From positions 130,852 to 194,851 of the forward strand of contig DS999225.1 in NCBI GenBank assembly GCA_000156295.1: a DNA stretch of 64,000 nucleotides, written 5' to 3'. The DNA comes from a marine gamma proteobacterium HTCC2148 (lineage in GTDB: Bacteria; Pseudomonadota; Gammaproteobacteria; Pseudomonadales; Halieaceae). Below, piece after piece: positions 1 through 64,000 of this stretch. The notes under the pieces are model-generated. The model had not been told where the DNA came from. It made no database searches and saw only the letters and a list, made by a program, of their open reading frames with translations. Each line of letters opens with the position of its first letter. Positions within the stretch are counted from its first letter, which is position 1. The position numbers and the translations under genes are program-made.

Positions 1-941
1 TCTTTGTCAACGTAGAGATCGTAGAGCGTTATCAGCGGCGCTGCCGCCAAAGAGCACCAGCCGGGATATAACTGAGCAAATCCAAGTGCGCCGCCTTCTT
101 TGTCCAGTGCAAGAAGAATCGTAGAGCGCTGCTGGCGCACATTGTTGCCAATGAAGCGTCTGGCCAGTTTCAGGTTGCTTGGCTCGTTATAGAATTGTCT
201 GTAGAGGTCAAACAGTTTGGCGACTTCGCCAATGTGACTTTCATCTGCAACGACAATGCGTAGCGATTTGTCCGCGGTTGAGAGCGATGTGCCACGAAGG
301 CCCACTTGTTCAGGTGGCGCAAAACACCAGGGAAAAACGCTTGCGAGAAAAGAGAGGTAGAGGTAGCGAGAATTCTCCCTGTCGTAATTGTCTCCGGCAA
401 AGAGCATTTCTTGCCAAATTTCATCCACCAGGCCTTGTACTGCATTTGCCATCGCCAAGGCATTCATTTGCGAATCTTTCTCGCCCTTGCGAATGATCTC
501 ACGACAAAACTGGTGGGTCAGGTTGAGGATTTTCTGGTCTTGAGTGCCGCAGATTCGCTGGTAATCCTTGCGGCTGCGTGCCTCCGCAGAAAACGCATAC
601 CAGACCGCCATTTTTCTTGGCTCAGTAACACTGGGATCCAGTGAGGCTTCCATAAGTGCCAGCAATTTTGCCGCGGGGTCTTCTTCAGACTGGGCGATGG
701 CAAGGTCGATACCGTGCTCGAACTCTTTCGCGACACAGTTCAGGGTCTCCAAGAGTAAAGATTCTTTACTGTCGAAGTGGAAATTGACGGAACCTGCGCT
801 AAGGCCTGCTTCTTTTGCTATTTTTGCCAGGGTCAGCCCAGACATGCCGTGTTCAGAAATAGCACTCATCGTAGCGTCAATGAGCAAGCGGCGGCGTTCG
901 ATCTGAATGGCCTTGTTTGCAGCTGTTTTTTTTTCGCTCAT
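1..941 (-). CDS. TetR-family (BetI-like) regulator fused to a GNAT acetyltransferase domain, partial (3' end off window)
   Basis: The frame opens at ATG 941 and stays open to the left edge (313 codons). Residues about 10-60 form a TetR helix-turn-helix (ERRRLLIDATMSAI, then LAKIAKEAGLSAGSVNFHF) most like BetI, the choline/betaine repressor. The following 140 or so residues fit a TetR C-terminal ligand domain. A normal BetI is about 195 residues, but here the frame continues from about residue 225 into a GNAT-like start (SLRIVVADESHIGEV, later GFAQLYPG and LYDLYVDK). I followed the codons through the junction and found no stop. It diverges from purU, so it probably regulates the C1/N-methyl genes. 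The TetR call is firm; the GNAT part is incomplete because the gene runs off the window. Confidence 0.8.
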   Translation of the reverse strand, partial: MSEKKTAANKAIQIERRRLLIDATMSAISEHGMSGLTLAKIAKEAGLSAGSVNFHFDSKESLLLETLNCVAKEFEHGIDLAIAQSEEDPAAKLLALMEASLDPSVTEPRKMAVWYAFSAEARSRKDYQRICGTQDQKILNLTHQFCREIIRKGEKDSQMNALAMANAVQGLVDEIWQEMLFAGDNYDRENSRYLYLSFLASVFPWCFAPPEQVGLRGTSLSTADKSLRIVVADESHIGEVAKLFDLYRQFYNEPSNLKLARRFIGNNVRQQRSTILLALDKEGGALGFAQLYPGWCSLAAAPLITLYDLYVDK

Positions 942-989
942 GCGCCAGGAAACCTGTATTGGTGATGCTGGGTTTAACTTGGATTGAGG

Positions 990-1003
990 TGCCAGAGCTG
1001 GCA
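990..1003. promoter_or_regulatory. 14-bp palindrome in the regulator/purU intergenic region, candidate operator
   Basis: TGCCAG-AG-CTGGCA is a perfect 6-2-6 inverted repeat in the 159-bp gap between the divergent TetR-GNAT gene and purU. It lies between a TTGAGG (984-989) and a TATATA (1005-1010), which could be a poorly spaced (15 bp) promoter. A second, looser repeat, ATACA (1014-1018) and TGTAT (1033-1037), follows. Either could be bound by the adjacent TetR protein. This is inferred from position and symmetry only. Confidence 0.35.
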
Positions 1004-1100
1004 TTATATACCGATACAAAAAATTAAACAGATGTATAGATGAGCGCGTTGGACGGTGTTATGTCGGTCAATGTGAGCTTAATAGCAGTGAGAAATATGT

Positions 1101-1973
1101 ATGAGTGAGTCGCCCAGTAAATCCAGTTTTACCTTAATAATATCCTGCCCCGACGAGGTTGGTATTGTTGCCGCCATTTGTCAGTTTATTGCTCAACGTG
1201 GTGGATCCCTGATTGAGTCCAATCAACATACCGACGTTGAACAAGGCTGGTTTTACCTGCGCAACGTCATTGACGGGCAGTCCTTGTCCATCGATGAAAA
1301 TCGGTTTCGTGAAGAGTTTGCTCCCTTGGCAGATAAGTTTTCGATGGAGTGGTATTTGCGCGATAACAGCGTGCCTCAGCGGGTGGCTATCATGGCCAGC
1401 CATTCGTCGCACTGTCTGGCAGATTTGTTGCACCGCTGGAAGAGCAATGAGCTCAACTGCACTATTCCCTGCGTTATTTCCAATCATGAAAATTTGCGCA
1501 GCATGGTGGAGTGGCACGGTATACCCTTTCATCACGTGCCAGTTCCAAAGGAAGACAAGTCCGAGGCCTTTGAAAAAACAGCCAATATTATTGAACGTCA
1601 TCAGGCGGAAACAATCGTGCTGGCGAGATATATGCAGATTATTCCTCCGGCTATCTGCTCTTCTTATTCAGGCCGCTTAATCAATATCCATCATAGTTTC
1701 TTACCTTCGTTTATCGGTGCCAACCCTTACCAAAAGGCCTATGACAGAGGCGTCAAACTGATTGGAGCGACCTGCCATTACGTAACCGAGGATTTGGACG
1801 AAGGCCCCATTATCGAGCAGGATGTTATCCGCGTGAGCCACAGCTGTGATAAAGATGACATGGTGCGCCTGGGACGTGATGTTGAACGCTCAGCTTTATC
1901 CCGCGGCTTACGCTACCACCTGGAGGATCGAGTGATCGTGCGAGGCAATAAAACGGTGGTGTTTACGCCATGA
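1101..1973 (+). CDS. purU: Formyltetrahydrofolate deformylase
   Basis: PurU hydrolyses 10-formyl-THF to THF and formate in the cytoplasm. The 290-residue length is normal for the family. An ACT domain occupies roughly residues 9-85 (FTLIISCPDEVGIVAAI), followed by a formyltransferase-like domain. The catalytic Asn-His-Asp set is visible: NIHHSFLPSF gives N195 and H197, and LDEGPI gives D233. It overlaps the next gene by 4 bp (ATGA). In clusters that degrade N-methyl compounds, PurU recycles folate loaded with C1 units, which fits the nearby GcvT-like genes. It is divergent from the TetR-GNAT gene, the likely regulator. Confidence 0.93.
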   Translation: MSESPSKSSFTLIISCPDEVGIVAAICQFIAQRGGSLIESNQHTDVEQGWFYLRNVIDGQSLSIDENRFREEFAPLADKFSMEWYLRDNSVPQRVAIMASHSSHCLADLLHRWKSNELNCTIPCVISNHENLRSMVEWHGIPFHHVPVPKEDKSEAFEKTANIIERHQAETIVLARYMQIIPPAICSSYSGRLINIHHSFLPSFIGANPYQKAYDRGVKLIGATCHYVTEDLDEGPIIEQDVIRVSHSCDKDDMVRLGRDVERSALSRGLRYHLEDRVIVRGNKTVVFTP

Positions 1974-3370
1974 GTTACCGGTTGCCGGGTGATAAAAGTA
2001 AAGCGTTGTTAGATCAGGGTTTACCTTCGCTTCGTGATGGCCTCAGCTATCAGCGACGAGCCGCAAGCAGCGCTGAGAAGGGTTATGCGGCCCCGGCACA
2101 AATGATCGTTGGTCGAGCAGAGGGCGACTTCGTCTGGGACGTGGACGATAACCGCTATATTGATTTACAAAATGGCTGGGCGACCAATCCTCTGGGCAAC
2201 TGTCACCCGGAGATCATCGAAGCAGTGCATCAGGCGCATTTGCAGTATGGCTTCCAGTGGGAGCATCCGCTGCGGATACCTGCGGCGGAGAAAATAGCAT
2301 CTTTGATGCCCGGGGGAGCATTACCGAGGTTCAGTTTTGAGGTCTCCGGGACCGAGGCCGCTGAGTCTGCAATACACCTTGCGCTATGCCACACCGGTCG
2401 CCGTTATATGATCAGCTTTACCTCCTGCTTTCACGGCGAAGGGCTGGGCACTAAGATGGTGAGTGCTTACGATAGTCAGAAAAATATATATATGGAAGCC
2501 TGGTCGGGCGGCGTCCTCAAGGCACCTTACCCATACTCCGACAACATTCCAGCGGGTATGACTCAGGACCAATATGTCGAGTACTGTTTGTGGTACCTGG
2601 AAACCCATCTCACCGAATACGTAGTCCCTGCAGAAAATATCGCGGGAATTATTGTTGAGCCCGGTCTTGCCGAGGGTGGTAACTGGATTCCGACTACAGA
2701 ATTCATTCAAGGTATTCGCCGAATTTGTGACAAGTTTGACTGGGTGATGATTGTTGATGAGGTGCTGACGGGGCTGGGTCGTACCGGCACCATGTGGTCT
2801 ATTGACCAGTATGATGTGGTGCCAGATATTTTAGTCGTGGGTAAAAATCTCTCAGGCGGCATTGAACCCTGTGCAGGTGTTGCTGCCCGGGATGATATTC
2901 TGGGAGATAATTCTCGTGCATCCGGCGGCTCTACTTTCGCTGGAACGCCAGCGGGCTGCGCTGCTGCCCTGAAAACGATTGAGATTTTCGAGCGCGACAA
3001 CATTCTCGCGCACGCCGCCATGCTTGGCTCACTAGCCAGCAGCAGAATGTCCACTTGGGAGCAGCGTTACGACATCGTGGCTCAGGTGCGTACCCATGGC
3101 CTGTTAATGGGGGTTGCTTTCAGGGACCCAGTAGGTGTTAGCGAGGACTACTATTTCGCACGCTCGGTGCGCGACGCCATGTTACGCCGCGGGGTGTGGG
3201 CAATCTGCGACAATGAGCCTCAGGTGCGTATGTATCCAGCGCTGAATATGGCACCGGATGTTTTGTCAAAGGCACTGGACCTGATGGAAGAGTCCATTGA
3301 TCAAGTGCAGCGAGAGGGGGTTAGTATCGGCGACTACCCACCGATGCCCAGCGGCAATGTTGGCTTTTAA
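1970..3370 (+). CDS. Class III PLP-dependent aminotransferase
   Basis: This is a 466-residue fold-type I aminotransferase of the class III (omega-aminotransferase / glutamate-1-semialdehyde) family. The cofactor aspartate lies in IVDEVLTGLGRTG and the PLP lysine is Lys292 in VVGKNLSGG. An N-terminal DVDDNRYIDLQNGWATNPLGN segment is also typical. It would move an amino group between a terminal amine or amino acid and a keto acid. The start overlaps the purU stop by 4 bp, so the two are probably co-translated. Its substrate is not evident; given the neighbours it may act on a demethylated amine or amino acid product. Confidence 0.88.
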   Translation: MSYRLPGDKSKALLDQGLPSLRDGLSYQRRAASSAEKGYAAPAQMIVGRAEGDFVWDVDDNRYIDLQNGWATNPLGNCHPEIIEAVHQAHLQYGFQWEHPLRIPAAEKIASLMPGGALPRFSFEVSGTEAAESAIHLALCHTGRRYMISFTSCFHGEGLGTKMVSAYDSQKNIYMEAWSGGVLKAPYPYSDNIPAGMTQDQYVEYCLWYLETHLTEYVVPAENIAGIIVEPGLAEGGNWIPTTEFIQGIRRICDKFDWVMIVDEVLTGLGRTGTMWSIDQYDVVPDILVVGKNLSGGIEPCAGVAARDDILGDNSRASGGSTFAGTPAGCAAALKTIEIFERDNILAHAAMLGSLASSRMSTWEQRYDIVAQVRTHGLLMGVAFRDPVGVSEDYYFARSVRDAMLRRGVWAICDNEPQVRMYPALNMAPDVLSKALDLMEESIDQVQREGVSIGDYPPMPSGNVGF

Positions 3371-3420
3371 ATAGACGAAAGTGGTCTATACTTTTGCGGT
3401 GTACCAAGGAGGGTCTGCCG

Positions 3421-4353
3421 ATGAATCTACCCAGCGTCACTCGAGTTTACGAAAATCATCACCTTGATAGTCCCCGCTGGGAGCGTTTCGCTACGCGCCC
3501 TGGAGACATCCTTGTCACCACGGCATACAAGTCGGGCACCACCTGGATGCAGACGATTGTTGCCAACCTGCTGTTCCAGGAGCAGGAAATCCCGGGGCCA
3601 ATCATGGATCTCTCCCCCTGGATTGATATGCGGCCAAATGACTTTACTGCCATTCAAGAAATCACCGCTGCCCAAAGCCATCGCCGTTTTCTCAAAACAC
3701 ACTTGCCCCTAGACGGTATCCCTTTCAAATCAGATATGCGCTATATCTATGTGGGCCGGGATTTACGCGACGTGTTCATGTCCATGTGGAATCATTATGG
3801 AAACCACAGTGACTTGTTTTTCGACGTAATTAATAACCCTGACAGTCTCCATGGTGAACCTCTACCCCGATGTCCTGAGGATATTAAAGCGTACTGGCGG
3901 CAGTGGAGCACTAAAGGGTCTTTTGATTGGGAGCATGACGGCTACCCGCACTGGTCGGCCAGTCATCATGCACAGACCTGGTGGGATTATCGTCATTTAC
4001 CGAATATCTTGTTTATTCATCATCAGGACCTATTGGATGACCCGTCCGGCGAAATCGCGCGTATCGCAGAGTTCCTCGAAATTGACACCAGTGCGAATAA
4101 TCTGGCCAAGATTGTTGAGGCTGTCAGCTTTAAAACGATGCAAGCAAACTCCGACAATGTTCTTGGAAATGCCCAGGTATTCTGGAATGGGGGCGGTAAG
4201 CGATTTCTCAATAAGGGGACGAATGGTCGCTGGCGAGAAGTGCTTGACGAAAACGACCTCAAACTTTATGAGGCGCTCAAACAGCGTTCGCTCAGCGAGT
4301 CGTGCGCTGCCTGGTTAGAGCAAGGGCGAGCTACCTGCCCGGACCTGAGCTGA
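3421..4353 (+). CDS. PAPS-dependent cytosolic-type sulfotransferase
   Basis: A 310-residue sulfotransferase (Sulfotransfer_1 family) that moves sulfate from PAPS to a hydroxyl or amine. Visible motifs are the PSB loop TAYKSGTTWMQ (residues 34-44), the catalytic base H94 in KTHLP, the 3'-phosphate site in YVGRDLRDV, and a C-terminal block (KRFLNKGTNGRWREV) matching the conserved RKGxxGxWK region. A TTG start at 3394 is possible, but a strong Shine-Dalgarno (AAGGAGGG, 3406-3413) sits 7 nt before ATG 3421, which I chose. A TATACT at 3387-3392 could be a -10 element giving it its own promoter. The acceptor substrate is unknown. Confidence 0.88.
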   Translation: MNLPSVTRVYENHHLDSPRWERFATRPGDILVTTAYKSGTTWMQTIVANLLFQEQEIPGPIMDLSPWIDMRPNDFTAIQEITAAQSHRRFLKTHLPLDGIPFKSDMRYIYVGRDLRDVFMSMWNHYGNHSDLFFDVINNPDSLHGEPLPRCPEDIKAYWRQWSTKGSFDWEHDGYPHWSASHHAQTWWDYRHLPNILFIHHQDLLDDPSGEIARIAEFLEIDTSANNLAKIVEAVSFKTMQANSDNVLGNAQVFWNGGGKRFLNKGTNGRWREVLDENDLKLYEALKQRSLSESCAAWLEQGRATCPDLS

Positions 4354-4367
4354 CGTAATAAAGCGGC

Positions 4368-5588
4368 CTAGCAGTCAGACGGCGGTGTTTGCCTGGCTCG
4401 TTCAGGTGCCCAAAAAGGCTTTGTTACCCGGGTGCATTGAGCGAGCTTGCGCACCCAGCGCAGTTCTTTCTGGTGGTAGATTTCTGCCCAGATAGGGCCG
4501 TCCGCGTACTGTCCCTCTACCAGCCCATAGGCGATATTGGCCTTGACCACAGGTGACCACATGGCTGACGTGACGTAGCCGATGGTCTTTTTGCAACCTT
4601 TGTCACAGTATAAAATACTGTTTTCAGCGGGCTTGTTACCCTCAATATCCAGCTTGATCAGTCGCCGATGCTTGCCGGCCGCTTTCTCCTTCGCAAGTGC
4701 AGCGCGACCGCTGAAATGACCTTTCTTAAAGTTGATGATCCATCCCAGCGCCAGTTCGAGAGGTGAATGGTCGTGACCACGATCCACGGTGTGAAGTGAA
4801 CCGTGAAAATCAACGTCAGGAGCCAGGAACCCTGCTTCAATTCTTGCCATTTCCAGGGAGTCCTCGCCCAGTGGCTGGATACCATAGACCTGGCCGACAC
4901 TGAATAGCTGGTCCCAGAGTAGTTCAGCATCGGCTGGGTCTACCCATAGCTCATAGCCCAGGTCGCCGGTGTAGCCGGTGCGGGAAATTGTGATTTCGCC
5001 GGCGCCAAAGGGGAAGCGCATTATGCTGAAGGGGGTGGCGTTTTCGATCCCGCTAAAGCCCATTGCCTTGAGCAGTGCACAAGAGGTTGGTCCCTGTAAG
5101 GCGAGCGATGCAAGGTCTTCGCTGATGTCGGTAATTTCAAGATTGGGGAAACCAACAGCACTGAGCTGCAACCAGTCGAAGTTGGGGTCAGCTGCACAAA
5201 GCCAGAAGTCGTCCTCGCTCACCCGGAACAGGGTTCCGTCATCGATCAGTTTTCCGGCATCCGTGCACCAAATGTTATAAGCCACCGTGTCTACCGCCTG
5301 GGAAGTAACATCGCGGGTCACCATACGGTTGAGCATTGCCTCTGCATCCGGGCCTTTGATGCGGTATTTTCGCATCGGCGAGACATCGAAAACGCCGCAG
5401 GTGTTGCGGGTGGAGAAGTATTCAAGGTGGGCGTCGGCGTAATATTTTGTCGAGGCGTAACCATTCCAGACGGACCACTGCTGGTTAATATTTTTCGCTG
5501 AAGTTCGACGGTGAAAGGGCGAGTAAATGACACCCTCGTGCACATGGTCGATAGTGTCCGCAGCCTGCAGATTTGTTTGCATGGGCAT
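4368..5588 (-). CDS. GcvT-like aminomethyltransferase / folate-binding protein (cassette 1)
   Basis: A 406-residue stand-alone GcvT-family protein. Family marks include GPDAEAMLNRMVTRDV, CTDAGKLIDDGTLFR (position of the folate-contacting Asp) and ISRTGYTGDLGYELW (the SRTGYTGE-type block). GcvT domains bind THF and accept a methylene group. In dimethylglycine and sarcosine dehydrogenases such a domain is fused to a flavin domain, whereas here flavoproteins are encoded separately just upstream. It starts 1 nt after the stop of flavoprotein A1, with GGAGG about 9 nt before ATG 5588. Its clear paralogue is at 18168-19364. DmdA- or LigM-like methyl transfer is an alternative, but the flavoprotein partners argue for oxidative demethylation. 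Confidence 0.85.
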   Translation of the reverse strand: MPMQTNLQAADTIDHVHEGVIYSPFHRRTSAKNINQQWSVWNGYASTKYYADAHLEYFSTRNTCGVFDVSPMRKYRIKGPDAEAMLNRMVTRDVTSQAVDTVAYNIWCTDAGKLIDDGTLFRVSEDDFWLCAADPNFDWLQLSAVGFPNLEITDISEDLASLALQGPTSCALLKAMGFSGIENATPFSIMRFPFGAGEITISRTGYTGDLGYELWVDPADAELLWDQLFSVGQVYGIQPLGEDSLEMARIEAGFLAPDVDFHGSLHTVDRGHDHSPLELALGWIINFKKGHFSGRAALAKEKAAGKHRRLIKLDIEGNKPAENSILYCDKGCKKTIGYVTSAMWSPVVKANIAYGLVEGQYADGPIWAEIYHQKELRWVRKLAQCTRVTKPFWAPERARQTPPSDC

Positions 5589-5589
5589 G

Positions 5590-7125
5590 TTAACGATCCT
5601 CCAAAATGGCGCGAGCGGCGTTGGCGCCGCAGGTACCCATTAAACCGCCACCGGGGTGCGCCCCAGCGCCACAAAGGTGGAAGCCCGATATCGGTGTTGT
5701 GTACTGGGATGCGCCATAGGTGGGGCGATTCATCCACCAGGTGTCAATGGCAAACTCAGCATGGTGCCAATGACCGCCGGCCAGGTTGAACTGTTGTTCC
5801 AGATCCGCCGGGGTGAGTAATTCTGCCGCACTGACCTGACTTTCAATGCCCGGTGAGTATTGAGAAAGCGTTGCCAGAGCGTTAGCGAGGAATTGCTCGC
5901 GATGTTGGTCCCAGCCACCCTTTACAGCATAGGGGGCATATTGGATGTTTGCCGATAATACGTGCTTACCGACCGGTGCCAGGCTGTCGTCAACCAGCGA
6001 TGGGATAATAACTTCCATCGGCAGTTCATTAGCGTAGCCGCCGTATTTAGCGTCGTCGAAGGCGCACTCGATGTACTTCATTGAAGGCGTCAGCATCAGG
6101 CGGCCGGCTGGCTTTTCCAGACCAGTAAATGTCGGTATTTCATCCAACGCCAGGTGTAACTTGGCGACATAGCCCTGGTTGCGCAAACGGCTGATCCGAT
6201 GAGTGAATTGCACATCTAGGTGTTGTGCACCAAGCAGCGTGAGGAAACTGGTTTTCGGGTCTGCATTGGAGATTACGGTGGTGGCTTGCACCTGTTCGCC
6301 GTTGCTAAGTTGCACGCCACTGACAGACATATCGTCGATCAGGACTTTTTCCACGGCCGCGCCACAGCGAATTTCAGCGCCAAAACTGGTCGCCGAGGCG
6401 GCGAGAGCGTCGGTGAAGCCTCCAGCGCCGCCTGCTGGCAGGGGCAGGCCGTCGGTAAGGTCGCCACTCATTCTTAGTAGCAGAGCAAGCACGGCGTTGT
6501 TTGGTGAGCGCGGGGCCAGCTTGCTGCCGATGTTGCAATCCCAACTCAGCGCTGCCTTTAGCGCGTCGTCCTGGAAGAATTCGTCCATCAGATCCTGGGC
6601 AGGTAGGGCGATCATGCGCATCAACTCGCGCATATCATCTTTACCCAGGCGCCGCAGATTCCAGCCAAACTTGCCCAGCGTGGCCAGGTCGCCCATATCG
6701 CCATCGGCAATCATGGGCGGACGCTTGTGCCAGAAGGGGTTAATAGCGTCAGCAAACTTACTGAGCAGACGCCGGTACTCAGGGTAGGCTGCACTGTCTT
6801 CAGCGCTTGCTCCGCTAAGGGCGCCGGATGTAATGGAAATGGGTGACTTTCCCGGCGCCATTGCAACCGTCGGCATGGCATCCAAAGCGAGCTTGAAGCC
6901 GTGCTTTTCCAGGTTCAGGTCGTCTACCAGTCCGCGATTAAGTTGCGGCAGTGTCTGCGCGACTGAGGCGCGAAAGCCTGGAGCAAACTCACGCGTGGCA
7001 GCCAGTCCACCCACTTCGTCATTAGCTTCCAGTACCAGCACTTTGCGGCCGGCTTTGGCCAGGTATGCTGCACAGGCGAGACCATTGTGGCCTGCGCCGA
7101 TTATCGCTATGTCGTAATTACTCAT
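5590..7125 (-). CDS. GAGHNG-type FAD-dependent oxidoreductase A1 (phytoene-desaturase/PYROXD2-like, COG1233)
   Basis: A 511-residue flavoprotein. The N-terminus carries a Rossmann FAD site (IIGAGHNGLACAAYLAKAG, residues 9-27) followed by LVLEANDEVGGLA, and the C-terminus ends with the flavin-contacting CGAGAHPGGGLMG block. This is the COG1233 amine-oxidase superfamily, whose members oxidise C-C or C-N bonds. The start at ATG 7125 has CGGAGG 9 nt upstream and overlaps the stop of B1 by 8 nt; ATG 7131 and 7149 are upstream alternatives. It pairs with B1 and the GcvT-like gene in one operon. It is paralogous to A2 (15004-16548). The substrate is unknown; an N-methylated amine is inferred from the GcvT and PurU context. 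Confidence 0.82.
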   Translation of the reverse strand: MSNYDIAIIGAGHNGLACAAYLAKAGRKVLVLEANDEVGGLAATREFAPGFRASVAQTLPQLNRGLVDDLNLEKHGFKLALDAMPTVAMAPGKSPISITSGALSGASAEDSAAYPEYRRLLSKFADAINPFWHKRPPMIADGDMGDLATLGKFGWNLRRLGKDDMRELMRMIALPAQDLMDEFFQDDALKAALSWDCNIGSKLAPRSPNNAVLALLLRMSGDLTDGLPLPAGGAGGFTDALAASATSFGAEIRCGAAVEKVLIDDMSVSGVQLSNGEQVQATTVISNADPKTSFLTLLGAQHLDVQFTHRISRLRNQGYVAKLHLALDEIPTFTGLEKPAGRLMLTPSMKYIECAFDDAKYGGYANELPMEVIIPSLVDDSLAPVGKHVLSANIQYAPYAVKGGWDQHREQFLANALATLSQYSPGIESQVSAAELLTPADLEQQFNLAGGHWHHAEFAIDTWWMNRPTYGASQYTTPISGFHLCGAGAHPGGGLMGTCGANAARAILEDR

Positions 7126-8734
7126 CGACATCGTCCTCCGGTACGACATTGGGACGTTTTAGGTCCATCAAGATTTCTCGGGCCGAGTTTGCGCCGCATG
7201 CGGATGAAACGCCGCCGCCGGGGTGGGTGCCGGAGCCGCACATGTACATGCCTTTAACCGGACCGCGATATTGTGAGTAGCCCGGAAAGGGGCGGTTAAA
7301 CATCAGCTGATCTATGGTGAGTTCGCCCTGAAAAATATTGCCTTCGGTCAGGCCGATTTCATTTTCAATCTCAAAAGGTGTGCGAACTTCCATGTGAGCA
7401 ATGTGGTCGCGGAAATTGGGAGAGTAGTTACAGATTTGGTCGATCACTGTTTTGCCGAATGCGTCGCGTTTATCGGGCGTCCATCCGCCTTCCACTTCCG
7501 CCGGGCAATATTGGATAAAGCAGGACACAAAGTAATGGCCAGGACTGGCTAGCGTTGGGTCCCACACAGAAGATTGCGTCATCTCAATAAATGGATCGTC
7601 AGACCAGCGGCCGTGTTTCCAGTCATCGTAGGCGCGCTCCATACGCTCCATGGAATCCAGGAACTGAAAAGAGCCATTGCGTAGTTTGTGATCTGCGGGA
7701 AGCGATGGAAAGTCCGGCTTGCCAGTCAGCGCGATATTGACTTTGCCGGAGGATCCGCGAATCTTGAAATTCTCAGCCTTTTTGCGCAAGTCTGACGGTA
7801 TGTCTGCTGCGTCCATGATGTTGGTGAAGGTGCGTTTGGGGTCGAGATTGGAGACCACGATGTCGGCGTTAATTTCTCGGCCATCTTCCAGGGCGACACC
7901 CTTGGCGCAGCCTTTTTTTACGATAATTTGTGCTACCGGGGCTTCCGTGAGAATTTCGCCGTCATGCTCTTTTAAAGCGCCGGCCAATGCATTGGAAATT
8001 GCGCCCATGCCGCCGCGTGCCAGGCCCCAGGCCCCGACTGCACCATCAACGTCGCCCATGACATGGTGCAGCAATACATAGGCTGTGCCGGGAGAATACA
8101 CCCCCAGAGCTGTGCCGATAATACTGCTGGTTGAATACAGGGCTTTGACCAGGTCGTTTTCAAAGTACTCATCCAGGAAGTCGCCTGCGCTCATGGTCAT
8201 GAAGCGCATAAATTCGTAAACCTGTTCCTCGCCCATGCCGGCGAACTTCTTTGCCATGAACATCATCTCTCCCAGGTCGCGAGGCTTGAAAGAGGTGGGG
8301 TCTGCGGGCGTGCGTAAAAGAAAATGCCGGATGAGCTTGGCGTAGCGCATCAGGTCAGTCTCATAACGATGTATCGCATCAGCGTCGCGTAGGGAGTGTC
8401 GCTTGATCTCCCGGTACTGCATGTCGTGATCACCGTATTCCGCGATGTAATTACCATTGAGGCTGAAATTGGTGGTGCCAGAGTAGGGCACGATCATCAG
8501 TCCGTGTCGGGTCAGGTTAAGGTCTCGGTGTATTGATTGACGTAGCAGGCTGCAGACATAGGAACAGTTTGAGTACAGCCAGCCCTCGTGCAGTTCGCGG
8601 CTTACGGCGGCTCCACCGATATAATCATTTTTCTCGACGACCAGCACGTCCAGGCCAGACTTGGCCAGGTAAGCGGCATTGGTGAGGCCGTTGTGGCCGG
8701 CGCCGATGACGATAGCATCGTATTTCGATTTCAT
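7118..8734 (-). CDS. GAGHNG-type FAD-dependent oxidoreductase B1 (COG1233)
   Basis: A 538-residue flavoprotein with the same fold as A1 but a distinct subfamily. It has IVIGAGHNGLTNAAYLAKSG at the N-terminus, a VVEKNDYIGGAAVSREL block and CGSGTHPGGGVSSACG at the C-terminus. ATG 8734 (MKSKYDAIV) is chosen because the dinucleotide-binding strand begins at once; an upstream extension to 8815 has no family resemblance. It is the first gene of cassette 1 and overlaps A1. Colinear paralogue B2 lies at 16545-18164 with long identical blocks (GTALGVYSPG, YFENDL, GDVDG). A and B probably work together, perhaps as a heteromer, because both copies of the cassette keep them overlapping. Confidence 0.82.
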   Translation of the reverse strand: MKSKYDAIVIGAGHNGLTNAAYLAKSGLDVLVVEKNDYIGGAAVSRELHEGWLYSNCSYVCSLLRQSIHRDLNLTRHGLMIVPYSGTTNFSLNGNYIAEYGDHDMQYREIKRHSLRDADAIHRYETDLMRYAKLIRHFLLRTPADPTSFKPRDLGEMMFMAKKFAGMGEEQVYEFMRFMTMSAGDFLDEYFENDLVKALYSTSSIIGTALGVYSPGTAYVLLHHVMGDVDGAVGAWGLARGGMGAISNALAGALKEHDGEILTEAPVAQIIVKKGCAKGVALEDGREINADIVVSNLDPKRTFTNIMDAADIPSDLRKKAENFKIRGSSGKVNIALTGKPDFPSLPADHKLRNGSFQFLDSMERMERAYDDWKHGRWSDDPFIEMTQSSVWDPTLASPGHYFVSCFIQYCPAEVEGGWTPDKRDAFGKTVIDQICNYSPNFRDHIAHMEVRTPFEIENEIGLTEGNIFQGELTIDQLMFNRPFPGYSQYRGPVKGMYMCGSGTHPGGGVSSACGANSAREILMDLKRPNVVPEDDVDE

Positions 8735-8850
8735 AGTGTGATGTGTCACCTGATGGAACGCAGGGTTAAATAATAGGGGTTTGCCACTGGTTTCAATAGA
8801 GCCGATAGGGGACAATTAGGGAATAATTAAGGCCACGTATAAGACCCAAA

Positions 8851-9897
8851 ATGCCCCTTATAGAGCGGACAAATAGCCCGAGTCAACAATTGCTCAATAA
8901 CTACGAGCTGCGTTTGATGTCGCAGCTGCTTGAGCGTGAGCAAGGCATTAGCCCTGCCCAGATCGTCGAGGGTACAGGTGCTACAGAGAGGTTACTGCGC
9001 GAGACAGCGCAGTTGTTGACTACGGAACAGGAGCTAGCGCTATACACTCGACTGGCCCAGTTTAATCGAGATCCCTTCCTGGGTATCAGGGTGGGAGAGC
9101 GCATTAATTTGCCAAATTACGGCATTCTGGCCAGTGCGATGATGGCCGCATATAACCTGGGTGAGGCACTGGAGCTTCTCGCTGAATTCGCTCCACTGGT
9201 AAGTTGGGCTTCGCACAGTCAACTGACGGCAGAGCGATATGGCGAAGAGGATTGCGCCTGCCTCACTATTTTTCCAACGGCGACAGACCCGGCAGCGGCA
9301 GAGCTGGAAATCGACAGTACGTTTGCATCTATCCAGGTGGTCTTTAATGAGCTTAGTGCGAAACCGGTGCAGTTTGCATTGCTGGATATGACGCGAACCG
9401 GTTCTGCGGATTCCTTGAGCTATCATCGGCGTTTGTTCGCATGCCCGCTGCGCACGCGCCGAAAAAGAAATGCCCTATTGATCGCGCAATCTGTTTTGAA
9501 CACGCCCTTGCCTCATCCACAGCCAGAGCATCAGAAGTTGTTTAGAGACCTCTGTCAGCAAAGTACAAGGGTGTTGACCGAAAAACGGGGACTGGTAGCC
9601 GCAGTGCGCAACAGGCTTTTGGAGGTCGACGGCAGGGTGCCCTCGTTGGAGCAGCTTGCACAGCAGTTCGACGTAAGTGCCAGAACTCTGCGGCGGCAAT
9701 TACGTGCTGCGGGTGTGACCTTTCAATCGCTATTGGATGAGTCGCGTTACCGAGAGTCGAAGCGCTATCTGGCGTCAACAGATATGACGGTAGAGGCGAT
9801 CGGTCGGCGCTTGGGTTACGCTGATGCTCGAAGTTTTCGAACTGCATTCAGACGTTGGTCGGGTCAAACGCCACTGGAGCACCGCAAAGCACAGTGA
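8851..9897 (+). CDS. AraC-family transcriptional regulator with arabinose-binding-like N-terminus
   Basis: 348 residues. The first 200 or so (FNRDPFLGIRVGERINLPNYGILASA) resemble the Arabinose_bd-type ligand domain found in OruR/ArgR-like AraC regulators. The last 100 form a two-HTH AraC domain (LEQLAQQFDVSARTLRRQL, then AIGRRLGYADARSFRTAFRRW-type, ending SGQTPLEH). It is divergent from cassette 1 (B1 start at 8734) across a 116-bp gap, so it is the obvious candidate activator of that operon and perhaps of the paralogous one. The effector is unknown. Confidence 0.88.
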   Translation: MPLIERTNSPSQQLLNNYELRLMSQLLEREQGISPAQIVEGTGATERLLRETAQLLTTEQELALYTRLAQFNRDPFLGIRVGERINLPNYGILASAMMAAYNLGEALELLAEFAPLVSWASHSQLTAERYGEEDCACLTIFPTATDPAAAELEIDSTFASIQVVFNELSAKPVQFALLDMTRTGSADSLSYHRRLFACPLRTRRKRNALLIAQSVLNTPLPHPQPEHQKLFRDLCQQSTRVLTEKRGLVAAVRNRLLEVDGRVPSLEQLAQQFDVSARTLRRQLRAAGVTFQSLLDESRYRESKRYLASTDMTVEAIGRRLGYADARSFRTAFRRWSGQTPLEHRKAQ

Positions 9898-9917
9898 TGC
9901 CGTCGTTCGAAGGTTCG

Positions 9918-10388
9918 TTAACGATATTGAGCTGCAGTGATAAATTGTCCGAAAGCTTCACACCAAATGATTACCGTGTTGTAGTCAGAGGGGTCAATAC
10001 TTTGAGGAACGGAGACGACGAAGTTTTCGAAGGTTTTCACCGGACCTACTTGCACCATCGCATGCTTTAAATCAGCAAAATCCGCTTCGGTTTCTACAAA
10101 CTTCGGCGACAGATATAGCCGGTAATCCGGGCCCGGTGCAATCTGCCCCACAAGCGTTACTTCTGCGTCCGAAACCGATACCTCACCTTCCCCCCAGTGC
10201 AGCAAATCGCTGTCGCCCAGGTCACGACTGAACTGCCCATGGTAATCCGAGCGACTCTGCAGCTGAGCAATGCTGGCGGCGGATGGTGCCTCTGGTGCCA
10301 TAAGAATTGGGAGAGCGTAAATACCCAGAGCAAAGCCAGCTGCTGCAAACAACAAATGTGATACCAAGAGAATCAGTTTTTTTCGCAT
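9918..10388 (-). CDS. DM13-domain membrane-anchored protein
   Basis: 156 residues. An N-terminal hydrophobic stretch (LILLVSHLLFAAAGFALGIYALPIL, about residues 4-28) is a signal anchor. The rest is a DM13-like domain: HWGEGEVSVSD, YRLYLSPKFVETEADF, VGPVKTFENF and the terminal YNTVIIWCEAFGQFITAA, which matches the usual DM13 ending with its conserved cysteine. DM13 domains are proposed to be extracytoplasmic redox or heme-type modules (family knowledge, not proven here). It is convergent with the AraC gene, with 20 nt between stops. No operon partner is obvious. Confidence 0.72.
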   Translation of the reverse strand: MRKKLILLVSHLLFAAAGFALGIYALPILMAPEAPSAASIAQLQSRSDYHGQFSRDLGDSDLLHWGEGEVSVSDAEVTLVGQIAPGPDYRLYLSPKFVETEADFADLKHAMVQVGPVKTFENFVVSVPQSIDPSDYNTVIIWCEAFGQFITAAQYR

Positions 10389-10947
10389 CTACCTGCTCAA
10401 CGTTGAAGGATTATTAGTCGCGTAACTTATATCACCGGCATCGTCAAAGACAGGAATGGTTTGGGGACAAGCTTGGCATCATTTCGGAAGTAGCACACAT
10501 CAAGCCATGCTCTGTGCATACACGGGCTGCGTTACATTGGCATACCAGTTCGCAGAAGCAGCAACTGAATGGTCTCTTTCGATGTGGAGTATGCAATGCA
10601 TTTTGCTTCTCAATATGCAATTCTGTTGAGGTCAACGGCACAGCGCGAGATTATATCCATGATGGCTCACCTGTAAAAAAACTGGAGACAAGCTATTTTA
10701 TGCATTTCTTTCAACGAGTTAGATTGCTATCAGCAACCCTTTGCATTCTAAAACCCTTGGCATGCAACTTGCTGCGCTTGTGCCTAGTTGCGCAGCAACG
10801 CAGGATCAATACCTTGAAAAAAAGACTGTTAGACCAACGGATGATGCGATTCTTGGGTACATGCAACAGGCGTAAGGTGCATAGCTTGAGACTTCTTTTT
10901 CGGGTTGCCATTGATCGATGAGGGCACTTTGTCAACACAAGGAGTCG
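10389..10947. other. 559-bp intergenic stretch without a convincing gene
   Basis: It lies between the DM13 gene and the YfiR-like gene. A frame from ATG 10700 has a hydrophobic start but turns into a basic, cysteine-rich tail unlike a real protein. Another frame (10762-10875) gives a 37-residue peptide beginning MQLAALVPSCAATQDQYLEK, with a lipoprotein-like start but no ribosome-binding site. The two together could be the frameshifted remains of a small secreted protein. No terminator or clear promoter is seen. Confidence 0.4.
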
Positions 10948-11508
10948 ATGGCAGTCACGCAACGCCGTGCAAGATGCTCATCTCTCGCGTTACTACTCTC
11001 GACATTTCTTCTCTTTTTTTGGCCGCCACAGTCAGTTGCGATGGAAGAGGATGAACTCAAAGCTGCATTCTTAAACTACTTTTTCCAGCTCATTCGCTGG
11101 CCAGAGGGCGTGGAGGCAAGACCAGTGCGGTTTTGTACTGCGGGAGAAAGCCACGTGATTTCCGCCCTGAAGAGCTTAATTGCTGTCAGCGAACATAAAA
11201 GCTTTGACGCAGACTTTGCACTGATTGCTACACCTAAAGAAGCGACCGAATGCGATTACGTTTACATACACTCAGACGACAGTGATTTTTCTCTGCCCGT
11301 TATTGCCACAACGCGAGGACGAGCGATTCTCACTGTGAGTGACATAGATGGCTTCGCTGATGCAGGCGGCGTCATAGAGTTGAAGCGAGAAAGCTCACAA
11401 GTCGCTGTGTTGATAAATATGGACGCTCTCGCCACCCAAGGCTTACAGGCTAGTTCTAAGCTACTTTCTGTAGCAAAGCTGCGGTCGACTAAAGGTGGGA
11501 CACCGTGA
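10948..11508 (+). CDS. YfiR-family (DUF4154) periplasmic protein
   Basis: 186 residues from ATG 10948 (AAGGAG just upstream, short spacing); ATG 10918 is an alternative adding 10 residues. A signal peptide follows the basic start (RRARC, then SSLALLLSTFLLFFWPP). The mature part shows the DUF4154 pattern: ELKAAFLNYFFQLIRWPEG, RFCTAGESHV, CDYVYIHSDD, ILTVSDIDGFADAGGVIEL and ASSKLLSVAKL. YfiR proteins are periplasmic and inhibit or tune a membrane signalling partner. The stop overlaps the GTG of the next gene, a hybrid histidine kinase, by 4 bp, so the kinase is the likely partner. Confidence 0.82.
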   Translation: MAVTQRRARCSSLALLLSTFLLFFWPPQSVAMEEDELKAAFLNYFFQLIRWPEGVEARPVRFCTAGESHVISALKSLIAVSEHKSFDADFALIATPKEATECDYVYIHSDDSDFSLPVIATTRGRAILTVSDIDGFADAGGVIELKRESSQVAVLINMDALATQGLQASSKLLSVAKLRSTKGGTP

Positions 11509-13508
11509 AATTAACCACTTTCCTTACCAGACTATCTTTAAAACACCGGATTATTGTCATTTCAGTGTTCTCTTCTGCCATGGCGTTGTTTCTATCTGCC
11601 ACGCTAATCATTGCCGGAGACTATATGCAGGCACGTGAGAGGCTTGTGCAATCGGCCAGCGTGCTAGCAAATATCGTCAGTTACAATGCCGGTACTGCTT
11701 TGGCGTTCAGAGACAGAACCGCCGCCAACGATAGCCTTTCTATGATTGGTAACTATCCACACATCATTGAGGCTACGATCTTATCAAACGAGGGGGTCGT
11801 TTTTGGCGTCTTTAAAAGTCCGCACTCGCGGCATCAAAAGCTACAGTCAGCTTACTCGGAAACTGATACGACACTGGCGCAGAGTTCATCTAAACAGCGG
11901 GTCAGTTTCACTGGGGTTAGTCAGTTCACCGATGATTTTTTGGAGTACGCCACCCCCATAATTTTTGACGAAAAACAGCAAGGAATATTTTCACTTCGAA
12001 TCGATCTGGCCGGATTGCAGTCGCGCTCATTGTCGTTGCTGGGCGCGGTTTTTATCAGTTTTATTCTCTCGATTTTTTTGGTTTATGGCATGTCTAGAAA
12101 GCTGCAGAAAGCGGTGACCAAGCCAATTGATAAACTGGCAAATGCTTTTAACGATGTTTCCATCAACAAAAATTATTCACTGCGCTTAAAAAACCAGACC
12201 GCAGATGAGCTGGGTAAGCTGGCTGATGGCTTTAATTCGATGTTGGAAGTGATCGAGAAACGGGACCGCGAATCAGAAAACCTGGTCCACGATCTCAAAG
12301 CTGCCACAGCAGCAAAATCGGCTTTCCTGGCCAACATGAGCCATGAAATTAGAACTCCGCTGAACGGGATAATAGGAATAACATCCCTCTTGGATCAGAC
12401 CACCGACGACAAAAAGAGACGCGCTTATTACACGACGATAGAAAATTCAGCCAATGCATTGCTACTCATAATTAACGACATTCTCGACTTGTCGCGTATC
12501 GAAGCGGGGAGGTTTGAGCCCGATGAGTCAAACTTTAAGCTAGATGAAGTGGCTAATCATGTTAGGCGAGTTTTCGAACCGTCTGCAAAAGAGAAAGGAA
12601 TTGCGTTTGAAGCAGTTTTAGCACCGAGAACTCCACTCGACTTGACGGGGGACTCACGGCGACTGACTCAGGTAATAATTAATCTTGTTGGCAACGGGCT
12701 GAAGTTCACAGAAGAAGGTGCTGTCTCCGTTGCCATTTCGGCTGAAGACGTCTCGCTCGATTCTGCCACTCTCCATTTTCAGGTTTTCGACTCAGGCATT
12801 GGAATAACGGCCGAAGCCCAGAAGAATATTTTCGATGATTTTTCTCAGGTAGATGGATCTATTACGCGACGTTTCGGTGGAACCGGTCTCGGACTGTCTG
12901 TCTCCAAAAAACTCGTAGAGCTGTTGGGTGGAGAAATAGGGGTACAAAGCAGAAGCGGCGAAGGTTCTCGCTTCTGGTTAAAAGTGCCGTTTTTGCTGCA
13001 GCAGAATTCACGCTTGAGCGCTGCTGACTCAAAGCTTCAGAGGCTCAATGAGCCATCCAGCGAGGCCCAAGAAGCTGCAGAAAGAACGCAATATAGCGGA
13101 CGTGTTCTGATTGCTGATGATTGCGACGTCAACCAATTTATTATGGTTGAGACCTTGAAGACATACGGTCTTGATTCTTTTTCCGTAGACAGTGGGCATG
13201 CCGCAATTGAGGCGGTCATGAACAACGCGTTTGATTTAATTTTTATGGACATACAAATGCCTGACATAGGCGGCGTTGAAGCCGCCAGTAAGATACGTAG
13301 CTGGGAAAAGGCGCATGCGAAGGCAGGTTCATTGCCAATTGTCGCGTTCAGCGCCAGCGCAATGTCCGGCGATAGAGAGCGTTTTCTGCTCGCAGGCATG
13401 GACGACTATCTGAGTAAACCGATGCAAGTTGAAGACCTGGAATTGTTACTGGAAACATGGCTGGGGCGCACTGGGCGGGAAGAACACTCAAAGAAGACTG
13501 AAGCATAG
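11505..13508 (+). CDS. Membrane hybrid sensor histidine kinase with C-terminal receiver domain
   Basis: 667 residues from GTG 11505. Order: TM1 (about 17-38), a periplasmic CHASE8-like sensor region, TM2 (about 178-198), HAMP (to about 250), HisKA with H280 in MSHEIRTPLNG, HATPase_c (VGNGLKF as N box, DSGIGI, FGGTGLGLSVSKKLV as G2) and a receiver domain with phospho-acceptor D582 in MDIQMPD and the LSKPMQ lysine. There is no HPt or DNA-binding output, so a separate response regulator or phosphotransfer protein must exist elsewhere. It is coupled to the YfiR-like gene; this pairing (DUF4154 with a CHASE8/HAMP kinase) suggests periplasmic control of the kinase. Confidence 0.9.
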   Translation: MKLTTFLTRLSLKHRIIVISVFSSAMALFLSATLIIAGDYMQARERLVQSASVLANIVSYNAGTALAFRDRTAANDSLSMIGNYPHIIEATILSNEGVVFGVFKSPHSRHQKLQSAYSETDTTLAQSSSKQRVSFTGVSQFTDDFLEYATPIIFDEKQQGIFSLRIDLAGLQSRSLSLLGAVFISFILSIFLVYGMSRKLQKAVTKPIDKLANAFNDVSINKNYSLRLKNQTADELGKLADGFNSMLEVIEKRDRESENLVHDLKAATAAKSAFLANMSHEIRTPLNGIIGITSLLDQTTDDKKRRAYYTTIENSANALLLIINDILDLSRIEAGRFEPDESNFKLDEVANHVRRVFEPSAKEKGIAFEAVLAPRTPLDLTGDSRRLTQVIINLVGNGLKFTEEGAVSVAISAEDVSLDSATLHFQVFDSGIGITAEAQKNIFDDFSQVDGSITRRFGGTGLGLSVSKKLVELLGGEIGVQSRSGEGSRFWLKVPFLLQQNSRLSAADSKLQRLNEPSSEAQEAAERTQYSGRVLIADDCDVNQFIMVETLKTYGLDSFSVDSGHAAIEAVMNNAFDLIFMDIQMPDIGGVEAASKIRSWEKAHAKAGSLPIVAFSASAMSGDRERFLLAGMDDYLSKPMQVEDLELLLETWLGRTGREEHSKKTEA

Positions 13509-13661
13509 AGAGTTCATGCCGCCGATAGATAGAGGTTCAGGTAGCGTGATTTTAGGTCCGGATCTTTGGATGTGCATAGGTTTTTTATCATTGAATAATC
13601 AAACTCACGCGCAGTCCTTACCCGTGGACTCATGATTGATGTTAAGTCGTCAGCAACCGCT

Positions 13662-14834
13662 TCACGTTGCGCCGCGCTGCCACTGGGTGCGCACCCATTG
13701 CTGAAAGTCGTAGACCTCATATTCTTCGGCCATTAATGAACCTTCCTGAAAGCGGATACTGCGCAGCCCACGTTGATTCATCTCTGAGGCCATTCCGTCT
13801 TGTTCCAGGACGGTAGTGGCGAAGGCCGCAACCTCCGCAGCATTGAAGTCATCTGTCGCCAGCGTTTCTGGCCTGAACAGCCATTCGGCGTGCACTTGGG
13901 TTGTCTCTGGTCCTAAAGGTAGCAGCCAGACAATTCGCATATGGTCCACATGGCCTACCAAAAACATCGTCGGCCAAAGAGTTTCGTAGGTATGTCCCCG
14001 TTCGATGTCCGCTTCGGTCAGCGCGCTAAAAGGTGTGTCAACCGCTTTGCCATCGGTGGTCCAACTTTCTACATCAGGCGCCAGGCCGGCTTTATATCGA
14101 GGGTCTTGACTGACACTGTTTGTTTTCCAGTTTGGGTCATCTCTGGTTTCCATCAGCGAGCGTTTATAAAGAGGCACTAGACGGCTGAGTTCAGGGTGCA
14201 CCCCCGGGCAGTGCAAGCATTCGCTGAAATTCTCCCAGAATATTTTCCAGTTACAGTTTATTTGCTTGCTGAATCGGTGGCCTACCCGCAGGTCTTCAGC
14301 GGGCCAGTTTTTGTGTGCCAGTCCCTTGCCGTCCATCACCGTTTCAATCGCAGGTGCATGGTCGCTGTCCAGATTGATAAACACAAACCCGCGCCACTCC
14401 TGGACCGCCACCGAGAACAGGGATTTACTGGTCGGATCAAAGTCCTTTTGTAGGAACTTGCTGGGGGTGCGCTTCAAGTCACCTTGCAGGCTATAGCTCC
14501 AGGCGTGATAGGGACAGGTGATGGATTTTCCGCGCAGTTGACCGCAGGTTTCTGTCAGTAAAACGGATCCCCGATGTCTGCAGGTGTTGTGGAAGGCCTG
14601 TAGCTTTCCATGTTCATCACGGAGCACGATAATTTCCTGATCGCCAATTTTCTGTACCTGATAGCTGCCTGTTTCTGACACCTCTTCGGTGCGGCAGGCG
14701 TAAACCCACTGGCGATACCAGATAGTATCCAGATCTCGCTGAAATGCGGTTTCGGTCAGGTAGCACTCTGCGGGCAGGCTGGGCTCATTTTTTGTCAGGC
14801 CGTTATAGCCCTCATCGTGAGTTTGTGCGTTCAT
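13662..14834 (-). CDS. Rieske non-heme iron oxygenase, alpha subunit (N-demethylase/betaine-monooxygenase-like)
   Basis: 390 residues from ATG 14834 (AGGA upstream; GTG/ATG starts further up lack support). The Rieske 2Fe-2S ligands are C85, H87, C107 and H110 (CRHRG and CPYHAWSY). The mononuclear iron site is in NFSECLHCPGVHPEL (H208, H213). The ending RGLRSIRFQEG...YDFQQWV resembles GbcA-, stachydrine- and carnitine-type oxygenases that attack quaternary ammonium compounds. These enzymes need a reductase, but none is encoded in the window. The gene lies between the two flavoprotein/GcvT cassettes and is divergent from cassette 2, so it may feed them a tertiary amine. Confidence 0.88.
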   Translation of the reverse strand: MNAQTHDEGYNGLTKNEPSLPAECYLTETAFQRDLDTIWYRQWVYACRTEEVSETGSYQVQKIGDQEIIVLRDEHGKLQAFHNTCRHRGSVLLTETCGQLRGKSITCPYHAWSYSLQGDLKRTPSKFLQKDFDPTSKSLFSVAVQEWRGFVFINLDSDHAPAIETVMDGKGLAHKNWPAEDLRVGHRFSKQINCNWKIFWENFSECLHCPGVHPELSRLVPLYKRSLMETRDDPNWKTNSVSQDPRYKAGLAPDVESWTTDGKAVDTPFSALTEADIERGHTYETLWPTMFLVGHVDHMRIVWLLPLGPETTQVHAEWLFRPETLATDDFNAAEVAAFATTVLEQDGMASEMNQRGLRSIRFQEGSLMAEEYEVYDFQQWVRTQWQRGAT

Positions 14835-15003
14835 TTTCCTGTGCCCTGAGATAAGCAATCTTAGCGCAAACTAGCGTATGAGCGCCGTGTGATCAAGTGG
14901 ACAGGATGTCTCGCACGGCAAAATCCCGGCGTATAGGCGCGGTGGCTCTATCGCCTTGTGCCGGATAATCTGCGCCTCATCCCTCGTATACAGGCAGTAA
15001 ACT

Positions 15004-16548
15004 TTGAATCGCTATGACTCAATAATTGTTGGCGCAGGCCATAATGGGCTGGTGTGTGCAGCATATCTCGCAAAAGCCGGCCAAAAGGTTCTGGTGCTTG
15101 AGGCATCTGCAGAGCCAGGTGGGCTTGCAGCCACGCGAGAATTCTATCCCGGTTTTATGTCCTCGGTTGCCCATTCGATCAGTTCTTTTTCCAGTAAGGT
15201 CATTGAGGATTTACAACTGCAATCACACGGCTTGAACTTGTCCGGTCGGACGATGGATACCATTGGCATGGGGCTCGATGGCAAGCATGTGGTGATAGGC
15301 GATGAAATGGTCAGCGGCGTAAGTCCTGAGGACGCGCGCAGCTATGTCGAGCTGCGGCGGCAGCTAAAGCGTTTTGCCAAGGCCCTGGCGTCGTTCTGGA
15401 TGAAGACCATGCCGCGGATTGGTAATAACAGCCCCGGCGAGCTTATGACCTTTGCTCAGCTGGGGTTGAAGCTGCGTTTGCTGGGCAAGGAGGACCTGCT
15501 GGAGTTCATGCGCATGGCAACGTTACCAATGCGGGATTTGATGGACGAAAACTTTGACGACAAGGTGCTTAAGGCCGCCTTGAGTTGGGATGGCCTTGCC
15601 GGTTCCAGGCTGGCACCGCGGTCACCTAATAGCCCGGTGTTTGCAATGCTGTTTAAGATGTTTGAAGCCTCAGGTGGAATGCATGCCATTCCTGCCGGGG
15701 GGATCGCCGGTCTGGTTAATGCGCTGGTGGGTGCTGCTACGGTCGCTGGAGCCGAATTGCGCCTGAACACAGCGGTAGAACGTATTACTGTGGTCGGTGA
15801 TGAAAGTGGTTTGCGAGTCACGGGTGTAGAGCTTGCTGGTGGCGAAGTCATTGAGGCGAGCCGCGTTATTTCTTGTGCTGACCCCAAGCGAACCTTTCTC
15901 AAGTTACTTGGTGGTGCCAATTTAGAAATCGAGTTTGCTAACCGCATCAATCGATTGCGCACTGAGGGACTGGTCGCAAAGCTGCATCTCGCCCTGTCGG
16001 CTGAGCCCAAATTTACTGGTATGGGTAGAGCCAATAATAGAATGATCATAGCGCCGACAATGGATAGCATTGAGTTTGCCTTCGACGATGCTAAATATGG
16101 CGGTTGTCCAGAGGTCCCGGTGATGGAGGTTTTGGTGCCCTCAATGCAAGATCCGACATTGGCACCTGCCGGGCAGCATGTTCTTTCGGCGAATGTCATG
16201 TACGTGCCAGCCGAGTTGCGAGGTGGATGGACCGACGAGGCAAAAAGCAATTTATTGCAGAGGCTGTTGGTGCAACTGGAGCAATATGCTCCCGGTATTT
16301 CGGCACAGGTCATACATGCTGAGCTGTTAACGCCGCACGATTTGGAACAAACCCATAACGTAACCGGCGGTCACTGGCACCACACTGAATTTGCAGTAGA
16401 TCAGTTGCTGATGATGCGACCTACCTATGAGGCCGCCCAATACAGTGCGCCCGTACCCGGTTTGTATCTTTGCGGCGCAGGCAGTCATCCTGGCGGCGGT
16501 CTGGTAGGTGCTCCTGGACATAATGCGGCCCGGGAGATTCTCAAATGA
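15004..16548 (+). CDS. GAGHNG-type FAD-dependent oxidoreductase A2 (COG1233)
   Basis: 514 residues. It has IIVGAGHNGLVCAAYLAKAG at the N-terminus and CGAGSHPGGGLVGAPG at the C-terminus. It is colinear with A1 over its whole length, with shared blocks such as ALSWD and LAPRSPN, and GGHWHHxEFAxD. The start must be TTG 15004: an in-frame TAA sits 3 nt upstream (14998-15000) and no ATG precedes the FAD-binding strand. It overlaps B2 by 4 bp (ATGA). It opens cassette 2, whose order is A-B-GcvT, whereas cassette 1 is B-A-GcvT. Confidence 0.82.
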   Translation: MNRYDSIIVGAGHNGLVCAAYLAKAGQKVLVLEASAEPGGLAATREFYPGFMSSVAHSISSFSSKVIEDLQLQSHGLNLSGRTMDTIGMGLDGKHVVIGDEMVSGVSPEDARSYVELRRQLKRFAKALASFWMKTMPRIGNNSPGELMTFAQLGLKLRLLGKEDLLEFMRMATLPMRDLMDENFDDKVLKAALSWDGLAGSRLAPRSPNSPVFAMLFKMFEASGGMHAIPAGGIAGLVNALVGAATVAGAELRLNTAVERITVVGDESGLRVTGVELAGGEVIEASRVISCADPKRTFLKLLGGANLEIEFANRINRLRTEGLVAKLHLALSAEPKFTGMGRANNRMIIAPTMDSIEFAFDDAKYGGCPEVPVMEVLVPSMQDPTLAPAGQHVLSANVMYVPAELRGGWTDEAKSNLLQRLLVQLEQYAPGISAQVIHAELLTPHDLEQTHNVTGGHWHHTEFAVDQLLMMRPTYEAAQYSAPVPGLYLCGAGSHPGGGLVGAPGHNAAREILK

Positions 16549-18164
16549 AGAAGTATGATGCGATCATCATTGGCGCCGGTCATAACGGTTTGACCAATGC
16601 AGCCTACCTTGCCCGTGCTGGTTTAGACACTCTGGTGCTGGAAAAGAATGACTACATAGGCGGCGCAGCGGTTACCCGCGAGATGCACGATGGTTGGTTT
16701 TATTCCAGTTGTTCCTACGTTTGCAGCATGATGCGCCAGGCTATCCATCGTGACCTCGATCTTTCCAGCCATGGCTTGCTGCTTGTGCCTTACCTCGGTA
16801 CGGTCAATTTTGGTGATCAGGGTCAAAGGCTGATTGATTACCGTGACGAGGGCGCTGCCTATAACGAACTGCGTCGTCATTCGCCGCACGATGCCGACGC
16901 CATGTTTCGTTTTCAGGCCGACCTGGGCCGCTATGCGCAATTAATTCGCAAGACTTTGCTGCGCACCCCGCCAGACCCAACGTCCTTTAAACCACGGGAT
17001 ATTAAAGAGCTGCTGTTCCTGGCAAAAGAGTTCTGGTCGCTGGGAGAAAAGGAGCTGTACGAATACGTGCGCTTTTTTACCATGAGCGCGGCTGAATTTT
17101 TAGAAGATTATTTTGAGAACGACCTGATCAAGGCAGCGATGGCCAGCCCGGGGATAATCGGTACTGCATTGGGCGTCTATTCTCCCGGCTCCGCTTATAT
17201 TCTGCTGCACCATGTGATGGGCGATGTGGATGGCAGCGTGGGTGCCTGGGGCCTTGCCAGAGGCGGTATGGGTGCAATCTCTAACGCCTTGTGCAGCGCT
17301 ATGCAGGCGGCGGGAGGAGAAGTGAGAACCGGCGCCGGGGTAGAGCAAATCATCGTCAAGGATGGTAAAGCGTGCGGTGTGGCGCTGGAGTCCGGTGAAG
17401 AGCTTTACGCCGGTATTATTGTTTCCAACCTGGACGCCAAACGAACCTTTACCAAGGTGGTGGATCGCAAGGACTTACCTCCCGGAATTTATGAAAAGGC
17501 GAATAACTTTAAGATTCGGGGTTCTTCCGGCAAGGTGAATATCGCCCTGTCCGGCATGCCGACCTTTAGTGGTGTGCCTGATAACCGTTATATCAACCGG
17601 GGAGGCCAGGGCTTCTGTGGTTCATTGGAAACTATGGAACGCGCTTACGACTGCTGGAAGCGTGGTCGCTGGTCTGACGACCCCTTTGTTGAATCAGTTA
17701 TTCCCTCAGCCTGGGATCCAACCGTCGCGCCTCCGGGAAAACACTGGATGTCCAACTTTGTACAGTACTGTCCACCCGAGCTGGCAGATGGCCCGTGGAC
17801 CCCAGAGAAGCGCGATGCCTTTGGCCAAAGTGTTGTGGATAAAATCGCCCGCTACAGTCCCGATTTCAAAGACTTGATCGTGCACATGGAAGTGCGTACT
17901 CCACATGAAATAGAAAATGAGGTTGGCCTCACTGAGGGCAATATTTTCCAGGGTGAGCTGACTATTGACCAGTTGTTATTCAACAGGCCTTTCCCGGGCT
18001 ATGGCCAATACCGTATGCCGGTGAAAAATATGTATATGTGTGGTTCATCGACCCATCCCGGTGGTGGTGTGTCGTCGGCCTGCGGTGCAAACGCTGCCCG
18101 TGAGATTTTACTGGACCTAAAGAGGCCCAATACTGTTCCCCAAGATGACTGTTACGACGAGTAG
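16545..18164 (+). CDS. GAGHNG-type FAD-dependent oxidoreductase B2 (COG1233)
   Basis: 539 residues with IIIGAGHNGLTNAAYLARAG and the C-terminal CGSSTHPGGGVSSACG flavin block. It is the closest of the duplicated pairs: by eye well over half the residues are identical to B1, including EKNDYIGGAAV, TSFKPRD and GTALGVYSPG. It starts inside the stop of A2 and ends 3 nt before the GcvT-like gene, so the three are one translational unit. Predicted cytoplasmic flavoenzyme acting on the same class of substrate as A2; the exact reaction cannot be read from sequence. Confidence 0.82.
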   Translation: MKKYDAIIIGAGHNGLTNAAYLARAGLDTLVLEKNDYIGGAAVTREMHDGWFYSSCSYVCSMMRQAIHRDLDLSSHGLLLVPYLGTVNFGDQGQRLIDYRDEGAAYNELRRHSPHDADAMFRFQADLGRYAQLIRKTLLRTPPDPTSFKPRDIKELLFLAKEFWSLGEKELYEYVRFFTMSAAEFLEDYFENDLIKAAMASPGIIGTALGVYSPGSAYILLHHVMGDVDGSVGAWGLARGGMGAISNALCSAMQAAGGEVRTGAGVEQIIVKDGKACGVALESGEELYAGIIVSNLDAKRTFTKVVDRKDLPPGIYEKANNFKIRGSSGKVNIALSGMPTFSGVPDNRYINRGGQGFCGSLETMERAYDCWKRGRWSDDPFVESVIPSAWDPTVAPPGKHWMSNFVQYCPPELADGPWTPEKRDAFGQSVVDKIARYSPDFKDLIVHMEVRTPHEIENEVGLTEGNIFQGELTIDQLLFNRPFPGYGQYRMPVKNMYMCGSSTHPGGGVSSACGANAAREILLDLKRPNTVPQDDCYDE

Positions 18165-18167
18165 ATT

Positions 18168-19364
18168 ATGAATACAGAAGATCGTTTTGCCGGTGAGCGC
18201 CTAAGGGAATCACCCTTTCACCCTCGCCAGTCGGCCTTGAATTTACGCGAGGCCTGGTCGTCTTGGAATGGCTACAAGTTTGCCGACTACTACTACGATG
18301 CGGAGTACGAATATTTCTGCATTCGCAATACCTGTGGCACCTATGACATTACCCCCATGCAGAAATACGAAATATCGGGACCCGATGCCGAGGCCATGCT
18401 CAACCGGATGGTGACCCGGGATGTCAGTAAGCTGGGTATTAATCGAGTGACCTATGTTTGCTGGTGTACAGACGAGGGCCGGATGATAGACGACGGGACG
18501 ATTTTTCGACTCGCCGACGACCGCTTTATGCTCACCTGTGGCAGTCCCAGCGTGGCATGGTTGCGCAAAAGCGTGCTGGGTTTTGATCAGGTGACAGTGC
18601 GTGATGTTACTGACGAGACCGCCGCACTCTCATTACAGGGACCTACCTCCTGTACTGTTTTGCAGCAAATGGGATTGGAAGACATTGCAACACTCAAACC
18701 GTTTGGTATTGCTCATTTCCCGTTCCACGGAGGTTCATTAATGGTTTCTCGGACCGGGTTCACCGGGGATCTTGGCTATGAACTCTGGGTGACGCCGGAG
18801 TTGGCACTGACGCTATGGGATGTGCTCTACGCTGCGGGCGAGAACTACGGTATTCACCCCTACGGCGAAACCGCTACCAATATGGCGCGTCTGGAAGCGG
18901 GCTTCATTATGCCCGACATGGAATTTAATGAGGCATTGAAAACGGTTCATTTCGAACACGACCATACGCCTTATGAACTGAGCCTGGGTTGGCTGGTTGA
19001 TTTTAAAAAGCCGCATTTCAATGGCCGTAAGGCGTTACTGGCTGAAAAGCAGCAAGGGCCTCATTACACTCTAGTCAAATTGGATATCGAAGGTAACAAG
19101 GTTGCGGACGGCTCTTGGCTATACAGTGATAAGGCCTGTCGGAAAAAAATTGGTTACGTGACTTCCGCGATGTGGTCCCCATCGGCCAAGGCCAATATCG
19201 CCCTGGCGATGATAGAGACCCCTCGTTTAAACGGCTCTGTATGGGCAGAAATTTACTATGAAAAAGAGTTGCGGTACTACGAAAAAGTGGCGCGCTGTGA
19301 GATCAAGGATCAGCCGTTTTGGGCGCCAGCGAGAGCCCGGCAAACACCACCGCCGCCTTTCTAG
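18168..19364 (+). CDS. GcvT-like aminomethyltransferase / folate-binding protein (cassette 2)
   Basis: 398 residues, paralogue of 4368-5588. Shared blocks include SWNGY/SVWNGY, RNTCG, SGPDAEAMLNRMVTRDV, CTDEGRMIDDGT and SRTGFTGDLGYELWV, then KIGYVTSAMWSP near the end. It would bind THF and accept the one-carbon unit released by the flavoproteins encoded upstream. No strong ribosome-binding site precedes ATG 18168, which fits translational coupling to B2. Its stop overlaps the convergent membrane-protein gene by 3-4 bp. Confidence 0.85.
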   Translation: MNTEDRFAGERLRESPFHPRQSALNLREAWSSWNGYKFADYYYDAEYEYFCIRNTCGTYDITPMQKYEISGPDAEAMLNRMVTRDVSKLGINRVTYVCWCTDEGRMIDDGTIFRLADDRFMLTCGSPSVAWLRKSVLGFDQVTVRDVTDETAALSLQGPTSCTVLQQMGLEDIATLKPFGIAHFPFHGGSLMVSRTGFTGDLGYELWVTPELALTLWDVLYAAGENYGIHPYGETATNMARLEAGFIMPDMEFNEALKTVHFEHDHTPYELSLGWLVDFKKPHFNGRKALLAEKQQGPHYTLVKLDIEGNKVADGSWLYSDKACRKKIGYVTSAMWSPSAKANIALAMIETPRLNGSVWAEIYYEKELRYYEKVARCEIKDQPFWAPARARQTPPPPF

Positions 19365-20224
19365 GAGGCGGCTTCTTGCTTTTGTTCGATTTCTTTACGC
19401 CACTCTGACAAGTTCATGCCAATGGCCGAGAACCCCAAAATCCAAAGGGCTTCGTCCCAGGCATAAACGTAATGGCCTCGGTATATCCAGTAGGCTGCGG
19501 CACCCCATAGCAATCCGTACAGCATGAACTTCAGTGCTTTAAGTGCGCTCATCATCCGGCTGCGGGTAATGTCACGCTCCTGCATTCTGACCATGACCTC
19601 GATAATCAGCAGGATCAATAGCCAGGTGAGGGCCTCCATCAGGTCCAGCTGGGTCAGCTGCTTTTCGATGACCAATCCCGCGGCATCAGTCACTATCAGG
19701 TTTTCATCGATCAGGTAGAACTGTGTGCTTGAAGAAAGATGGGCGCAATTTTCTGCATCCAGCTCGGTGTAGTCGAGGTTATAGCCGAACGAGAGTTCTT
19801 CTGTGACGAAATCACAGAGATTATTTTTGCCTTCGACCTGGCTAAGACTGTTTAAATCAACCGTTGCGGTGCCATAAGCGAATAATGTGTGCGCTAAAAA
19901 CACATAACATACTGCCCTGACGGAATGCATGAGTATGACTCTTGCTCGGGTGAATTTTTCGTCGGGTAATGCATAGGTCTCCAGTTCGAAAAGAAACAAT
20001 AATACGAACCAGGCGAGTTCATCGATACTTGCGGCAAATGCTGAAGTCCAGTCCAGTAACGAGCTGTTTTCATTCAGCGTGTGTTGTGCAATGGTCCAGT
20101 CATCGTGGATATAAAAAACGAAGTTAGCGAGCAAAAGGCTATAAACCGTTAGTTTTATCCACTGTCGGATATTTGTCGTTGGTTGGGAGCGTTGCTCGTT
20201 CGCTTTTGGGTTTGCGCTGACCAT
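19361..20224 (-). CDS. Polytopic inner-membrane protein of unknown function
   Basis: 287 residues from ATG 20224; a TTG at 20278 would add 18 residues. About six hydrophobic segments are visible (for example VYSLLLANFVFYI, LAWFVLLFLFELE, VCYVFLAHTLFAYG, LTWLLILLIIEVMV, LYGLLWGAAAYWIY, LWILGFSAIGM). A polar loop between the third and fourth segments contains two cysteines (NNLCDF and ENCAHL) that could form a disulfide. I do not recognise the family. Its stop overlaps that of the GcvT-like gene in convergent orientation, and its 5' end faces the TonB receptor promoter region. Confidence 0.7.
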   Translation of the reverse strand: MVSANPKANEQRSQPTTNIRQWIKLTVYSLLLANFVFYIHDDWTIAQHTLNENSSLLDWTSAFAASIDELAWFVLLFLFELETYALPDEKFTRARVILMHSVRAVCYVFLAHTLFAYGTATVDLNSLSQVEGKNNLCDFVTEELSFGYNLDYTELDAENCAHLSSSTQFYLIDENLIVTDAAGLVIEKQLTQLDLMEALTWLLILLIIEVMVRMQERDITRSRMMSALKALKFMLYGLLWGAAAYWIYRGHYVYAWDEALWILGFSAIGMNLSEWRKEIEQKQEAAS

Positions 20225-20558
20225 GATCTTATGAGGGAGTCTCGGGAAATTGGCTTGTGCGGCAGCATGGCGGGGCAAGACTCATAATGGGTGTTCCCTT
20301 AAACGCTGAAATATTGAATTTACCGGGTGCAAGCATGAAAACTGACGCCAAAAGAGTCTAGCAGGAGAGCTGATATCAATCGAACGTTTGTTTTCGCTAA
20401 CTTTTTAATGACTCCCGTCCAAGATCGCTTGATCTGGATCAAAATTTATTGGAGTATAGGTGTAGGTTAATGCATTCCGTTGTTTGTCATTCGCAGCACA
20501 CAGACGCTTGATGGCATTGGGAAGTACCGCAAAATAACTAACAAAGAGACGATAGCGT
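20225..20558. other. 334-bp divergent intergenic region
   Basis: It separates the membrane-protein gene (minus) and the TonB receptor (plus). It contains the FNR/Anr-type box at 20429-20442 and AT-rich sequence (ATAGGTGTAGGTTAATG, near 20455-20472) where a sigma-70 -10 element could lie if the site activates from about 41 bp upstream. I see no protein-coding frame or RNA gene. Confidence 0.5.
20429..20442. promoter_or_regulatory. FNR/Anr-type binding site
   Basis: TTGATCTGGATCAA matches the FNR/Anr consensus TTGAT-N4-ATCAA at all ten defined positions and is itself a perfect 6-2-6 palindrome. Its centre is about 123 bp before the TonB receptor start and about 211 bp from the start of the divergent membrane-protein gene. 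This suggests oxygen- or redox-responsive control of one or both genes. The match is seen directly; binding is inferred. Confidence 0.65.
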
Positions 20559-22940
20559 ATGTCGATTAAACAAAGTGGCGCGAACCTACCCAAACATTTT
20601 TCGATGACAATAATTGCTCGATCCGTAGCTGCAGCAATGGGCATGACTGGTGCAAGCATTGCCAGTGGCCAGGATGAGCAAAGCTTGGCGCTTGAAGAGG
20701 TCGTTGTTACCGCACGAAAACGCACGGAAAGTACACAGGATGTGCCCATGCACATTCTGTCGCTCACCGGCGATCAAATGAAGAAGCAGGGCCTCGTTAC
20801 CCTGGAAGATTTTAGCCGTTTTGTTCCTAGCTTAAGTGTGTCGAGCACCTCACCGGGTCAGAATACCATCACCTTCCGTGGTGTGAGTGACGGCGGTGGC
20901 TTCCTGGTGGATCCTACGGCCGCTATTTATCTCGACGAGCAACCCATGACCGTCACATCGCAAGCGCCTGATATCTATCCCGCAGATATCGCTCGTATTG
21001 AGGCGTTGGCTGGGCCGCAATCAACACTCTACGGCGCAAGTTCACAATCCGGAACCGTGCGCTACATCACCAACAAGCCAGATGCCTCTGCCTTTAGTGC
21101 GGTGGTCGGTGCAGAAGTTAACACCACCAAAGATGGCGAAGAGGGCTATGACTTTGACGCCACTGTCAACATTCCCATTATCGAAGATAAACTGGCTATT
21201 CGTTTAACGGGCTTTAGTGCCACCGAAGGCGGTTACATCGATAATGTGTTGGGCACAACTGTAGTCGATGGTCCAAACCAATATGGATCTGGCCTCGGAG
21301 GCAAAAAAACCAACGCTTCCGTCGTTGATGACGATATCAATAGCGTAGATTGGCTGGGTGCTCGCGCTCAGGTGCGCTGGCTTATGAACGACGACTGGGC
21401 TGCCACGGTCGGTATCAACTATCAGAAAATCGAAGCTGATGGATGGAACGATTACGACGAAACGGTTGGTGATTTGGAGACGATCAAATTTAATAAAGAA
21501 ACTCGCGAGGACGAGTGGTACCAGATTAGCCTTGTTATAGAGGGAGATTTGGGTTTCGCGCAGCTGGTCTCTGCGACATCTTATTATGACCGTGAGATCT
21601 ATTATGAAACTGATACACAGGCCTACTCAGCTTACTTCCACTATACGTTAGGCATCTACGCGGGTTACCAGGCTTATAACTTCGGGCTTGACCCCATCGG
21701 CGCGCAATCAAACGACCAGAGCAACGAAGCATTCACGCAGGAATTTCGCCTGAGTGGTTCAACAGAAAAGATGCAGTGGACGACGGGCGTTTTCTATCAG
21801 GAAACGGAAGAGCGCTGGGACTTTATTTCCTACCTTGACGATTATCGTAATTCACCGGCCTTCGAAACCTGGTCGTATTACTACCCAGGTATTGCGCCCA
21901 CGGACGGTTGGTGGCTGTCGATACAGGAGAGTACCAGGACTGATATGGCCGTATTTGGTGAAGTCGACTACAACCTGACTGAAAAGCTTTCTCTGATTCT
22001 TGGTGGTCGCTGGTTTGATGTCGATATTGACCGTGACTATCAGGTGTATCGCCCACAAACGCGATTGGAGCAAGATCTGCAGGCCGGAGGTGAAGATGAT
22101 GGTTTTGTGCCCAAGGCAGGCTTGCAATATAACTTCACCGATGATGTGATGGTTTATGGTCTTTATTCCGAGGGTTATCGGGTGGGAGGTGTTAACCGAG
22201 GCCGTGGCGATCCTACCCTGCCGTTCGAATATGAATCCGATACACTCGAAAATATGGAAATTGGTATTAAGTCCGTCTGGTGGGATGGTCGTTTCCAATT
22301 TAACGCGACTGCCTACAATATGGAGTGGAAAGATGTTCAGTTAGAGGCAACTGACCCGAGCTTCAATGTAGGTGAACCGTTCCAGGTTGTTGTGGCAAAC
22401 CTTGGCGATGCCGAGGTTCAGGGTATTGACATGGACTTAAAGGCTGTCATTACCAAGAATTTTCAAATCGGCTTTAACATGACCTATATCGATAAGGCTG
22501 AAGTTGAAGCTCCCACAAGCTATCCTGATGATCGCTTTCCTGGAGGCGAGGCCACACTGGGCCTTGAACCAACCTCGGACTTACCCTTGTTCGCAGACCA
22601 ATCCTGGTCTGGTTACGCTGAGTATGGCTGGGAAATGGGAATGTTCGGTGGGTCGGACATCTACATAAGGCTGCAACACAGTTATACCGGCGAGTCCTAC
22701 AACCAGTTGTTCGATGCTAGCTCATCCCCACGCGTGTTGCAGGAAGATTATTCCCAAACTGACATAAGCATGGGGCTGTCGACAGACAGCTGGATGGCGA
22801 GGATTTATGTCAATAACCTTGATGACGAGAGGGGCGTAACTTATTACGACTCCAGTGATTTTGACCCGTTCTTTGGGCGAAGTAGCGTCAACATCATCAG
22901 ACCGAGGAACGCAGGTATCAGCTTCAGGTACAGGTTTTAA
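20559..22940 (+). CDS. TonB-dependent outer-membrane receptor
   Basis: 793 residues. A signal peptide (about 1-38, ending ASIASGQ) is followed by a TonB-box-like LEEVVVTARKR, a plug domain (about 50-165: DVPMHILSLTGDQM, TLYGASSQSGTVRYITNKP) and a 22-strand-type barrel ending in the aromatic ISFRYRF. It imports a substrate across the outer membrane using TonB energy. The type (EEVVVTARKR, no FecA-like signalling extension) is common in marine and sphingomonad catabolic receptors. Substrate unknown; neighbouring genes suggest a bulky or sulfated/N-methylated organic. It is preceded by an FNR-type box and ends at a strong terminator. Confidence 0.92.
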   Translation: MSIKQSGANLPKHFSMTIIARSVAAAMGMTGASIASGQDEQSLALEEVVVTARKRTESTQDVPMHILSLTGDQMKKQGLVTLEDFSRFVPSLSVSSTSPGQNTITFRGVSDGGGFLVDPTAAIYLDEQPMTVTSQAPDIYPADIARIEALAGPQSTLYGASSQSGTVRYITNKPDASAFSAVVGAEVNTTKDGEEGYDFDATVNIPIIEDKLAIRLTGFSATEGGYIDNVLGTTVVDGPNQYGSGLGGKKTNASVVDDDINSVDWLGARAQVRWLMNDDWAATVGINYQKIEADGWNDYDETVGDLETIKFNKETREDEWYQISLVIEGDLGFAQLVSATSYYDREIYYETDTQAYSAYFHYTLGIYAGYQAYNFGLDPIGAQSNDQSNEAFTQEFRLSGSTEKMQWTTGVFYQETEERWDFISYLDDYRNSPAFETWSYYYPGIAPTDGWWLSIQESTRTDMAVFGEVDYNLTEKLSLILGGRWFDVDIDRDYQVYRPQTRLEQDLQAGGEDDGFVPKAGLQYNFTDDVMVYGLYSEGYRVGGVNRGRGDPTLPFEYESDTLENMEIGIKSVWWDGRFQFNATAYNMEWKDVQLEATDPSFNVGEPFQVVVANLGDAEVQGIDMDLKAVITKNFQIGFNMTYIDKAEVEAPTSYPDDRFPGGEATLGLEPTSDLPLFADQSWSGYAEYGWEMGMFGGSDIYIRLQHSYTGESYNQLFDASSSPRVLQEDYSQTDISMGLSTDSWMARIYVNNLDDERGVTYYDSSDFDPFFGRSSVNIIRPRNAGISFRYRF

Positions 22941-22964
22941 GTCTTAGCTGAATTTGTATTGGAA

Positions 22965-22998
22965 CAAAAAAGGGCACGTTGTTACGTGCCCTTTTTTG
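22965..22998. terminator. Bidirectional rho-independent terminator
   Basis: A 15-bp perfect stem (CAAAAAAGGGCACGT with ACGTGCCCTTTTTTG) closes a 4-nt TGTT loop. The A-tract on one side and T-tract on the other let it work in both directions. It lies 24 bp after the TonB receptor stop and 18 bp from the stop of the convergent beta-propeller gene. Confidence 0.92.
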
Positions 22999-23015
22999 TG
23001 TCCGGTAAAATAGCC

Positions 23016-23957
23016 CTAGTAGGGCCAGACTTCTAATCCGTGAATGGCGTTGCGAATGTCCATTGTAAGATTAACAGCAGCGACTCGTTGTCCTTCCTGC
23101 AAATCATAGATGCTAAGCGTTGAAGGCGAAGACCCGCCCACCACAAATCTCTCGTTCAATGGACAAAGCCCGCGACCAAAGCCCTGGCGAGCGATTCTCG
23201 AGTCGTCAACGCCGACAAAATCTAACGCTTCCCGGTCGTAGGTAAGCACTGGCAAGGCGCACTGACGGCCCTCTCTAGAGACGTAGCGAATCACATCGTT
23301 GCCGGTATCATTCAACAGCACGCCGCCGTTAAATGGTTGGGCGTTGTGGCAGCCCTGGGGCAGGTTACAGACTTCATCGACTGTCATTTCGCCTGTGAGT
23401 TGCAACAGGGCGCGCGTATTCAGGCCGCTGATAAAAATGCCTGAACGGGCGACATGTATCATATTGATATGGTAGTTATTGCTGAGAGACGGGCCTCCCG
23501 AGGACTCAGGGTCAAAGGTTTGCGCTACCCATTGCTTGCCGTTGCGACTCAAATACACGCCCCAGGTAAACTTGCGTTTAATCAGGTCAAAAGCGAGCAC
23601 GCTGTCGTAACCGGTGGAGGTTAAGAAGAGTTTGTCATCACGGCGGCTAATTTCATGACAGTGACGTAGGTAAGGGTTGGTATAGGACGCCTCAAGCTTG
23701 AAATCGGGCGTGTAACAGAATAGTTCGTCACTGGCGGCTACAAACACCTGATCACTATTAAACTCAATGCCACGTAATCCTCGGTCCCAGCCTCGTCCCG
23801 TGAAGTCTATTTCACTCGTATTCCAATCCAGACGTTGTTCTACTTTTCCCTCGGCAAAATCAACAATGTAAAGGCCGCCATGGCTTTGGCCCTTTTCGCT
23901 ACCTCTTACAACAGATGTGGTCACAAGTTTTGGAAGCTGTGAGAGATCAGCTGCCAT
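23016..23957 (-). CDS. Predicted beta-propeller-like protein, conserved hypothetical (TIGR03032/DUF4915-like)
   Basis: 313 residues with no signal peptide. It shows repeated short strands typical of a propeller: GGLYIVDF, GLRGIEFNSDQVFVAAS, HCHEISRRDDKLFLTSTGYDSVLAFDL, NMIHVARSGIFISG, GGVLLNDTGNDVIRYV and RFVVGGSSPSTLSIYDL. Several His-containing turns recur. It resembles a family often found next to TPR proteins, but I am not certain of the name. GGAG lies about 9 nt before ATG 23957, and the gene overlaps the TPR-sulfotransferase by 11 bp, so the two products probably act together. Confidence 0.6.
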   Translation of the reverse strand: MAADLSQLPKLVTTSVVRGSEKGQSHGGLYIVDFAEGKVEQRLDWNTSEIDFTGRGWDRGLRGIEFNSDQVFVAASDELFCYTPDFKLEASYTNPYLRHCHEISRRDDKLFLTSTGYDSVLAFDLIKRKFTWGVYLSRNGKQWVAQTFDPESSGGPSLSNNYHINMIHVARSGIFISGLNTRALLQLTGEMTVDEVCNLPQGCHNAQPFNGGVLLNDTGNDVIRYVSREGRQCALPVLTYDREALDFVGVDDSRIARQGFGRGLCPLNERFVVGGSSPSTLSIYDLQEGQRVAAVNLTMDIRNAIHGLEVWPY

Positions 23958-25956
23958 TAGAGATATCTCCTTTCTCGGTGGGAAGAATGGTTGATAGTAC
24001 GTCGATCAGAGGGTTCAGGTTGGTGCCAAACCGCTTCCAGGTGTTGACGGACCGTGAGTAAATAGGCTGCCTGACTTGTTCAGAGCTTGCCGTTCTTACG
24101 GCCCTATCGGTATTGTGAAAGTTAACGCAGCCCTCTTCAAACGGGAGATCACAGTAGTCGAGTATTCTCCTAACCTGATTATCCAGATCTGAGACCACGT
24201 CCTCATACTGTACATGGAGTACCTTACCCGGTAGCACTGAATCCCAGTAATCCATCATCGATTGGTACTCAAGATAGAATTCACCCAGCTCAAATAAATC
24301 GTAAGTAAATGTTTGGCCCTTCGCAAAATGCTGTTTAAAACAACCCAGGCAACTGTCCATGGGGTGTCGTCTGGCATCAATGATTTTTGCGTTGGGCAGA
24401 ATCAGGCTTATGAACCCGATGTGGGGAAAATTGTTAGGCATTTTGTCGGTGAAGTAAACGCCACCAGCTCGGTAACGCTGAGTTTGAGAAATGTACTTGT
24501 CGCCCAGTTCGCGCAACTGCTCACCGCTTAACTCTGAAATGATTCCAGGATAAGCGACTCCGCGAGTTCTGTCGGTGAGTGATTGAGAAACCAGGCTGAG
24601 ATCAGCAAGCTCACTGGTGCCGTCGACCTGGCTGTGACTGGCCAGAATTTGCTCTAGCAATGTAGAGCCTGAGCGCGGTAAGCCCAGAATGAAAATTGGT
24701 GCTGCGTCTTCACAGCCATATGTTTGTGAGGCAAGTTTTTCGAACAGTTCAGCGCTAAACACATCGCGAATCTTGTTATGGATAACCTCTGTTTGTACTG
24801 GGTCATAAGCAATAGTCTCGCGATGCGTTTCGTTTGCTCTGCTGTAATACTCAAATGCCTTGTCATAATCCTTGGCATCTTCAAAAGCTTTGCCAAGGGC
24901 GAAGCAAAAATGCACTACGGATTCCTTGCTGAGTTGTTCGCTTTCCAGTCGACGGGTCATATCCTCAATCTCGGCGTCATCGAAAACGAATGTTTTCAGG
25001 TTCGAGAGGCTATAGTGAATTTCGCCAAAGTTGGGCCTGAGCTTCATGGCTGCCCTGTAGGCGGCGATGCCTTCTTCCTGCTTGCCCAGCGTTTTTAGCA
25101 CGTGACCAAGCCCCAGGTGAGCGCCTGATAACGAAGAGTCGATCTGCAAGGCCCTCTGGTAGGATGCTTCAGCTAACTCGGGGCTGGAGTCCATTGCCAA
25201 TGCAGCACCAAGAAAATAATGCGTTATCGCATTGTCGGGCTCAATTTCACGGGCCTTTTTCAGGGCTTCAATGGCTTCGGTAAATTTACTTTGTTCTTTC
25301 AAAGCAGTACTCAGGTCATGCCAGGCCTGAATAAATGGAGGAGCCATCTGAACAACCTTGCGCAGCAGTGCCTCAGCATCGTCATAGCAATGGGCTTGTA
25401 TTGCGATTCTCGCCAGCAGCGCGGCTGCGTTGACGTCTTGCGGGTTTTGTCTGACCAGTTCTTTAGCGACAGTCTCAGCTTCTCTATACTTGCCCTGGGC
25501 AAACAAAACAGATGCCTGCTCTATTTGTCCTTTCTGTGGTGATAGAGCACGCGATCGCGCAAACGCTTCTTCCGCTTTATCGTCATGCCCCGTCGCTTTT
25601 AATGCGCCGCCAAGCTTGAAGAAACTCTCGGCGCTTTGCGGATTGAGTTCAACAGCCTTTACAAGAAAAGGAATCGCTTCTGAGGGCTTTTTCAGGTTTA
25701 GCAAAGCGGTACCCAAGTCCTCCTGTGCGCGCGGAAAGCCGGGAGCAATTTTTACCACGCGACGTAGAGTTTGCTCTGCCTCATTCAACTTGCCCTGACG
25801 CATAAGGCTGGTGCCCAGTAATGCAATGAAGTTGACATCCGAGGGATCAGTTTCAAGCGCCTGCAGGCAGACAGACTCTGCCTCCTGGTTGGCATTTTCC
25901 TTCATCAGGTCTACGGCGCGTTTGAATAGATCTTTCAAGTTCATTGGGTCGGTCAC
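23947..25956 (-). CDS. TPR-repeat sulfotransferase (protein/peptide sulfotransferase-like)
   Basis: 669 residues from GTG 25956 (AGGA upstream; ATG 25944 is an alternative). About ten TPR units cover residues 1-345 (for example LGTSLMRQGKLNEAEQTLRR). The C-terminal sulfotransferase domain begins near residue 415 with the PAPS loop IFILGLPRSGSTLLEQIL and continues with DKMPNNF, DARRHPMDSCLGCF and YEDVV. TPR-sulfotransferases resemble tyrosylprotein sulfotransferases, so the acceptor may be a protein or peptide held by the repeats. It is divergent from the beta-hydroxylase gene and co-transcribed with the propeller gene. Confidence 0.88.
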   Translation of the reverse strand: MTDPMNLKDLFKRAVDLMKENANQEAESVCLQALETDPSDVNFIALLGTSLMRQGKLNEAEQTLRRVVKIAPGFPRAQEDLGTALLNLKKPSEAIPFLVKAVELNPQSAESFFKLGGALKATGHDDKAEEAFARSRALSPQKGQIEQASVLFAQGKYREAETVAKELVRQNPQDVNAAALLARIAIQAHCYDDAEALLRKVVQMAPPFIQAWHDLSTALKEQSKFTEAIEALKKAREIEPDNAITHYFLGAALAMDSSPELAEASYQRALQIDSSLSGAHLGLGHVLKTLGKQEEGIAAYRAAMKLRPNFGEIHYSLSNLKTFVFDDAEIEDMTRRLESEQLSKESVVHFCFALGKAFEDAKDYDKAFEYYSRANETHRETIAYDPVQTEVIHNKIRDVFSAELFEKLASQTYGCEDAAPIFILGLPRSGSTLLEQILASHSQVDGTSELADLSLVSQSLTDRTRGVAYPGIISELSGEQLRELGDKYISQTQRYRAGGVYFTDKMPNNFPHIGFISLILPNAKIIDARRHPMDSCLGCFKQHFAKGQTFTYDLFELGEFYLEYQSMMDYWDSVLPGKVLHVQYEDVVSDLDNQVRRILDYCDLPFEEGCVNFHNTDRAVRTASSEQVRQPIYSRSVNTWKRFGTNLNPLIDVLSTILPTEKGDISNGS

Positions 25957-26128
25957 TGAAAATCCTGAAATATAGGGGTGGCGGCTTTATGGTGCATTCA
26001 AGGGCGTTGATGATCAGACGACCTCTATGCTAAAAATAGCTGCCTGAATTAGGCGTTAAAGCATAGTAATATAGTGACACAGATGCCAGTGTTTTTCTGC
26101 GTTCAGGTGTCATGAAAGAGAGCTAGTT

Positions 26129-26695
26129 ATGGATATAGGAGTCCCGCTGCGGGAATTAGGCGAGTTCGATATTGAGCCACTGAAACAGGCTATTTTGGGT
26201 CTGGACGAGGGTGTCTGGCATGGTAACGAGTATCGCCAGGAGACCTATGAGGTTCATGAGCAAACCCAGTCAGTCGTGCTGGTGTTCACTGATGGATCCG
26301 GTTGGCCCGATATAGAGGTGCGCAAGGAGGCCGGTTGGGACATGCTCTCAGAACAGGCTGTGCCCTTGATGCATGCGATTCTTGAGCAGTATTATCCGCC
26401 CGGAGGCACCATAATTAGAGCTATGGCGGCAAAATTAGTGCCCGGTGGGGTGATCAAGCCGCATCGAGATAGCCATCCATCGTTTCACTACGGGCATCGT
26501 ATTCACATACCAATTGTCAGTAACCCACGGGTCCGCTTCATGCTAGACGGAAGACCCTACCGGTTTGAGGTAGGCAAAGTTTACGAAATCAACAACCAGA
26601 AAAAGCACAGTGTCATGAACAAGGGCGATGCCGGACGTATCAATTTTATCTTTGATTACGTGCCTCCACAAAATATTGGCCAGGGTGCTGGGTAG
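26129..26695 (+). CDS. Aspartyl/asparaginyl beta-hydroxylase-like 2OG-Fe(II) oxygenase
   Basis: 188 residues. The core reads MAAKLVPGGVIKPHRDSHPSF..., GHRIHIPIVSN, FMLDGRPYRFEVGKVYEINN, KKHSVMNKG and GRINFIFDY. This fits the Asp_Arg_Hydrox family, with iron ligands expected at the H of KPHRD and the H of KKHSV and the 2-oxoglutarate contact at the Arg after it. It hydroxylates a residue or small molecule in an oxygen-dependent way. Its gene is divergent from the TPR-sulfotransferase across 172 bp that contain a GCCT-N5-AGGC palindrome (26042-26054). Confidence 0.82.
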   Translation: MDIGVPLRELGEFDIEPLKQAILGLDEGVWHGNEYRQETYEVHEQTQSVVLVFTDGSGWPDIEVRKEAGWDMLSEQAVPLMHAILEQYYPPGGTIIRAMAAKLVPGGVIKPHRDSHPSFHYGHRIHIPIVSNPRVRFMLDGRPYRFEVGKVYEINNQKKHSVMNKGDAGRINFIFDYVPPQNIGQGAG

Positions 26696-26732
26696 TGTTT
26701 TATAGCGTTGGCCTCCAAGAGCTTATCGCTTA

Positions 26733-27974
26733 ATGCAAAGTCTAAAACGCTGGCTGGTGATGGCCATACTGTGTTTTTCCGGCGGTATCATTTTTCTGCT
26801 GCCCTTTCTGCGTGAAGTGTATTACATACCCATGCAGGAAGCCTTTGGCTACAGCAATACCCAGATGGGCGTGCAGATGAGCGTGTTTGGATTCACATCG
26901 CTGCTCAGCTATTTTCCCGGCGGCTGGATGGCTGATCGATTCTCCCCACGCAAACTGATGACCAGCAGTCTGATAGCAACGGGCGTGGGCGGATTTTACT
27001 TCGCGAGTTTTCCGTCTTATGAAATTGGCATTGCTATCCATGCCTTCTGGGGAGTGAGCATCTCTCTGATGTTCTGGGCGGCGATGATTAAGGCCACAAG
27101 GAGTTGGGCTCAACCCGGTCAACAGGGTCGAGCTTTCGGCATTCTTGAAAGTGGCCGGGGCATTGCTGAACTCATGAGTTCGAGTATATTTTTGGCAATA
27201 TTCGCCTGGCTGGGCAGTAATGCGACTGCTCTGTCCCAAGTGATTAATCTGTTCGCGGCTACAAATATACTGCTTGCTGTGATGGCCTGGCTTATTCTCG
27301 ATGATGAGGTTCGGCAGCAGGGCGATGCTCCCACCAAGGTTGGCGTACAGGAGGTTCTTGAAGTTTTAAGGATGCCCGCCGTCTGGCTGATCGCTATCGT
27401 GGTAATGACTGCTTACAGTGCCTATTGGGGTGTCTACTACTTGACTCCCTACGCAACAGATGTGTTCGGTTTGAGTGTTGTTTTGGGCGGTGCCATAGCG
27501 GTTGGAAAAATGTGGCTTAAACCTTTTGCAGCGGCTGGTGCAGGCTTCATCGCCGACTGCTTTGGTGTATCCAAAACCGTTTTTGTTTCATTTATAATCG
27601 TCACTGCAGGGTTCATTGTGTTTGGTATTTTACCGGGTGGTCAGTCTTGGCTGATTGTCATGCTAATCAACGCGGCGATTGTTTCTGCGGCAATTTTTGC
27701 TTTAAGGGGTATTTACTTCGCGCTTCTTGAAGAAGGCGGGGTCGATGCAGCAGTCACCGGCACTGCTGCAGGTGTTATATCGGCGGTTGGCTTTACACCT
27801 GATGTTTTCATGCCGTTGCTAGGCGGTGTTCTGCTTGATGCTTATCCTGGTGCAGAGGGCTATCGCTACTTCTACTTCGCGATAGCGATTTTCTGTGCGG
27901 CTGGGGCCTTGGCAAGTTGGCAAATTATGCGTAATACCAAGAAACGGTTTCAGCTTCATGCCGCCCATGCTTGA
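26733..27974 (+). CDS. Major facilitator superfamily transporter
   Basis: 413 residues with about twelve hydrophobic segments. The loop 2-3 motif is present as GGWMADRFSPRKLM. The N-terminal half has FLPFLREVYYIPMQEAFGYSNTQMGVQMS, typical of small organic-anion or nitrate-like MFS carriers. Its 3' end overlaps the Rieske gene, so it most likely imports that enzyme's substrate. No strong ribosome-binding site is seen before ATG 26733. Confidence 0.88.
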   Translation: MQSLKRWLVMAILCFSGGIIFLLPFLREVYYIPMQEAFGYSNTQMGVQMSVFGFTSLLSYFPGGWMADRFSPRKLMTSSLIATGVGGFYFASFPSYEIGIAIHAFWGVSISLMFWAAMIKATRSWAQPGQQGRAFGILESGRGIAELMSSSIFLAIFAWLGSNATALSQVINLFAATNILLAVMAWLILDDEVRQQGDAPTKVGVQEVLEVLRMPAVWLIAIVVMTAYSAYWGVYYLTPYATDVFGLSVVLGGAIAVGKMWLKPFAAAGAGFIADCFGVSKTVFVSFIIVTAGFIVFGILPGGQSWLIVMLINAAIVSAAIFALRGIYFALLEEGGVDAAVTGTAAGVISAVGFTPDVFMPLLGGVLLDAYPGAEGYRYFYFAIAIFCAAGALASWQIMRNTKKRFQLHAAHA

Positions 27975-29106
27975 ATCTACGCTGCCGAGTTTTTGGTATC
28001 TGAATAACGATGTTTTTCAGATAGAGCGTGAACATATTTTCATGCGCGAGTGGTTATGTGTAGGCAGGAAAGAGCAAATTCCGAATCCGGGCAGTCACCG
28101 AGTACTCGATTTGTACGGAGAGAGTGTTTTGCTGCTGCGTAACAGCGACGGCCAATTGCGCGCTTTTTATAATGTTTGCAGACATCGAGGTGCGCGCCTT
28201 TGTCCCGATGCACACGATGCTTTGGGTAGCCATGGAGTCACTTTGAGCGGCGGCGTAATGGAAAGCTGCTCTATAAGGTGTCCCTATCACGCATGGACGT
28301 ATAGTCTTGACGGAGACTTGCTGAGAGCGCCGCACCTGAAAGCTGAGACTGAGATAGATTTAGCGAATTTGAGTCTCCATCCGGTTTCTGTGGCAAGCTG
28401 GGGCGGCTTTGTATTCGTTCATCTGACTCCAGATGAAGCGCCAGATTTTCCTGCCCAGATCGCAACCACCGACACTCAGTTCCAGCGTTATCCTCTTGCG
28501 GAACTTGGAATTGGCCACAGCATTTCCTATGAGGTGGCCGCGAACTGGAAAGTGATCTGCGAAAATTATAATGAGTGTTATCACTGTGGCCCTGTGCACC
28601 CGGAACTTTGCGAAGTGGTTCCGGTATTCAAGCAGCGAGGGGGCGCTGAACTCGACTGGGACCGGGGTGTTCCTCATCGGGAGGGTGCGGTCACGTTTAC
28701 GGCTTCTGGTACTACCGAAAGAAGAATGTTCCCCGGACTTAATGCTGATGAGCGGATTCGCCACAAGGGCGATCTGGTTTACCCCAACCTGTTTTTGAGT
28801 GCCTCCAGTGACCATGTTGCGGTGTTCGTATTGCAGGCAAAATCTGCCAATCTTACGACCATCGATTGCCATTTTTTGTTCGAGTCCCATGAAATGAGCA
28901 AGCCCGGTTTTGACCCTTCAGACGCTGTTGATTTCTGGCACAAGGTCAACTGCCAGGACTGGGCTATTTGCGAGCGAGTGCAACAAGGTATGAATTCGAG
29001 GGTGCATCGAGCCGGTATATTTTCACCCATGGAGGATTGGAATCTGGATATCAGGCGCTATGTTACTGATCGTATCGGCGCTCATGTTTCGGACCTTACT
29101 GAATAA
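27958..29106 (+). CDS. Rieske non-heme iron oxygenase, alpha subunit (second copy)
   Basis: 382 residues from ATG 27958; ATG 27967 is equally possible, and the gene overlaps the MFS stop either way. Rieske ligands are C74, H76, C108 and H111 (CRHRG, CPYHAWTY). The gap between the two halves is 31 residues, against 19 in the other Rieske protein of this window. The iron site is ENYNECYHCGPVHPEL (H209, H214). Ring-hydroxylating and N-demethylating oxygenases both fit; the DgcA-like gene downstream favours N-demethylation. No reductase or beta subunit is encoded nearby. Confidence 0.87.
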   Translation: MPPMLESTLPSFWYLNNDVFQIEREHIFMREWLCVGRKEQIPNPGSHRVLDLYGESVLLLRNSDGQLRAFYNVCRHRGARLCPDAHDALGSHGVTLSGGVMESCSIRCPYHAWTYSLDGDLLRAPHLKAETEIDLANLSLHPVSVASWGGFVFVHLTPDEAPDFPAQIATTDTQFQRYPLAELGIGHSISYEVAANWKVICENYNECYHCGPVHPELCEVVPVFKQRGGAELDWDRGVPHREGAVTFTASGTTERRMFPGLNADERIRHKGDLVYPNLFLSASSDHVAVFVLQAKSANLTTIDCHFLFESHEMSKPGFDPSDAVDFWHKVNCQDWAICERVQQGMNSRVHRAGIFSPMEDWNLDIRRYVTDRIGAHVSDLTE

Positions 29107-29151
29107 GCTTTCAGCTTGATCAATGCCAGCGCAGTTACCGGGAGAAAGTGA

Positions 29152-31233
29152 ATGAACCCTAACTATGAGATATTGTTTGAGCCAGTAAAAATTGGTCCCG
29201 TCACGGCACCTAACCGCTTTTACCAGGTGCCGCATGCCAGTGGCATGACCGAGGCCAATCCACGGGTCCGTGCCGCTTTCCGGGCTACCAAGGCTGAGGG
29301 TGGCTGGGGCGTCGTCACTACGGGAGCGGTCTCTACCCATCCCTCGTCCGACGATAGTCCGCTGCCTTTTGCCAGGCTATGGGACGATAATGACATTCGC
29401 TCTCACGCGTTGACCTGCGATGCAATCCATCAGCACGACGCTCTTGCCGCTGTAGAGTTATGGCACGGCGGCGCAGCGGTGATGAATCGTAGTTCGCGTA
29501 TTGCGCCTTACTCTCCTTCGGGTATTCCCTGGGCTGCCACTCATGTGGGTTTCATGGGGCAATTACGGCCGCGGGTGATGGATCAACAAGACATTCGTGA
29601 TGTTATTGGCTGGCAAGTGGCTGCCGCTCGGCGTGCTCGCAGTGCCGGTTTTGATATTGTTTATATTTATGCGGGCATGGGTTACCTCGGCTACGAGTTT
29701 CTGTTGGATGACTACAACCATCGCACTGATGCCTACGGTGGCAGTGTGGAGAACCGGGTGAGGTTTGTGCGCGAATTAATCGAGTCTACCAAGGACGCCG
29801 TGGGCCAGGATTGTGGCGTGGCGCTGCGTATCAGCCTGGAAGAGCTGCGTGGCAAGGCCAGTGATAATTTCGCTTCACAGGCGCACGAAGTAGTAAGCCT
29901 GCTCTCCGACCTGCCGGATCTGTGGGACGTTAAAATGGACTCCAGCCCCACAGACTGCGGAGCCTCTCGCTTCCGCCCGGAAGGGGCGCACGAGCCGGTC
30001 ATTGATTTTGTACGCACGGTCACTGACAAGCCCGTTGTGGGGGTAGGGCGCTTTACTTCCCCCGATACTATGGTGTCGCAAATCAAGCGAGGTGTGCTGG
30101 ACTTAATAGGGGGTGCAAGACCCTCGATCGCCGATCCATTTCTGCCTAATAAAATACGTGAGGGCAGGGAAGATGAAATACGTGAATGCATAGGCTGTAA
30201 CATCTGCATTTCCAGCTGGCACGATGGGGTGCCGGTACGCTGTACCCAGAACGCCACAGCAGGAGAAGAATGGCGCCGTGGCTGGCATCCTGAAAAAGTT
30301 TCCCCGGCAGCCAGCAATGACAACATTTTAATTGTAGGCGGTGGTCCTGCGGGGCTGGAGGCCGCGCTTATCGCAGCTCGGCGCGGATATCAGGTGACGC
30401 TCGCTGAAAAGGCGCCTGAATTCGGTGGCCGACTGCGTTTTGAAACCAGTCTTCCTGGCCTGGCCACCTGGGGCAGAGTGCGCGATTACCGACTCTATGC
30501 GCTACAGAAAATGGGCAATGTGAACCTTTACAGTAACAGTGAGATGGGTGTGGATGAAGTGCTGGGGCTGGGCCATCAGCGGGTCGCTATTGCCACCGGA
30601 GCCCGCTGGACGCAAGCCCTCTATTCTTCTTTGGAAATCCCTAAAGGCGAGTTAAAGGGGCCGGGTGTGTACACGCCTGACGACCTGGCGGCAGGTAAAG
30701 TGCCCCGGGGTCCGATACTGGTTTATGACTTCGACAACTATTATCTGGGGGGGGCGATTGCAGAATCCCTGGCCGGTCAGGGCATGTCAGTGACTTATGC
30801 TACGCCCGCTGGGCATGCGTCAGCATGGACAATCATGACTAACGAACAGCCGTTCGTTCATCAGAATCTGCACAAACTGGGAGTAGATATCACTACCCAG
30901 GCGTTGCTGGACAGCTTTGAAGCGGGGCTGGCTACCCTTAGTAATATTTTTACTGGGGAATTATCAACGTTAGAGGTGAGTTCAGTGGTTATCGTGGGGC
31001 TTAGGCTGCCTGCGGATGATCTGTATCAGTCCCTATGTGATCGCGAGGCCCAATGGCAAGGCGCTGGCATTGAGTCCGTTGAGCGAATTGGAGATGCGTT
31101 TGCTGCGGGCGCTCTGGTGCATGCTGTGCACTCAGGGCACGCCTGGTCTCGTGGCTTGGATAATCCTGATGCTGAAAATTATTTGCGAGATATCCCTATC
31201 GCTGAGTTCCCCCCAGGCCCGGTGATTAATTGA
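29152..31233 (+). CDS. Trimethylamine/dimethylglycine dehydrogenase-like flavoprotein (OYE domain, 4Fe-4S, FAD/NAD domain)
   Basis: 693 residues. Residues 1-340 form an old-yellow-enzyme-type FMN barrel (ILFEPVKIGPVTAPNRF, GFDIVYIYAGMGYLGYEFL, YGGSVENRVRF). Four cysteines at 346, 349, 352 and 364 (CIGCNIC then RC) give the 4Fe-4S site at almost the same positions as in trimethylamine dehydrogenase. A second dinucleotide fold starts near 387 (ILIVGGGPAGLEAAL). The family includes TMADH, histamine dehydrogenase, DgcA and 2,4-dienoyl-CoA reductase. Beside a Rieske oxygenase, a DgcA-like N-demethylase role is most likely. GGGAGAAA precedes ATG 29152 by about 6 nt. Confidence 0.85.
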   Translation: MNPNYEILFEPVKIGPVTAPNRFYQVPHASGMTEANPRVRAAFRATKAEGGWGVVTTGAVSTHPSSDDSPLPFARLWDDNDIRSHALTCDAIHQHDALAAVELWHGGAAVMNRSSRIAPYSPSGIPWAATHVGFMGQLRPRVMDQQDIRDVIGWQVAAARRARSAGFDIVYIYAGMGYLGYEFLLDDYNHRTDAYGGSVENRVRFVRELIESTKDAVGQDCGVALRISLEELRGKASDNFASQAHEVVSLLSDLPDLWDVKMDSSPTDCGASRFRPEGAHEPVIDFVRTVTDKPVVGVGRFTSPDTMVSQIKRGVLDLIGGARPSIADPFLPNKIREGREDEIRECIGCNICISSWHDGVPVRCTQNATAGEEWRRGWHPEKVSPAASNDNILIVGGGPAGLEAALIAARRGYQVTLAEKAPEFGGRLRFETSLPGLATWGRVRDYRLYALQKMGNVNLYSNSEMGVDEVLGLGHQRVAIATGARWTQALYSSLEIPKGELKGPGVYTPDDLAAGKVPRGPILVYDFDNYYLGGAIAESLAGQGMSVTYATPAGHASAWTIMTNEQPFVHQNLHKLGVDITTQALLDSFEAGLATLSNIFTGELSTLEVSSVVIVGLRLPADDLYQSLCDREAQWQGAGIESVERIGDAFAAGALVHAVHSGHAWSRGLDNPDAENYLRDIPIAEFPPGPVIN

Positions 31234-31515
31234 TGCCTGACTGGCTCTGTGCCCGGATACAACTCGTCTTATGGCATGTTGTAATAGCCAGTGATAGTCT
31301 GTGAACAACTCTGACAGGGTGTAGGACGTGGACGTCGCCCTGTTTTTCGAGGAGCTCGAAGCTTCAGCGCCGGAGCGTTTGCGGCAGGTGGTTGTGATCT
31401 TCCTCCATAAAGCATGGGGTGCAAACCAGCAGCGCTTGAACTTTCCGAGCTAAATGATGCAAATGCTATAAGGAGTGCAGCGGTCGCCTGATGTTGATGG
31501 CGGTGGTTTTATGCA
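31234..31515. other. 282-bp intergenic stretch; possible 41-codon ORF
   Basis: It lies between the DgcA-like gene and the AraC-SnoaL gene. A GTG-initiated frame at 31328-31453 encodes 41 residues (begins MDVALFFEELEASAPERL), with AGGGTG shortly upstream. The peptide is protein-like but not recognised and could be a small protein or a remnant. No terminator is evident. Confidence 0.25.
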
Positions 31516-32274
31516 ATGACTTCAAAAGATTTTGTTACCAGTTATTTCGAGGCATGGAACCAGCATGATGCGGGTGGTGTTGCAGAACATCTGTCCCGGA
31601 GCGGAAAATACTGCGATATCCCCGTGCAGCAGGAATGGAATCGCGATGAATTCATTGAACACCTGAATTCTTTTTTTGCTCAAGACAGAAATCGCTACAG
31701 CCTGTTAGGCGAAATTCACACTGCAAAAAATTCGATCGCCTTTCAATACCGCGCATCACCCATGGACTCCGATGATGATTCCCTGGATTGGATGGGGGCA
31801 GAATTCATCACCATGGAAGGCGATGCTGCAGGCAAGATCAAGGACTATTATCAGGACGCTGACGCTATGCAGGCAGGACGGGGCATTGTCACTCGCCGCT
31901 ACGCAAAATCTGGGTTGGACGAGTCTGGCCTGAAGCGAGTCATGGAACGTTTGGCTGAGCTGATGCAAGAGGATCGGATGTTTCTGGACTCTAGCTTGTC
32001 GCTGCCGCAGCTTGCTACAGAGTTGAATTGCAGCGTTAATCATTTATCGCAGGCGATCAATTCGGGCTTTGGCATGAGCTTCTTCGACTATGTAAATCAG
32101 TATCGGGTTAACGCAGCAGAACAACAGCTTTCTGCACATGGTGGTCGCAAGGGCGCCATACTCGACATTGCGTTAAGCGTGGGCTTTAACTCTACCTCAA
32201 CATTTTATGCGGCGTTTAAAAAAAGCACCGGACAAACTCCTGCTCAATATCGCCGCACCCGCAAGGAAAAATAA
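31516..32274 (+). CDS. AraC-family regulator with N-terminal SnoaL/NTF2-like domain
   Basis: 252 residues. The first 120 or so have the SnoaL-like pattern (FVTSYFEAWNQHDAGGVAEHL, IAFQYRASPMD, GAEFITMEGDAAGKIKDYY), a cone-shaped fold that binds small ligands. Residues about 145-248 form an AraC double HTH (LPQLATELNCSVNHLSQAI, then ILDIALSVGFNSTSTFYAAF and KKSTGQTPAQYRR). Such an input domain is unusual for AraC proteins. It probably senses a small molecule directly and controls the surrounding amine genes. Its stop is 11 nt from the convergent glutamine-synthetase-like gene. Confidence 0.8.
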   Translation: MTSKDFVTSYFEAWNQHDAGGVAEHLSRSGKYCDIPVQQEWNRDEFIEHLNSFFAQDRNRYSLLGEIHTAKNSIAFQYRASPMDSDDDSLDWMGAEFITMEGDAAGKIKDYYQDADAMQAGRGIVTRRYAKSGLDESGLKRVMERLAELMQEDRMFLDSSLSLPQLATELNCSVNHLSQAINSGFGMSFFDYVNQYRVNAAEQQLSAHGGRKGAILDIALSVGFNSTSTFYAAFKKSTGQTPAQYRRTRKEK

Positions 32275-32285
32275 TACGCGGTACT

Positions 32286-33677
32286 TTAAAGTGCTCGCAG
32301 GTACCAGTCGTGATCCAAGCTAGGAACTTGAGCGTGATAGTCATCGCACTCACCCTGGCGCACTTTCTGGAAGTAGGCGCAGTATTGTTCGCCCAGATAT
32401 TCGGGAAGTATTTTTGCATCGCGAAACAGCGCCAAAGCGGCGTCCCAGCGTTTGGGTAGTAAAACTTCATCGCTTTCCAGTGCCGTGCCCATCCGGGTTT
32501 CGGGTCCCGGCTCGCATTGATGGGTGATGCCGTAGTGCATTCCGGCGAGCAAGGCGGCCATTGTCAGGTAGGGATTAGCATCGGCACCTGCAACTCTGTG
32601 CTCAATCCTGCGGTTATCGTCAGAAGAGACCGGGATTCGCAGGGCTACATCGCGATGGTTATAGCCCCAGGTTGGGCTGACTGGTGCATACGCACCAGGT
32701 TTGAAACGGCGATAGGAATTGACGTTGGGTGCGAAAATTACCATGGATTCGGCCATGGCCTTTGCAAGGCCTCCTATGGCGTGGCGTAAGGTGGTAGAGA
32801 TCGCTGGCGAGTCGACGCCTTTAGTGTTGTTAGATTCACTGAATATATTGTTGCCGTCGCTATCGTAGACGCTGGCGTGAATATGGAGACCACTGCCTGC
32901 GATTTCTCCGAAAGGTTTGGCCATAAATGTGGCTGCCATTCCATGCTGGCGGGCGACCCCCTTTACAATGCGCTTCAGCAGCATGGCGTGATCACAGGCT
33001 AGCAGCGGATCACTAGTATGCTGTGTATTGATTTCCCACTGACCCGGAGAGAACTCGGAGTGTATTGCTGTCAGTGGAACGTTCTGAATATCGCAGGCTC
33101 TGCGCACCTCGTCCAGGAAAGCGTCCTGATCGAAAAGATCGTCAGCCATGCAGTATTGAATGCCTTGTTGTGGCCTGTCGCTGCAGGGAACCCGGCCCAG
33201 TAAAGGCCTGGCAACGCCGTCATCACCCGTTTCTATCAGGTAGAACTCCAGCTCAGTGGCAACTGTTGGGTGTAAGCCGTCGCTGGTGAAGCGCTCAAGA
33301 GCGCTGGCCAGTACATTGCGTGAGTCGGTCCATGAGGGGCTACCATCAAGGTCGGAAAAACTGGTGAGCACCTGCGCTGTGGCTGACTTAAGCCAGGGAA
33401 TTCTGGAGAGTGTGCCAGACTGGGGTTGTATTATGCCGTCCGGGTCGCCTTCAAATACATCAGGTGTGTCGTCGTCGTAAAATGTACCCATAATGCCCAA
33501 AAATGGAATGCTTATGGGGCCTTTCAAGTTACTCGAAAAAAGACCGTCGAATTCTCTTTTCTGGATGCGCTTGCAGCGCAGAATACCATTCATATCAGGC
33601 ATCATGAGTTCCAACATTTCAATGTCGGGGTTTTTTTGCAGGAACTGTTCCAGCTCCGATTTATCGGCGACGTTCAT
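32286..33677 (-). CDS. Glutamine synthetase-family ligase (PuuA-like gamma-glutamyl-amine synthetase)
   Basis: 463 residues from ATG 33677 (GGAG 6 nt upstream; GTG 33680 also possible). Glutamine-synthetase blocks are visible: TELEFYL, SEFSPGQWEIN, MAKPFGEIAGSGLHIHASV, NSYRRFKPG, RIEHRVAGADANPYLTMAALL. The length and MPDMNGILRCKRI start fit PuuA/GlnT-type ligases that join glutamate to an amine rather than to ammonia. With the PuuB-like gene next to it on the same strand, a gamma-glutamylated amine pathway (putrescine or another amine) is inferred. Confidence 0.85.
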   Translation of the reverse strand: MNVADKSELEQFLQKNPDIEMLELMMPDMNGILRCKRIQKREFDGLFSSNLKGPISIPFLGIMGTFYDDDTPDVFEGDPDGIIQPQSGTLSRIPWLKSATAQVLTSFSDLDGSPSWTDSRNVLASALERFTSDGLHPTVATELEFYLIETGDDGVARPLLGRVPCSDRPQQGIQYCMADDLFDQDAFLDEVRRACDIQNVPLTAIHSEFSPGQWEINTQHTSDPLLACDHAMLLKRIVKGVARQHGMAATFMAKPFGEIAGSGLHIHASVYDSDGNNIFSESNNTKGVDSPAISTTLRHAIGGLAKAMAESMVIFAPNVNSYRRFKPGAYAPVSPTWGYNHRDVALRIPVSSDDNRRIEHRVAGADANPYLTMAALLAGMHYGITHQCEPGPETRMGTALESDEVLLPKRWDAALALFRDAKILPEYLGEQYCAYFQKVRQGECDDYHAQVPSLDHDWYLRAL

Positions 33678-33732
33678 CACTCGCTCCGTGGTCGTGTTGA
33701 TGGTTCTGGTTCTAATCTGACAGAGTGGTTTT

Positions 33733-35016
33733 TTATAATAGATCTTTTAATCGATAGTACAGCATACCGAGCGAGACCGCCGGTTTGTGCAGGCGCCTGA
33801 GACCCGGGATGGATATGGGTTTGACTTGAGCGAATATGTCCATTGTCTCCAATGTGCCGCTGACCGCATCGGCCATAATTTGGCCCGCCAGATGAGTGAC
33901 GTTAACACCGTGACCGGAGTAACCTTGTGAGAAAAAAATATTGTCATCGAGTTTTCCCAGCTGCGGGACGCGGTTGACTGTGACACCAATCGTGCCTCCC
34001 CATGCATAGTCAATATTCAGTTTGGCGAGCTCAGGGTAATGCTTGCGTAGCTTGGGCAATAGCATGCCTTTGATGTGCTCGGGGTCTGAGCCGAAATAGG
34101 TTTTTCTGCCACCGAATAGCAATCGCTTGTCGGCTGTAAGGCGGAAGTACTCCAGTATAAAATTCGGGTCGCAAACCGCGATGTCCTCGCGGTTATAGCG
34201 TTCAACCTGGGCATCGTTAAGTGGCTCGGTGGCAATAATAAAACTGTTTACTGGCGCCAAATGGTTTCGCAATTCGGGCTCTATGAGGTGGTAGGCATTA
34301 CCCGCCAGAACAACGCTGTCTGCGATTACCGATCCTTGTTCGCTAATGACCCTGGCTTTTGCTCCGCGTTCAATGCGAAGCACCGGTGTCTGTTCAGAAA
34401 TTGTGGCACCGAGAGAGCAGGCGGCCAGTGCTTCACCAATACACAGGTTGAGTGGGTGCAAGTGGCCATTACCCATGTTTAGCAATGAGCCAATGTAGCT
34501 TTCTGTGCCAATAAGTTCAGCTGTTTCAGCTGCAGAAAGATGGCGCACCTCGTGTGGAAACTGATGGCTTTCTAGGTAGTTTTTTTCGTTCTGCTGACTG
34601 CGCAAATGCCGGGGTTTAATGGCAACGTCCAGGTAGCCCCACTTCAGGTCACAGTCTATCTGGTATTTCTCGACGCGTTGGCGAATGATGTCATGGCCCC
34701 GCCAGCGCAGATCCCACATGATCTTTTCGCCCTGTTGGCCCAGTTCCTGAGCCATTCTCTGTTCGCCGGAAATGCCGCCTATGATTTGGCCGCCATTGCG
34801 GCCGGAGGCACCCCAGCCGACTCGGTTGGCTTCTATGATATGAACCTTGTAGCCTTTCTCCGCAAGGTGCAGGGCAGTTGAAACCCCGGTGAATCCTGCG
34901 CCGATGACGCATACGTCGGCACTGTGCTCACCGCGCAGCTGCGGATAATCAGTTTTATGATTAACGCTAGCGGCGTAGTAAGAGCCGGTATGGGACTGGG
35001 CGCAGATCTGCTGCAA
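33733..35016 (-). CDS. PuuB-like FAD-dependent amine oxidoreductase, copy 1 (DAO family)
   Basis: 427 residues. FAD site VCVIGAGFTGVSTALHLAEKG, then GWGASGRNGGQIIGG, and the C-terminal FFSQGYSGHGVNVTHLAG. This pattern marks gamma-glutamylputrescine oxidase-like enzymes, which oxidise a C-N bond and release an aldehyde and an amine or ammonia. The only start in frame is TTG 35016: a TAA lies 27 nt upstream and no ATG or GTG intervenes. It follows the same strand as the PuuA-like gene and is divergent from a close paralogue. Confidence 0.85.
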   Translation of the reverse strand: MQQICAQSHTGSYYAASVNHKTDYPQLRGEHSADVCVIGAGFTGVSTALHLAEKGYKVHIIEANRVGWGASGRNGGQIIGGISGEQRMAQELGQQGEKIMWDLRWRGHDIIRQRVEKYQIDCDLKWGYLDVAIKPRHLRSQQNEKNYLESHQFPHEVRHLSAAETAELIGTESYIGSLLNMGNGHLHPLNLCIGEALAACSLGATISEQTPVLRIERGAKARVISEQGSVIADSVVLAGNAYHLIEPELRNHLAPVNSFIIATEPLNDAQVERYNREDIAVCDPNFILEYFRLTADKRLLFGGRKTYFGSDPEHIKGMLLPKLRKHYPELAKLNIDYAWGGTIGVTVNRVPQLGKLDDNIFFSQGYSGHGVNVTHLAGQIMADAVSGTLETMDIFAQVKPISIPGLRRLHKPAVSLGMLYYRLKDLL

Positions 35017-35374
35017 GAGATTTTCGTCCTGTTCTGATTACCCATCGAACATAGTAATCGAAATAGCGACTGTCTACCTGTCGTATAGGGCGGGAGTGTC
35101 TTTCGCGGGGTCTTCGGGGATTGACTTCCAGAGCTTCATCGGGCTGAATTAGAGGAGTACAAAAAAGCAGTTCCATTCAAATTTATTGCCGGGCGCTATG
35201 ATTTTATCAGCGTACAAGATGCCATTTATAGCCTGGAGTCACTGGGCCTGTACATCCTCGGCCTGGCAAAACTTCTTTCGCGGTGAGGACGCCGATCCGT
35301 TCATAAGTTTCTGACCATTACACTCAGCTGCTAGCCCTGCGGGGTGATGCCGTATTGCCGATTGGAGAGAGACT
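35017..35374. other. 358-bp gap between divergent PuuB-like genes, with a start-less protein-like frame
   Basis: Between 35125 and 35286 (plus strand) an open frame ends in TGA and encodes about 53 residues with protein-like composition (EYKKAVPFKFIAGRYDF, then LESLGLYILGLAKLL). It has no ATG, GTG or TTG, so it looks like the 3' remnant of a lost gene, which I do not recognise. Promoters for both PuuB-like genes must lie here, but no clear -35/-10 pair stands out. Confidence 0.35.
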
Positions 35375-36676
35375 ATGTTTGGATTGAAAAAAATCGCCGA
35401 GACTTCAGAGCACGCTAGTTCTTACTATGCTGCCACTGCTAACTGGCAGACCAACTACGCCTCGCTGGTGGATGATGTGAGCGCCGATATTGTGATTGTC
35501 GGTGGCGGCTTCACTGGCGTAAATACCGCCGTTGAGTTAGCTGAACGAGGCTATGACGTTGTGCTGCTGGAAGCTAATCGCATCAGTTGGGGCGCTTCTG
35601 GTCGCAACGGTGGCCAGATTATTGGCGGCGTTGGGCATGATGCGGATCGCTTTGAGAAAAAGATATCCCGCGATGGGGTTGAAGCCATTTACAAGATGGG
35701 ACTCGAAGGCCCTGAAATTATTCGTGAGCGAGTAGCCAAGTACCAGATAGATTGTGATATCAAGTGGGGATATTGCGATGTGGCGATCAAGCCGCGCCAC
35801 ATGAAACAGTTTGCCCAGTGGAAGCAATGGGAGCAGGACCAGGGTAATACCAATGACCTGCGCCTGTTGGAAAAAGATGAACTCCAGCAGTACGTGGGTG
35901 CCAAGAAATACCTGGGTGGTCTCTACAATGGTGGCAATGGTCACCTACACCCACTCAACCTGTGTATCGGTGAGGCCCGTGCCGCTGAAAAAATGGGCAC
36001 CCGAATCTACGAACAATCACGGGTTGTTGGCATTGACCAGGGTGCGCGCCCTGTTGTTCGCACCGAGCAGGGTAGTGTTTCCGCCAAGCGAGTGGTGCTG
36101 GCCGGTAATGCCTATATGGGCGACCTGGTGCCGAAGCTTGCTAAACGAGTATTACCCTCATGCAGTTCGGTCATTGCAACTGAGCCCCTGTCAGAAGAAA
36201 TGGTCAAGCAGTTACTGCCCGGCGACGTAGCAGTGTGTGATCCCCGCACCGCACTGGATTACTTTCGCTTGTCTGCGGATGGACGCATGCTGTTTGGTGG
36301 CCTGTCTAACTATACAGGGCTGGAACCCAAGGACCTTGTCAGTACGCTGCGCAAGAAGATGACAATGGTTTATCCAGAGCTGGAATCGGTCCGAATTGAT
36401 TATGGTTGGAGCGGCCACATGGGTATTGGGCTGAATCGAATGCCTCAGCTTGGCCACATCGGCGATAATATCAGCTACATCCAAGCGTACTCGGGTCATG
36501 GCGTAGCGCCCACTCACATCATGGCGCGTATCACTGCAGAAATGATTGCCGGATCGCCGACACGGTTCGATTACTTCTCCAAGATCAACCACTGGCCGTT
36601 TCCCGGCGGGAAATTGCTGCGTCGCCCAGGTCTGGCTATTGGTATGCTTTATTTCAAATTACTGGATGAACTCTGA
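35375..36676 (+). CDS. PuuB-like FAD-dependent amine oxidoreductase, copy 2 (DAO family)
   Basis: 433 residues, colinear with copy 1 (shared SWGASGRNGGQIIGG, CDIKWGY/CDLKWGY, VAIKPRH, NGHLHPLNLCIGEA, YSGHGV). FAD binding is at IVIVGGGFTGVNTAVELAERG. It is expected to oxidise a gamma-glutamylated or N-methylated amine. GGAGAG precedes ATG 35375. It runs together with the GFA-type gene (29-nt gap). Keeping both copies suggests two related substrates or sequential steps. Confidence 0.87.
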   Translation: MFGLKKIAETSEHASSYYAATANWQTNYASLVDDVSADIVIVGGGFTGVNTAVELAERGYDVVLLEANRISWGASGRNGGQIIGGVGHDADRFEKKISRDGVEAIYKMGLEGPEIIRERVAKYQIDCDIKWGYCDVAIKPRHMKQFAQWKQWEQDQGNTNDLRLLEKDELQQYVGAKKYLGGLYNGGNGHLHPLNLCIGEARAAEKMGTRIYEQSRVVGIDQGARPVVRTEQGSVSAKRVVLAGNAYMGDLVPKLAKRVLPSCSSVIATEPLSEEMVKQLLPGDVAVCDPRTALDYFRLSADGRMLFGGLSNYTGLEPKDLVSTLRKKMTMVYPELESVRIDYGWSGHMGIGLNRMPQLGHIGDNISYIQAYSGHGVAPTHIMARITAEMIAGSPTRFDYFSKINHWPFPGGKLLRRPGLAIGMLYFKLLDEL

Positions 36677-36705
36677 TGCGATCGCGTTAAGAACGGGAGA
36701 GTGAA

Positions 36706-37107
36706 ATGATCTCAGGCAAATGTGAATGCGGTGGGGTGGCCTACAGGGTCGATGGGGAAATTCACGACTACAGCCACTGTCACTGCAGTCAATGCAGACG
36801 CTTGCATGGCGCTGCCTTTGCGTCGTTCGCCGGCGTGGTGCGGGATACATTCAGTTACCTACCAGGTAAGGATCGTATTGCGAGCTATGCTTCATCCTCA
36901 ACACACTCGCGGGTGTTCTGCCCTAACTGCGGTTCCAATATTATGGTTGAACTCACGTCTGAGCCAAATGATTTATATATCGCAATGGGAACCATGGATG
37001 GCGAGCTAAGCCTGCCTGCTGGCTATCACATTTATGTGGGCTCTAAGGCAAGCTGGCACAGCATTACAGATGACCTTTTGCAATTCGACACGGACCCCGA
37101 GGATTAG
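36706..37107 (+). CDS. GFA/CENP-V family zinc protein (glutathione-dependent formaldehyde-activating-like)
   Basis: 133 residues. The zinc-binding cysteines appear in order: KCECGG, HCHCSQCRR and FCPNCGS, the normal pattern of the GFA family. Classical Gfa binds glutathione and helps S-hydroxymethylglutathione formation, although many family members have other roles. GGGAGAG lies just before ATG 36706. Following a PuuB-like oxidase in an N-methyl amine module, a role in handling formaldehyde is plausible but inferred. Confidence 0.85.
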   Translation: MISGKCECGGVAYRVDGEIHDYSHCHCSQCRRLHGAAFASFAGVVRDTFSYLPGKDRIASYASSSTHSRVFCPNCGSNIMVELTSEPNDLYIAMGTMDGELSLPAGYHIYVGSKASWHSITDDLLQFDTDPED

Positions 37108-37139
37108 ACCTTGGGGTCAGCATCGTATTGCTCGAACTT

Positions 37140-37487
37140 TTAGTCAGTGATCATCATGTAGACTTTGCGGACTTTCTCGATGACTTCTGCTGTTCCCTTC
37201 CAGCCGCGAGGAAATACCCAGCTATCACCTGCCTTTACCTCTGATACCTGACCTGATTCGGAAACGAACTTCCAGTGCCCCTCCAGTAGGTGGCAGAATT
37301 CGGTGACGTCGAGATCAAGCTGCAGCTTGCCGGGGTCACATTCCCAGGTGCCACAGATCATATTTCCTTCTGAGTAAAATCCATTATCGGTTTGTAGGGG
37401 CAAGTCTCCAATTGGCTCGCCGAACGACTCGACATTAACCAGGTCGGTGAGACCAGCGCATTGCTTCTGGATGCTGATTTCGGGCAT
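37140..37487 (-). CDS. Small cupin-domain protein (EutQ/DUF861-like)
   Basis: 115 residues from ATG 37487 with AGGAGA 7 nt upstream; an upstream ATG at 37520 lacks such a site. A single cupin_3-type barrel is seen: GTWECDPGKLQLDLDVTEFCHLLEGHW, then VKAGDSWVFPRGWKGTAEV. The motif has E and H in place of the full HxH, as is common in this subfamily. The role is unknown; such cupins often accompany amine and amino-acid oxidation genes. It is convergent with the GFA gene. Confidence 0.78.
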   Translation of the reverse strand: MPEISIQKQCAGLTDLVNVESFGEPIGDLPLQTDNGFYSEGNMICGTWECDPGKLQLDLDVTEFCHLLEGHWKFVSESGQVSEVKAGDSWVFPRGWKGTAEVIEKVRKVYMMITD

Positions 37488-37657
37488 CGTTGTTCTCCTG
37501 TTGTGATAGCAATGAAACATTGCAGGAAGGAGAGTACAGCATAGCTGGGTAGACCAATCTTCCTAGCCCATCGGCACGGAGGCTCTTATGAGCGTAGGCT
37601 GTCTATACTGCAATACAGTCAGACCTGATGCCCTTCACTTGGGAGTAAACCGGGAAA

Positions 37658-39241
37658 ATGAAACAAGAAACAGACGTAATCGTCATCGGCGCAGGCCACA
37701 ATGGCCTGACCTGTGCAGGCTATCTGGCCAAGGCTGGGCTCAAAGTAAAAATGCTGGAGGCTCGTTCGGTGGTAGGCGGCGCCGCGGTTACTGAAGAGTT
37801 CCATCCCGGTTTTCGTAACTCGGTTTATTCCTATTCGGTCAGCTTGCTGCACCCGCAGGTGATTACCGACTTACAACTGGAACAGCACGGACTGGAGATC
37901 ATGGAGCGACCGGCGGGAACACTTAGCTTGCTGGACAACGATCATCTACTGCTGACTCGTGATGACGCTCAGGCGCAGGCCGAGATCGCCCGCTTTTCCT
38001 CGCGGGATGCGCAACGCATAGCAGAGTTTGATAATGAAATTGCCGAGGTGGCAATGGCTCTGCGAGCGCTGGCGATTGAAGCTCCGCCGAACTTCGGTGG
38101 TGGCTGGGCTGATGCTTGGACCTTGGTAAAGGCGGGCAATGTTTTTCGCAAGCTATCAAAGCAGCATCAGATCGTTCTGGCTGAACTGATGACTAAATCC
38201 CTGGGCGACTATCTTGATGCCTGGTTTGAAGGTGAAGCTCTTAAAGGTGTGCTGGGGCTGGAGGGGGTGATTGGCAACTTTGCCGAGCCCTACCAGGCAG
38301 GTACTGCTTATGTTCTGCTGCACCATGCCTTTGGCGAGGTGAAAGGCAAGGCGGGGGCCTGGGGCATTGCTCGTGGCGGCATGGGTGCGATTAGCGAGTC
38401 GATGGCGTCATTTGCGCGCGCTCAGGGTGTTGAAATTGAAACGGATACACCGGTTCAAAAAATTATTACCGAAGGCGGACGTGCGCGCGGAGTCCTGACT
38501 GCTGACGGTCGCGAGATAGCCGCCAAGTGCGTGGCGGCTAACGTACATCCGCAAATACTCCTGCAAAAGCTGCTGGATGAAAAAATGCTGGAGCCGCCAG
38601 AGCAAAGGAGAATTGAGGGCTATCGCAGTCACTCTGCCACTTTCCGGATGAATGTTGCGTTGTCGGAATTACCACAATTCACCAGTATGGCGGGCAGGGG
38701 CGAGGAGCATTTCATGGGCGCCATTGAGGTTAGCCCCTCGTTGCAATATATACAAAATGCCTACTATGACGCCCGACAGCAGGGCTGGGCAAAAAAACCG
38801 GTAATCTCAATGCAGGTGCCCAGTACTCAGGACAAATCACTGGCGCCAGAAGGAGGCCATGTCGCCAGTCTGTTCTGTCAACATTTCCAGCGCCATTTGC
38901 CTGATGGTCGCAGCTGGGATGAGGTGAAACACGAAGTGGCGGACATGATTATTGGTACCATCGATAACTACGCACCCAACTTTAAAGCCTCTGTAGTAGG
39001 GCGCCAGATCAAGTCGCCGCTGGATATTGAACGAGATCTCAACATGGTCGGTGGCGATATTTTTCATGGGGCTTTGCACCTTGATCAGTTCTACTCGTTG
39101 AGACCGCTGCCAGGCTATGCGGATTATAAAATGCCAGTGGATGGTGTTTACCTTTGTGGTTCCGGCGCACATCCCGGGGGTGGGGTGAGCGGGCTGCCCG
39201 GTCGCAATGCAGCAGCGTCTATAATCAGGCACAGTAAGTGA
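37658..39241 (+). CDS. GAGHNG-type FAD-dependent oxidoreductase, fifth copy (COG1233)
   Basis: 527 residues with VIVIGAGHNGLTCAGYLAKAG at the N-terminus, MLEARSVVGGAAVTEEF, GIARGGMGAISESM in the middle and CGSGAHPGGGVSGLPGRNAA at the C-terminus. It mixes features of the A and B types of the two cassettes but is not a close copy of either. There is no GcvT-like gene beside it; the next gene is a symporter whose probable start lies 61 nt downstream. It may oxidise a compound imported by that symporter. Confidence 0.82.
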   Translation: MKQETDVIVIGAGHNGLTCAGYLAKAGLKVKMLEARSVVGGAAVTEEFHPGFRNSVYSYSVSLLHPQVITDLQLEQHGLEIMERPAGTLSLLDNDHLLLTRDDAQAQAEIARFSSRDAQRIAEFDNEIAEVAMALRALAIEAPPNFGGGWADAWTLVKAGNVFRKLSKQHQIVLAELMTKSLGDYLDAWFEGEALKGVLGLEGVIGNFAEPYQAGTAYVLLHHAFGEVKGKAGAWGIARGGMGAISESMASFARAQGVEIETDTPVQKIITEGGRARGVLTADGREIAAKCVAANVHPQILLQKLLDEKMLEPPEQRRIEGYRSHSATFRMNVALSELPQFTSMAGRGEEHFMGAIEVSPSLQYIQNAYYDARQQGWAKKPVISMQVPSTQDKSLAPEGGHVASLFCQHFQRHLPDGRSWDEVKHEVADMIIGTIDNYAPNFKASVVGRQIKSPLDIERDLNMVGGDIFHGALHLDQFYSLRPLPGYADYKMPVDGVYLCGSGAHPGGGVSGLPGRNAAASIIRHSK

Positions 39242-39302
39242 CTACAGTCATGCAAAACAGCGCAGTAAAATTCGAGCGCAGCGCACTGCCGGAGACAGCA
39301 AT

Positions 39303-41054
39303 ATAGACATTTACACCGTCACCATCGCATTGAGCGTGCTGCTATTCGTCTTCATCGGCAGTTACAGCGGCAGACGCGTAAAGCAACTGGACGACTATTT
39401 CGTCGCCGGGCGTCAAGCACCCACCCTGTTAATCGTGGGCACCTTAGTGGCCAGCGTTTTCAGCACTTCCATTTTTCTTGGCGAAGCGGGCTTTACCTAT
39501 GATGGTCAGATGGGGCCCTACATTCTGTTTCCCGGAATAGCGGTGGTCGGTTACGTCTACGGTGCTTTACTGTTTGGCACTTACTTACGGCGCAGTCGCG
39601 CACCCACTGTTGCCGACTTCCTGGGTCAGCGCTTTAACAGTCACCGGGTGCAGCAGGCGGCGGGCGTGACCATTATCCTGGGTCTGGGGGGATATCTCCT
39701 GGTGGTGACTCAGGGAGCCGCGATTCTCCTTTCTGATCTCACTGGTTTGAGTTATGGGCAAGCCATTGTTTGCGCCTGGATGAGTTATACCCTGTTCACC
39801 CTGTATTCCGGATCTCGCGGTGTGATCATTACCGATACCCTGATGTTTATGTTGTTTACCGGTGCGACCCTGTTTTTCGCAGCGTTCATTGTTGCTGACA
39901 TGGAAGGTTTACGGACGGCAGTTGAAAATATGGCACAGTTAGAAGAAAAACCCGATATTGCTTCCTGGCATGGCACGGTAGGTCCGGGAACCGAGTGGGC
40001 AACCCCGACCGAATTTTTGATCTGGACAGTAATTATTGATATGTCCTGGGGCATCGTCTACGCGGTGAGTCCATGGCAGGCCAGTCGTCATTTGATGGCC
40101 AGGGATGAACATGTTGTCATCCGTTCCGCGATCTATGCTTGCTTTGCAGTTATTCTGATCCAGATTCTTATCTATGGCCTGGGCGGCCTGATTAACCTGG
40201 CGAATCCGAATATTAATCCTTCTGAAACCGTCATGATTTGGGCGGCTAAAAACCTGGTCCCTGAATTTCTGGGGGCACTGTTGTTGGCTGGTATTGTCGC
40301 AGCGGCGTTGTCATCGGCCTCAACATTTTTGTCTTTGGTGGGATTCAGCGTAAGCAACGATATGGTGAAGCGGCACTCACCGACCCTCTGGGGTACGCGA
40401 CTGGTCATGCTGGTTACAGGGCTGGTGGTATTGCTGGCCAGTTTCTACTTCCCGCCCAATATTTTCTGGCTGATGTTGTTTATCGGCACCGTGTTTGCCT
40501 CGTCCTGGGGCCCGGTCGGCTTCATGAGTATCTGGAGTAAACGCATTACAGCGGACGCCGCTTTCTGGGGAATCGTCACTGGCTTCGGATTTAACGTAGT
40601 GCCTGCAGCGCTGGAGTATCTGGGGATGGTCAACTGGCCTGTTTACTGGAGTCCGGCGGTGATAGGCGCTAGTGCCAGTATTATCACAATTTTATTAGTG
40701 TCACGGATGGGCGAAGTGACGCCCCAGGAGCAATCCTATCGGGAGGCGCTACATCACACTCCCGCTGAAGACTTGGCCACGGGAAAGACCCGCCTTACCC
40801 TCTGGGGGCCTCGTCTGTTGATTGTTTATGGCTGTGTCATGCCCTTGCTGTTACTTCACTACTACGTTATTCCTTATCAACAGGGGAAGGAAGAGCTAGC
40901 GGCTAGCGGAGGCGTCAATTGGGGCCAGGGCGAGGCATTAATTGTCATCGCCATACCGTGTCTGTTTGTGCCCCTTGGGTTGCTGGCATCACGGGTGATT
41001 CGTCAGCGTTATCTGCCCACTTCAGGTGTCTCTGTCTCGCCGAATAGGGTCTAG
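39303..41054 (+). CDS. Sodium:solute symporter family transporter (SSF/SSS), probable ATA start
   Basis: 583 residues if started at ATA 39303. About thirteen membrane segments are seen; the N-terminal signature is GRRVKQLDDYFVAGRQAPTLL followed by ASVFSTSIFLGEAGFTYDGQ. The only standard start is TTG 39330, but it would cut into the first helix and lacks a Shine-Dalgarno. GGAG at 39291-39294 is 8 nt before ATA 39303, and the codons from there (xDIYTVTIALSVLLFVFIG) give the complete first helix. An in-frame TAA at 39222 and no ATG/GTG between support this. It probably imports an amine, amino acid or carboxylate with sodium. Confidence 0.85.
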   Translation: MDIYTVTIALSVLLFVFIGSYSGRRVKQLDDYFVAGRQAPTLLIVGTLVASVFSTSIFLGEAGFTYDGQMGPYILFPGIAVVGYVYGALLFGTYLRRSRAPTVADFLGQRFNSHRVQQAAGVTIILGLGGYLLVVTQGAAILLSDLTGLSYGQAIVCAWMSYTLFTLYSGSRGVIITDTLMFMLFTGATLFFAAFIVADMEGLRTAVENMAQLEEKPDIASWHGTVGPGTEWATPTEFLIWTVIIDMSWGIVYAVSPWQASRHLMARDEHVVIRSAIYACFAVILIQILIYGLGGLINLANPNINPSETVMIWAAKNLVPEFLGALLLAGIVAAALSSASTFLSLVGFSVSNDMVKRHSPTLWGTRLVMLVTGLVVLLASFYFPPNIFWLMLFIGTVFASSWGPVGFMSIWSKRITADAAFWGIVTGFGFNVVPAALEYLGMVNWPVYWSPAVIGASASIITILLVSRMGEVTPQEQSYREALHHTPAEDLATGKTRLTLWGPRLLIVYGCVMPLLLLHYYVIPYQQGKEELAASGGVNWGQGEALIVIAIPCLFVPLGLLASRVIRQRYLPTSGVSVSPNRV

Positions 41055-41060
41055 ATATCA

Positions 41061-41091
41061 TTGATACTGCCCTGTAGATATGGACTATACT
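41061..41091 (+). promoter_or_regulatory. Candidate sigma-70 promoter before the molybdopterin oxidoreductase
   Basis: TTGATA (41061-41066) and TATACT (41086-41091) are separated by 19 bp, in the 66-bp gap between the symporter and the molybdoenzyme gene. Both hexamers are near consensus but the spacing is long. The start codon is 29 nt downstream of the -10 element. Confidence 0.4.
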
Positions 41092-41120
41092 TGGCGAGAT
41101 AAGACCACTGAGGTTTTCAC

Positions 41121-43160
41121 ATGAACCAACCACAGTTTCCCAACGGCACGCACGATGCCGTTTGCCCTCTTGATTGCGCCGACACCTGCAGTCTTTCGAT
41201 CGAGGTGGCTGAAGGCAAAATAGAAAAAGTCAGAGGCAGTGATGCGAACCCGTTTACCCGCGGCAAGATTTGCGCCAAGGTTGCGACCGGGCTGCCGCAC
41301 CAGGTTCATGGTCCAGATCGTTTGCTTTCACCACTGCTGCGTGATGGGCCTAAAGGCGCTGGCGCTTATCGTCGAGCGAGTTGGGACGAGGCCCTGGATA
41401 CCATTTACCAGCGCTTCACCTCAATTATGGACGAGTATGGCTCTCAAGCGATTGCCGCTTTGACCTACGGAGGCCCGATGGGCATGTTGGCAGGAGGGTC
41501 GATGGCAGAGCGCTTTTTCAATCGCCTGGGCTCCAGCAAAATTGATACCACAACATTGTGCACTGCCACTTCCAGCGCAGCCTGGGAGAGCGTTTTTGGT
41601 GATGCCGCCGGAATTTCCTACGAAGAATTACAGCATTCAAAGTTGATTGTCATCTGGGGTAATAATATTACCGCCTGCAACCTGCATATGATTACGCTGC
41701 TGCGCAGGGCGCGCAAAGAGGGTGCGAAGCTGGTTGTTGTTGACCCCAAGCGCATTCGTATTGCTGACGAGGCAGATCTGCATCTTGGCTTAATGCCGGG
41801 CACCGATGTGGTTCTGGCCTATGCAGTAGCGGCAGAGCTAAAGCGAATTGGCGGCCTGGACCAGGCCTTCATTGATCAGCAGGTGCACGGTGCTGAAGCC
41901 TACCTTGATGAGGCCCAGAAGTACTCTGTGGAAGAAGCCGCCGCTATTTGCGGTATAGACGCTGAGGATATACGTGAGTTTGCACGTATGTGGCGAGACC
42001 TGAGCCCCGCAGCCATTTCTGTGGGTGTGGCGCCTGAGCGCAATCGTAATGGAGGCTCAGGCCTGCGGGCGGCCTTCGCACTGCCTGCGCTGACGGGTAA
42101 CTTTGGCGCTTTGGGCGCAGGTATTTGCGATGTTTCCGGTTATTTTCCTATCAATGGGGATGAGCTTTCCCGACCCGACCTGCTCGAAACTGAGGTGCGG
42201 GAATTCAATACTCTTGACCTGGCGTCACATATCCTCGACCCGGGTGACGAACTGCCTCTCAAGGGCGTGTTTATTTACAACCACAATCCATTGGCCGTGA
42301 CGCCGCAGCAAGGCAAGCTAAAAGCTGCATTGTGCAGTGAAGACTTATTTGTTGTCGGCTCTGAAATCAGCATGACCGACTCAATGGCCTGCGCCGACGT
42401 CATTTTGCCGGCGGCCAGTCATCTGGAAATCGGCGACTTGTATAAGTCTTACGGGCATCAATACCTGCAGCGTTCTGCGCCGGTGCTGCAACCCCAGGGA
42501 GAGGCAATTGCCAACATGGAGCTGTTTCGCCGTCTGGCCCAACGATTTGGTTTCAGTGAAGCCTGTTTCACTGATTCTGATGAACAGTTGATGGATCAGG
42601 CAATCGATGCAAAATATCTGGGACCCGATATTGATCGGGCTAGTGCCATTCCCGTTGGCAGTGCCCTTAATATGGAGATTAATCACCCCGATAGTATTTT
42701 GCGCGGCGGTGAGGCCACTACACCCAGCGGAAAAATTGAGCTTTACAGTGAAACGCTTGAACAAGAGTGCGGTATGGGGCTGCCCCAGTACCGGGCACTG
42801 CAGCGTGCTCACCAGTTTGTATTGGTAACCCCCGCCTCAGAAAAAAGAATTAATTCCACGTTTGGAGGCGTTGCGGGACACGATAGTGATCTGGAGGTCC
42901 AAATCAACCCAGGCGATGCCAAGGACCATGGTTTTATTAATGGTCAGCCGGTGCGCGTGGTCAATGATGCGGGTGCGATAGAGCTACCAATTCTGATCAG
43001 CGAGCGAATTCGCCGCGGTACTTTATATGTGCCCAAAGGCGCGTGGATGCGCGACAGCAGCACGGGCCTTACAGCGAATGGACTGATTCCCGGGCACAAG
43101 GCAGATCTTGCCGGCGGCGCCTGTTACTACGATTGTACCGTTGATTTGGAAGCGCTGTAG
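41121..43160 (+). CDS. Molybdopterin oxidoreductase with N-terminal 4Fe-4S cluster (DMSO reductase superfamily)
   Basis: 679 residues. C15, C19, C23 and C51 (CPLDCADTC, then KICAK) form the N-terminal 4Fe-4S site. Typical bis-MGD domain blocks follow (LIVIWGNNITACN, LVVVDPKRIRIADEADLHLGLMPGTDVVLAYA, SDSMACADVILPAASHLE, GDAKDHGFINGQPVRV near the C-terminal beta-barrel). No Tat signal is seen, so it is probably cytoplasmic. No electron-transfer or membrane-anchor subunit is adjacent. The substrate is unknown; formate-dehydrogenase-like and other oxidoreductases share this layout. Confidence 0.85.
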   Translation: MNQPQFPNGTHDAVCPLDCADTCSLSIEVAEGKIEKVRGSDANPFTRGKICAKVATGLPHQVHGPDRLLSPLLRDGPKGAGAYRRASWDEALDTIYQRFTSIMDEYGSQAIAALTYGGPMGMLAGGSMAERFFNRLGSSKIDTTTLCTATSSAAWESVFGDAAGISYEELQHSKLIVIWGNNITACNLHMITLLRRARKEGAKLVVVDPKRIRIADEADLHLGLMPGTDVVLAYAVAAELKRIGGLDQAFIDQQVHGAEAYLDEAQKYSVEEAAAICGIDAEDIREFARMWRDLSPAAISVGVAPERNRNGGSGLRAAFALPALTGNFGALGAGICDVSGYFPINGDELSRPDLLETEVREFNTLDLASHILDPGDELPLKGVFIYNHNPLAVTPQQGKLKAALCSEDLFVVGSEISMTDSMACADVILPAASHLEIGDLYKSYGHQYLQRSAPVLQPQGEAIANMELFRRLAQRFGFSEACFTDSDEQLMDQAIDAKYLGPDIDRASAIPVGSALNMEINHPDSILRGGEATTPSGKIELYSETLEQECGMGLPQYRALQRAHQFVLVTPASEKRINSTFGGVAGHDSDLEVQINPGDAKDHGFINGQPVRVVNDAGAIELPILISERIRRGTLYVPKGAWMRDSSTGLTANGLIPGHKADLAGGACYYDCTVDLEAL

Positions 43161-43194
43161 CCAGTGCCCAGCCGAAGTCAGGCCCGGGGGCGAG

Positions 43195-44655
43195 TTAGGG
43201 AGTCCAGCCTCGTAAATTTAACTGCATCTCGGCATTCTTGCGGTTGAACTCCGCTCGCAACTCCGCCAGTTTTTGCGGATGACGAGCCGACACATCATAG
43301 GATTCGCCAGGGTCCGATTGCAGGTCAAATAACCATTCTTTTTGCGGGATTGAGCCACTGATCAGCATTTGATCTGTGCCGTAGAAAACGCCGGCTGGAC
43401 CGCGATACTTGAATCGCTGGTCGCGAACCGCAAATAAAGTTTCGCCGTCGTAGTAATGGAGGTATTGATGCGGGCTGGCTGCGCCTTTCGTCAATGTCGG
43501 CAACATACTGCGACCGTCCAGTATGCGATCATTAGGCGCGGGTAGCGCCAATATATCCAAAACAGTCGGCAGCAAGTCGATGCCCATGGCCATGGCCGGT
43601 TCGGAGCGACCCTGCGGGATTTCTGCAGGCCAGTGGGCAATAAAAGGAACGCGCATGCCGCCCTCGAAAGTATTTCCCTTGCGCCCACGCTGGTCTCCGG
43701 CGTTGCCCAGAAACCAGGGTCCATTATCGGATGTGATAATAATGAGGGTGTTGTCTAGCTTGCCGGAATATCGCAGTTCCTCCACCAGGATGCCAACGCC
43801 ATCATCAATTTCTTCCAGCACATCACCATAGAGACCGCCATCAGAGGTGCCTAATCGCCCATCCCGCGAATGCAGAGGGTCGTGGGGAAAATTGTGCGCA
43901 AAATAGAGGAAAAATCTTTCATCGCTGGCGCGCAGAAAAGCAAGTGCTTCTTCGGTGTAACGTTCACTCAGGTAGCTCTGGTCGACCGGTGCCGGTACCT
44001 CAACTACTCGATTCCGGTAGAGGGCAAAGGGCTCCATATCGTTGCTGTAAAGCGCGCCATAGTAGTGTTCGAAGCCTAAATCGTTGGGCAGAGACGGACG
44101 ACTGTCACCCAGGTGCCATTTGCCCACCATTCCTGTGCGGTAGCCCGCGGCTCTAAGTACTTCAGCAACAGTAATTTCCTCGGCGGGCAAACGTACAGGA
44201 CTGCCAGACTTCAATAGCAGGCTGGAGATAAACGCCTTGGTACTGCCACTGGGGAATACGACGTCAGGTAGTCCAGCACGAGGCGCCAGTCGCCCGGTGA
44301 GGTAACCAGCGCGCGAGGGGGTGCACACGGGTGCGGGTGAGTGAAAGTCGCTCAGCACCAGTCCGGCGGCGGCCAGAGCATCGATGTTGGGTGTGGCAAT
44401 CACATCAGGGTTGGTTTCACCCGCGCCGATATCACCGTAGCCCATATCATCGTAGAGGATAAATAGGATATTAGGGGCAGTATTGACGCTCGTTGCTGAG
44501 CTGGCAAGGTGCTCCAGATAATCGGCTTTGGCTTGCAGATGGGTGTTGTCATCCAACTGTTCGAAAGACGCATAGCGATAACCGACCCATGCAGCGATCG
44601 CTAAGGCCAGGACGACTATTACGGTAAAAAAAGAGATTAAGAGGTGTTTAATCAC
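43195..44655 (-). CDS. Type I sulfatase (arylsulfatase-like), exported or membrane-anchored
   Basis: 486 residues from GTG 44655, overlapping the upstream hydrolase by 4 bp. An N-terminal hydrophobic segment (about 5-25) anchors or exports it. The sulfatase signature CTPSRAGYLTGR begins at C111, the residue converted to formylglycine; D69 and D70 (YDDMGYGD) and later ITSDNGPW supply calcium ligands. It hydrolyses sulfate esters in the periplasm. A maturase (anaerobic or FGE type) is not in the window. Two sulfotransferases elsewhere in the window make sulfate esters a recurring theme. Confidence 0.9.
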   Translation of the reverse strand: MIKHLLISFFTVIVVLALAIAAWVGYRYASFEQLDDNTHLQAKADYLEHLASSATSVNTAPNILFILYDDMGYGDIGAGETNPDVIATPNIDALAAAGLVLSDFHSPAPVCTPSRAGYLTGRLAPRAGLPDVVFPSGSTKAFISSLLLKSGSPVRLPAEEITVAEVLRAAGYRTGMVGKWHLGDSRPSLPNDLGFEHYYGALYSNDMEPFALYRNRVVEVPAPVDQSYLSERYTEEALAFLRASDERFFLYFAHNFPHDPLHSRDGRLGTSDGGLYGDVLEEIDDGVGILVEELRYSGKLDNTLIIITSDNGPWFLGNAGDQRGRKGNTFEGGMRVPFIAHWPAEIPQGRSEPAMAMGIDLLPTVLDILALPAPNDRILDGRSMLPTLTKGAASPHQYLHYYDGETLFAVRDQRFKYRGPAGVFYGTDQMLISGSIPQKEWLFDLQSDPGESYDVSARHPQKLAELRAEFNRKNAEMQLNLRGWTP

Positions 44656-45527
44656 CTGATAAGTGCCTGCTCTATAAATTTAGCGACCAGCGCAGGGTCC
44701 TGCATTGGAATGAAGTGATTGAGCTGCGGTAGGTAGTGGTCTTCGCAGTCCGGTAGTGCCGAGGCCAGTTCGGGCCAGGTGGGAGAGTTTGAAAAGTCGC
44801 CGGTATGGATGCCGGTGTATTTCGCCCGCAGCAGGGCAATGGGCAAATGTAGCCGGGGTAAATCCTGCAGCACCGCGTCACTGTAGGCCTGGCTGGTGTA
44901 TACCGATGCTTCGTTTGCGGGATCGCAAAGCAGTTGCCGAAAATCACCTCCCGTTGCGGGTTGTAGCGCATAGTCACAATAATCTCGTAAGACATCGGTC
45001 TGCCAGGTACTAAAGGGCTCTCTGTCCTTAAAGTGCAGATACATTTCATTTGCATCCTGCCAACGGTTCCTGCGGCGAGCCACTGGATGATCCTCCGCGT
45101 TGATTTTGGCCGCCATTTCCCGGCTAAATTCATAGGTTTCCGGTGCGGTAATAACCGGGTCTATCAGCACCAGCTGCTTGAAGCGATCACGATGGGCCGC
45201 AGCTGCCCGAGCGATCATATAGCCACCTACAGAATGGCCGACGCCGATAATGTCATGTAAATCCAGGCGCTCCACCAGCACACTGATATCGTTGGCCAGC
45301 ACGTTCCAGTCAGCTTCGCCTGTGCTACCGCTGTTGCCGTGGTAGCGAAGGTCGACGGCGAATACATGTCTGCCCGAAAGGTGTTTAACCACCTGGTTCC
45401 AGCAGCGACTGTGAAACCCGGTAGCGTGCAACAGCAGCACCGGAGAGGCCGGGGCAGCGCTATCGCTCCCCGGCCATTCCACAACGGCTAGTTCCACGTC
45501 ACCGACGTCAAGGTGATACTCGCGCAT
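44652..45527 (-). CDS. Alpha/beta hydrolase
   Basis: 291 residues. The nucleophile elbow is GHSVGG (Ser of the triad), with the oxyanion region LLLHATGFHSRCW upstream and a catalytic His expected in LPQLNHFIPMQDP near the C-terminus. It hydrolyses an ester, lactone or thioester in the cytoplasm. It lies between the thiolase and sulfatase genes on the same strand (9-nt gap and 4-bp overlap), so it may act on the desulfated or acyl product of the same pathway. Confidence 0.85.
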   Translation of the reverse strand: MREYHLDVGDVELAVVEWPGSDSAAPASPVLLLHATGFHSRCWNQVVKHLSGRHVFAVDLRYHGNSGSTGEADWNVLANDISVLVERLDLHDIIGVGHSVGGYMIARAAAAHRDRFKQLVLIDPVITAPETYEFSREMAAKINAEDHPVARRRNRWQDANEMYLHFKDREPFSTWQTDVLRDYCDYALQPATGGDFRQLLCDPANEASVYTSQAYSDAVLQDLPRLHLPIALLRAKYTGIHTGDFSNSPTWPELASALPDCEDHYLPQLNHFIPMQDPALVAKFIEQALIR

Positions 45528-45536
45528 TGGAGTGGA

Positions 45537-46772
45537 TTAAATCCGCTCGATGATGATGGCAGGCGCCATACCGCCGGCGGCACACATGGTGACCAGGCCA
45601 AACTGCTTGCCCTGCCGTTCCAGTTCGTCCAGAGCGGTGTTGATCAGCAGTGAGCCAGTGGCGCCGATGGGGTGACCCAGGGCCATGGCGCCGCCATTGA
45701 TGTTCACCTTGGAACGGTCCATACCCAGGTCGCGCATGAATTTTTCGGAAACCACCGCAAAAGCCTCGTTGATCTCCCAGACATCGATGTCGTCGATGGT
45801 TAGGCCCGCCTTGGCCAGTACCTTGCGAGCAGCAGGAACGGGTGCATTGAGCATCAGGGTAGGGCAGTCGCCCTGGTTAGCCATCGCAACGATGCGGCCT
45901 CGGGGCGTCCAGTCCTGTGCCTTTGCATAGTCAGGAGAGGCCAACAGGATCGCGCCTGCGCCGTCGACTACACCGGATGAATTACCCGCATGGTGCATGT
46001 GCTGAATATCGATTTCCGGATATTTTTGGTTGAGCATCTGGCGGTAGGTTATACCGGACTCATCCAGCGGATAATCGGCAACTGGAGCGAAAGATGCCTG
46101 CAGGCCAGCCAAGCCTTCAAGCGTGGTTTGGGGGCGTGGAAACTCCTCTTTGTCCAGCATCAGGTTGCCGTCGATGTCATGCACCGGCACCAGGCTCTTG
46201 TCGAAGCGGCCCTCGGCGATAGCCTGTGCTGCTTTCATCTGGGTTTCGTAGGCCTGTTTGTCCAGGTCTTCACGGGTGATGCCTTCCATGGTGGCAATAG
46301 CGTCTGCACACACACCCTGGTGAGGCTGGGGATGCATTGAGCGAAGCTTCAGGTTGCCATTGTCCATGAACATCGATGGAGTGGCACCTTCCTCTCCATA
46401 GACGGACATCATTTCAGCGCCGCCACCAATAACCACGTCCTCAGTGCCGGACATGATATGCATAGCGGCCAGATTGACCGAAGTAATACCTGAGCCGCAA
46501 AAGCGATCCAGGGTCATGCCAGAGGATCGTATGTCGTAGCCTGCCTCCAGAGCCGCCATGCGCGCCAGGTCGCCGGATTGGCGGCCACGTTGTGAGCTGG
46601 TGCCAAAAATGATGTCGCCCACGTCGGCAGTGTTCAGGTTGTTACGCTTGGCCAGGGCTTCGAGTACCACGGCGCCAAGGTGCTGTGGGTGCTGCTCGGC
46701 CAGTGAGCCTTTGCCTTTTTTGCCGATGCCGCGAGGTGTGCGACAGGCATCAATAATCCATGCTTCATTCAT
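45537..46772 (-). CDS. Acetyl-CoA acyltransferase (thiolase)
   Basis: 411 residues. Active-site C92 in LDRFCGSG, the His in GGAMALGHPIGATG and the second Cys in VTMCAAGG identify a thiolase. It cleaves 3-ketoacyl-CoA to acetyl-CoA and a shortened acyl-CoA, or runs the reverse reaction. It is in a minus-strand run with a crotonase 11 nt upstream and an alpha/beta hydrolase downstream, consistent with a beta-oxidation-type operon. Confidence 0.93.
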   Translation of the reverse strand: MNEAWIIDACRTPRGIGKKGKGSLAEQHPQHLGAVVLEALAKRNNLNTADVGDIIFGTSSQRGRQSGDLARMAALEAGYDIRSSGMTLDRFCGSGITSVNLAAMHIMSGTEDVVIGGGAEMMSVYGEEGATPSMFMDNGNLKLRSMHPQPHQGVCADAIATMEGITREDLDKQAYETQMKAAQAIAEGRFDKSLVPVHDIDGNLMLDKEEFPRPQTTLEGLAGLQASFAPVADYPLDESGITYRQMLNQKYPEIDIQHMHHAGNSSGVVDGAGAILLASPDYAKAQDWTPRGRIVAMANQGDCPTLMLNAPVPAARKVLAKAGLTIDDIDVWEINEAFAVVSEKFMRDLGMDRSKVNINGGAMALGHPIGATGSLLINTALDELERQGKQFGLVTMCAAGGMAPAIIIERI

Positions 46773-46783
46773 CGTTATATTCC

Positions 46784-47554
46784 TTATTTACCGGTCCAGT
46801 TGGGTGCGCGCTTCTCGGCAAAGGCGGTGGCGCCTTCGATCGCATCGGCGCTGACAAACACGGGGTTTACCAGTTCCTGCTGCTTGGCCCACATTTCGTC
46901 AGTGGACCAATCTTCCTGCTCCATCATGACCTGTTTGCTGACGCGCACGGCCAGAGGACCGTTGGCGCCAATTTGCACGGCCAGTTCCCGTGCGGTATCC
47001 AACGCAGTGCCGGAGGGCACGACGCGATTAATCAAACCCATGTCCATGGCGCGCTGGGCACCGGAAAATTCTCCTGTGAGCGCCATTTCCATTGCCAGGC
47101 GGGGGGGTATTTGACGTGGAAGCTTCATCAGGCCGCCGGCGCCGGCGACAAGCCCGCGCTTGACTTCGGTAATACCAAACTGAGCATCCTCGGCAGCAAC
47201 AATGAGGTCACAGGAAATCATCAATTCCAGACCGCCTGCAAGAGCATAGCCCTCCACCGCAGCAATCAGCGGCTTCTTGGGCGAGCATTCCGCCAGTCCA
47301 CCAAAACCACGCCCCGGTATCACCGGCATTTCACCGGTGACAAAAGCCTTCAGGTCCATCCCCGCGCAGAATGAGCCACCGGCGCCAGTCAGGATGGCGA
47401 CGCGGATGTCGTCGTTACTATCCAATTCTTCCAGAGCCGCCGCCACTGCGGTTGCTACGGCGAGGTTGACGGCATTTTTTGCCTTTGGGCGATTGAGGGT
47501 AATGGTCATCACACCATCGGTAACATCTACCAGTACAGGTTGCTCTTCAGTCAT
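46784..47554 (-). CDS. Enoyl-CoA hydratase/isomerase family protein (crotonase) 1
   Basis: 256 residues with the crotonase oxyanion-hole segment AGGSFCAGMDLKAF and EGYALAGGLELMISCDL, then GITEVKRGLVAGAGGLMKLPRQI. Glu at the usual second catalytic position is replaced in part, so hydratase versus isomerase cannot be decided. It precedes the thiolase by 11 nt and fits the same pathway. Confidence 0.9.
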   Translation of the reverse strand: MTEEQPVLVDVTDGVMTITLNRPKAKNAVNLAVATAVAAALEELDSNDDIRVAILTGAGGSFCAGMDLKAFVTGEMPVIPGRGFGGLAECSPKKPLIAAVEGYALAGGLELMISCDLIVAAEDAQFGITEVKRGLVAGAGGLMKLPRQIPPRLAMEMALTGEFSGAQRAMDMGLINRVVPSGTALDTARELAVQIGANGPLAVRVSKQVMMEQEDWSTDEMWAKQQELVNPVFVSADAIEGATAFAEKRAPNWTGK

Positions 47555-47611
47555 ATCTTTTTCTCCGCGTTAATTCAGCCCGTATGGGGCATTAGTGAAA
47601 GTGTGTATCAG

Positions 47612-48631
47612 TTAATCGATTAAGGCGACAGCGCCTTGCGCAAGTGGCTTCACCAGTTCGCCCCTGGCCTTCGCCTCGGGGCTTGAGGCGTTACCAAGCT
47701 CCGCGCGCATGGCAACGCCCTGCAAAATTGCGGCGAGGCGAAACATTGAAAACACAAGATAGAAATTCCAGTTCTCAATGCTTTGGCGCCCGGTGCGTTC
47801 GCAATATCTGGCGATGTACTCTTCATCAGTGGGAATACCGAGCGCTCCGCGATCGACCCCTGCCATACCGGCAATGCCACCACCGCCAGGCAGCATCCAG
47901 GCCATACACTGGTTTGCAAGGTCGGCAAGTGGGTTGCCCAGGGTAGACAGCTCCCAGTCGAGCAGCGCGATTACCCTGGGTTCAGTGGAGTGGTACATCA
48001 GATTGTCGAGACGGTAGTCGCCGTGCACCAGGCTCACCTGGCCGTCATCCTCAGGCATATTGGACACCAGGTAGTCCATCAGGCGCTCCATTTCAGGAAT
48101 TTCCTGAGTCTTGGAGGCCCGATATTGCTTGCTCCAGCGGCCGGTCTGACGTTCAAAGTAGTTTCCGGGCTTACCGTAATCGGCTAGGCCGACTGCTTCG
48201 ATATTGACGTTATGTAAGGCAGCCATCGTCGCATTCATGCTGTCGAAAACAGCGCCTCGTTCTTTCTTGTCTTTGGCCTCTGGCAGCGACGGATCCCAAA
48301 GGATTCGGCCCTCAAGATATTCCATCACGTAAAACATGGAGCCTATGACGGATTCGTCCTCACACAATAAAAAGGTATTCGGGACCGGTACTTCGGTGTT
48401 TTGTAGGGCAGATATCACCCGATATTCGCGATCCACCGCGTGCGCGGACTTGAGAAGCTCTCCCGGGGGTTTGCGCCTGAGGACGTAGGATGTGTCTCCG
48501 GCAGTTAATTTGAAGGTGGGGTTGGATTGCCCGCCAGCAAATTTCTCTGCGCTGACGGGCCCGCTGAAGCCTGGAATGTGCGCTGTCAGGTATTCATCCA
48601 GTGTGAATGTGTCCAGATCTTGTGTGCTCAT
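47612..48631 (-). CDS. APH-like phosphotransferase family protein (ACAD10/11-type kinase)
   Basis: 339 residues. Kinase-like motifs are FAGGQSNPTFKL (glycine loop), YVLRRKPPGELL (lysine strand), LVHGDYRLDN (catalytic loop) and LDWELSTLGNPLADL (metal-binding DWE). Related proteins are fused or linked to acyl-CoA dehydrogenases and phosphorylate 4-hydroxyacyl-CoA. Here it sits upstream of crotonase and thiolase genes on the same strand, fitting hydroxyacyl-CoA breakdown. Confidence 0.88.
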   Translation of the reverse strand: MSTQDLDTFTLDEYLTAHIPGFSGPVSAEKFAGGQSNPTFKLTAGDTSYVLRRKPPGELLKSAHAVDREYRVISALQNTEVPVPNTFLLCEDESVIGSMFYVMEYLEGRILWDPSLPEAKDKKERGAVFDSMNATMAALHNVNIEAVGLADYGKPGNYFERQTGRWSKQYRASKTQEIPEMERLMDYLVSNMPEDDGQVSLVHGDYRLDNLMYHSTEPRVIALLDWELSTLGNPLADLANQCMAWMLPGGGGIAGMAGVDRGALGIPTDEEYIARYCERTGRQSIENWNFYLVFSMFRLAAILQGVAMRAELGNASSPEAKARGELVKPLAQGAVALID

Positions 48632-48835
48632 AACATCTCTTTTGGCGATGGGATCGAGGGGCCCGGCTGGCGGTGCCAGTGAGCTCCTTACTGGAAATTA
48701 ATCGTCCCAAAGTCTGTGGCTTGCAGGGATGGCTAACAATGACGCAGTACAACAAAAAAATAGACCATAGGTGACAGCCTGTCAGGCGACTCTCTGGTAT
48801 GATTTTAAGATGATACCTGGAAGACTTACCATCCC

Positions 48836-49351
48836 GTGATAGAACCCATTGATAACAGCCAACAAAGGCAGGTGCTGGCGCGAACCGAGCACTTTATTGT
48901 TATCGCAGAAGAAGCCCTGAATCGGGGCTTTGACCGTATCCCGGTGCTGTTTGACCTGAGTGGAACTACCGCCGGCATGTTCAGGGCCCATGGGCGGCAA
49001 AGGGAGCTGCGCTACAACCCGTGGATTTTCTCTAAATACTGGGACGTCAACTTTCAAGAAACAGTGCCTCACGAAGTGGCGCACTATATCGTCCATGAAG
49101 TCTATGGTTTCCAAAAGGTGAAGCCACATGGGGAAGAGTGGCAGGCTTTGATGCATTATTTTGACGCGGACCCGACGGTCACCTTCAAGGCCGACCTTGA
49201 GGATATCCCCCAGCGCCGGCAACGAACGCACGCTTATCGATGCGATTGCCGCGATCATGAGGTTTCAACTACCAGGCACAATCGAATGCTGAGTGGCAAA
49301 GGGAGCTACCTCTGTCGTTACTGTAACGGCGGTTTGGTCTACTGTGCCTGA
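48836..49351 (+). CDS. SprT-like zinc metalloprotease-type protein
   Basis: 171 residues from GTG 48836; an ATG at 48811 is in another frame and stops at once. The zinc motif HEVAHYIVHE gives H79, E80 and H83. The C-terminus has cysteine pairs (RCDCRDHE and CRYCNGG) forming the zinc ribbon usual in SprT. SprT is conserved in gammaproteobacteria; its substrate in bacteria is not well defined. It is an isolated plus-strand gene divergent from the APH-like gene. Confidence 0.88.
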   Translation: MIEPIDNSQQRQVLARTEHFIVIAEEALNRGFDRIPVLFDLSGTTAGMFRAHGRQRELRYNPWIFSKYWDVNFQETVPHEVAHYIVHEVYGFQKVKPHGEEWQALMHYFDADPTVTFKADLEDIPQRRQRTHAYRCDCRDHEVSTTRHNRMLSGKGSYLCRYCNGGLVYCA

Positions 49352-49357
49352 ATCGGT

Positions 49358-52174
49358 TCAGATATCGAGCTCCAGTTCTATTCCGCTGTAGGTATTGTCC
49401 TCTGCCAGTAATTCGCCCACCTGATTGATGACCGCTCGGTTTGCGTTGAGCCCGAGTTTATTGACCAGATATTCCTTGGTCGCCACGGCGCGGTCCTGGG
49501 CGAGGTCACGCAGTTGCTCCTGACTTATTTCCACGTTGGCTGTGACCGTATCCAAATGCTCGCTGAAACTCACCTCCTCAGAACTGTCTTTGGTCAGCGT
49601 TAGGTAGCGTTTACTGACGGCACTCATATAGTCCGGTCCGCGTTGGGCGATGTCTTCCTGGGCAATACCTTCGGCGAGTAGCTCTGCATCCAGTTGCTTT
49701 CTGCGCAGGTGACTCAGATCCGATTCCAGATTAAGTCGTCCAGCAATAATCAGGGTTAAGCCGGGGCGCTGGCCCAGCGCCTCGTAGAGCTGATCAAGTC
49801 TGGCGATGGTCTGCTCACTAAGTTTTGCGCTGCCGACAGGGTAGGGCACCCGTTGCAGGTCTTCTTCCGCGCCCACCAGGCTGGCCAGCAGAGAGAAGGG
49901 CGCCGTTACGGCTTTGGTAATCAGGTTAACCACCGCACTGGCAATGACTCCACCAATGGCGAATTTGGGATCATCGACATCGCCGGCTACGGGAACTTTA
50001 AGGTCGATGACGCCATTGATGTCGGTCAATAGTGCCAGGGCCAACTCCAGAGGAAGATTCAGAGCCTTGTCGCTATCTACCTTATCTCCCAGCTTCAATT
50101 GCTCAATAACAATGTCGTTATTGCCTTTTAACTGGTTATTTTCCAGTTCGTAGTTTAGGTCTAGGCTAAGCAGGCCTCGTTCAATCGCATAGCCGGCGTA
50201 GGTCCCGGAGTAGGGGGTCAATAACACCAGGTCTACACCTGTAAAGGTGAGGTTCAGGTTCAGGCCGGGCAGTTCATCGAATGGCGCGGCCGATCCTTTG
50301 AGTACCACCGGAGCGTAACCGTCTACGGTTCCCTTCACATCCACGTTGGTGCTGGCCCCGGCAGCCGAGCTGATGTTGAGGATTTCGCCATTAACATCGC
50401 CAATGACGGTGCGAAATGGAATCGGTAACGATTCATCCTGAAAGTCGATAGCACTGTCGGAGATGAAAACTTCAGGCACTTCCACTGTCCAGGGCTCATT
50501 GAAGTCAAGGTCCTGAGCGATTGCTCCAGCCCTTTCCCCGACCTCTTCCTGCCATACATTGGACGCATTAACGCTGCCGTCTTCGCGGATGTGAAGACGT
50601 CCCTGGTAGTCGTGAATCAACAACTGTTCTAAATAGACCGTTTGTTTTTCCAGGTTCACTTTTAGTTGTTGCCAGCGCACGCTGTCCCAGCGGGTAAGCG
50701 CCTCTTCTGTTTCTTCAAATGTCGCTGAAAAGTCGGATATCTCGCCATCCATAACGACTTCTACTGGCAGGAATTCATTGAGAACGACGCCGCCTTGCAG
50801 GTTGACCCTGCCGTCGGTCAGGCTGGCTTTCAGTGCGCTGGGTAGGTTGGGATTAAACAGGGGTAATGAAAGTTCGCTGAGCTGGTACTGAACTTCTCCA
50901 GCACCACTGCCCAGGGCCAGTGCTCCGTCGAGTTTAAATTCCGTATCTCCATTGAGGGTAAACTTCAGCTGCAGGGGCGAATCGCCCGCCAGCGGCCAAG
51001 TAATCGATTGCGCTCTTGCGGACAGCGGATTGATCGTCAGTTGGGGAGGCGCGGTGTACGCTGATCGCCATTGAATCGCGCTATTTTCGAGGCGAATATC
51101 GGCGACTTCTGCAGTCCATGGCGTGGCTGATTCCTCAGTCTCGGGCGCTTCTTCAGGATCAGAGGAGGGTGCATCTACAGCAAATAGCTCCAAGAGGCTG
51201 ACCTGCTCGCCTTCGCTCCAACCGGCGATGACGGCGCTGTCGGCCAGTACTTCTGAAACACTGATATGTTGGCGATCGCCATCGACATCGATGCCGGCGA
51301 TCGCAAAGCTGTTGAGTGAAACAGAGGTATCGGTTAGCTGGCTTGCAGCCAGCGGGCGCAGATCAAGATCGTTAACTTCAACGGCAGCTTCACTGAGCTG
51401 ATAGCTGAAACCCTCGGCCCAGGAGATACGGTATTGACCGCCCAGTGATAATTGCCCGGAGGCGAGCTCGAAGTTAAGCCAGGGTTTCGCAAATCGCCAG
51501 ACGTTCCGTAAGCTGAGATCTGAAATCGTAAGCGTGCCTGCGCTGTGTGCTCCGGGCAGAGAAACGCTGCCCTCCCAGTGCAGCGCACCGCCAGACTCTG
51601 CCACCGCTTCAATGCTATAGGGCTTGCCTTCTCCCTGTATCGTGGTTAGGTCAGTTACCGCAATGTGGATGCCATCGTAATGAGTCGAAAAGGGTTCTTC
51701 CCTGGCTTCATCGGTCAGACGAATTTGATCTGCTGAGAAAATCAACTGTTTGATTGTGATACGCGGAATTTCGCCGCTGGGCGTGGGCTCCGGCTCTGCA
51801 TTGTCGGGTGGTAGCAGGTCAGAAAAATTGAATGCGCTATCGCCTAGATGACGGATGTGAACGTCAAGCCCCTGCACGGAAACCTCATCCAACATCAGGC
51901 CGTTCCCTAGCAGGCTTTGCAGCGAAATATTGACGGCTGCTTTGTCTACGCTGGCAAAGGGCCGTCCATCCAACTCCTGCAGGCTGGCTCCTTTAATCTG
52001 GAGGCTCAGCGAAAAGGGGTTGACTAAAATGACGTCAGTACTTAAATCGCGCCCATACTGTTCTTTAACGTACCAGGGTGCCAAAAAATTGACAGCGGGA
52101 AGCAGGATAAAAATGATGGCTGCAACATAGGCTATATAGCTCGCTGCCAGCGCGCGGGTAAAGATTTTTAGCAC
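49358..52174 (-). CDS. Large DUF748/AsmA-like envelope protein
   Basis: 938 residues from GTG 52174. An N-terminal membrane anchor (about 10-32: YIAYVAAIIFILLPAVNF) is followed by a long repetitive beta-rich region (VDKAAVNISLQSLL, repeated VxGxxDG-type strands). The later part includes LPLELALALLTDINGVIDLKVPVAGDVDDPKF, typical of DUF748. The end (LNANRAVINQVGELL) recalls an OmpA-like lead. AsmA/YhdP-like proteins span the periplasm and are implicated in lipid transfer (family knowledge). Its stop is 6 nt from the convergent SprT gene. Confidence 0.85.
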   Translation of the reverse strand: MLKIFTRALAASYIAYVAAIIFILLPAVNFLAPWYVKEQYGRDLSTDVILVNPFSLSLQIKGASLQELDGRPFASVDKAAVNISLQSLLGNGLMLDEVSVQGLDVHIRHLGDSAFNFSDLLPPDNAEPEPTPSGEIPRITIKQLIFSADQIRLTDEAREEPFSTHYDGIHIAVTDLTTIQGEGKPYSIEAVAESGGALHWEGSVSLPGAHSAGTLTISDLSLRNVWRFAKPWLNFELASGQLSLGGQYRISWAEGFSYQLSEAAVEVNDLDLRPLAASQLTDTSVSLNSFAIAGIDVDGDRQHISVSEVLADSAVIAGWSEGEQVSLLELFAVDAPSSDPEEAPETEESATPWTAEVADIRLENSAIQWRSAYTAPPQLTINPLSARAQSITWPLAGDSPLQLKFTLNGDTEFKLDGALALGSGAGEVQYQLSELSLPLFNPNLPSALKASLTDGRVNLQGGVVLNEFLPVEVVMDGEISDFSATFEETEEALTRWDSVRWQQLKVNLEKQTVYLEQLLIHDYQGRLHIREDGSVNASNVWQEEVGERAGAIAQDLDFNEPWTVEVPEVFISDSAIDFQDESLPIPFRTVIGDVNGEILNISSAAGASTNVDVKGTVDGYAPVVLKGSAAPFDELPGLNLNLTFTGVDLVLLTPYSGTYAGYAIERGLLSLDLNYELENNQLKGNNDIVIEQLKLGDKVDSDKALNLPLELALALLTDINGVIDLKVPVAGDVDDPKFAIGGVIASAVVNLITKAVTAPFSLLASLVGAEEDLQRVPYPVGSAKLSEQTIARLDQLYEALGQRPGLTLIIAGRLNLESDLSHLRRKQLDAELLAEGIAQEDIAQRGPDYMSAVSKRYLTLTKDSSEEVSFSEHLDTVTANVEISQEQLRDLAQDRAVATKEYLVNKLGLNANRAVINQVGELLAEDNTYSGIELELDI

Positions 52175-52251
52175 CGAGTGACTCCGCCACAGACTTAGAG
52201 AATAACTATAGCCAATCTAGAGGTAATCTCTAGCTTGAGTACAACTTTTGA

Positions 52252-53259
52252 CTAGAGTCCTTTGCGATAAGTGTAGGGAGTGACCCCCGTCCATCCCTTA
52301 AAAGCACGGATAAAAGCGGAGGATTCGGAAAATCCGGCGCGGTGGGCAATTTCTTCAATGGACAGACCCTGTTTGCCGAGGAAGTGCAGGGCGGTATCCC
52401 GGCGCACCTGACTTTTTACCTCCTTAAAGGTCGTGCCCTCAGCAGACAATCTTCGGCGCAGGGTTTGCGGATGAACCTCCAGCATGGCAGCCACGTCGTT
52501 TAGCTCTGGCATGTCCACCAGGTTTTGGTGAACCAGTTCCCTGACCTGCGATGTCCAGCTGTTCTGGTCGTAGGTTTGGGTTAACAGCATCAGCACAGGA
52601 TGGCGTAAAAAATGGCGCAGAGATTGCTCTGTCTGTTTAATTCTTCGATCCAGCATCGCAGATGACATTACCAGCTGTGAGTAATCTTGTTCAAAAACCA
52701 CCGGATTACCCAGGAACATGGCGCGGTAGTCCTTCAGTTGTGCCGCGGCCGGATAGGCGAGGTCCACCTGTTGCAGGGGAACGTGCTCCTGTATTAGCCA
52801 GCTGGCAAAGCGATGGGCGTTGAACATGAGCAGTTCGATCATGTAAGGGTCATGTTTAGCTTGTTGCTCAGTGTTTTCCACTCGCAAGCGCGCTTCATTT
52901 GCCTCGATGATGAGGTGGGGATTAACCCCAAACTCGAACAACTGGTAAAAGCGGCAGTAGCGTGCCATCGCCTGGCCAAGTGTTTCGCAGCCGAGAACCG
53001 CATGACACATCATTGTCCAGCAGCCAATGGGCATGCGCCTGGAAACGTAACCCAAGGCTTCGTCGCCCATAGCAAGCATAGTGTTGACTTGTAAGTCGGC
53101 GAAACGCTCAGCGGAAATTCGTGCATCATCCTCGAGCAATAGTCGCGGCGAGATTCGAGTTTTTCGCAACAGGCTAACGGGGTCTAGCCCCTGTGAGACG
53201 GCGTTTTTTAAGACTGCCCTGGCAAAATAAACCGATACTGAGAAGTCGCGTAATGGCAA
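52252..53259 (-). CDS. AraC-family transcriptional regulator with arabinose-binding-like N-terminus
   Basis: 335 residues. The start must be TTG 53259, 3 nt after the stop of the GGDEF gene; no ATG or GTG precedes the conserved start. The N-terminal domain (RISPRLLLEDDARISAERFADLQ, YVSRRMPIGCWTMMCHA) is of the Arabinose_bd type; the C-terminal double HTH (LNDVAAMLEVHPQTLRRRLSAEG, SIEEIAHRAGFSESSAFIRAFKGW, TGVTPYTYRKG) is complete. It is probably co-transcribed with the diguanylate cyclase upstream. Confidence 0.88.
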   Translation of the reverse strand: MPLRDFSVSVYFARAVLKNAVSQGLDPVSLLRKTRISPRLLLEDDARISAERFADLQVNTMLAMGDEALGYVSRRMPIGCWTMMCHAVLGCETLGQAMARYCRFYQLFEFGVNPHLIIEANEARLRVENTEQQAKHDPYMIELLMFNAHRFASWLIQEHVPLQQVDLAYPAAAQLKDYRAMFLGNPVVFEQDYSQLVMSSAMLDRRIKQTEQSLRHFLRHPVLMLLTQTYDQNSWTSQVRELVHQNLVDMPELNDVAAMLEVHPQTLRRRLSAEGTTFKEVKSQVRRDTALHFLGKQGLSIEEIAHRAGFSESSAFIRAFKGWTGVTPYTYRKGL

Positions 53260-53262
53260 GGG

Positions 53263-54435
53263 CTAGATTCCCGTACTGTCGTTACTGAGATGTACGGGTT
53301 TATTCTCGACAGATGCCACTCTATTGCGGCCACCACGTTTGGCGAGGTACATGGCCTGATCTGCCTCTTGGGAAAGCTCGTCGAGATTAAACTCGCCACT
53401 CGCACTGGCGACGCCCAGGCTGATAGTCACCGGGATACGATGTTGGTCGACGACCAAGGGACGTTCACCTACTGCCTGACGAACCCGCTCTGCCAGTATG
53501 CGAGCGGATGCCGAGTCAGTATTGGCAAGAATGATCAGGAATTCTTCGCCTCCGGTGCGCGCCACCACGTCGCTCTCACGACATAATCGCTCAATCATGC
53601 TCGCGACCAGCTGGATAACATGGTCGCCCGTCTCATGACCAAAACTGTCATTCACCCTCTTGAAATAATCGATGTCAATCATAATGGCTGAGGTGGGCAG
53701 GCCATGGCGGCGGGCATGGGCGATGCTTATTCGCAGCGCATCCTGCAGGCCTCGCCTGTTGAGCAGCCTGGTTAGGGGGTCTTCAGTGGCAAGGTGAGAC
53801 AGATGCTGTTGGTATTCGATCAGCACGCTGGCTAGAAAGCCAACTGCCACCAGCACATAAGCCCAGCTGTGGGCACCAAAAGCGATGATCTGACCTAGAT
53901 TACTGTCGCCGCCTATTGCGACCTCATAGAGCGCGATGGGTGTGCCTACGACCATCAGCAGTGCCGCATAGGCGATGATCATGTCGCCGACATTTTTTTC
54001 TCGCAGGCTCCGCAAGGCGCTTAATATTCCGGCAGCGGCAAAAAACAGTGTTGCCAGCGATATCTGGGTTGCGAACATGAGTTGGGCGGGCAGGAAGAAG
54101 ACGCTGAGGCATCCGAGCAGGCAGACTATGCCCAACAAAATACGACCTCGCTGGTTTCCTGAGCGCTGCCCCGCGGCCATGAACAGAATGTAGCTGTTAA
54201 GTATTGCTGCGACGGCAGGAACATCTACTGCCAGCGGCGCGGCAGCTTCTTGCTGCAGGGTAAACGCAATCCAGCCCAGCAGAGCTGCCATGAAATAAAC
54301 GGTAAACAGCCCCAGTCCTGCCGGCGGATTGCTTGAATCGCTCAGTACATAGACAACTAGCATCTGCGCCAGAGTGATCGAAAAAATCAGTCCAAGATGC
54401 AGTACAGCCCAGTTTTCAGGAAAAATTTGTTCCAT
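53263..54435 (-). CDS. Membrane-bound GGDEF diguanylate cyclase
   Basis: 390 residues. Seven or eight membrane segments cover residues 1-205 with no extracytoplasmic domain. The GGDEF domain follows from about 215 (DPLTRLLNRRGLQ, IDIDYFKRVNDSFGHETGD, RTGGEEFLIIL). The active-site signature is GGEEF, which is functional in other cyclases, so it should make cyclic di-GMP. The usual RxxD inhibitory site is not clear. It may set c-di-GMP levels alongside the downstream AraC regulator. Confidence 0.9.
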   Translation of the reverse strand: MEQIFPENWAVLHLGLIFSITLAQMLVVYVLSDSSNPPAGLGLFTVYFMAALLGWIAFTLQQEAAAPLAVDVPAVAAILNSYILFMAAGQRSGNQRGRILLGIVCLLGCLSVFFLPAQLMFATQISLATLFFAAAGILSALRSLREKNVGDMIIAYAALLMVVGTPIALYEVAIGGDSNLGQIIAFGAHSWAYVLVAVGFLASVLIEYQQHLSHLATEDPLTRLLNRRGLQDALRISIAHARRHGLPTSAIMIDIDYFKRVNDSFGHETGDHVIQLVASMIERLCRESDVVARTGGEEFLIILANTDSASARILAERVRQAVGERPLVVDQHRIPVTISLGVASASGEFNLDELSQEADQAMYLAKRGGRNRVASVENKPVHLSNDSTGI

Positions 54436-54561
54436 GCCTGTGTCAGCTCAAATCGCTGTTAGTTCCAGTCAATTAATTTGTCGGGGGCGGTCATTGTTGA
54501 CCGAATGGTGGCTCACCATACTATTCGCCGAATTCCACAGCGATTTTTGAGGTCCCCCATT

Positions 54562-55737
54562 ATGCTGTCCAGAGATTTTACCGAAGAGCAAAATATGTTC
54601 CGCGATGCCTATCGCAAATTCCTCGCAGCAGAGATTGTGCCACATATGGAGGATTGGCGTGAGGCTGGAATTGTAGATCGTGAAGCTTTTCGAAAAGCGG
54701 GTGAGCAGGGTTTCCTGATGATTTGGCCAGAGGAGCGCTACGGAGGCATGGGAGACGACGATTTTCGCTTCGAGCAGATTATCATCGAAGAGACTAATTA
54801 TGCGCGGGTAGGTGACTGGTTTAACAGTTTACACAGTCGCCTCGTAGGCCCCTACTTGACTCGCTTTGGCAGCGAAGAGCAGTGCGCACGTTTCCTGCCC
54901 AAGTGCGCCAGTGGTGAGTGTGTGCTTGCAGTGGCGATGACTGAGCCCGATGCCGGTTCTGATCTTGCCGGTATGAGAGCGTCAGCGAACGAGCAAGACG
55001 ACCATTGGGTGCTGAATGGCTCCAAGACTTTTATTTCCAATGGCATTAACGCTGACCTGGTCGTTGTAGCGGCCAAGACCGACCCTGAAAATGATCCCCA
55101 TCACATGACTTTGTTTCTAGTGGAGCGGGGAATGGAAGGTTTTGAGCGGGGCCGCAACCTGAAGAAAATGGGGATGAAGGCTCAGGACACTGCAGAGCTT
55201 TTCTTTAACGACGTGAAAATACCCAAAGATAATGTGCTTGGTGAACCGGGCAAGGGTTTCTATTACCTGATGATGGGCCTGGCCGAAGAGCGTCTGTTAG
55301 GCGCGGCGGGCTACCTGGCAGGTGCCCAACTGTCCTGGGATCTGACGGCTGACTATGTAAAAGATCGCAAAGCTTTCGGTAAGCCCGTCGCTGTATTCCA
55401 AAATACCCAATTCAAATTGGCCGAAATGCGAACCGAGTTGGATATTGCTCAGGTTTATGTCGATCAGTGCGTAAAGTCGTTTAACGAGGGCAGTTTCACG
55501 GCGGTCGATGCAGCCAAAGCCAAGCTTTACACCAGCGAATTGCAGGTGAAAGTGGCCGAGCTGGGCGTGCAGCTTCACGGCGGTCATGGCTATATGGATG
55601 AGTACCCGATCAGCCGTCAGTACACTGATGCGAAAATATCGACGATTTATGCTGGTAGTTCCGAGATCATGAAACTGATTATTGGCCGGGACTGCCTGGG
55701 GGATGACTACGTTCCCTTTAATACGCGAAACTTTTAA
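54562..55737 (+). CDS. Acyl-CoA dehydrogenase
   Basis: 391 residues from ATG 54562 (MLSRDFTEEQ); a start at 54478 adds sequence with no family match. ACAD signatures are AMTEPDAGSDLAGM (FAD/acyl contact), QDTAELFFNDVKIP, and STIYAGSSEIMKLIIGRD at the C-terminus. A catalytic glutamate lies in YAGSSEI or nearby. It introduces a double bond into acyl-CoA with FAD. It heads a plus-strand run of acyl-CoA genes (54562-58480). Confidence 0.93.
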   Translation: MLSRDFTEEQNMFRDAYRKFLAAEIVPHMEDWREAGIVDREAFRKAGEQGFLMIWPEERYGGMGDDDFRFEQIIIEETNYARVGDWFNSLHSRLVGPYLTRFGSEEQCARFLPKCASGECVLAVAMTEPDAGSDLAGMRASANEQDDHWVLNGSKTFISNGINADLVVVAAKTDPENDPHHMTLFLVERGMEGFERGRNLKKMGMKAQDTAELFFNDVKIPKDNVLGEPGKGFYYLMMGLAEERLLGAAGYLAGAQLSWDLTADYVKDRKAFGKPVAVFQNTQFKLAEMRTELDIAQVYVDQCVKSFNEGSFTAVDAAKAKLYTSELQVKVAELGVQLHGGHGYMDEYPISRQYTDAKISTIYAGSSEIMKLIIGRDCLGDDYVPFNTRNF

Positions 55738-55767
55738 TACGACGTTTAATACTGGAGGAAAACCATC

Positions 55768-56541
55768 ATGGATCTGCAAGGCAAAGTAGCAATAGTCACC
55801 GGGGGCGCATCGGGTTTGGGACGCGGCACCGCAGAGGCTTATGTCGCCAAGGGCGCCAAAGTCGCAATCTTCGATATGAACGAAGACAACGCCAAAGAAG
55901 TCATCGACCAGCTGGGTGCCGACAATGTGGCGTTTTGGAAGGTGAATGTCGCCGATGAGGACTCGGTCAAAGATGCAGTGGCGGGCGTAGTAGAAAAGTT
56001 CGGTGCACTGCATATTTGCAATAACTTTGCCGGTATCGGCAACGCTTGTAAAACGTTTGGCAAAAAAGGGGTTTTCCCCCTGGACCAGTATCAGTTTGTT
56101 ATCAATGTAAACCTGGTCGGCACATTCAATGTGTCTCGTTTTGCTGCAGAAGCGATGAGCAAGAACGAAGCGTTTAATGCCGACGGCGGTCGCGGAGTGA
56201 TTATCAATACCGCATCGGTGGCAGGCTATGAGGGACAGGTAGGGCAGGTCGCTTACTCGGCTTCAAAAGGCGGCGTTATTGGCATGACGGTGCCTATGGC
56301 ACGAGACCTGGCCAGCTATGGCATTCGGGTCAATACCATCGTACCTGGTCTGATTCATACGCCACTGTTTGAAGCTTTGCCTGAGCAGGCCTATCAGTCG
56401 CTGGAGTCATCAGTGTGTTACCCACCGCGCCTGGGTCAGCCCTCTGAAATTGCACATCTGTCGGTGTTCATCGCTGAGAACGATTACCTCAATGCTGAGT
56501 GTATCCGTCTCGATGGTGCAATCCGTATGCAGCCTCGCTAA
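55768..56541 (+). CDS. Short-chain dehydrogenase/reductase (3-hydroxyacyl-CoA dehydrogenase type)
   Basis: 257 residues. Rossmann motif VTGGASGLGRGTAEAYV, active-site NTASVAGYEG (Ser) and YSASKGG (Tyr-Lys) are intact. The layout resembles mitochondrial HSD17B10-type enzymes that oxidise 3-hydroxyacyl-CoA with NAD. TGGAGGAAAA lies before ATG 55768. It follows the acyl-CoA dehydrogenase by 30 nt. Confidence 0.9.
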   Translation: MDLQGKVAIVTGGASGLGRGTAEAYVAKGAKVAIFDMNEDNAKEVIDQLGADNVAFWKVNVADEDSVKDAVAGVVEKFGALHICNNFAGIGNACKTFGKKGVFPLDQYQFVINVNLVGTFNVSRFAAEAMSKNEAFNADGGRGVIINTASVAGYEGQVGQVAYSASKGGVIGMTVPMARDLASYGIRVNTIVPGLIHTPLFEALPEQAYQSLESSVCYPPRLGQPSEIAHLSVFIAENDYLNAECIRLDGAIRMQPR

Positions 56542-56551
56542 GGAGAAGCCT

Positions 56552-57685
56552 ATGGGACCCTTGAACGGCTACACGGTTTTGGAACTGGCGGGCATCGGTC
56601 CCGCTCCTATGGGCGGCATGATTTTGGCTGACATGGGCGCGGAAGTGATTCGCATCGATCGTGCTGGAAATGCTCCTGGGCTGCACATGAAAGACGTCAG
56701 CACCAGAGGCAAGAAGTCTGTAGCGCTCAACCTCAAGGACCCTGCGGGCATAGAAACTCTGCTGCGCATGGTCGAGAACGCTGACGTGGTCATCGATCCA
56801 TTCCGGCCTGGCGTCTGTGAAAAGCTGGGTATTGGTCCGGATGTGTGTCTGGAACGCAACCCCAAACTTGTTTTTGCTCGCATGACCGGTTGGGGGCAGA
56901 ACGGACCACTGGCGCAGGCTGCAGGCCACGATATCAACTATATATCAATCACTGGCGCACTTTACGCCATGGGCAGAAAGGGCGAAAAGCCGGTGCCGCC
57001 ACTGAATTTGGTGGGTGATATGGGCGGCGGCGGTATGTTGCTGGTCAACGGTGTATTAGCAGCCCTGCTTGAGTCAGCCAACTCTGGCAAGGGGCAAGTG
57101 ATCGATGCGGCCATGGTCGACGGTGCTGCGCAGCTCATGTGGATGTTTCATGGCTTCGAAGCTATGGGCATGTGGGATGCAAGCCAGCGGGAATCCAATT
57201 TGCTCGACGGGGCTGCGCATTTCTATGATAGCTATGAATGCGCCGATGGCGAGTATATTTCTATTGGGTCTATAGAGCCCCAGTTCTATGCACTGCTTAA
57301 ACAGCATGCTGGCTTATCTGAGGAAGACTTTGGCGATCAAAATAATGCCGAAAAATGGCCAGAGATGAAGACAAAGATCACAGAGGTATTTAAGCAGAAG
57401 ACTCAGGCCCAATGGTGCGAAATCATGGAGGGAACCGATGTCTGTTTTGCCCCTGTTCTCAATTTTATTGATGCACCCAGTCACCCTGCAAACGTTGCGC
57501 GCAATGCCTATATTGAAGTGGATGGCGTAACCCAGCCTGCGCCGGCTCCTCGTTTCTCTCGCACACCTTCCGAAGTCCGCAACGGAGGTTCCGCTGCTGG
57601 CGCAGATACAGAGACGATACTCGCGGAGATGGGCTTTTCTGAAAATGAAGTTGATGAACTCAAGAATGCTGGCGCTATCAGTTAA
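56552..57685 (+). CDS. CaiB/BaiF family protein, alpha-methylacyl-CoA racemase-like
   Basis: 377 residues from ATG 56552 with AAGGAGA upstream. The N-terminus MGPLNGYTVLELAGIGPAPMG, then VIRIDR, FRPGVCEKLGIG, FARMTGWGQNGPLA and AGHDINYISITGALYAMG match AMACR. The family's catalytic Asp lies in GQVIDAAMVDG. It epimerises the alpha-methyl group of branched acyl-CoAs such as those from sterols or phytol, or transfers CoA. It is in the acyl-CoA operon between the SDR and a crotonase (12-nt gap). Confidence 0.9.
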   Translation: MGPLNGYTVLELAGIGPAPMGGMILADMGAEVIRIDRAGNAPGLHMKDVSTRGKKSVALNLKDPAGIETLLRMVENADVVIDPFRPGVCEKLGIGPDVCLERNPKLVFARMTGWGQNGPLAQAAGHDINYISITGALYAMGRKGEKPVPPLNLVGDMGGGGMLLVNGVLAALLESANSGKGQVIDAAMVDGAAQLMWMFHGFEAMGMWDASQRESNLLDGAAHFYDSYECADGEYISIGSIEPQFYALLKQHAGLSEEDFGDQNNAEKWPEMKTKITEVFKQKTQAQWCEIMEGTDVCFAPVLNFIDAPSHPANVARNAYIEVDGVTQPAPAPRFSRTPSEVRNGGSAAGADTETILAEMGFSENEVDELKNAGAIS

Positions 57686-57697
57686 GGGAGTAAACAA

Positions 57698-58480
57698 ATG
57701 AGTAGCTATGAAACGGTAACGATTGAACGACGTGGTTCAGTGGCCATAGTTACGATGAACCGACCACAGGTATTGAACGCCTTTGATCAGGTTTTGCGTC
57801 GTGATTTGCTGCTGGCTGCCCGTGAAGTGAACGATGATGACACAGTGCGCGTTGTCATTCTTACTGGCGCTGGCAGAGGTTTTGGTGCCGGTGCCGATCT
57901 TGCGGAATCTAAACAGGAACACTGGCGGGTTGAGGATGAACTGAACCTGGAATATAAGCCATTGTTGATGGAAATCACGAATGCCCCTAAGCCCTGGATC
58001 AGCGCAGTTGCGGGCCCTGCTGCGGGTGTTTCAAGCGCCTTTGCGATGGCGTGTGATCTGATGGTGATGGCTGAAACTGCTTACATCTACCAGGCGTTTG
58101 CCGCGATCGGACTGGTGCCAGACGGCGGTGCCACCTGGCATTTGGTGCGCACTCTGGGCAGCAAGCGGGCTTACGAAGTGATTGCTACAGGCGAGAAATT
58201 GAGTGCAGCAAAGTGCCTTGAGTGGGGGCTTTGTAACCGGGTTGTCGCCGCTGATGGATTGCTTGATGCGACGCTGGTCTGGGCCGAAGAGTTGGCGGCG
58301 AAGGCTCCGCTTTCATTGCGCTATGCCAAACAGGCAGTTAATCAGGCGGCAGAAGCAAGTCTGGCCCAGACAATATCAGATGAGGCAGCGCTACAAAGTA
58401 TATGCGTTGCCAGTGAAGATTCGCAGGAGGGCGGCGCTGCGTTTCTGCAAAAACGTGAGCCGGTCTGGAAAGGGCGATAG
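57698..58480 (+). CDS. Enoyl-CoA hydratase/isomerase family protein (crotonase) 2
   Basis: 260 residues: RPQVLNAFD, TGAGRGFGAGADLAES, AGPAAGVSSAFAMACDLMVM and AFAAIGLVPDGGATWHLVR. GGGAG precedes ATG 57698. It would hydrate or isomerise the enoyl-CoA made by the upstream dehydrogenase. It is the last gene of the 54.5-58.5 kb operon. Confidence 0.9.
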   Translation: MSSYETVTIERRGSVAIVTMNRPQVLNAFDQVLRRDLLLAAREVNDDDTVRVVILTGAGRGFGAGADLAESKQEHWRVEDELNLEYKPLLMEITNAPKPWISAVAGPAAGVSSAFAMACDLMVMAETAYIYQAFAAIGLVPDGGATWHLVRTLGSKRAYEVIATGEKLSAAKCLEWGLCNRVVAADGLLDATLVWAEELAAKAPLSLRYAKQAVNQAAEASLAQTISDEAALQSICVASEDSQEGGAAFLQKREPVWKGR

Positions 58481-59077
58481 CGAGACCGTCGCCCACTGTT
58501 CAAGCGGGCTCGGGTTTGTCCGAATGACTTATCCCTAACTGCAGCGGCCCTCCTGGCGGCTGCTGGTTCCGCTCTTTCTACTGCATTGACCTGACTGGTA
58601 GCAGACTCACCCATTACCTCTGCCTGTGGGCTTTCTTGCTCATTCAATGTGGCCTTACATCGAGCCTGAGACAGGATTCACGTGAGCGTCCACCCGGCGA
58701 TTCTCTTGTTAGGGTAGCAAGCGCAACCTGGCTTTAGATTTCCTGAAGGCGACTCTCAGGAGAGATAAGCGTGCAGAAATCCGGCTTATCCGCTACAGCA
58801 TCGTTCAACTGTCGATCGCAGAGTGCGCTATCGCCAGGTCGACTATCGGTGGTGTCTATCGCTGGGACGTCATCTATTCCAGCAGCACACAAAGCAGGCC
58901 CGTTGGTCGGTAAATTAGAGGACAGGGCCCACAACACAAAGTCAGCGCAGGCAAGCAAGTGAGTTGAGAGGAAGAGATCTTTCATTGAGGTTTTGTTCAA
59001 ATCCCGGCTCATTGTGAGTCATAATGCTAGTGTTGCCGCCGTTGGTGCCGCGGTAGAGCTTCTCAGGAGAGCAGCAC
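58481..59077. other. 597-bp intergenic stretch, no convincing gene
   Basis: Only weak frames are present. One on the minus strand (58734-59012, up to 92 residues, starting MSRDLNKTSMKDLFL) has an acidic, cysteine-containing composition that looks slightly protein-like but lacks a ribosome-binding site. No terminator, tRNA or repeat is apparent. CTCAGGAGAGCAGCAC just before 59078 is the ribosome-binding site of the next gene. Confidence 0.4.
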
Positions 59078-60019
59078 ATGGAACAACGCCTCGCCGAAGA
59101 TTTGGGCTTCGGTATCACTCGAATTGACGCAGGTTACGTGAAGCCCGGTTTCGCGTGTTTTTACCTGCTCGAGAGCGCAGGGCAGTTTGCAGTCATAGAG
59201 ACCGGTACTGTGCACAGCGTGGATATGCTGGAGCAGGTGCTACAGGCACGCGATATCAGCAGGGATCAGGTTCGCTATGTCATTCCTACTCACGTGCATC
59301 TTGATCATGCCGGCGGCGCCGGTTTGATGATACAGCGCTTCCCAGAGGCGCAGTTGTTGGTCCATCAACGGGGCGCTCGCCATCTGGTCGATCCGTCGAA
59401 ACTGGTGGCCGCGTCGCGCCAAGTTTATGGTGATAGCCTGTTTGAGCAACTCTATGGTGAGATTGTGCCAGTGCCAGTGCAAAGAGTGACTGAAGTGGCA
59501 GACGGAGAAAGTTTTCAGTTTGGCGAGCGTATTCTGCTGTTTCGCGATACTCCCGGACATGCTGACCATCACTTTTGCATTTGGGATGAGATTAGCCAAG
59601 GTTGGTTCAGTGGCGATGTTTTTGGCACCTCGTACCGCTGGTTCCGAACCCCGGGTGGAGATTTTTCGATGCCAGCGACAACGCCCAGCCAGTTTCGGCC
59701 TGAGGCGCTGAAAGCTTCTCTTGCCGTTCTTGCCGAGCGCAACCCGCAGCGAATTTACCTTACCCATTTCTGTGAGCTGCGATATTCGACGCAATTGCAG
59801 GCGTCATTGCTGGAGCAGATAGACGATTATTTAACGTTGGCGCGCCAACACGAGGCAAATCCTGAGTATCTGGAAACGGCGATTGTCGATTATTCGCTTG
59901 GGCGGGTGCAGGCTTTGAATCCGGGGCAGGACATGAGCTTCATGCGTGAACATTTTTTTCCCGACGCCCAACTTAATGCCAAGGGATTAATTGTGTGGCT
60001 GCAAAAGGAGTCGGCATGA
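59078..60019 (+). CDS. MBL-fold metallo-hydrolase
   Basis: 313 residues. Metal motif THVHLDHAGG supplies the first histidines and Asp, TPGHADHHF supplies the next and FSGDVFG the bridging Asp. The family includes glyoxalase II- and lactonase-type hydrolases. It would cleave an ester or thioester bond in the cytoplasm. Ribosome-binding site AGGAGA is 9 nt upstream. It overlaps the next alpha/beta hydrolase by 4 bp. Confidence 0.9.
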   Translation: MEQRLAEDLGFGITRIDAGYVKPGFACFYLLESAGQFAVIETGTVHSVDMLEQVLQARDISRDQVRYVIPTHVHLDHAGGAGLMIQRFPEAQLLVHQRGARHLVDPSKLVAASRQVYGDSLFEQLYGEIVPVPVQRVTEVADGESFQFGERILLFRDTPGHADHHFCIWDEISQGWFSGDVFGTSYRWFRTPGGDFSMPATTPSQFRPEALKASLAVLAERNPQRIYLTHFCELRYSTQLQASLLEQIDDYLTLARQHEANPEYLETAIVDYSLGRVQALNPGQDMSFMREHFFPDAQLNAKGLIVWLQKESA

Positions 60020-60765
60020 AACTTGAACGAGGTAATGACGAGCATATTGCTTATGAGCATTTCGAAGGCGCCGGTCCCGGCATTGTCTTTCTGAGCGGCT
60101 TCAATTCAAACATGCAGGGTGACAAGGCGGTTGCGCTTGACGCCTGGTGCCGGCAATCGGGTAGGCAGTTCACACGTTTCGATTATCAGGGGCATGGTGA
60201 CTCCAGCGGAAAGTTTGAAGATGGCAGTATTGGTCGTTGGATTGATGATGCTCTGGCTGTGCTGGATGAGGTCGCCAGCGGTCCGCTGGTGCTGGTCGGT
60301 TCTTCCATGGGCGGTTGGATCATGCTGCAGGTGGCGCTGGCCAGGCCTGACCGTGTTATCGGCTTGGTGGGTATCGCCGCCGCGCCAGACTTTACCGAGG
60401 CGTTGGCTCATGGTGGTCTTTTGCCAGAGCAAATGCTGCAGCTTGAGCTTTCGGGGTCTTGTGCCATTGATAATTGTTATGATGACGGAGACTCTTACCT
60501 GATTAGTAAAGCCCTGTTGGATGAGGGCAGGGAACACTGCCTGCTAGAGCGGGAACTTATCGCAATCGATTCGCCGGTAAGATTGCTGCATGGTCAGCGA
60601 GATGAGGATGTGCCCTGGAATCGTTCCCTGTTGTTGGCAGAAAAACTTGCGAGTGAAAACGTCGAGCTGCAGCTTATCAAGGACGGTGACCACCGGCTTT
60701 CTCGCCCCCGTGATCTGCAGCGCTTGTTTGCTACCCTGGAAGCACTATTGGGAGACCTTGATTGA
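60016..60765 (+). CDS. Alpha/beta hydrolase (ABHD10/PPT-like)
   Basis: 249 residues from ATG 60016, inside the MBL stop (ATGA) with AAGGAG 5 nt upstream. The nucleophile elbow is VGSSMGGWI; the Asp and His lie in GQRDEDVPW and DGDHRLSR. GFNSNMQGDKA and YQGHGDSSGKF resemble ABHD10-type thioesterases. It ends over the TTG start of the DUF389 gene, so three genes are coupled. Confidence 0.85.
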   Translation: MKLERGNDEHIAYEHFEGAGPGIVFLSGFNSNMQGDKAVALDAWCRQSGRQFTRFDYQGHGDSSGKFEDGSIGRWIDDALAVLDEVASGPLVLVGSSMGGWIMLQVALARPDRVIGLVGIAAAPDFTEALAHGGLLPEQMLQLELSGSCAIDNCYDDGDSYLISKALLDEGREHCLLERELIAIDSPVRLLHGQRDEDVPWNRSLLLAEKLASENVELQLIKDGDHRLSRPRDLQRLFATLEALLGDLD

Positions 60766-62645
60766 GTGCAATAGAAACCGAAGCATTTTTCCTGCTGCAT
60801 GATTCCAGCTTTGAAACAGAAAGAGCGTCGTCGTGGCTGCAGGATGCGTCAATTTCGCTAGTACCGTTTTCCGATAGGGACAAGTTAGCCGACAACAGTC
60901 GCGTGCTTCTCTGGTTAGGGGATGAACAGATTCGTGACCTGGCAACGTTGGCGCTGCAACGACAATGGCAAATTGGTTTGTTACCCCATCCGGATGCGCG
61001 GCAAGCCTGCGCCGCGCTGGGCGCCAAGGGCGACCCTGCACAGCTGTTGGCGCACTACGCCGCGGTAGAACCTATCGGTGCAGATGCGCTCTTTTGTAAT
61101 GGTGAGCTGGTATTTTCCTCAGTGGTTATCGGCTCGGTACTGTCATTACGGCCCTACGATATTAACCGGCCACAAACTACCTGGAGCCTTTTACGCGGCG
61201 CCCTCAAGGGCTTGGGGCAACTGAGCCTGGGCAGCTATAAATTGACCACTGCCAAAGACCAGGGGGTCAGTCTAGCAGCGCTGGGAATGGTGGCGGTTGC
61301 TCATACCCAGAGTTCTCTGGTGGGCAGGCGTTTCGACGAAAATCTGAGTATCGCCGATGGACGCGTTTCCTTGCTTGCCATTGCGCCTCGCAGCATTCTT
61401 GCTTACCTATGGTTTATGTTGCACCTGATCATGCCAGGCAGAATTAGTTTGTCGGCGTTGCCAGGCTCCCTGGCACTGGTACAAAGCCAAAGACTGCACC
61501 TGGAAGCGCAAAGCGGTTTTGAATACCTGCTCGACGGCAAGCCTGTTCATGCTGCCGAACTGGAGCTTGTCGTTCAGCCAGAACGGCTTTGCCTGCTGCC
61601 TGGCCCCGCGCTGGTAACCCGGGAAGACGCCAGCGTGAGTAATAAAGAGACTCTGCGCCTGAATCATGTGCCCGTAGATAGCGCCGCCCGTGCTCTGATC
61701 GGCAAGCACCTGCCGTTGTTTAATCACGCCAGCGAAGATGAGTATCGTGAGCTTTTTGTGTCACTTCGCGATAACGCGACGCCTTCATCCTCATTTCAGG
61801 TGCTGATGGTGCTGTCGGTAATGTTGGCCCTGGCAGGCATGTACGCGAACTCTGCTCCAGTGATCATTGGTGCGATGATCCTGGCACCGCTGATGGCGCC
61901 CATTGTTTCTCTTGCGATGGGGCTGGCGCGCTCTGAGCCTAATCTTATTCGGGGTTCGGTTAACACGCTGGCAGTTGGCACTGCCTGGGGCCTGGGCTGC
62001 GCGGTGTTGCTGGCCTGGCTCATGCCCTTTGACATCGCGACCGACGAAATGAAATCGCGCATGTCACCCAACCTGTTGGACTTGTTTATTGCAGTAATAT
62101 CGGGTGTCGCCGGTGCGTACGCTCACGCCAAGGACGAAATAGCGAAAAGCCTTGCTGGTGTCGCCATAGCTGTCGCCCTGGTGCCTCCGCTGAGTGTGGC
62201 CGGCATCGGTCTTGGCTGGGGAGACTGGGATATGGCGCGGGGGGCATTATTGCTACTGACCACAAACCTGGTAGGTATTTCTCTGGCAGCCAGCGCTACT
62301 TTTCTTGTACTGGGCTTTGCGCCGTTTACACGGGCGAGTCGCGGTCTGGCAGTCTCTCTGATGATCGCGGCCATAGTCAGTGTGCCCTTATATATTGCTT
62401 ATGATCACCTTATCGAACGCAGCCGCTTGCAAGAACGGGTGCCCGCCGGCGAATTCCAGTTGTTGGACCAGAAGGTTCAAGTCGGTGAGGTGACGGTAAC
62501 ACTGGCCAATCCTCTTCTGGTATCGGTGGTCGTGAGTTCAGCTGAAAGATTGGAAAACACCCATCTGGATGAACTCAAACGTATGATCGGTGAACAATTA
62601 GACAGAGAGATATTGTTGGATGCGCAGCTCAATATACGACGTTGA
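60762..62645 (+). CDS. DUF389 membrane protein with lipid-kinase-like N-terminal domain
   Basis: 627 residues from TTG 60762, with GGGAG 7 nt upstream. Residues about 1-290 resemble a diacylglycerol/sphingosine-type kinase fold (LLWLGDEQIRDLATLAL where the GGDGT loop is expected, and FEYLLDGKPVHAAELELVVQPERLCLL near its end). The normal catalytic GGDGT is absent, so this domain is probably inactive and used for binding. Residues about 345-545 hold the hydrophobic DUF389 block (YANSAPVIIGAMILAPLMAP, AKSLAGVAIAVALVPPLSVAG). The function is unknown; membrane signalling or transport is likely. Confidence 0.8.
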   Translation: MSAIETEAFFLLHDSSFETERASSWLQDASISLVPFSDRDKLADNSRVLLWLGDEQIRDLATLALQRQWQIGLLPHPDARQACAALGAKGDPAQLLAHYAAVEPIGADALFCNGELVFSSVVIGSVLSLRPYDINRPQTTWSLLRGALKGLGQLSLGSYKLTTAKDQGVSLAALGMVAVAHTQSSLVGRRFDENLSIADGRVSLLAIAPRSILAYLWFMLHLIMPGRISLSALPGSLALVQSQRLHLEAQSGFEYLLDGKPVHAAELELVVQPERLCLLPGPALVTREDASVSNKETLRLNHVPVDSAARALIGKHLPLFNHASEDEYRELFVSLRDNATPSSSFQVLMVLSVMLALAGMYANSAPVIIGAMILAPLMAPIVSLAMGLARSEPNLIRGSVNTLAVGTAWGLGCAVLLAWLMPFDIATDEMKSRMSPNLLDLFIAVISGVAGAYAHAKDEIAKSLAGVAIAVALVPPLSVAGIGLGWGDWDMARGALLLLTTNLVGISLAASATFLVLGFAPFTRASRGLAVSLMIAAIVSVPLYIAYDHLIERSRLQERVPAGEFQLLDQKVQVGEVTVTLANPLLVSVVVSSAERLENTHLDELKRMIGEQLDREILLDAQLNIRR

Positions 62646-62698
62646 TAATCATCGCGCTTTCACCGGCCCAGACGTGCAGTGTGCGGTAAACTGATCCA

Positions 62699-63055
62699 AT
62701 GCGCCTGCTGTTAGTTATTCTTGTTTCATTGTCTGTTGCCGGCTGCAGCGGATATGAATTTAAAAATCTTGCCAAGTCCGATGTAGACCTGGTCACCGAT
62801 GAGTTCATTGACGAATCGCGGCGCCTGGTGCGAGAACTGACGGTAAAGTTGTATAAGCGCAACCCTTCTCAGCTGCACAAAACTACGGGCATGACGATTG
62901 AGAAGCGCCTGACGCTACTGCAGAATTCTGCTGGCGAACTCAATTTCGTGGAGCTGGCGGGACGTCAGGAAACAGAAGCACTGGAACTGGTGTTCAATCC
63001 TGATTTCGATGGTGATCGAATATCGAAGTCATTTTTTTGGGACTCAATAATGTAA
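62699..63055 (+). CDS. Small lipoprotein, possibly truncated
   Basis: 118 residues. A lipoprotein signal ends with VAGC (lipidated Cys16). The mature part (LVTDEFIDESRRLVRELTVKLYKRNP, RLTLLQNSAG, ALELVFNPDFDGDRI) looks like a conserved envelope protein, but it stops soon after FDGDR, where a longer continuation might be expected. The family is not recognised with confidence. A hairpin begins at its stop codon. Confidence 0.6.
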   Translation: MRLLLVILVSLSVAGCSGYEFKNLAKSDVDLVTDEFIDESRRLVRELTVKLYKRNPSQLHKTTGMTIEKRLTLLQNSAGELNFVELAGRQETEALELVFNPDFDGDRISKSFFWDSIM

Positions 63056-63075
63056 ACCACGGAGGTGGTGTTTAC
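63052..63075. repeat. Inverted repeat (hairpin) at the lipoprotein stop codon
   Basis: GTAAACCAC (63052-63060) pairs with GTGGTGTTTAC (63065-63075) with a 2-nt bulge and a 4-nt loop. It lacks a T-tract, so it is not a typical terminator. It could be a remnant of a small mobile element or an RNA structure that stabilises the mRNA end. Confidence 0.4.
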
Positions 63076-63167
63076 CCTAGTGCTGAGGCCACTGATAGAG
63101 CAAAGGCTGAGGTATTCAGGCACAAAAGTACACTGGCAGGCAGTGAGTCATGCCACCCACAAATCGC

Positions 63168-64000
63168 TCAAGTCGTTATAACCAGGCGCAAAGCCTGCAG
63201 CTGCAGACTGGCGTGTTGTATGTGAATCGCACATTCCTCGATGCGATAGCGCAGGTGCTCCAGTTCTTCCTCCCGGATCGCGGGGTTGAGTTGTCGCAGC
63301 GCTTCGAGTCGTGCCAATTCTGCGCCCAGATCATTGCGCATCCGATCCTCGGCTTCCGTTAACACTGCTTTAAGCTTTGCCTCTGCCTGGGCATTGGCAA
63401 GGCTCATCTTGGCATCCACTTCCTTGTGAACCTGTTTAATGATGGCCAAGGCCGTGGCTTTTTTGACCTTTTCTACCAGCGCATTCAAACGCTCATGAGG
63501 CACCAGCTCAGCCAGTTGCTTGCCGCGAGCATCTACCAGCAGTCGGATTGGCGACAGGGGCAGGAAGCGTTCTACCTGCAGCGCTTTTGGCGCTACACAG
63601 TTGATGGTGAACACGGCCTCGAGCAACATGGTACCCGCGGGAACACCCTTCAATTTCAGCGTTCCGATGGCGGCATTACCCAGCTCAGTGGAGTACACCA
63701 TTTCCATGGCTTCCTGGATCATCGGGTGCTCCCAGGTAACAAACTCCATATCTTCCCGGGACAGGCCTTTTTCCCGGCTGAAGGTAACAGTCGTGCCTTC
63801 TTCGCCTACATAGGGAAAGTGTCCGGTTAGCATGTGCTCCGAGGGACGCAGGATCAGCGTATGCTCGGAATGAAATTCCTGGTCGACACCAAAAGCCTCG
63901 CACAGTGCTTCCAGATAGTTTTCCAGTGTGTCCCCCGACTCCAGGGACTCGATTTCCTCTATCAGAGTCTCGGCAACTTCACGCTTGCATGAGTTTCTTT
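63168..64000 (-). CDS. rapA: RNA polymerase-associated protein RapA (HepA), C-terminal part
   Basis: The frame is open to the right edge; 276 codons of the C-terminus are present and the catalytic SWI/SNF domains are outside. The visible sequence (ILRPSEHMLTGHFP, FSREKGLSREDMEFVTWEHPMI, LQVERFLPLSPIRLLVD, ELARLEALRQLNPAIREEEL, LQLQALRLVIT) follows the RapA C-terminal domain block by block. RapA is an ATPase that recycles RNA polymerase. Its presence supports a gammaproteobacterial host. It is convergent with the lipoprotein gene. Confidence 0.92.
   Translation of the reverse strand, partial: RNSCKREVAETLIEEIESLESGDTLENYLEALCEAFGVDQEFHSEHTLILRPSEHMLTGHFPYVGEEGTTVTFSREKGLSREDMEFVTWEHPMIQEAMEMVYSTELGNAAIGTLKLKGVPAGTMLLEAVFTINCVAPKALQVERFLPLSPIRLLVDARGKQLAELVPHERLNALVEKVKKATALAIIKQVHKEVDAKMSLANAQAEAKLKAVLTEAEDRMRNDLGAELARLEALRQLNPAIREEELEHLRYRIEECAIHIQHASLQLQALRLVITT

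Follow-up and report, generated by a model that had tools for sequence, protein, structure and literature searches.

The locus and its gene group

What would a sulfotransferase and a hydroxylase modify when their genes lie side by side in a bacterial genome with no standard pathway to explain them? This question is raised by a 64,000-nucleotide stretch of DNA (the window) from marine gamma proteobacterium HTCC2148, where three genes had been put forward in a preliminary description as a possible peptide-modification locus. PROP (23016–23957, minus strand) encodes a six-bladed beta-propeller, as judged by its AF2 fold; TPR-ST (23947–25956, minus strand) encodes a TPR array joined to a Sulfotransfer_3 domain; and AspH (26129–26695, plus strand) encodes a 2OG/Fe(II) oxygenase of the Asp_Arg_Hydrox family (PF05118). 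As described there, PROP and TPR-ST overlap by 11 bp (shared bases 23947–23957), and AspH is divergent from TPR-ST; we measure 172 bp between these two genes. The group has a fourth member that was missing from that description: a TonB-dependent receptor gene, TBDT (20559–22940, plus strand; PF00593 and PF07715), which ends 75 bp from PROP.

We compared PROP loci, with genes labeled by HMMs seeded from relatives of the window's genes. Among the 46 loci in which PROP is flanked by 8 kb or more on both sides, a sulfotransferase was present in 40, a TBDT in 39 and AspH in 28; all three occurred together in 27, and PROP stood without both ST and TBDT in five. Absence of the three genes from one another's company in other genomes had been named beforehand as the refuting test; they do co-occur in these 27 loci, and with a TBDT. 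The order and strand of the genes differ among loci carrying the set, and because the set recurs in spite of this, the grouping is not due to chance. On the evidence of gene content, TPR-ST, AspH, PROP and TBDT are a conserved gene group. In the full collection, 66 of 80 PROP loci have a TBDT, with a median gap to PROP of 80.5 bp among these, and the loci with a named source come mostly from marine gammaproteobacteria.

The link between sulfotransferase and receptor extends to loci gathered without PROP. In 40 further loci (the first 40 additional ones by E value), 28 of 41 TPR-STs had a TBDT within 500 bp; a 42nd ST, in L193 (528 aa), which had been hidden by longest-ORF picking, is 217 bp from its TBDT. 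The window's genome has 14 PF13469 matches, 53 TBDT-barrel matches (some of them pieces of one gene) and only two AspH matches. All five of its STs that match TPR-ST by BLAST sit in TBDT loci, at distances of about 100 bp (C11), 74 bp (C30) and 330 bp (C24), 2.6 kb (C16) and, in the window, 1.0 kb with PROP in between. A match to one such ST domain at 1e-15 was found in 39 of 115 sampled genomes of the window's order.

The sulfotransferase domain resembles tyrosylprotein sulfotransferases

The TPR-ST protein consists of a TPR array (approximately residues 10–340) and a tyrosine-protein-sulfotransferase-like domain (410–669), in which PF13469 (Sulfotransfer_3) matched residues 420–608 with an E value of 6.9e-46. 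When a profile of this domain (A3, built from 16 sequences, one of them partly masked) was compared with solved structures, the best match was TPST1 (5wrj; 2.6e-9, positions 6–209 of 259). The profile also matched TPST 8w5z (6.1e-8 over positions 8–234) and TPST2 (3ap1; 1.3e-5), with the best non-TPST structure, the CurM sulfotransferase (9.7e-6), slightly ahead of the latter. Aligned to TPST, the domain has the P-loop PRSGST, DKMP over NKDP and SSEQVRQP over STDQVIKP. It has in common with animal TPST1 and TPST2 the P-loop, Lys and S(S/T)(D/E)QV positions, which are catalytic in TPST; a conserved Glu of the TPR-STs, in the motif GTxEL, falls near EETR of TPST in an alignment that is not clean. 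By its profile, the domain is of the protein-tyrosine kind, and the corresponding activity is predicted. In contrast to TPST1 and TPST2, TPR-ST is bacterial, is fused to a TPR array and has no membrane anchor that we could see. Its layout is that of O-GlcNAc transferase, a long TPR superhelix followed by a side-chain-modifying domain, with a sulfotransferase in place of the glycosyltransferase. The TPR part matched O-GlcNAc transferase (7yea) at 3.4e-43; its best match was an engineered TPR protein (1.2e-75).

When the window's ST sequence was used singly, the best solved match was CurM (4.9e-6), a small-molecule (polyketide) sulfotransferase, and TPST1 followed at 0.0088. This result favors a different account of the locus, which we consider unlikely: TPR-ST would act on a small molecule, either the cargo or a derivative of it, the tyrosine-rich receptor loops described below would serve only to enclose a cationic or methylated ligand in an aromatic cage, AspH and PROP would be enzymes of the neighboring one-carbon/amine catabolism, and a shared nutrient would explain the clustering of the genes. 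However, the TPR array and the TPST-type domain recognized by the profile point to a protein substrate.

Tyrosine-rich loops of the receptor

The TBDT protein matched PF00593 (2.4e-32) and PF07715 (1.2e-14), and its AF2 model (pLDDT 87.3) has 22 barrel strands, as counted from the strand list; together these describe a plug and a 22-stranded barrel. Residues 346–392 (codons at 21594–21734, plus strand) are rich in tyrosine and contain extracellular loop L4, placed at 353–380 in the model. This stretch has D352-x3-Y356, Y370 and Y373. A second tyrosine-rich place, residues 420–460, contains L5 (427–449 in the model). Both loops are predicted by the model to face the outside of the cell.

Because the 80 PROP loci overlap the 293-genome set (for example, L104/G003, L109/G261 and L134/G047), loop composition was compared in a set made non-redundant at 60% identity, which retained 35 of 90 module TBDTs. 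Tyrosine made up 14.9% of the loop in these and 3.6% in 35 unlinked TBDTs (MWU 1e-12), whereas Phe, His, Asn, Pro, Ser and Thr showed no loop difference between linked and unlinked receptors at the 0.05 level. Asp was lower in the loop of linked TBDTs (9.8% vs 13.4%). Trp was raised (loop p 0.017, whole-protein p 9.5e-6), so aromatic ligand binding may account for part of the signal, which favors the small-molecule account. Among linked TBDTs, Y356 had a frequency of 0.94 (of 90) and 1.00 (of 14), and it was present in none of 20 unlinked ones; in another alignment, 2 of 36 unlinked TBDTs had it.

Animal TPSTs select target tyrosines in an acidic context. The presumed target tyrosines in the receptor loops differ from this rule: an acidic neighbor within three residues was found for 54% of 168 loop tyrosines vs 73% of 662 other tyrosines of the same proteins. 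The plug motif Y-L-D-E-Q-P was considered as a possible target and rejected as the main site, since 33% and 89% of unlinked TBDTs share its Y and D, respectively. Comparison of linked TBDTs with and without PROP revealed no residue marking an AspH target.

Tyrosine-rich loops accompany a neighboring TPR-ST

At least eight tyrosines within 40 residues were found in 15 of 27 ST-adjacent TBDTs and in 1 of 27 controls (Fisher 4.6e-5), and in 10 of 21 vs 0 of 25 when the sets were made non-redundant (8.7e-5). One of 28 ST-adjacent TBDTs had been removed as shorter than 500 aa. The controls were the best PF00593 matches of four genomes, checked for an ST within 1.5 kb flanks; one of 28 was removed because of an ST in its locus, and L225 was kept although a listed ST lies about 4 kb away. 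The other 12 of the 27 ST-adjacent TBDTs are not tyrosine-rich, and several of them stand beside other sulfotransferase types.

The contrast was also seen among close relatives of the window's TBDT (30 loci used among the 53 matches listed). The densest tyrosine counts had medians of 9 in ST-linked and 5.5 in unlinked members of the clade (p 0.0017), and D-x3-Y was present in L4 of 16 of 18 linked and 2 of 10 unlinked members (p 5e-4); three TBDTs at middle distance were omitted from the first test and two from the second. In a second TBDT subfamily, the linked values of 6, 9, 9, 9, 10, 11 and 12 as a group exceeded 12 unlinked values (p 0.0026). This test omits G099:C2:458306, with an ST about 3.6 kb away, and matches without a locus, except L252; it includes L322, a short frame, L335, whose densest tyrosine window was counted without placing it in a loop, and, among the unlinked values, L317 (value 2, wrong frame), which was removed from the non-redundant test. 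All four of these sets, including that of the tyrosine counts against controls, hold near-duplicates, and the three tests that were redone non-redundantly became weaker while still standing.

Individual receptors depart from the trend in both directions. The L193 TBDT reaches a value of only 6 despite its adjacent ST, L278 is ST-linked yet has one tyrosine in L4 and no D-x3-Y, and L273 also has no such motif. Conversely, L4 has six tyrosines in L255 and L281, whose contigs have no listed ST; in L258 and L260, with no ST within 8 kb but AspH beside both and PROP beside L260; and in L259, where an ST lies 7.7 kb off and AspH adjoins. Overall, within the sequences compared, tyrosine-rich loops accompany a neighboring TPR-ST, also among close TBDT relatives.

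Such a pattern could arise from lineage alone, if tyrosine-loop TBDT subfamilies had been passed on together with their neighbors in blocks, ST and loop being functionally unconnected. In agreement with this, the window-type linked TBDTs form one clade that shares residues other than the loop tyrosines (Y124, E127, Q163 and D561), and removal of near-duplicates raised the same-clade p from 0.0017 to 0.0071 (15 vs 8) and that of the second subfamily from 0.0026 to 0.0097 (6 vs 9). However, the strong variation of gene order and strand implies that the linkage is kept under rearrangement, six relatives within the clade that lack an ST have no tyrosine at all in L4, and the contrast recurs in the second subfamily. 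We therefore regard descent as an improbable explanation by itself.

The search for a small precursor peptide

A small precursor peptide near the locus had been suggested as the modified substrate. In 109 sequences (the window and 108 loci), we collected the 1908 small ORFs (20–80 aa) that lie outside larger genes and grouped them by blastp (1e-3, below 90% identity). No family occurred in more than four loci. Two families reached four: one is antisense to AspH, and the other overlaps an opposite-strand 110-aa ORF in L169. A conserved precursor peptide of 20–80 aa was consequently rejected as a candidate.

This result bears on the possibility of a RiPP-like locus, in which TPR-ST and AspH would modify a small secreted peptide that is exported or retrieved via the TBDT. 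There are precedents: in a list of gene clusters, entries for a sulfotransferase and an aspartyl beta-hydroxylase stand between lasso-peptide B2 on one side and PqqD and asparagine synthase on the other (PMC10040529), and the RaxX peptide of the RaxST/RaxX system of Xanthomonas (PMC4216712) is reported to be tyrosine-sulfated (PMC6637879). Nevertheless, besides the missing small-ORF family, 10 of the 11 commonest non-module gene clusters were annotated and include no protease or leader-binding protein and one MFS transporter, and the persistent protein partner is the TBDT. A RiPP-like locus is thus very improbable.

RaxST of Xanthomonas is a bacterial protein-tyrosine sulfotransferase that sulfates RaxX before export. 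Compared by description rather than by alignment, RaxST serves a small secreted peptide and lies beside raxX, whereas here the partner is a TBDT with AspH and PROP. To our knowledge, bacterial protein tyrosine sulfation is known mainly from RaxST/RaxX.

AspH, PROP and the neighboring catabolic genes

AspH matched PF05118 at 1.5e-12 (48.1 bits, cut-off 22.6), and H112-x-D114...H160 and R170 are intact, in columns invariant in 12 sequences; by these marks it is an Asp_Arg_Hydrox 2OG oxygenase. It shares PF05118, HxD...H and Arg with the family members AspH and 4p7w, and differs in being a single domain of 188 aa whose nearest solved relative acts on a free amino acid: its profile was closest to L-proline cis-4-hydroxylase (4p7w; 5.9e-5), with the AspH structure at 0.026. 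Protein hydroxylation is thus putative, and this order of matches favors a catabolic role.

PROP had no Pfam or NCBIfam match at 0.01 and no signal peptide that we could see. Its AF2 model (pLDDT 90.1) is a propeller whose best structural matches are six-bladed propellers (Z 20–23), including a YWTD propeller (Z 23.0) and arylsulfate sulfotransferase (ASST, 3elq; Z 20.8), and many six-bladed propellers score alike. PROP shares this fold with ASST and the LDLR-type YWTD propellers; its channel has a conserved Arg/His ring, with conserved R, H and N residues where the six inner strands begin (alignment A1). Kinship to ASST by sequence was dropped for want of support (hhalign probability 1.0 to one ASST homologue), leaving fold likeness alone, and PF05935 is absent from the Pfam matches of 21 PROP members. 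Among these 21, DUF4915 (PF16261) matched four (best E 0.034) and PQQ_2 matched three (best 0.00048).

According to the preliminary description, the trio had no evident tie to the amine genes around it. The wider comparison contradicts this: of the 58 PROP loci spanning 13 kb or more, 49 had a homologue (E≤1e-20) of one or more of 12 markers for one-carbon/amine catabolism, compared with 6 of 20 loci with an unlinked TBDT in the window's genome and 4 of 25 ST-TBDT loci without PROP. Since nine of the 12 markers were taken from the window itself and the loci were collected by their likeness to its PROP, the association partly reflects shared descent. In the loci surveyed, amine catabolism markers go with PROP; a tie to TPR-STs in general was not supported by the same counts.

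These counts favor the small-molecule account of the locus, as do the seven loci in which PROP, with no ST or TBDT, adjoins MTHFR, FAD/DAO oxidases or an amidohydrolase (L139, L157, L163, L166, L173, L179 and L180); no such neighbors were found by ST/TBDT-less PROP in L130, L133, L135, L141 and L146, some of which are incomplete. Against this account, the tyrosine-ST link also occurs in loci mostly without catabolic markers and in the second TBDT subfamily; among PROP loci of 15 kb or more, the catabolic families c4/c6/c7/c10/c11 are present in 42 of 48 that have the ST and TBDT pair but in only 3 of 7 that do not; and in L051, a distant relative, a single open frame contains both an AspH and the beginning of PROP. 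In part, PROP may be a member of the neighboring catabolic pathway, and perhaps AspH as well. It is less certain what the two do; they accompany both the receptor set and the one-carbon/amine catabolism genes, and their roles are putative.

A proposed receptor-dedicated sulfotransferase

The best explanation, to which we give nearly even chances, is a receptor-dedicated set in which the tyrosine sulfotransferase modifies its own TBDT, on the surface loops, prior to export. The TPR array would grip the TBDT precursor while it is still unfolded in the cytoplasm, the site of PAPS synthesis, and several tyrosines of the future loops L4 and L5 would be sulfated by the catalytic domain. The receptor would then be exported by Sec and inserted, its mouth bearing sulfotyrosines, both aromatic and anionic, for ligand selection. 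AspH, also cytoplasmic, would hydroxylate the same protein, and PROP could be a partner of AspH, as the shared frame suggests, or a reader of the mark. In PROP-bearing loci, the adjoining MTHFR, GcvT-like, DAO and FAD-oxidase genes make a methylated amine or other one-carbon donor the probable cargo. The peptide-modification idea thus survives in its gene co-occurrence, TPST-like profile and AspH/PROP frame and loses its small precursor, with the receptor as the modified chain instead, a substitution about which we are just short of evenly divided.

With somewhat less confidence, we propose that Gram-negative bacteria tyrosine-sulfate extracellular loops of dedicated TBDTs by adjacent TPR-guided TPST-like enzymes, which are sometimes joined by a 2OG hydroxylase and a propeller; receptor selectivity would then come from altered side chains and not from the genetic code alone. 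If true, receptor sulfation by neighboring TPR-STs would be widespread in the window's order, prediction of TBDT ligands from sequence alone would miss decisive groups, and many enzymes that at present carry only a domain name would gain a testable function. A literature search, with most subscription journals outside its reach, found no paper on modification of a neighboring TBDT by a TPR-ST.

A related arrangement exists in the same genome. The L055 locus contains TBDTs, SapC, 2OG oxygenases and a TPR-ST, with hydroxylases and TPR-ST grouped beside TBDTs as in the window. It differs in that its TBDTs (958 and 1008 aa) are not tyrosine-rich (6 and 4 in 40 residues), its oxygenases belong to other families and it has no PROP.

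Genes of the locus

The three genes were as the preliminary description had presented them. TPR-ST (23947-25956, minus strand; 669 aa) carries a Sulfotransfer_3 domain and TPR repeats, according to a family search of its translation. The same kind of search identified the gene divergent from it, AspH (26129-26695, plus strand), as an Asp_Arg_Hydrox 2OG oxygenase, and found no family match for the protein of the propeller gene, PROP (23016-23957, minus strand). A gene for a TonB-dependent receptor (TBDT; 20559-22940, plus strand) is convergent with PROP and ends 75 bp from it. PAPS and 2-oxoglutarate are cytoplasmic. Because inspection of the translations by eye revealed no evident signal peptide at the start of PROP, TPR-ST or AspH, all three proteins should be cytoplasmic, judging from their N-termini.

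Conservation of the gene group

PROP was present in 19 of 293 genomes from the order of the window's host. In a scan of named genomes, the best 80 of 177 PROP loci included some from Luminiphilus/Halieaceae, SAR92, Porticoccaceae, Woeseiaceae, Lysobacterales and Pseudohongiella, and also from the alphaproteobacterial Emcibacteraceae and Hyphomonadaceae. Co-occurrence was counted in the 46 of these 80 loci with at least 8 kb on either side. PROP was accompanied by a sulfotransferase (ST) in 40, by a TBDT in 39 and by AspH in 28; all three partners occurred together in 27, which shows that the gene group is real and conserved, and both ST and TBDT were missing from 5. Among the neighbour relations in the 80 loci, PROP and TBDT were convergent 49 times, ST shared a strand with TBDT 28 times and with PROP 22 times, and AspH and ST were convergent 12 times. 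In a distant relative (locus L051), the AspH frame continues into the start of PROP, the remainder of which lies in another frame; this common frame ties AspH and PROP together. At loci L028 (3798-4366) and L109, the AspH of marine gamma proteobacterium HTCC2080 (L109), a culturable relative with the gene set, and that of its G261 copy each appear as two overlapping frames.

The sulfotransferase and its association with the receptor

The best-supported reading is that TPR-ST is a tyrosine sulfotransferase dedicated to the TBDT, with two companions, AspH and PROP, of less certain role. The chemistry suggested earlier, sulfation and hydroxylation of a protein or peptide, was a plausible guess that missed the most likely target, the TBDT. 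When 16 ST domains (one of them with part of its sequence masked) were combined into a profile and searched against solved structures, the first matches were protein-tyrosine sulfotransferases (TPST1, 2.6e-9, positions 6-209 of 259). The single ST sequence of the window matched the CurM sulfotransferase first (4.9e-6), with TPST1 at 0.0088.

A TBDT lies within 500 bp of 28 of 41 STs (40 further loci), and likewise of a 42nd, in locus L193. The tie between TPR-ST and TBDT is wider than that between PROP and TBDT. All five TPR-STs of the window's own genome are in TBDT loci: those on contigs C11, C30 and C24 have a TBDT within 330 bp, that of the window lies 1.0 kb away with PROP in between, and that on C16 has one at 2.6 kb. 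Where the ST has the motifs of the window's enzyme, (G/A)TxEL, DKMPNN and S(S/A)EQVR, 10 of 13 partner TBDTs reach 8 Tyr in a table counted by eye. A second TBDT-linked modification cluster lies on C16 (locus L055, 6900-17402), with a TPR-AspH, two 2OG-FeII_Oxy_4 genes, TPR-2OG_5, a diverged TPR-ST and SapC; the two TBDTs near it are not Tyr-rich.

In the literature library searched, neither TPR-sulfotransferases nor sulfated tyrosines in TonB-dependent receptors turned up as the subject of a paper. The nearest printed parallel found for the hydroxylase-sulfotransferase pair is in excerpts of PMC10040529, where a sulfotransferase and an aspartyl beta-hydroxylase are among the lasso-peptide annotations.

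Tyrosines in the receptor loops

The AF2 model of the TBDT (pLDDT 87.3) has 22 barrel strands; alternate turns have 3-5 residues and most others are long, with the outer turns 191-194 and 498-502 also short. The inside/outside rule for barrel turns is general to TBDTs. From this turn pattern, residues 353-380, which link strands 7 and 8, and 427-449, which link strands 9 and 10, are predicted to be extracellular (loops L4 and L5). Tyr makes up 14.9% of the stretch 346-392 in 35 non-redundant module TBDTs, versus 3.6% in 35 unlinked TBDTs, without a neighbouring ST, from the window's genome (p 1e-12). In window-TBDT positions, the 40-residue window densest in Tyr is centred at 340-379 in 24 of the 35 and at 420-459 in 11. 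Whether or not PROP is present, almost every ST-linked TBDT has Asp352 followed by Tyr356 (D-x3-Y). The frequency of Tyr356 is 0.94 of 90 and 1.00 of 14 linked TBDTs; it was found in 0 of 20 unlinked ones and, in a separate alignment, in 2 of 36.

Controls for descent

Across other genomes and any subfamily, 15 of 27 ST-adjacent TBDTs had at least 8 Tyr in 40 residues, versus 1 of 27 (Fisher 4.6e-5); in the non-redundant set the figures were 10 of 21 versus 0 of 25 (8.7e-5). Among close relatives of the window's TBDT from 13 genomes, counts for ST-linked receptors (6 five times, 8 once, 9 five times, 10 six times) exceeded those for unlinked ones (4, 4, 5, 5, 5, 6, 7, 7, 7, 8; p 0.0017, or 0.0071 when non-redundant). 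The L4 motif was found in 16 of 18 ST-linked versus 2 of 10 unlinked close relatives (p 5e-4); in six of the unlinked relatives, L4 contains no Tyr. A second subfamily, of the L056 type, gave 6, 9, 9, 9, 10, 11 and 12 for ST-linked TBDTs versus a maximum of 8 in 12 unlinked ones (p 0.0026; p 0.0097 when non-redundant and with a mispicked frame removed). Its members are only ~24% identical to the window's TBDT; the L056 receptor itself (8744-11257), with 12 Tyr in 40 residues, adjoins a diverged TPR-ST.

Several observations do not fit. Animal TPSTs are expected to have acidic neighbours around their target tyrosines, and the loop tyrosines of linked TBDTs are without them. Trp is also higher in linked TBDTs, and 12 of the 27 ST-adjacent TBDTs are not Tyr-rich. 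The TBDT of locus L278 is ST-linked, yet has 1 Tyr in L4. The Tyr loop is kept in loci L255 and L281, with no ST listed on the contig, and in L258 and L260, where AspH is present and no ST lies within 8 kb. The TBDTs of L258 and L259 have 6 Tyr in L4, no D-x3-Y motif, AspH within 1.5 kb and no adjoining ST; some TBDTs may be paired with AspH alone.

AspH, PROP and amine catabolism

AspH retains HxD...H and Arg, and these residues suggest an active enzyme; among solved structures, the closest to it is a free-proline hydroxylase. The PROP protein has a six-bladed propeller fold in which the inner strands start with invariant or nearly invariant residues (R59/R62, H99/H101/E102, H163/N165, H204/N205, R257/R262, R302/N303/H306), suggesting a pocket that would suit an anionic ligand.

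Genes for one-carbon/amine catabolism occur in 49 of 58 PROP loci. Among 55 PROP loci of at least 15 kb, the catabolic families c4/c6/c7/c10/c11 were found in 42 of 48 with ST and TBDT versus 3 of 7 without. AspH and PROP may accordingly either modify or read the receptor, or belong to the catabolic pathway for the compound that it takes up.

The window holds an amine/one-carbon catabolism region (13662-43160) with two Rieske oxygenases, FAD amine oxidases, GcvT, OYE, a gamma-glutamylputrescine-synthetase-like GS, DAO oxidases, an SSF transporter and a molybdopterin enzyme. In loci L163, L166 and L179, PROP occurs without ST, AspH and TBDT in a conserved block of amidohydrolase, SDR and zinc alcohol dehydrogenase. 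A carnitine 3-dehydrogenase (L053, 646-2127; NF005716, 737.7 bits vs 592) lies ~5.7 kb from a TPR-ST/TBDT pair. In L054, GcvT, Rieske, RACo and sarcosine-oxidase-alpha-like genes adjoin such a pair, the TBDT of which (10049-12690) is split into two open frames.
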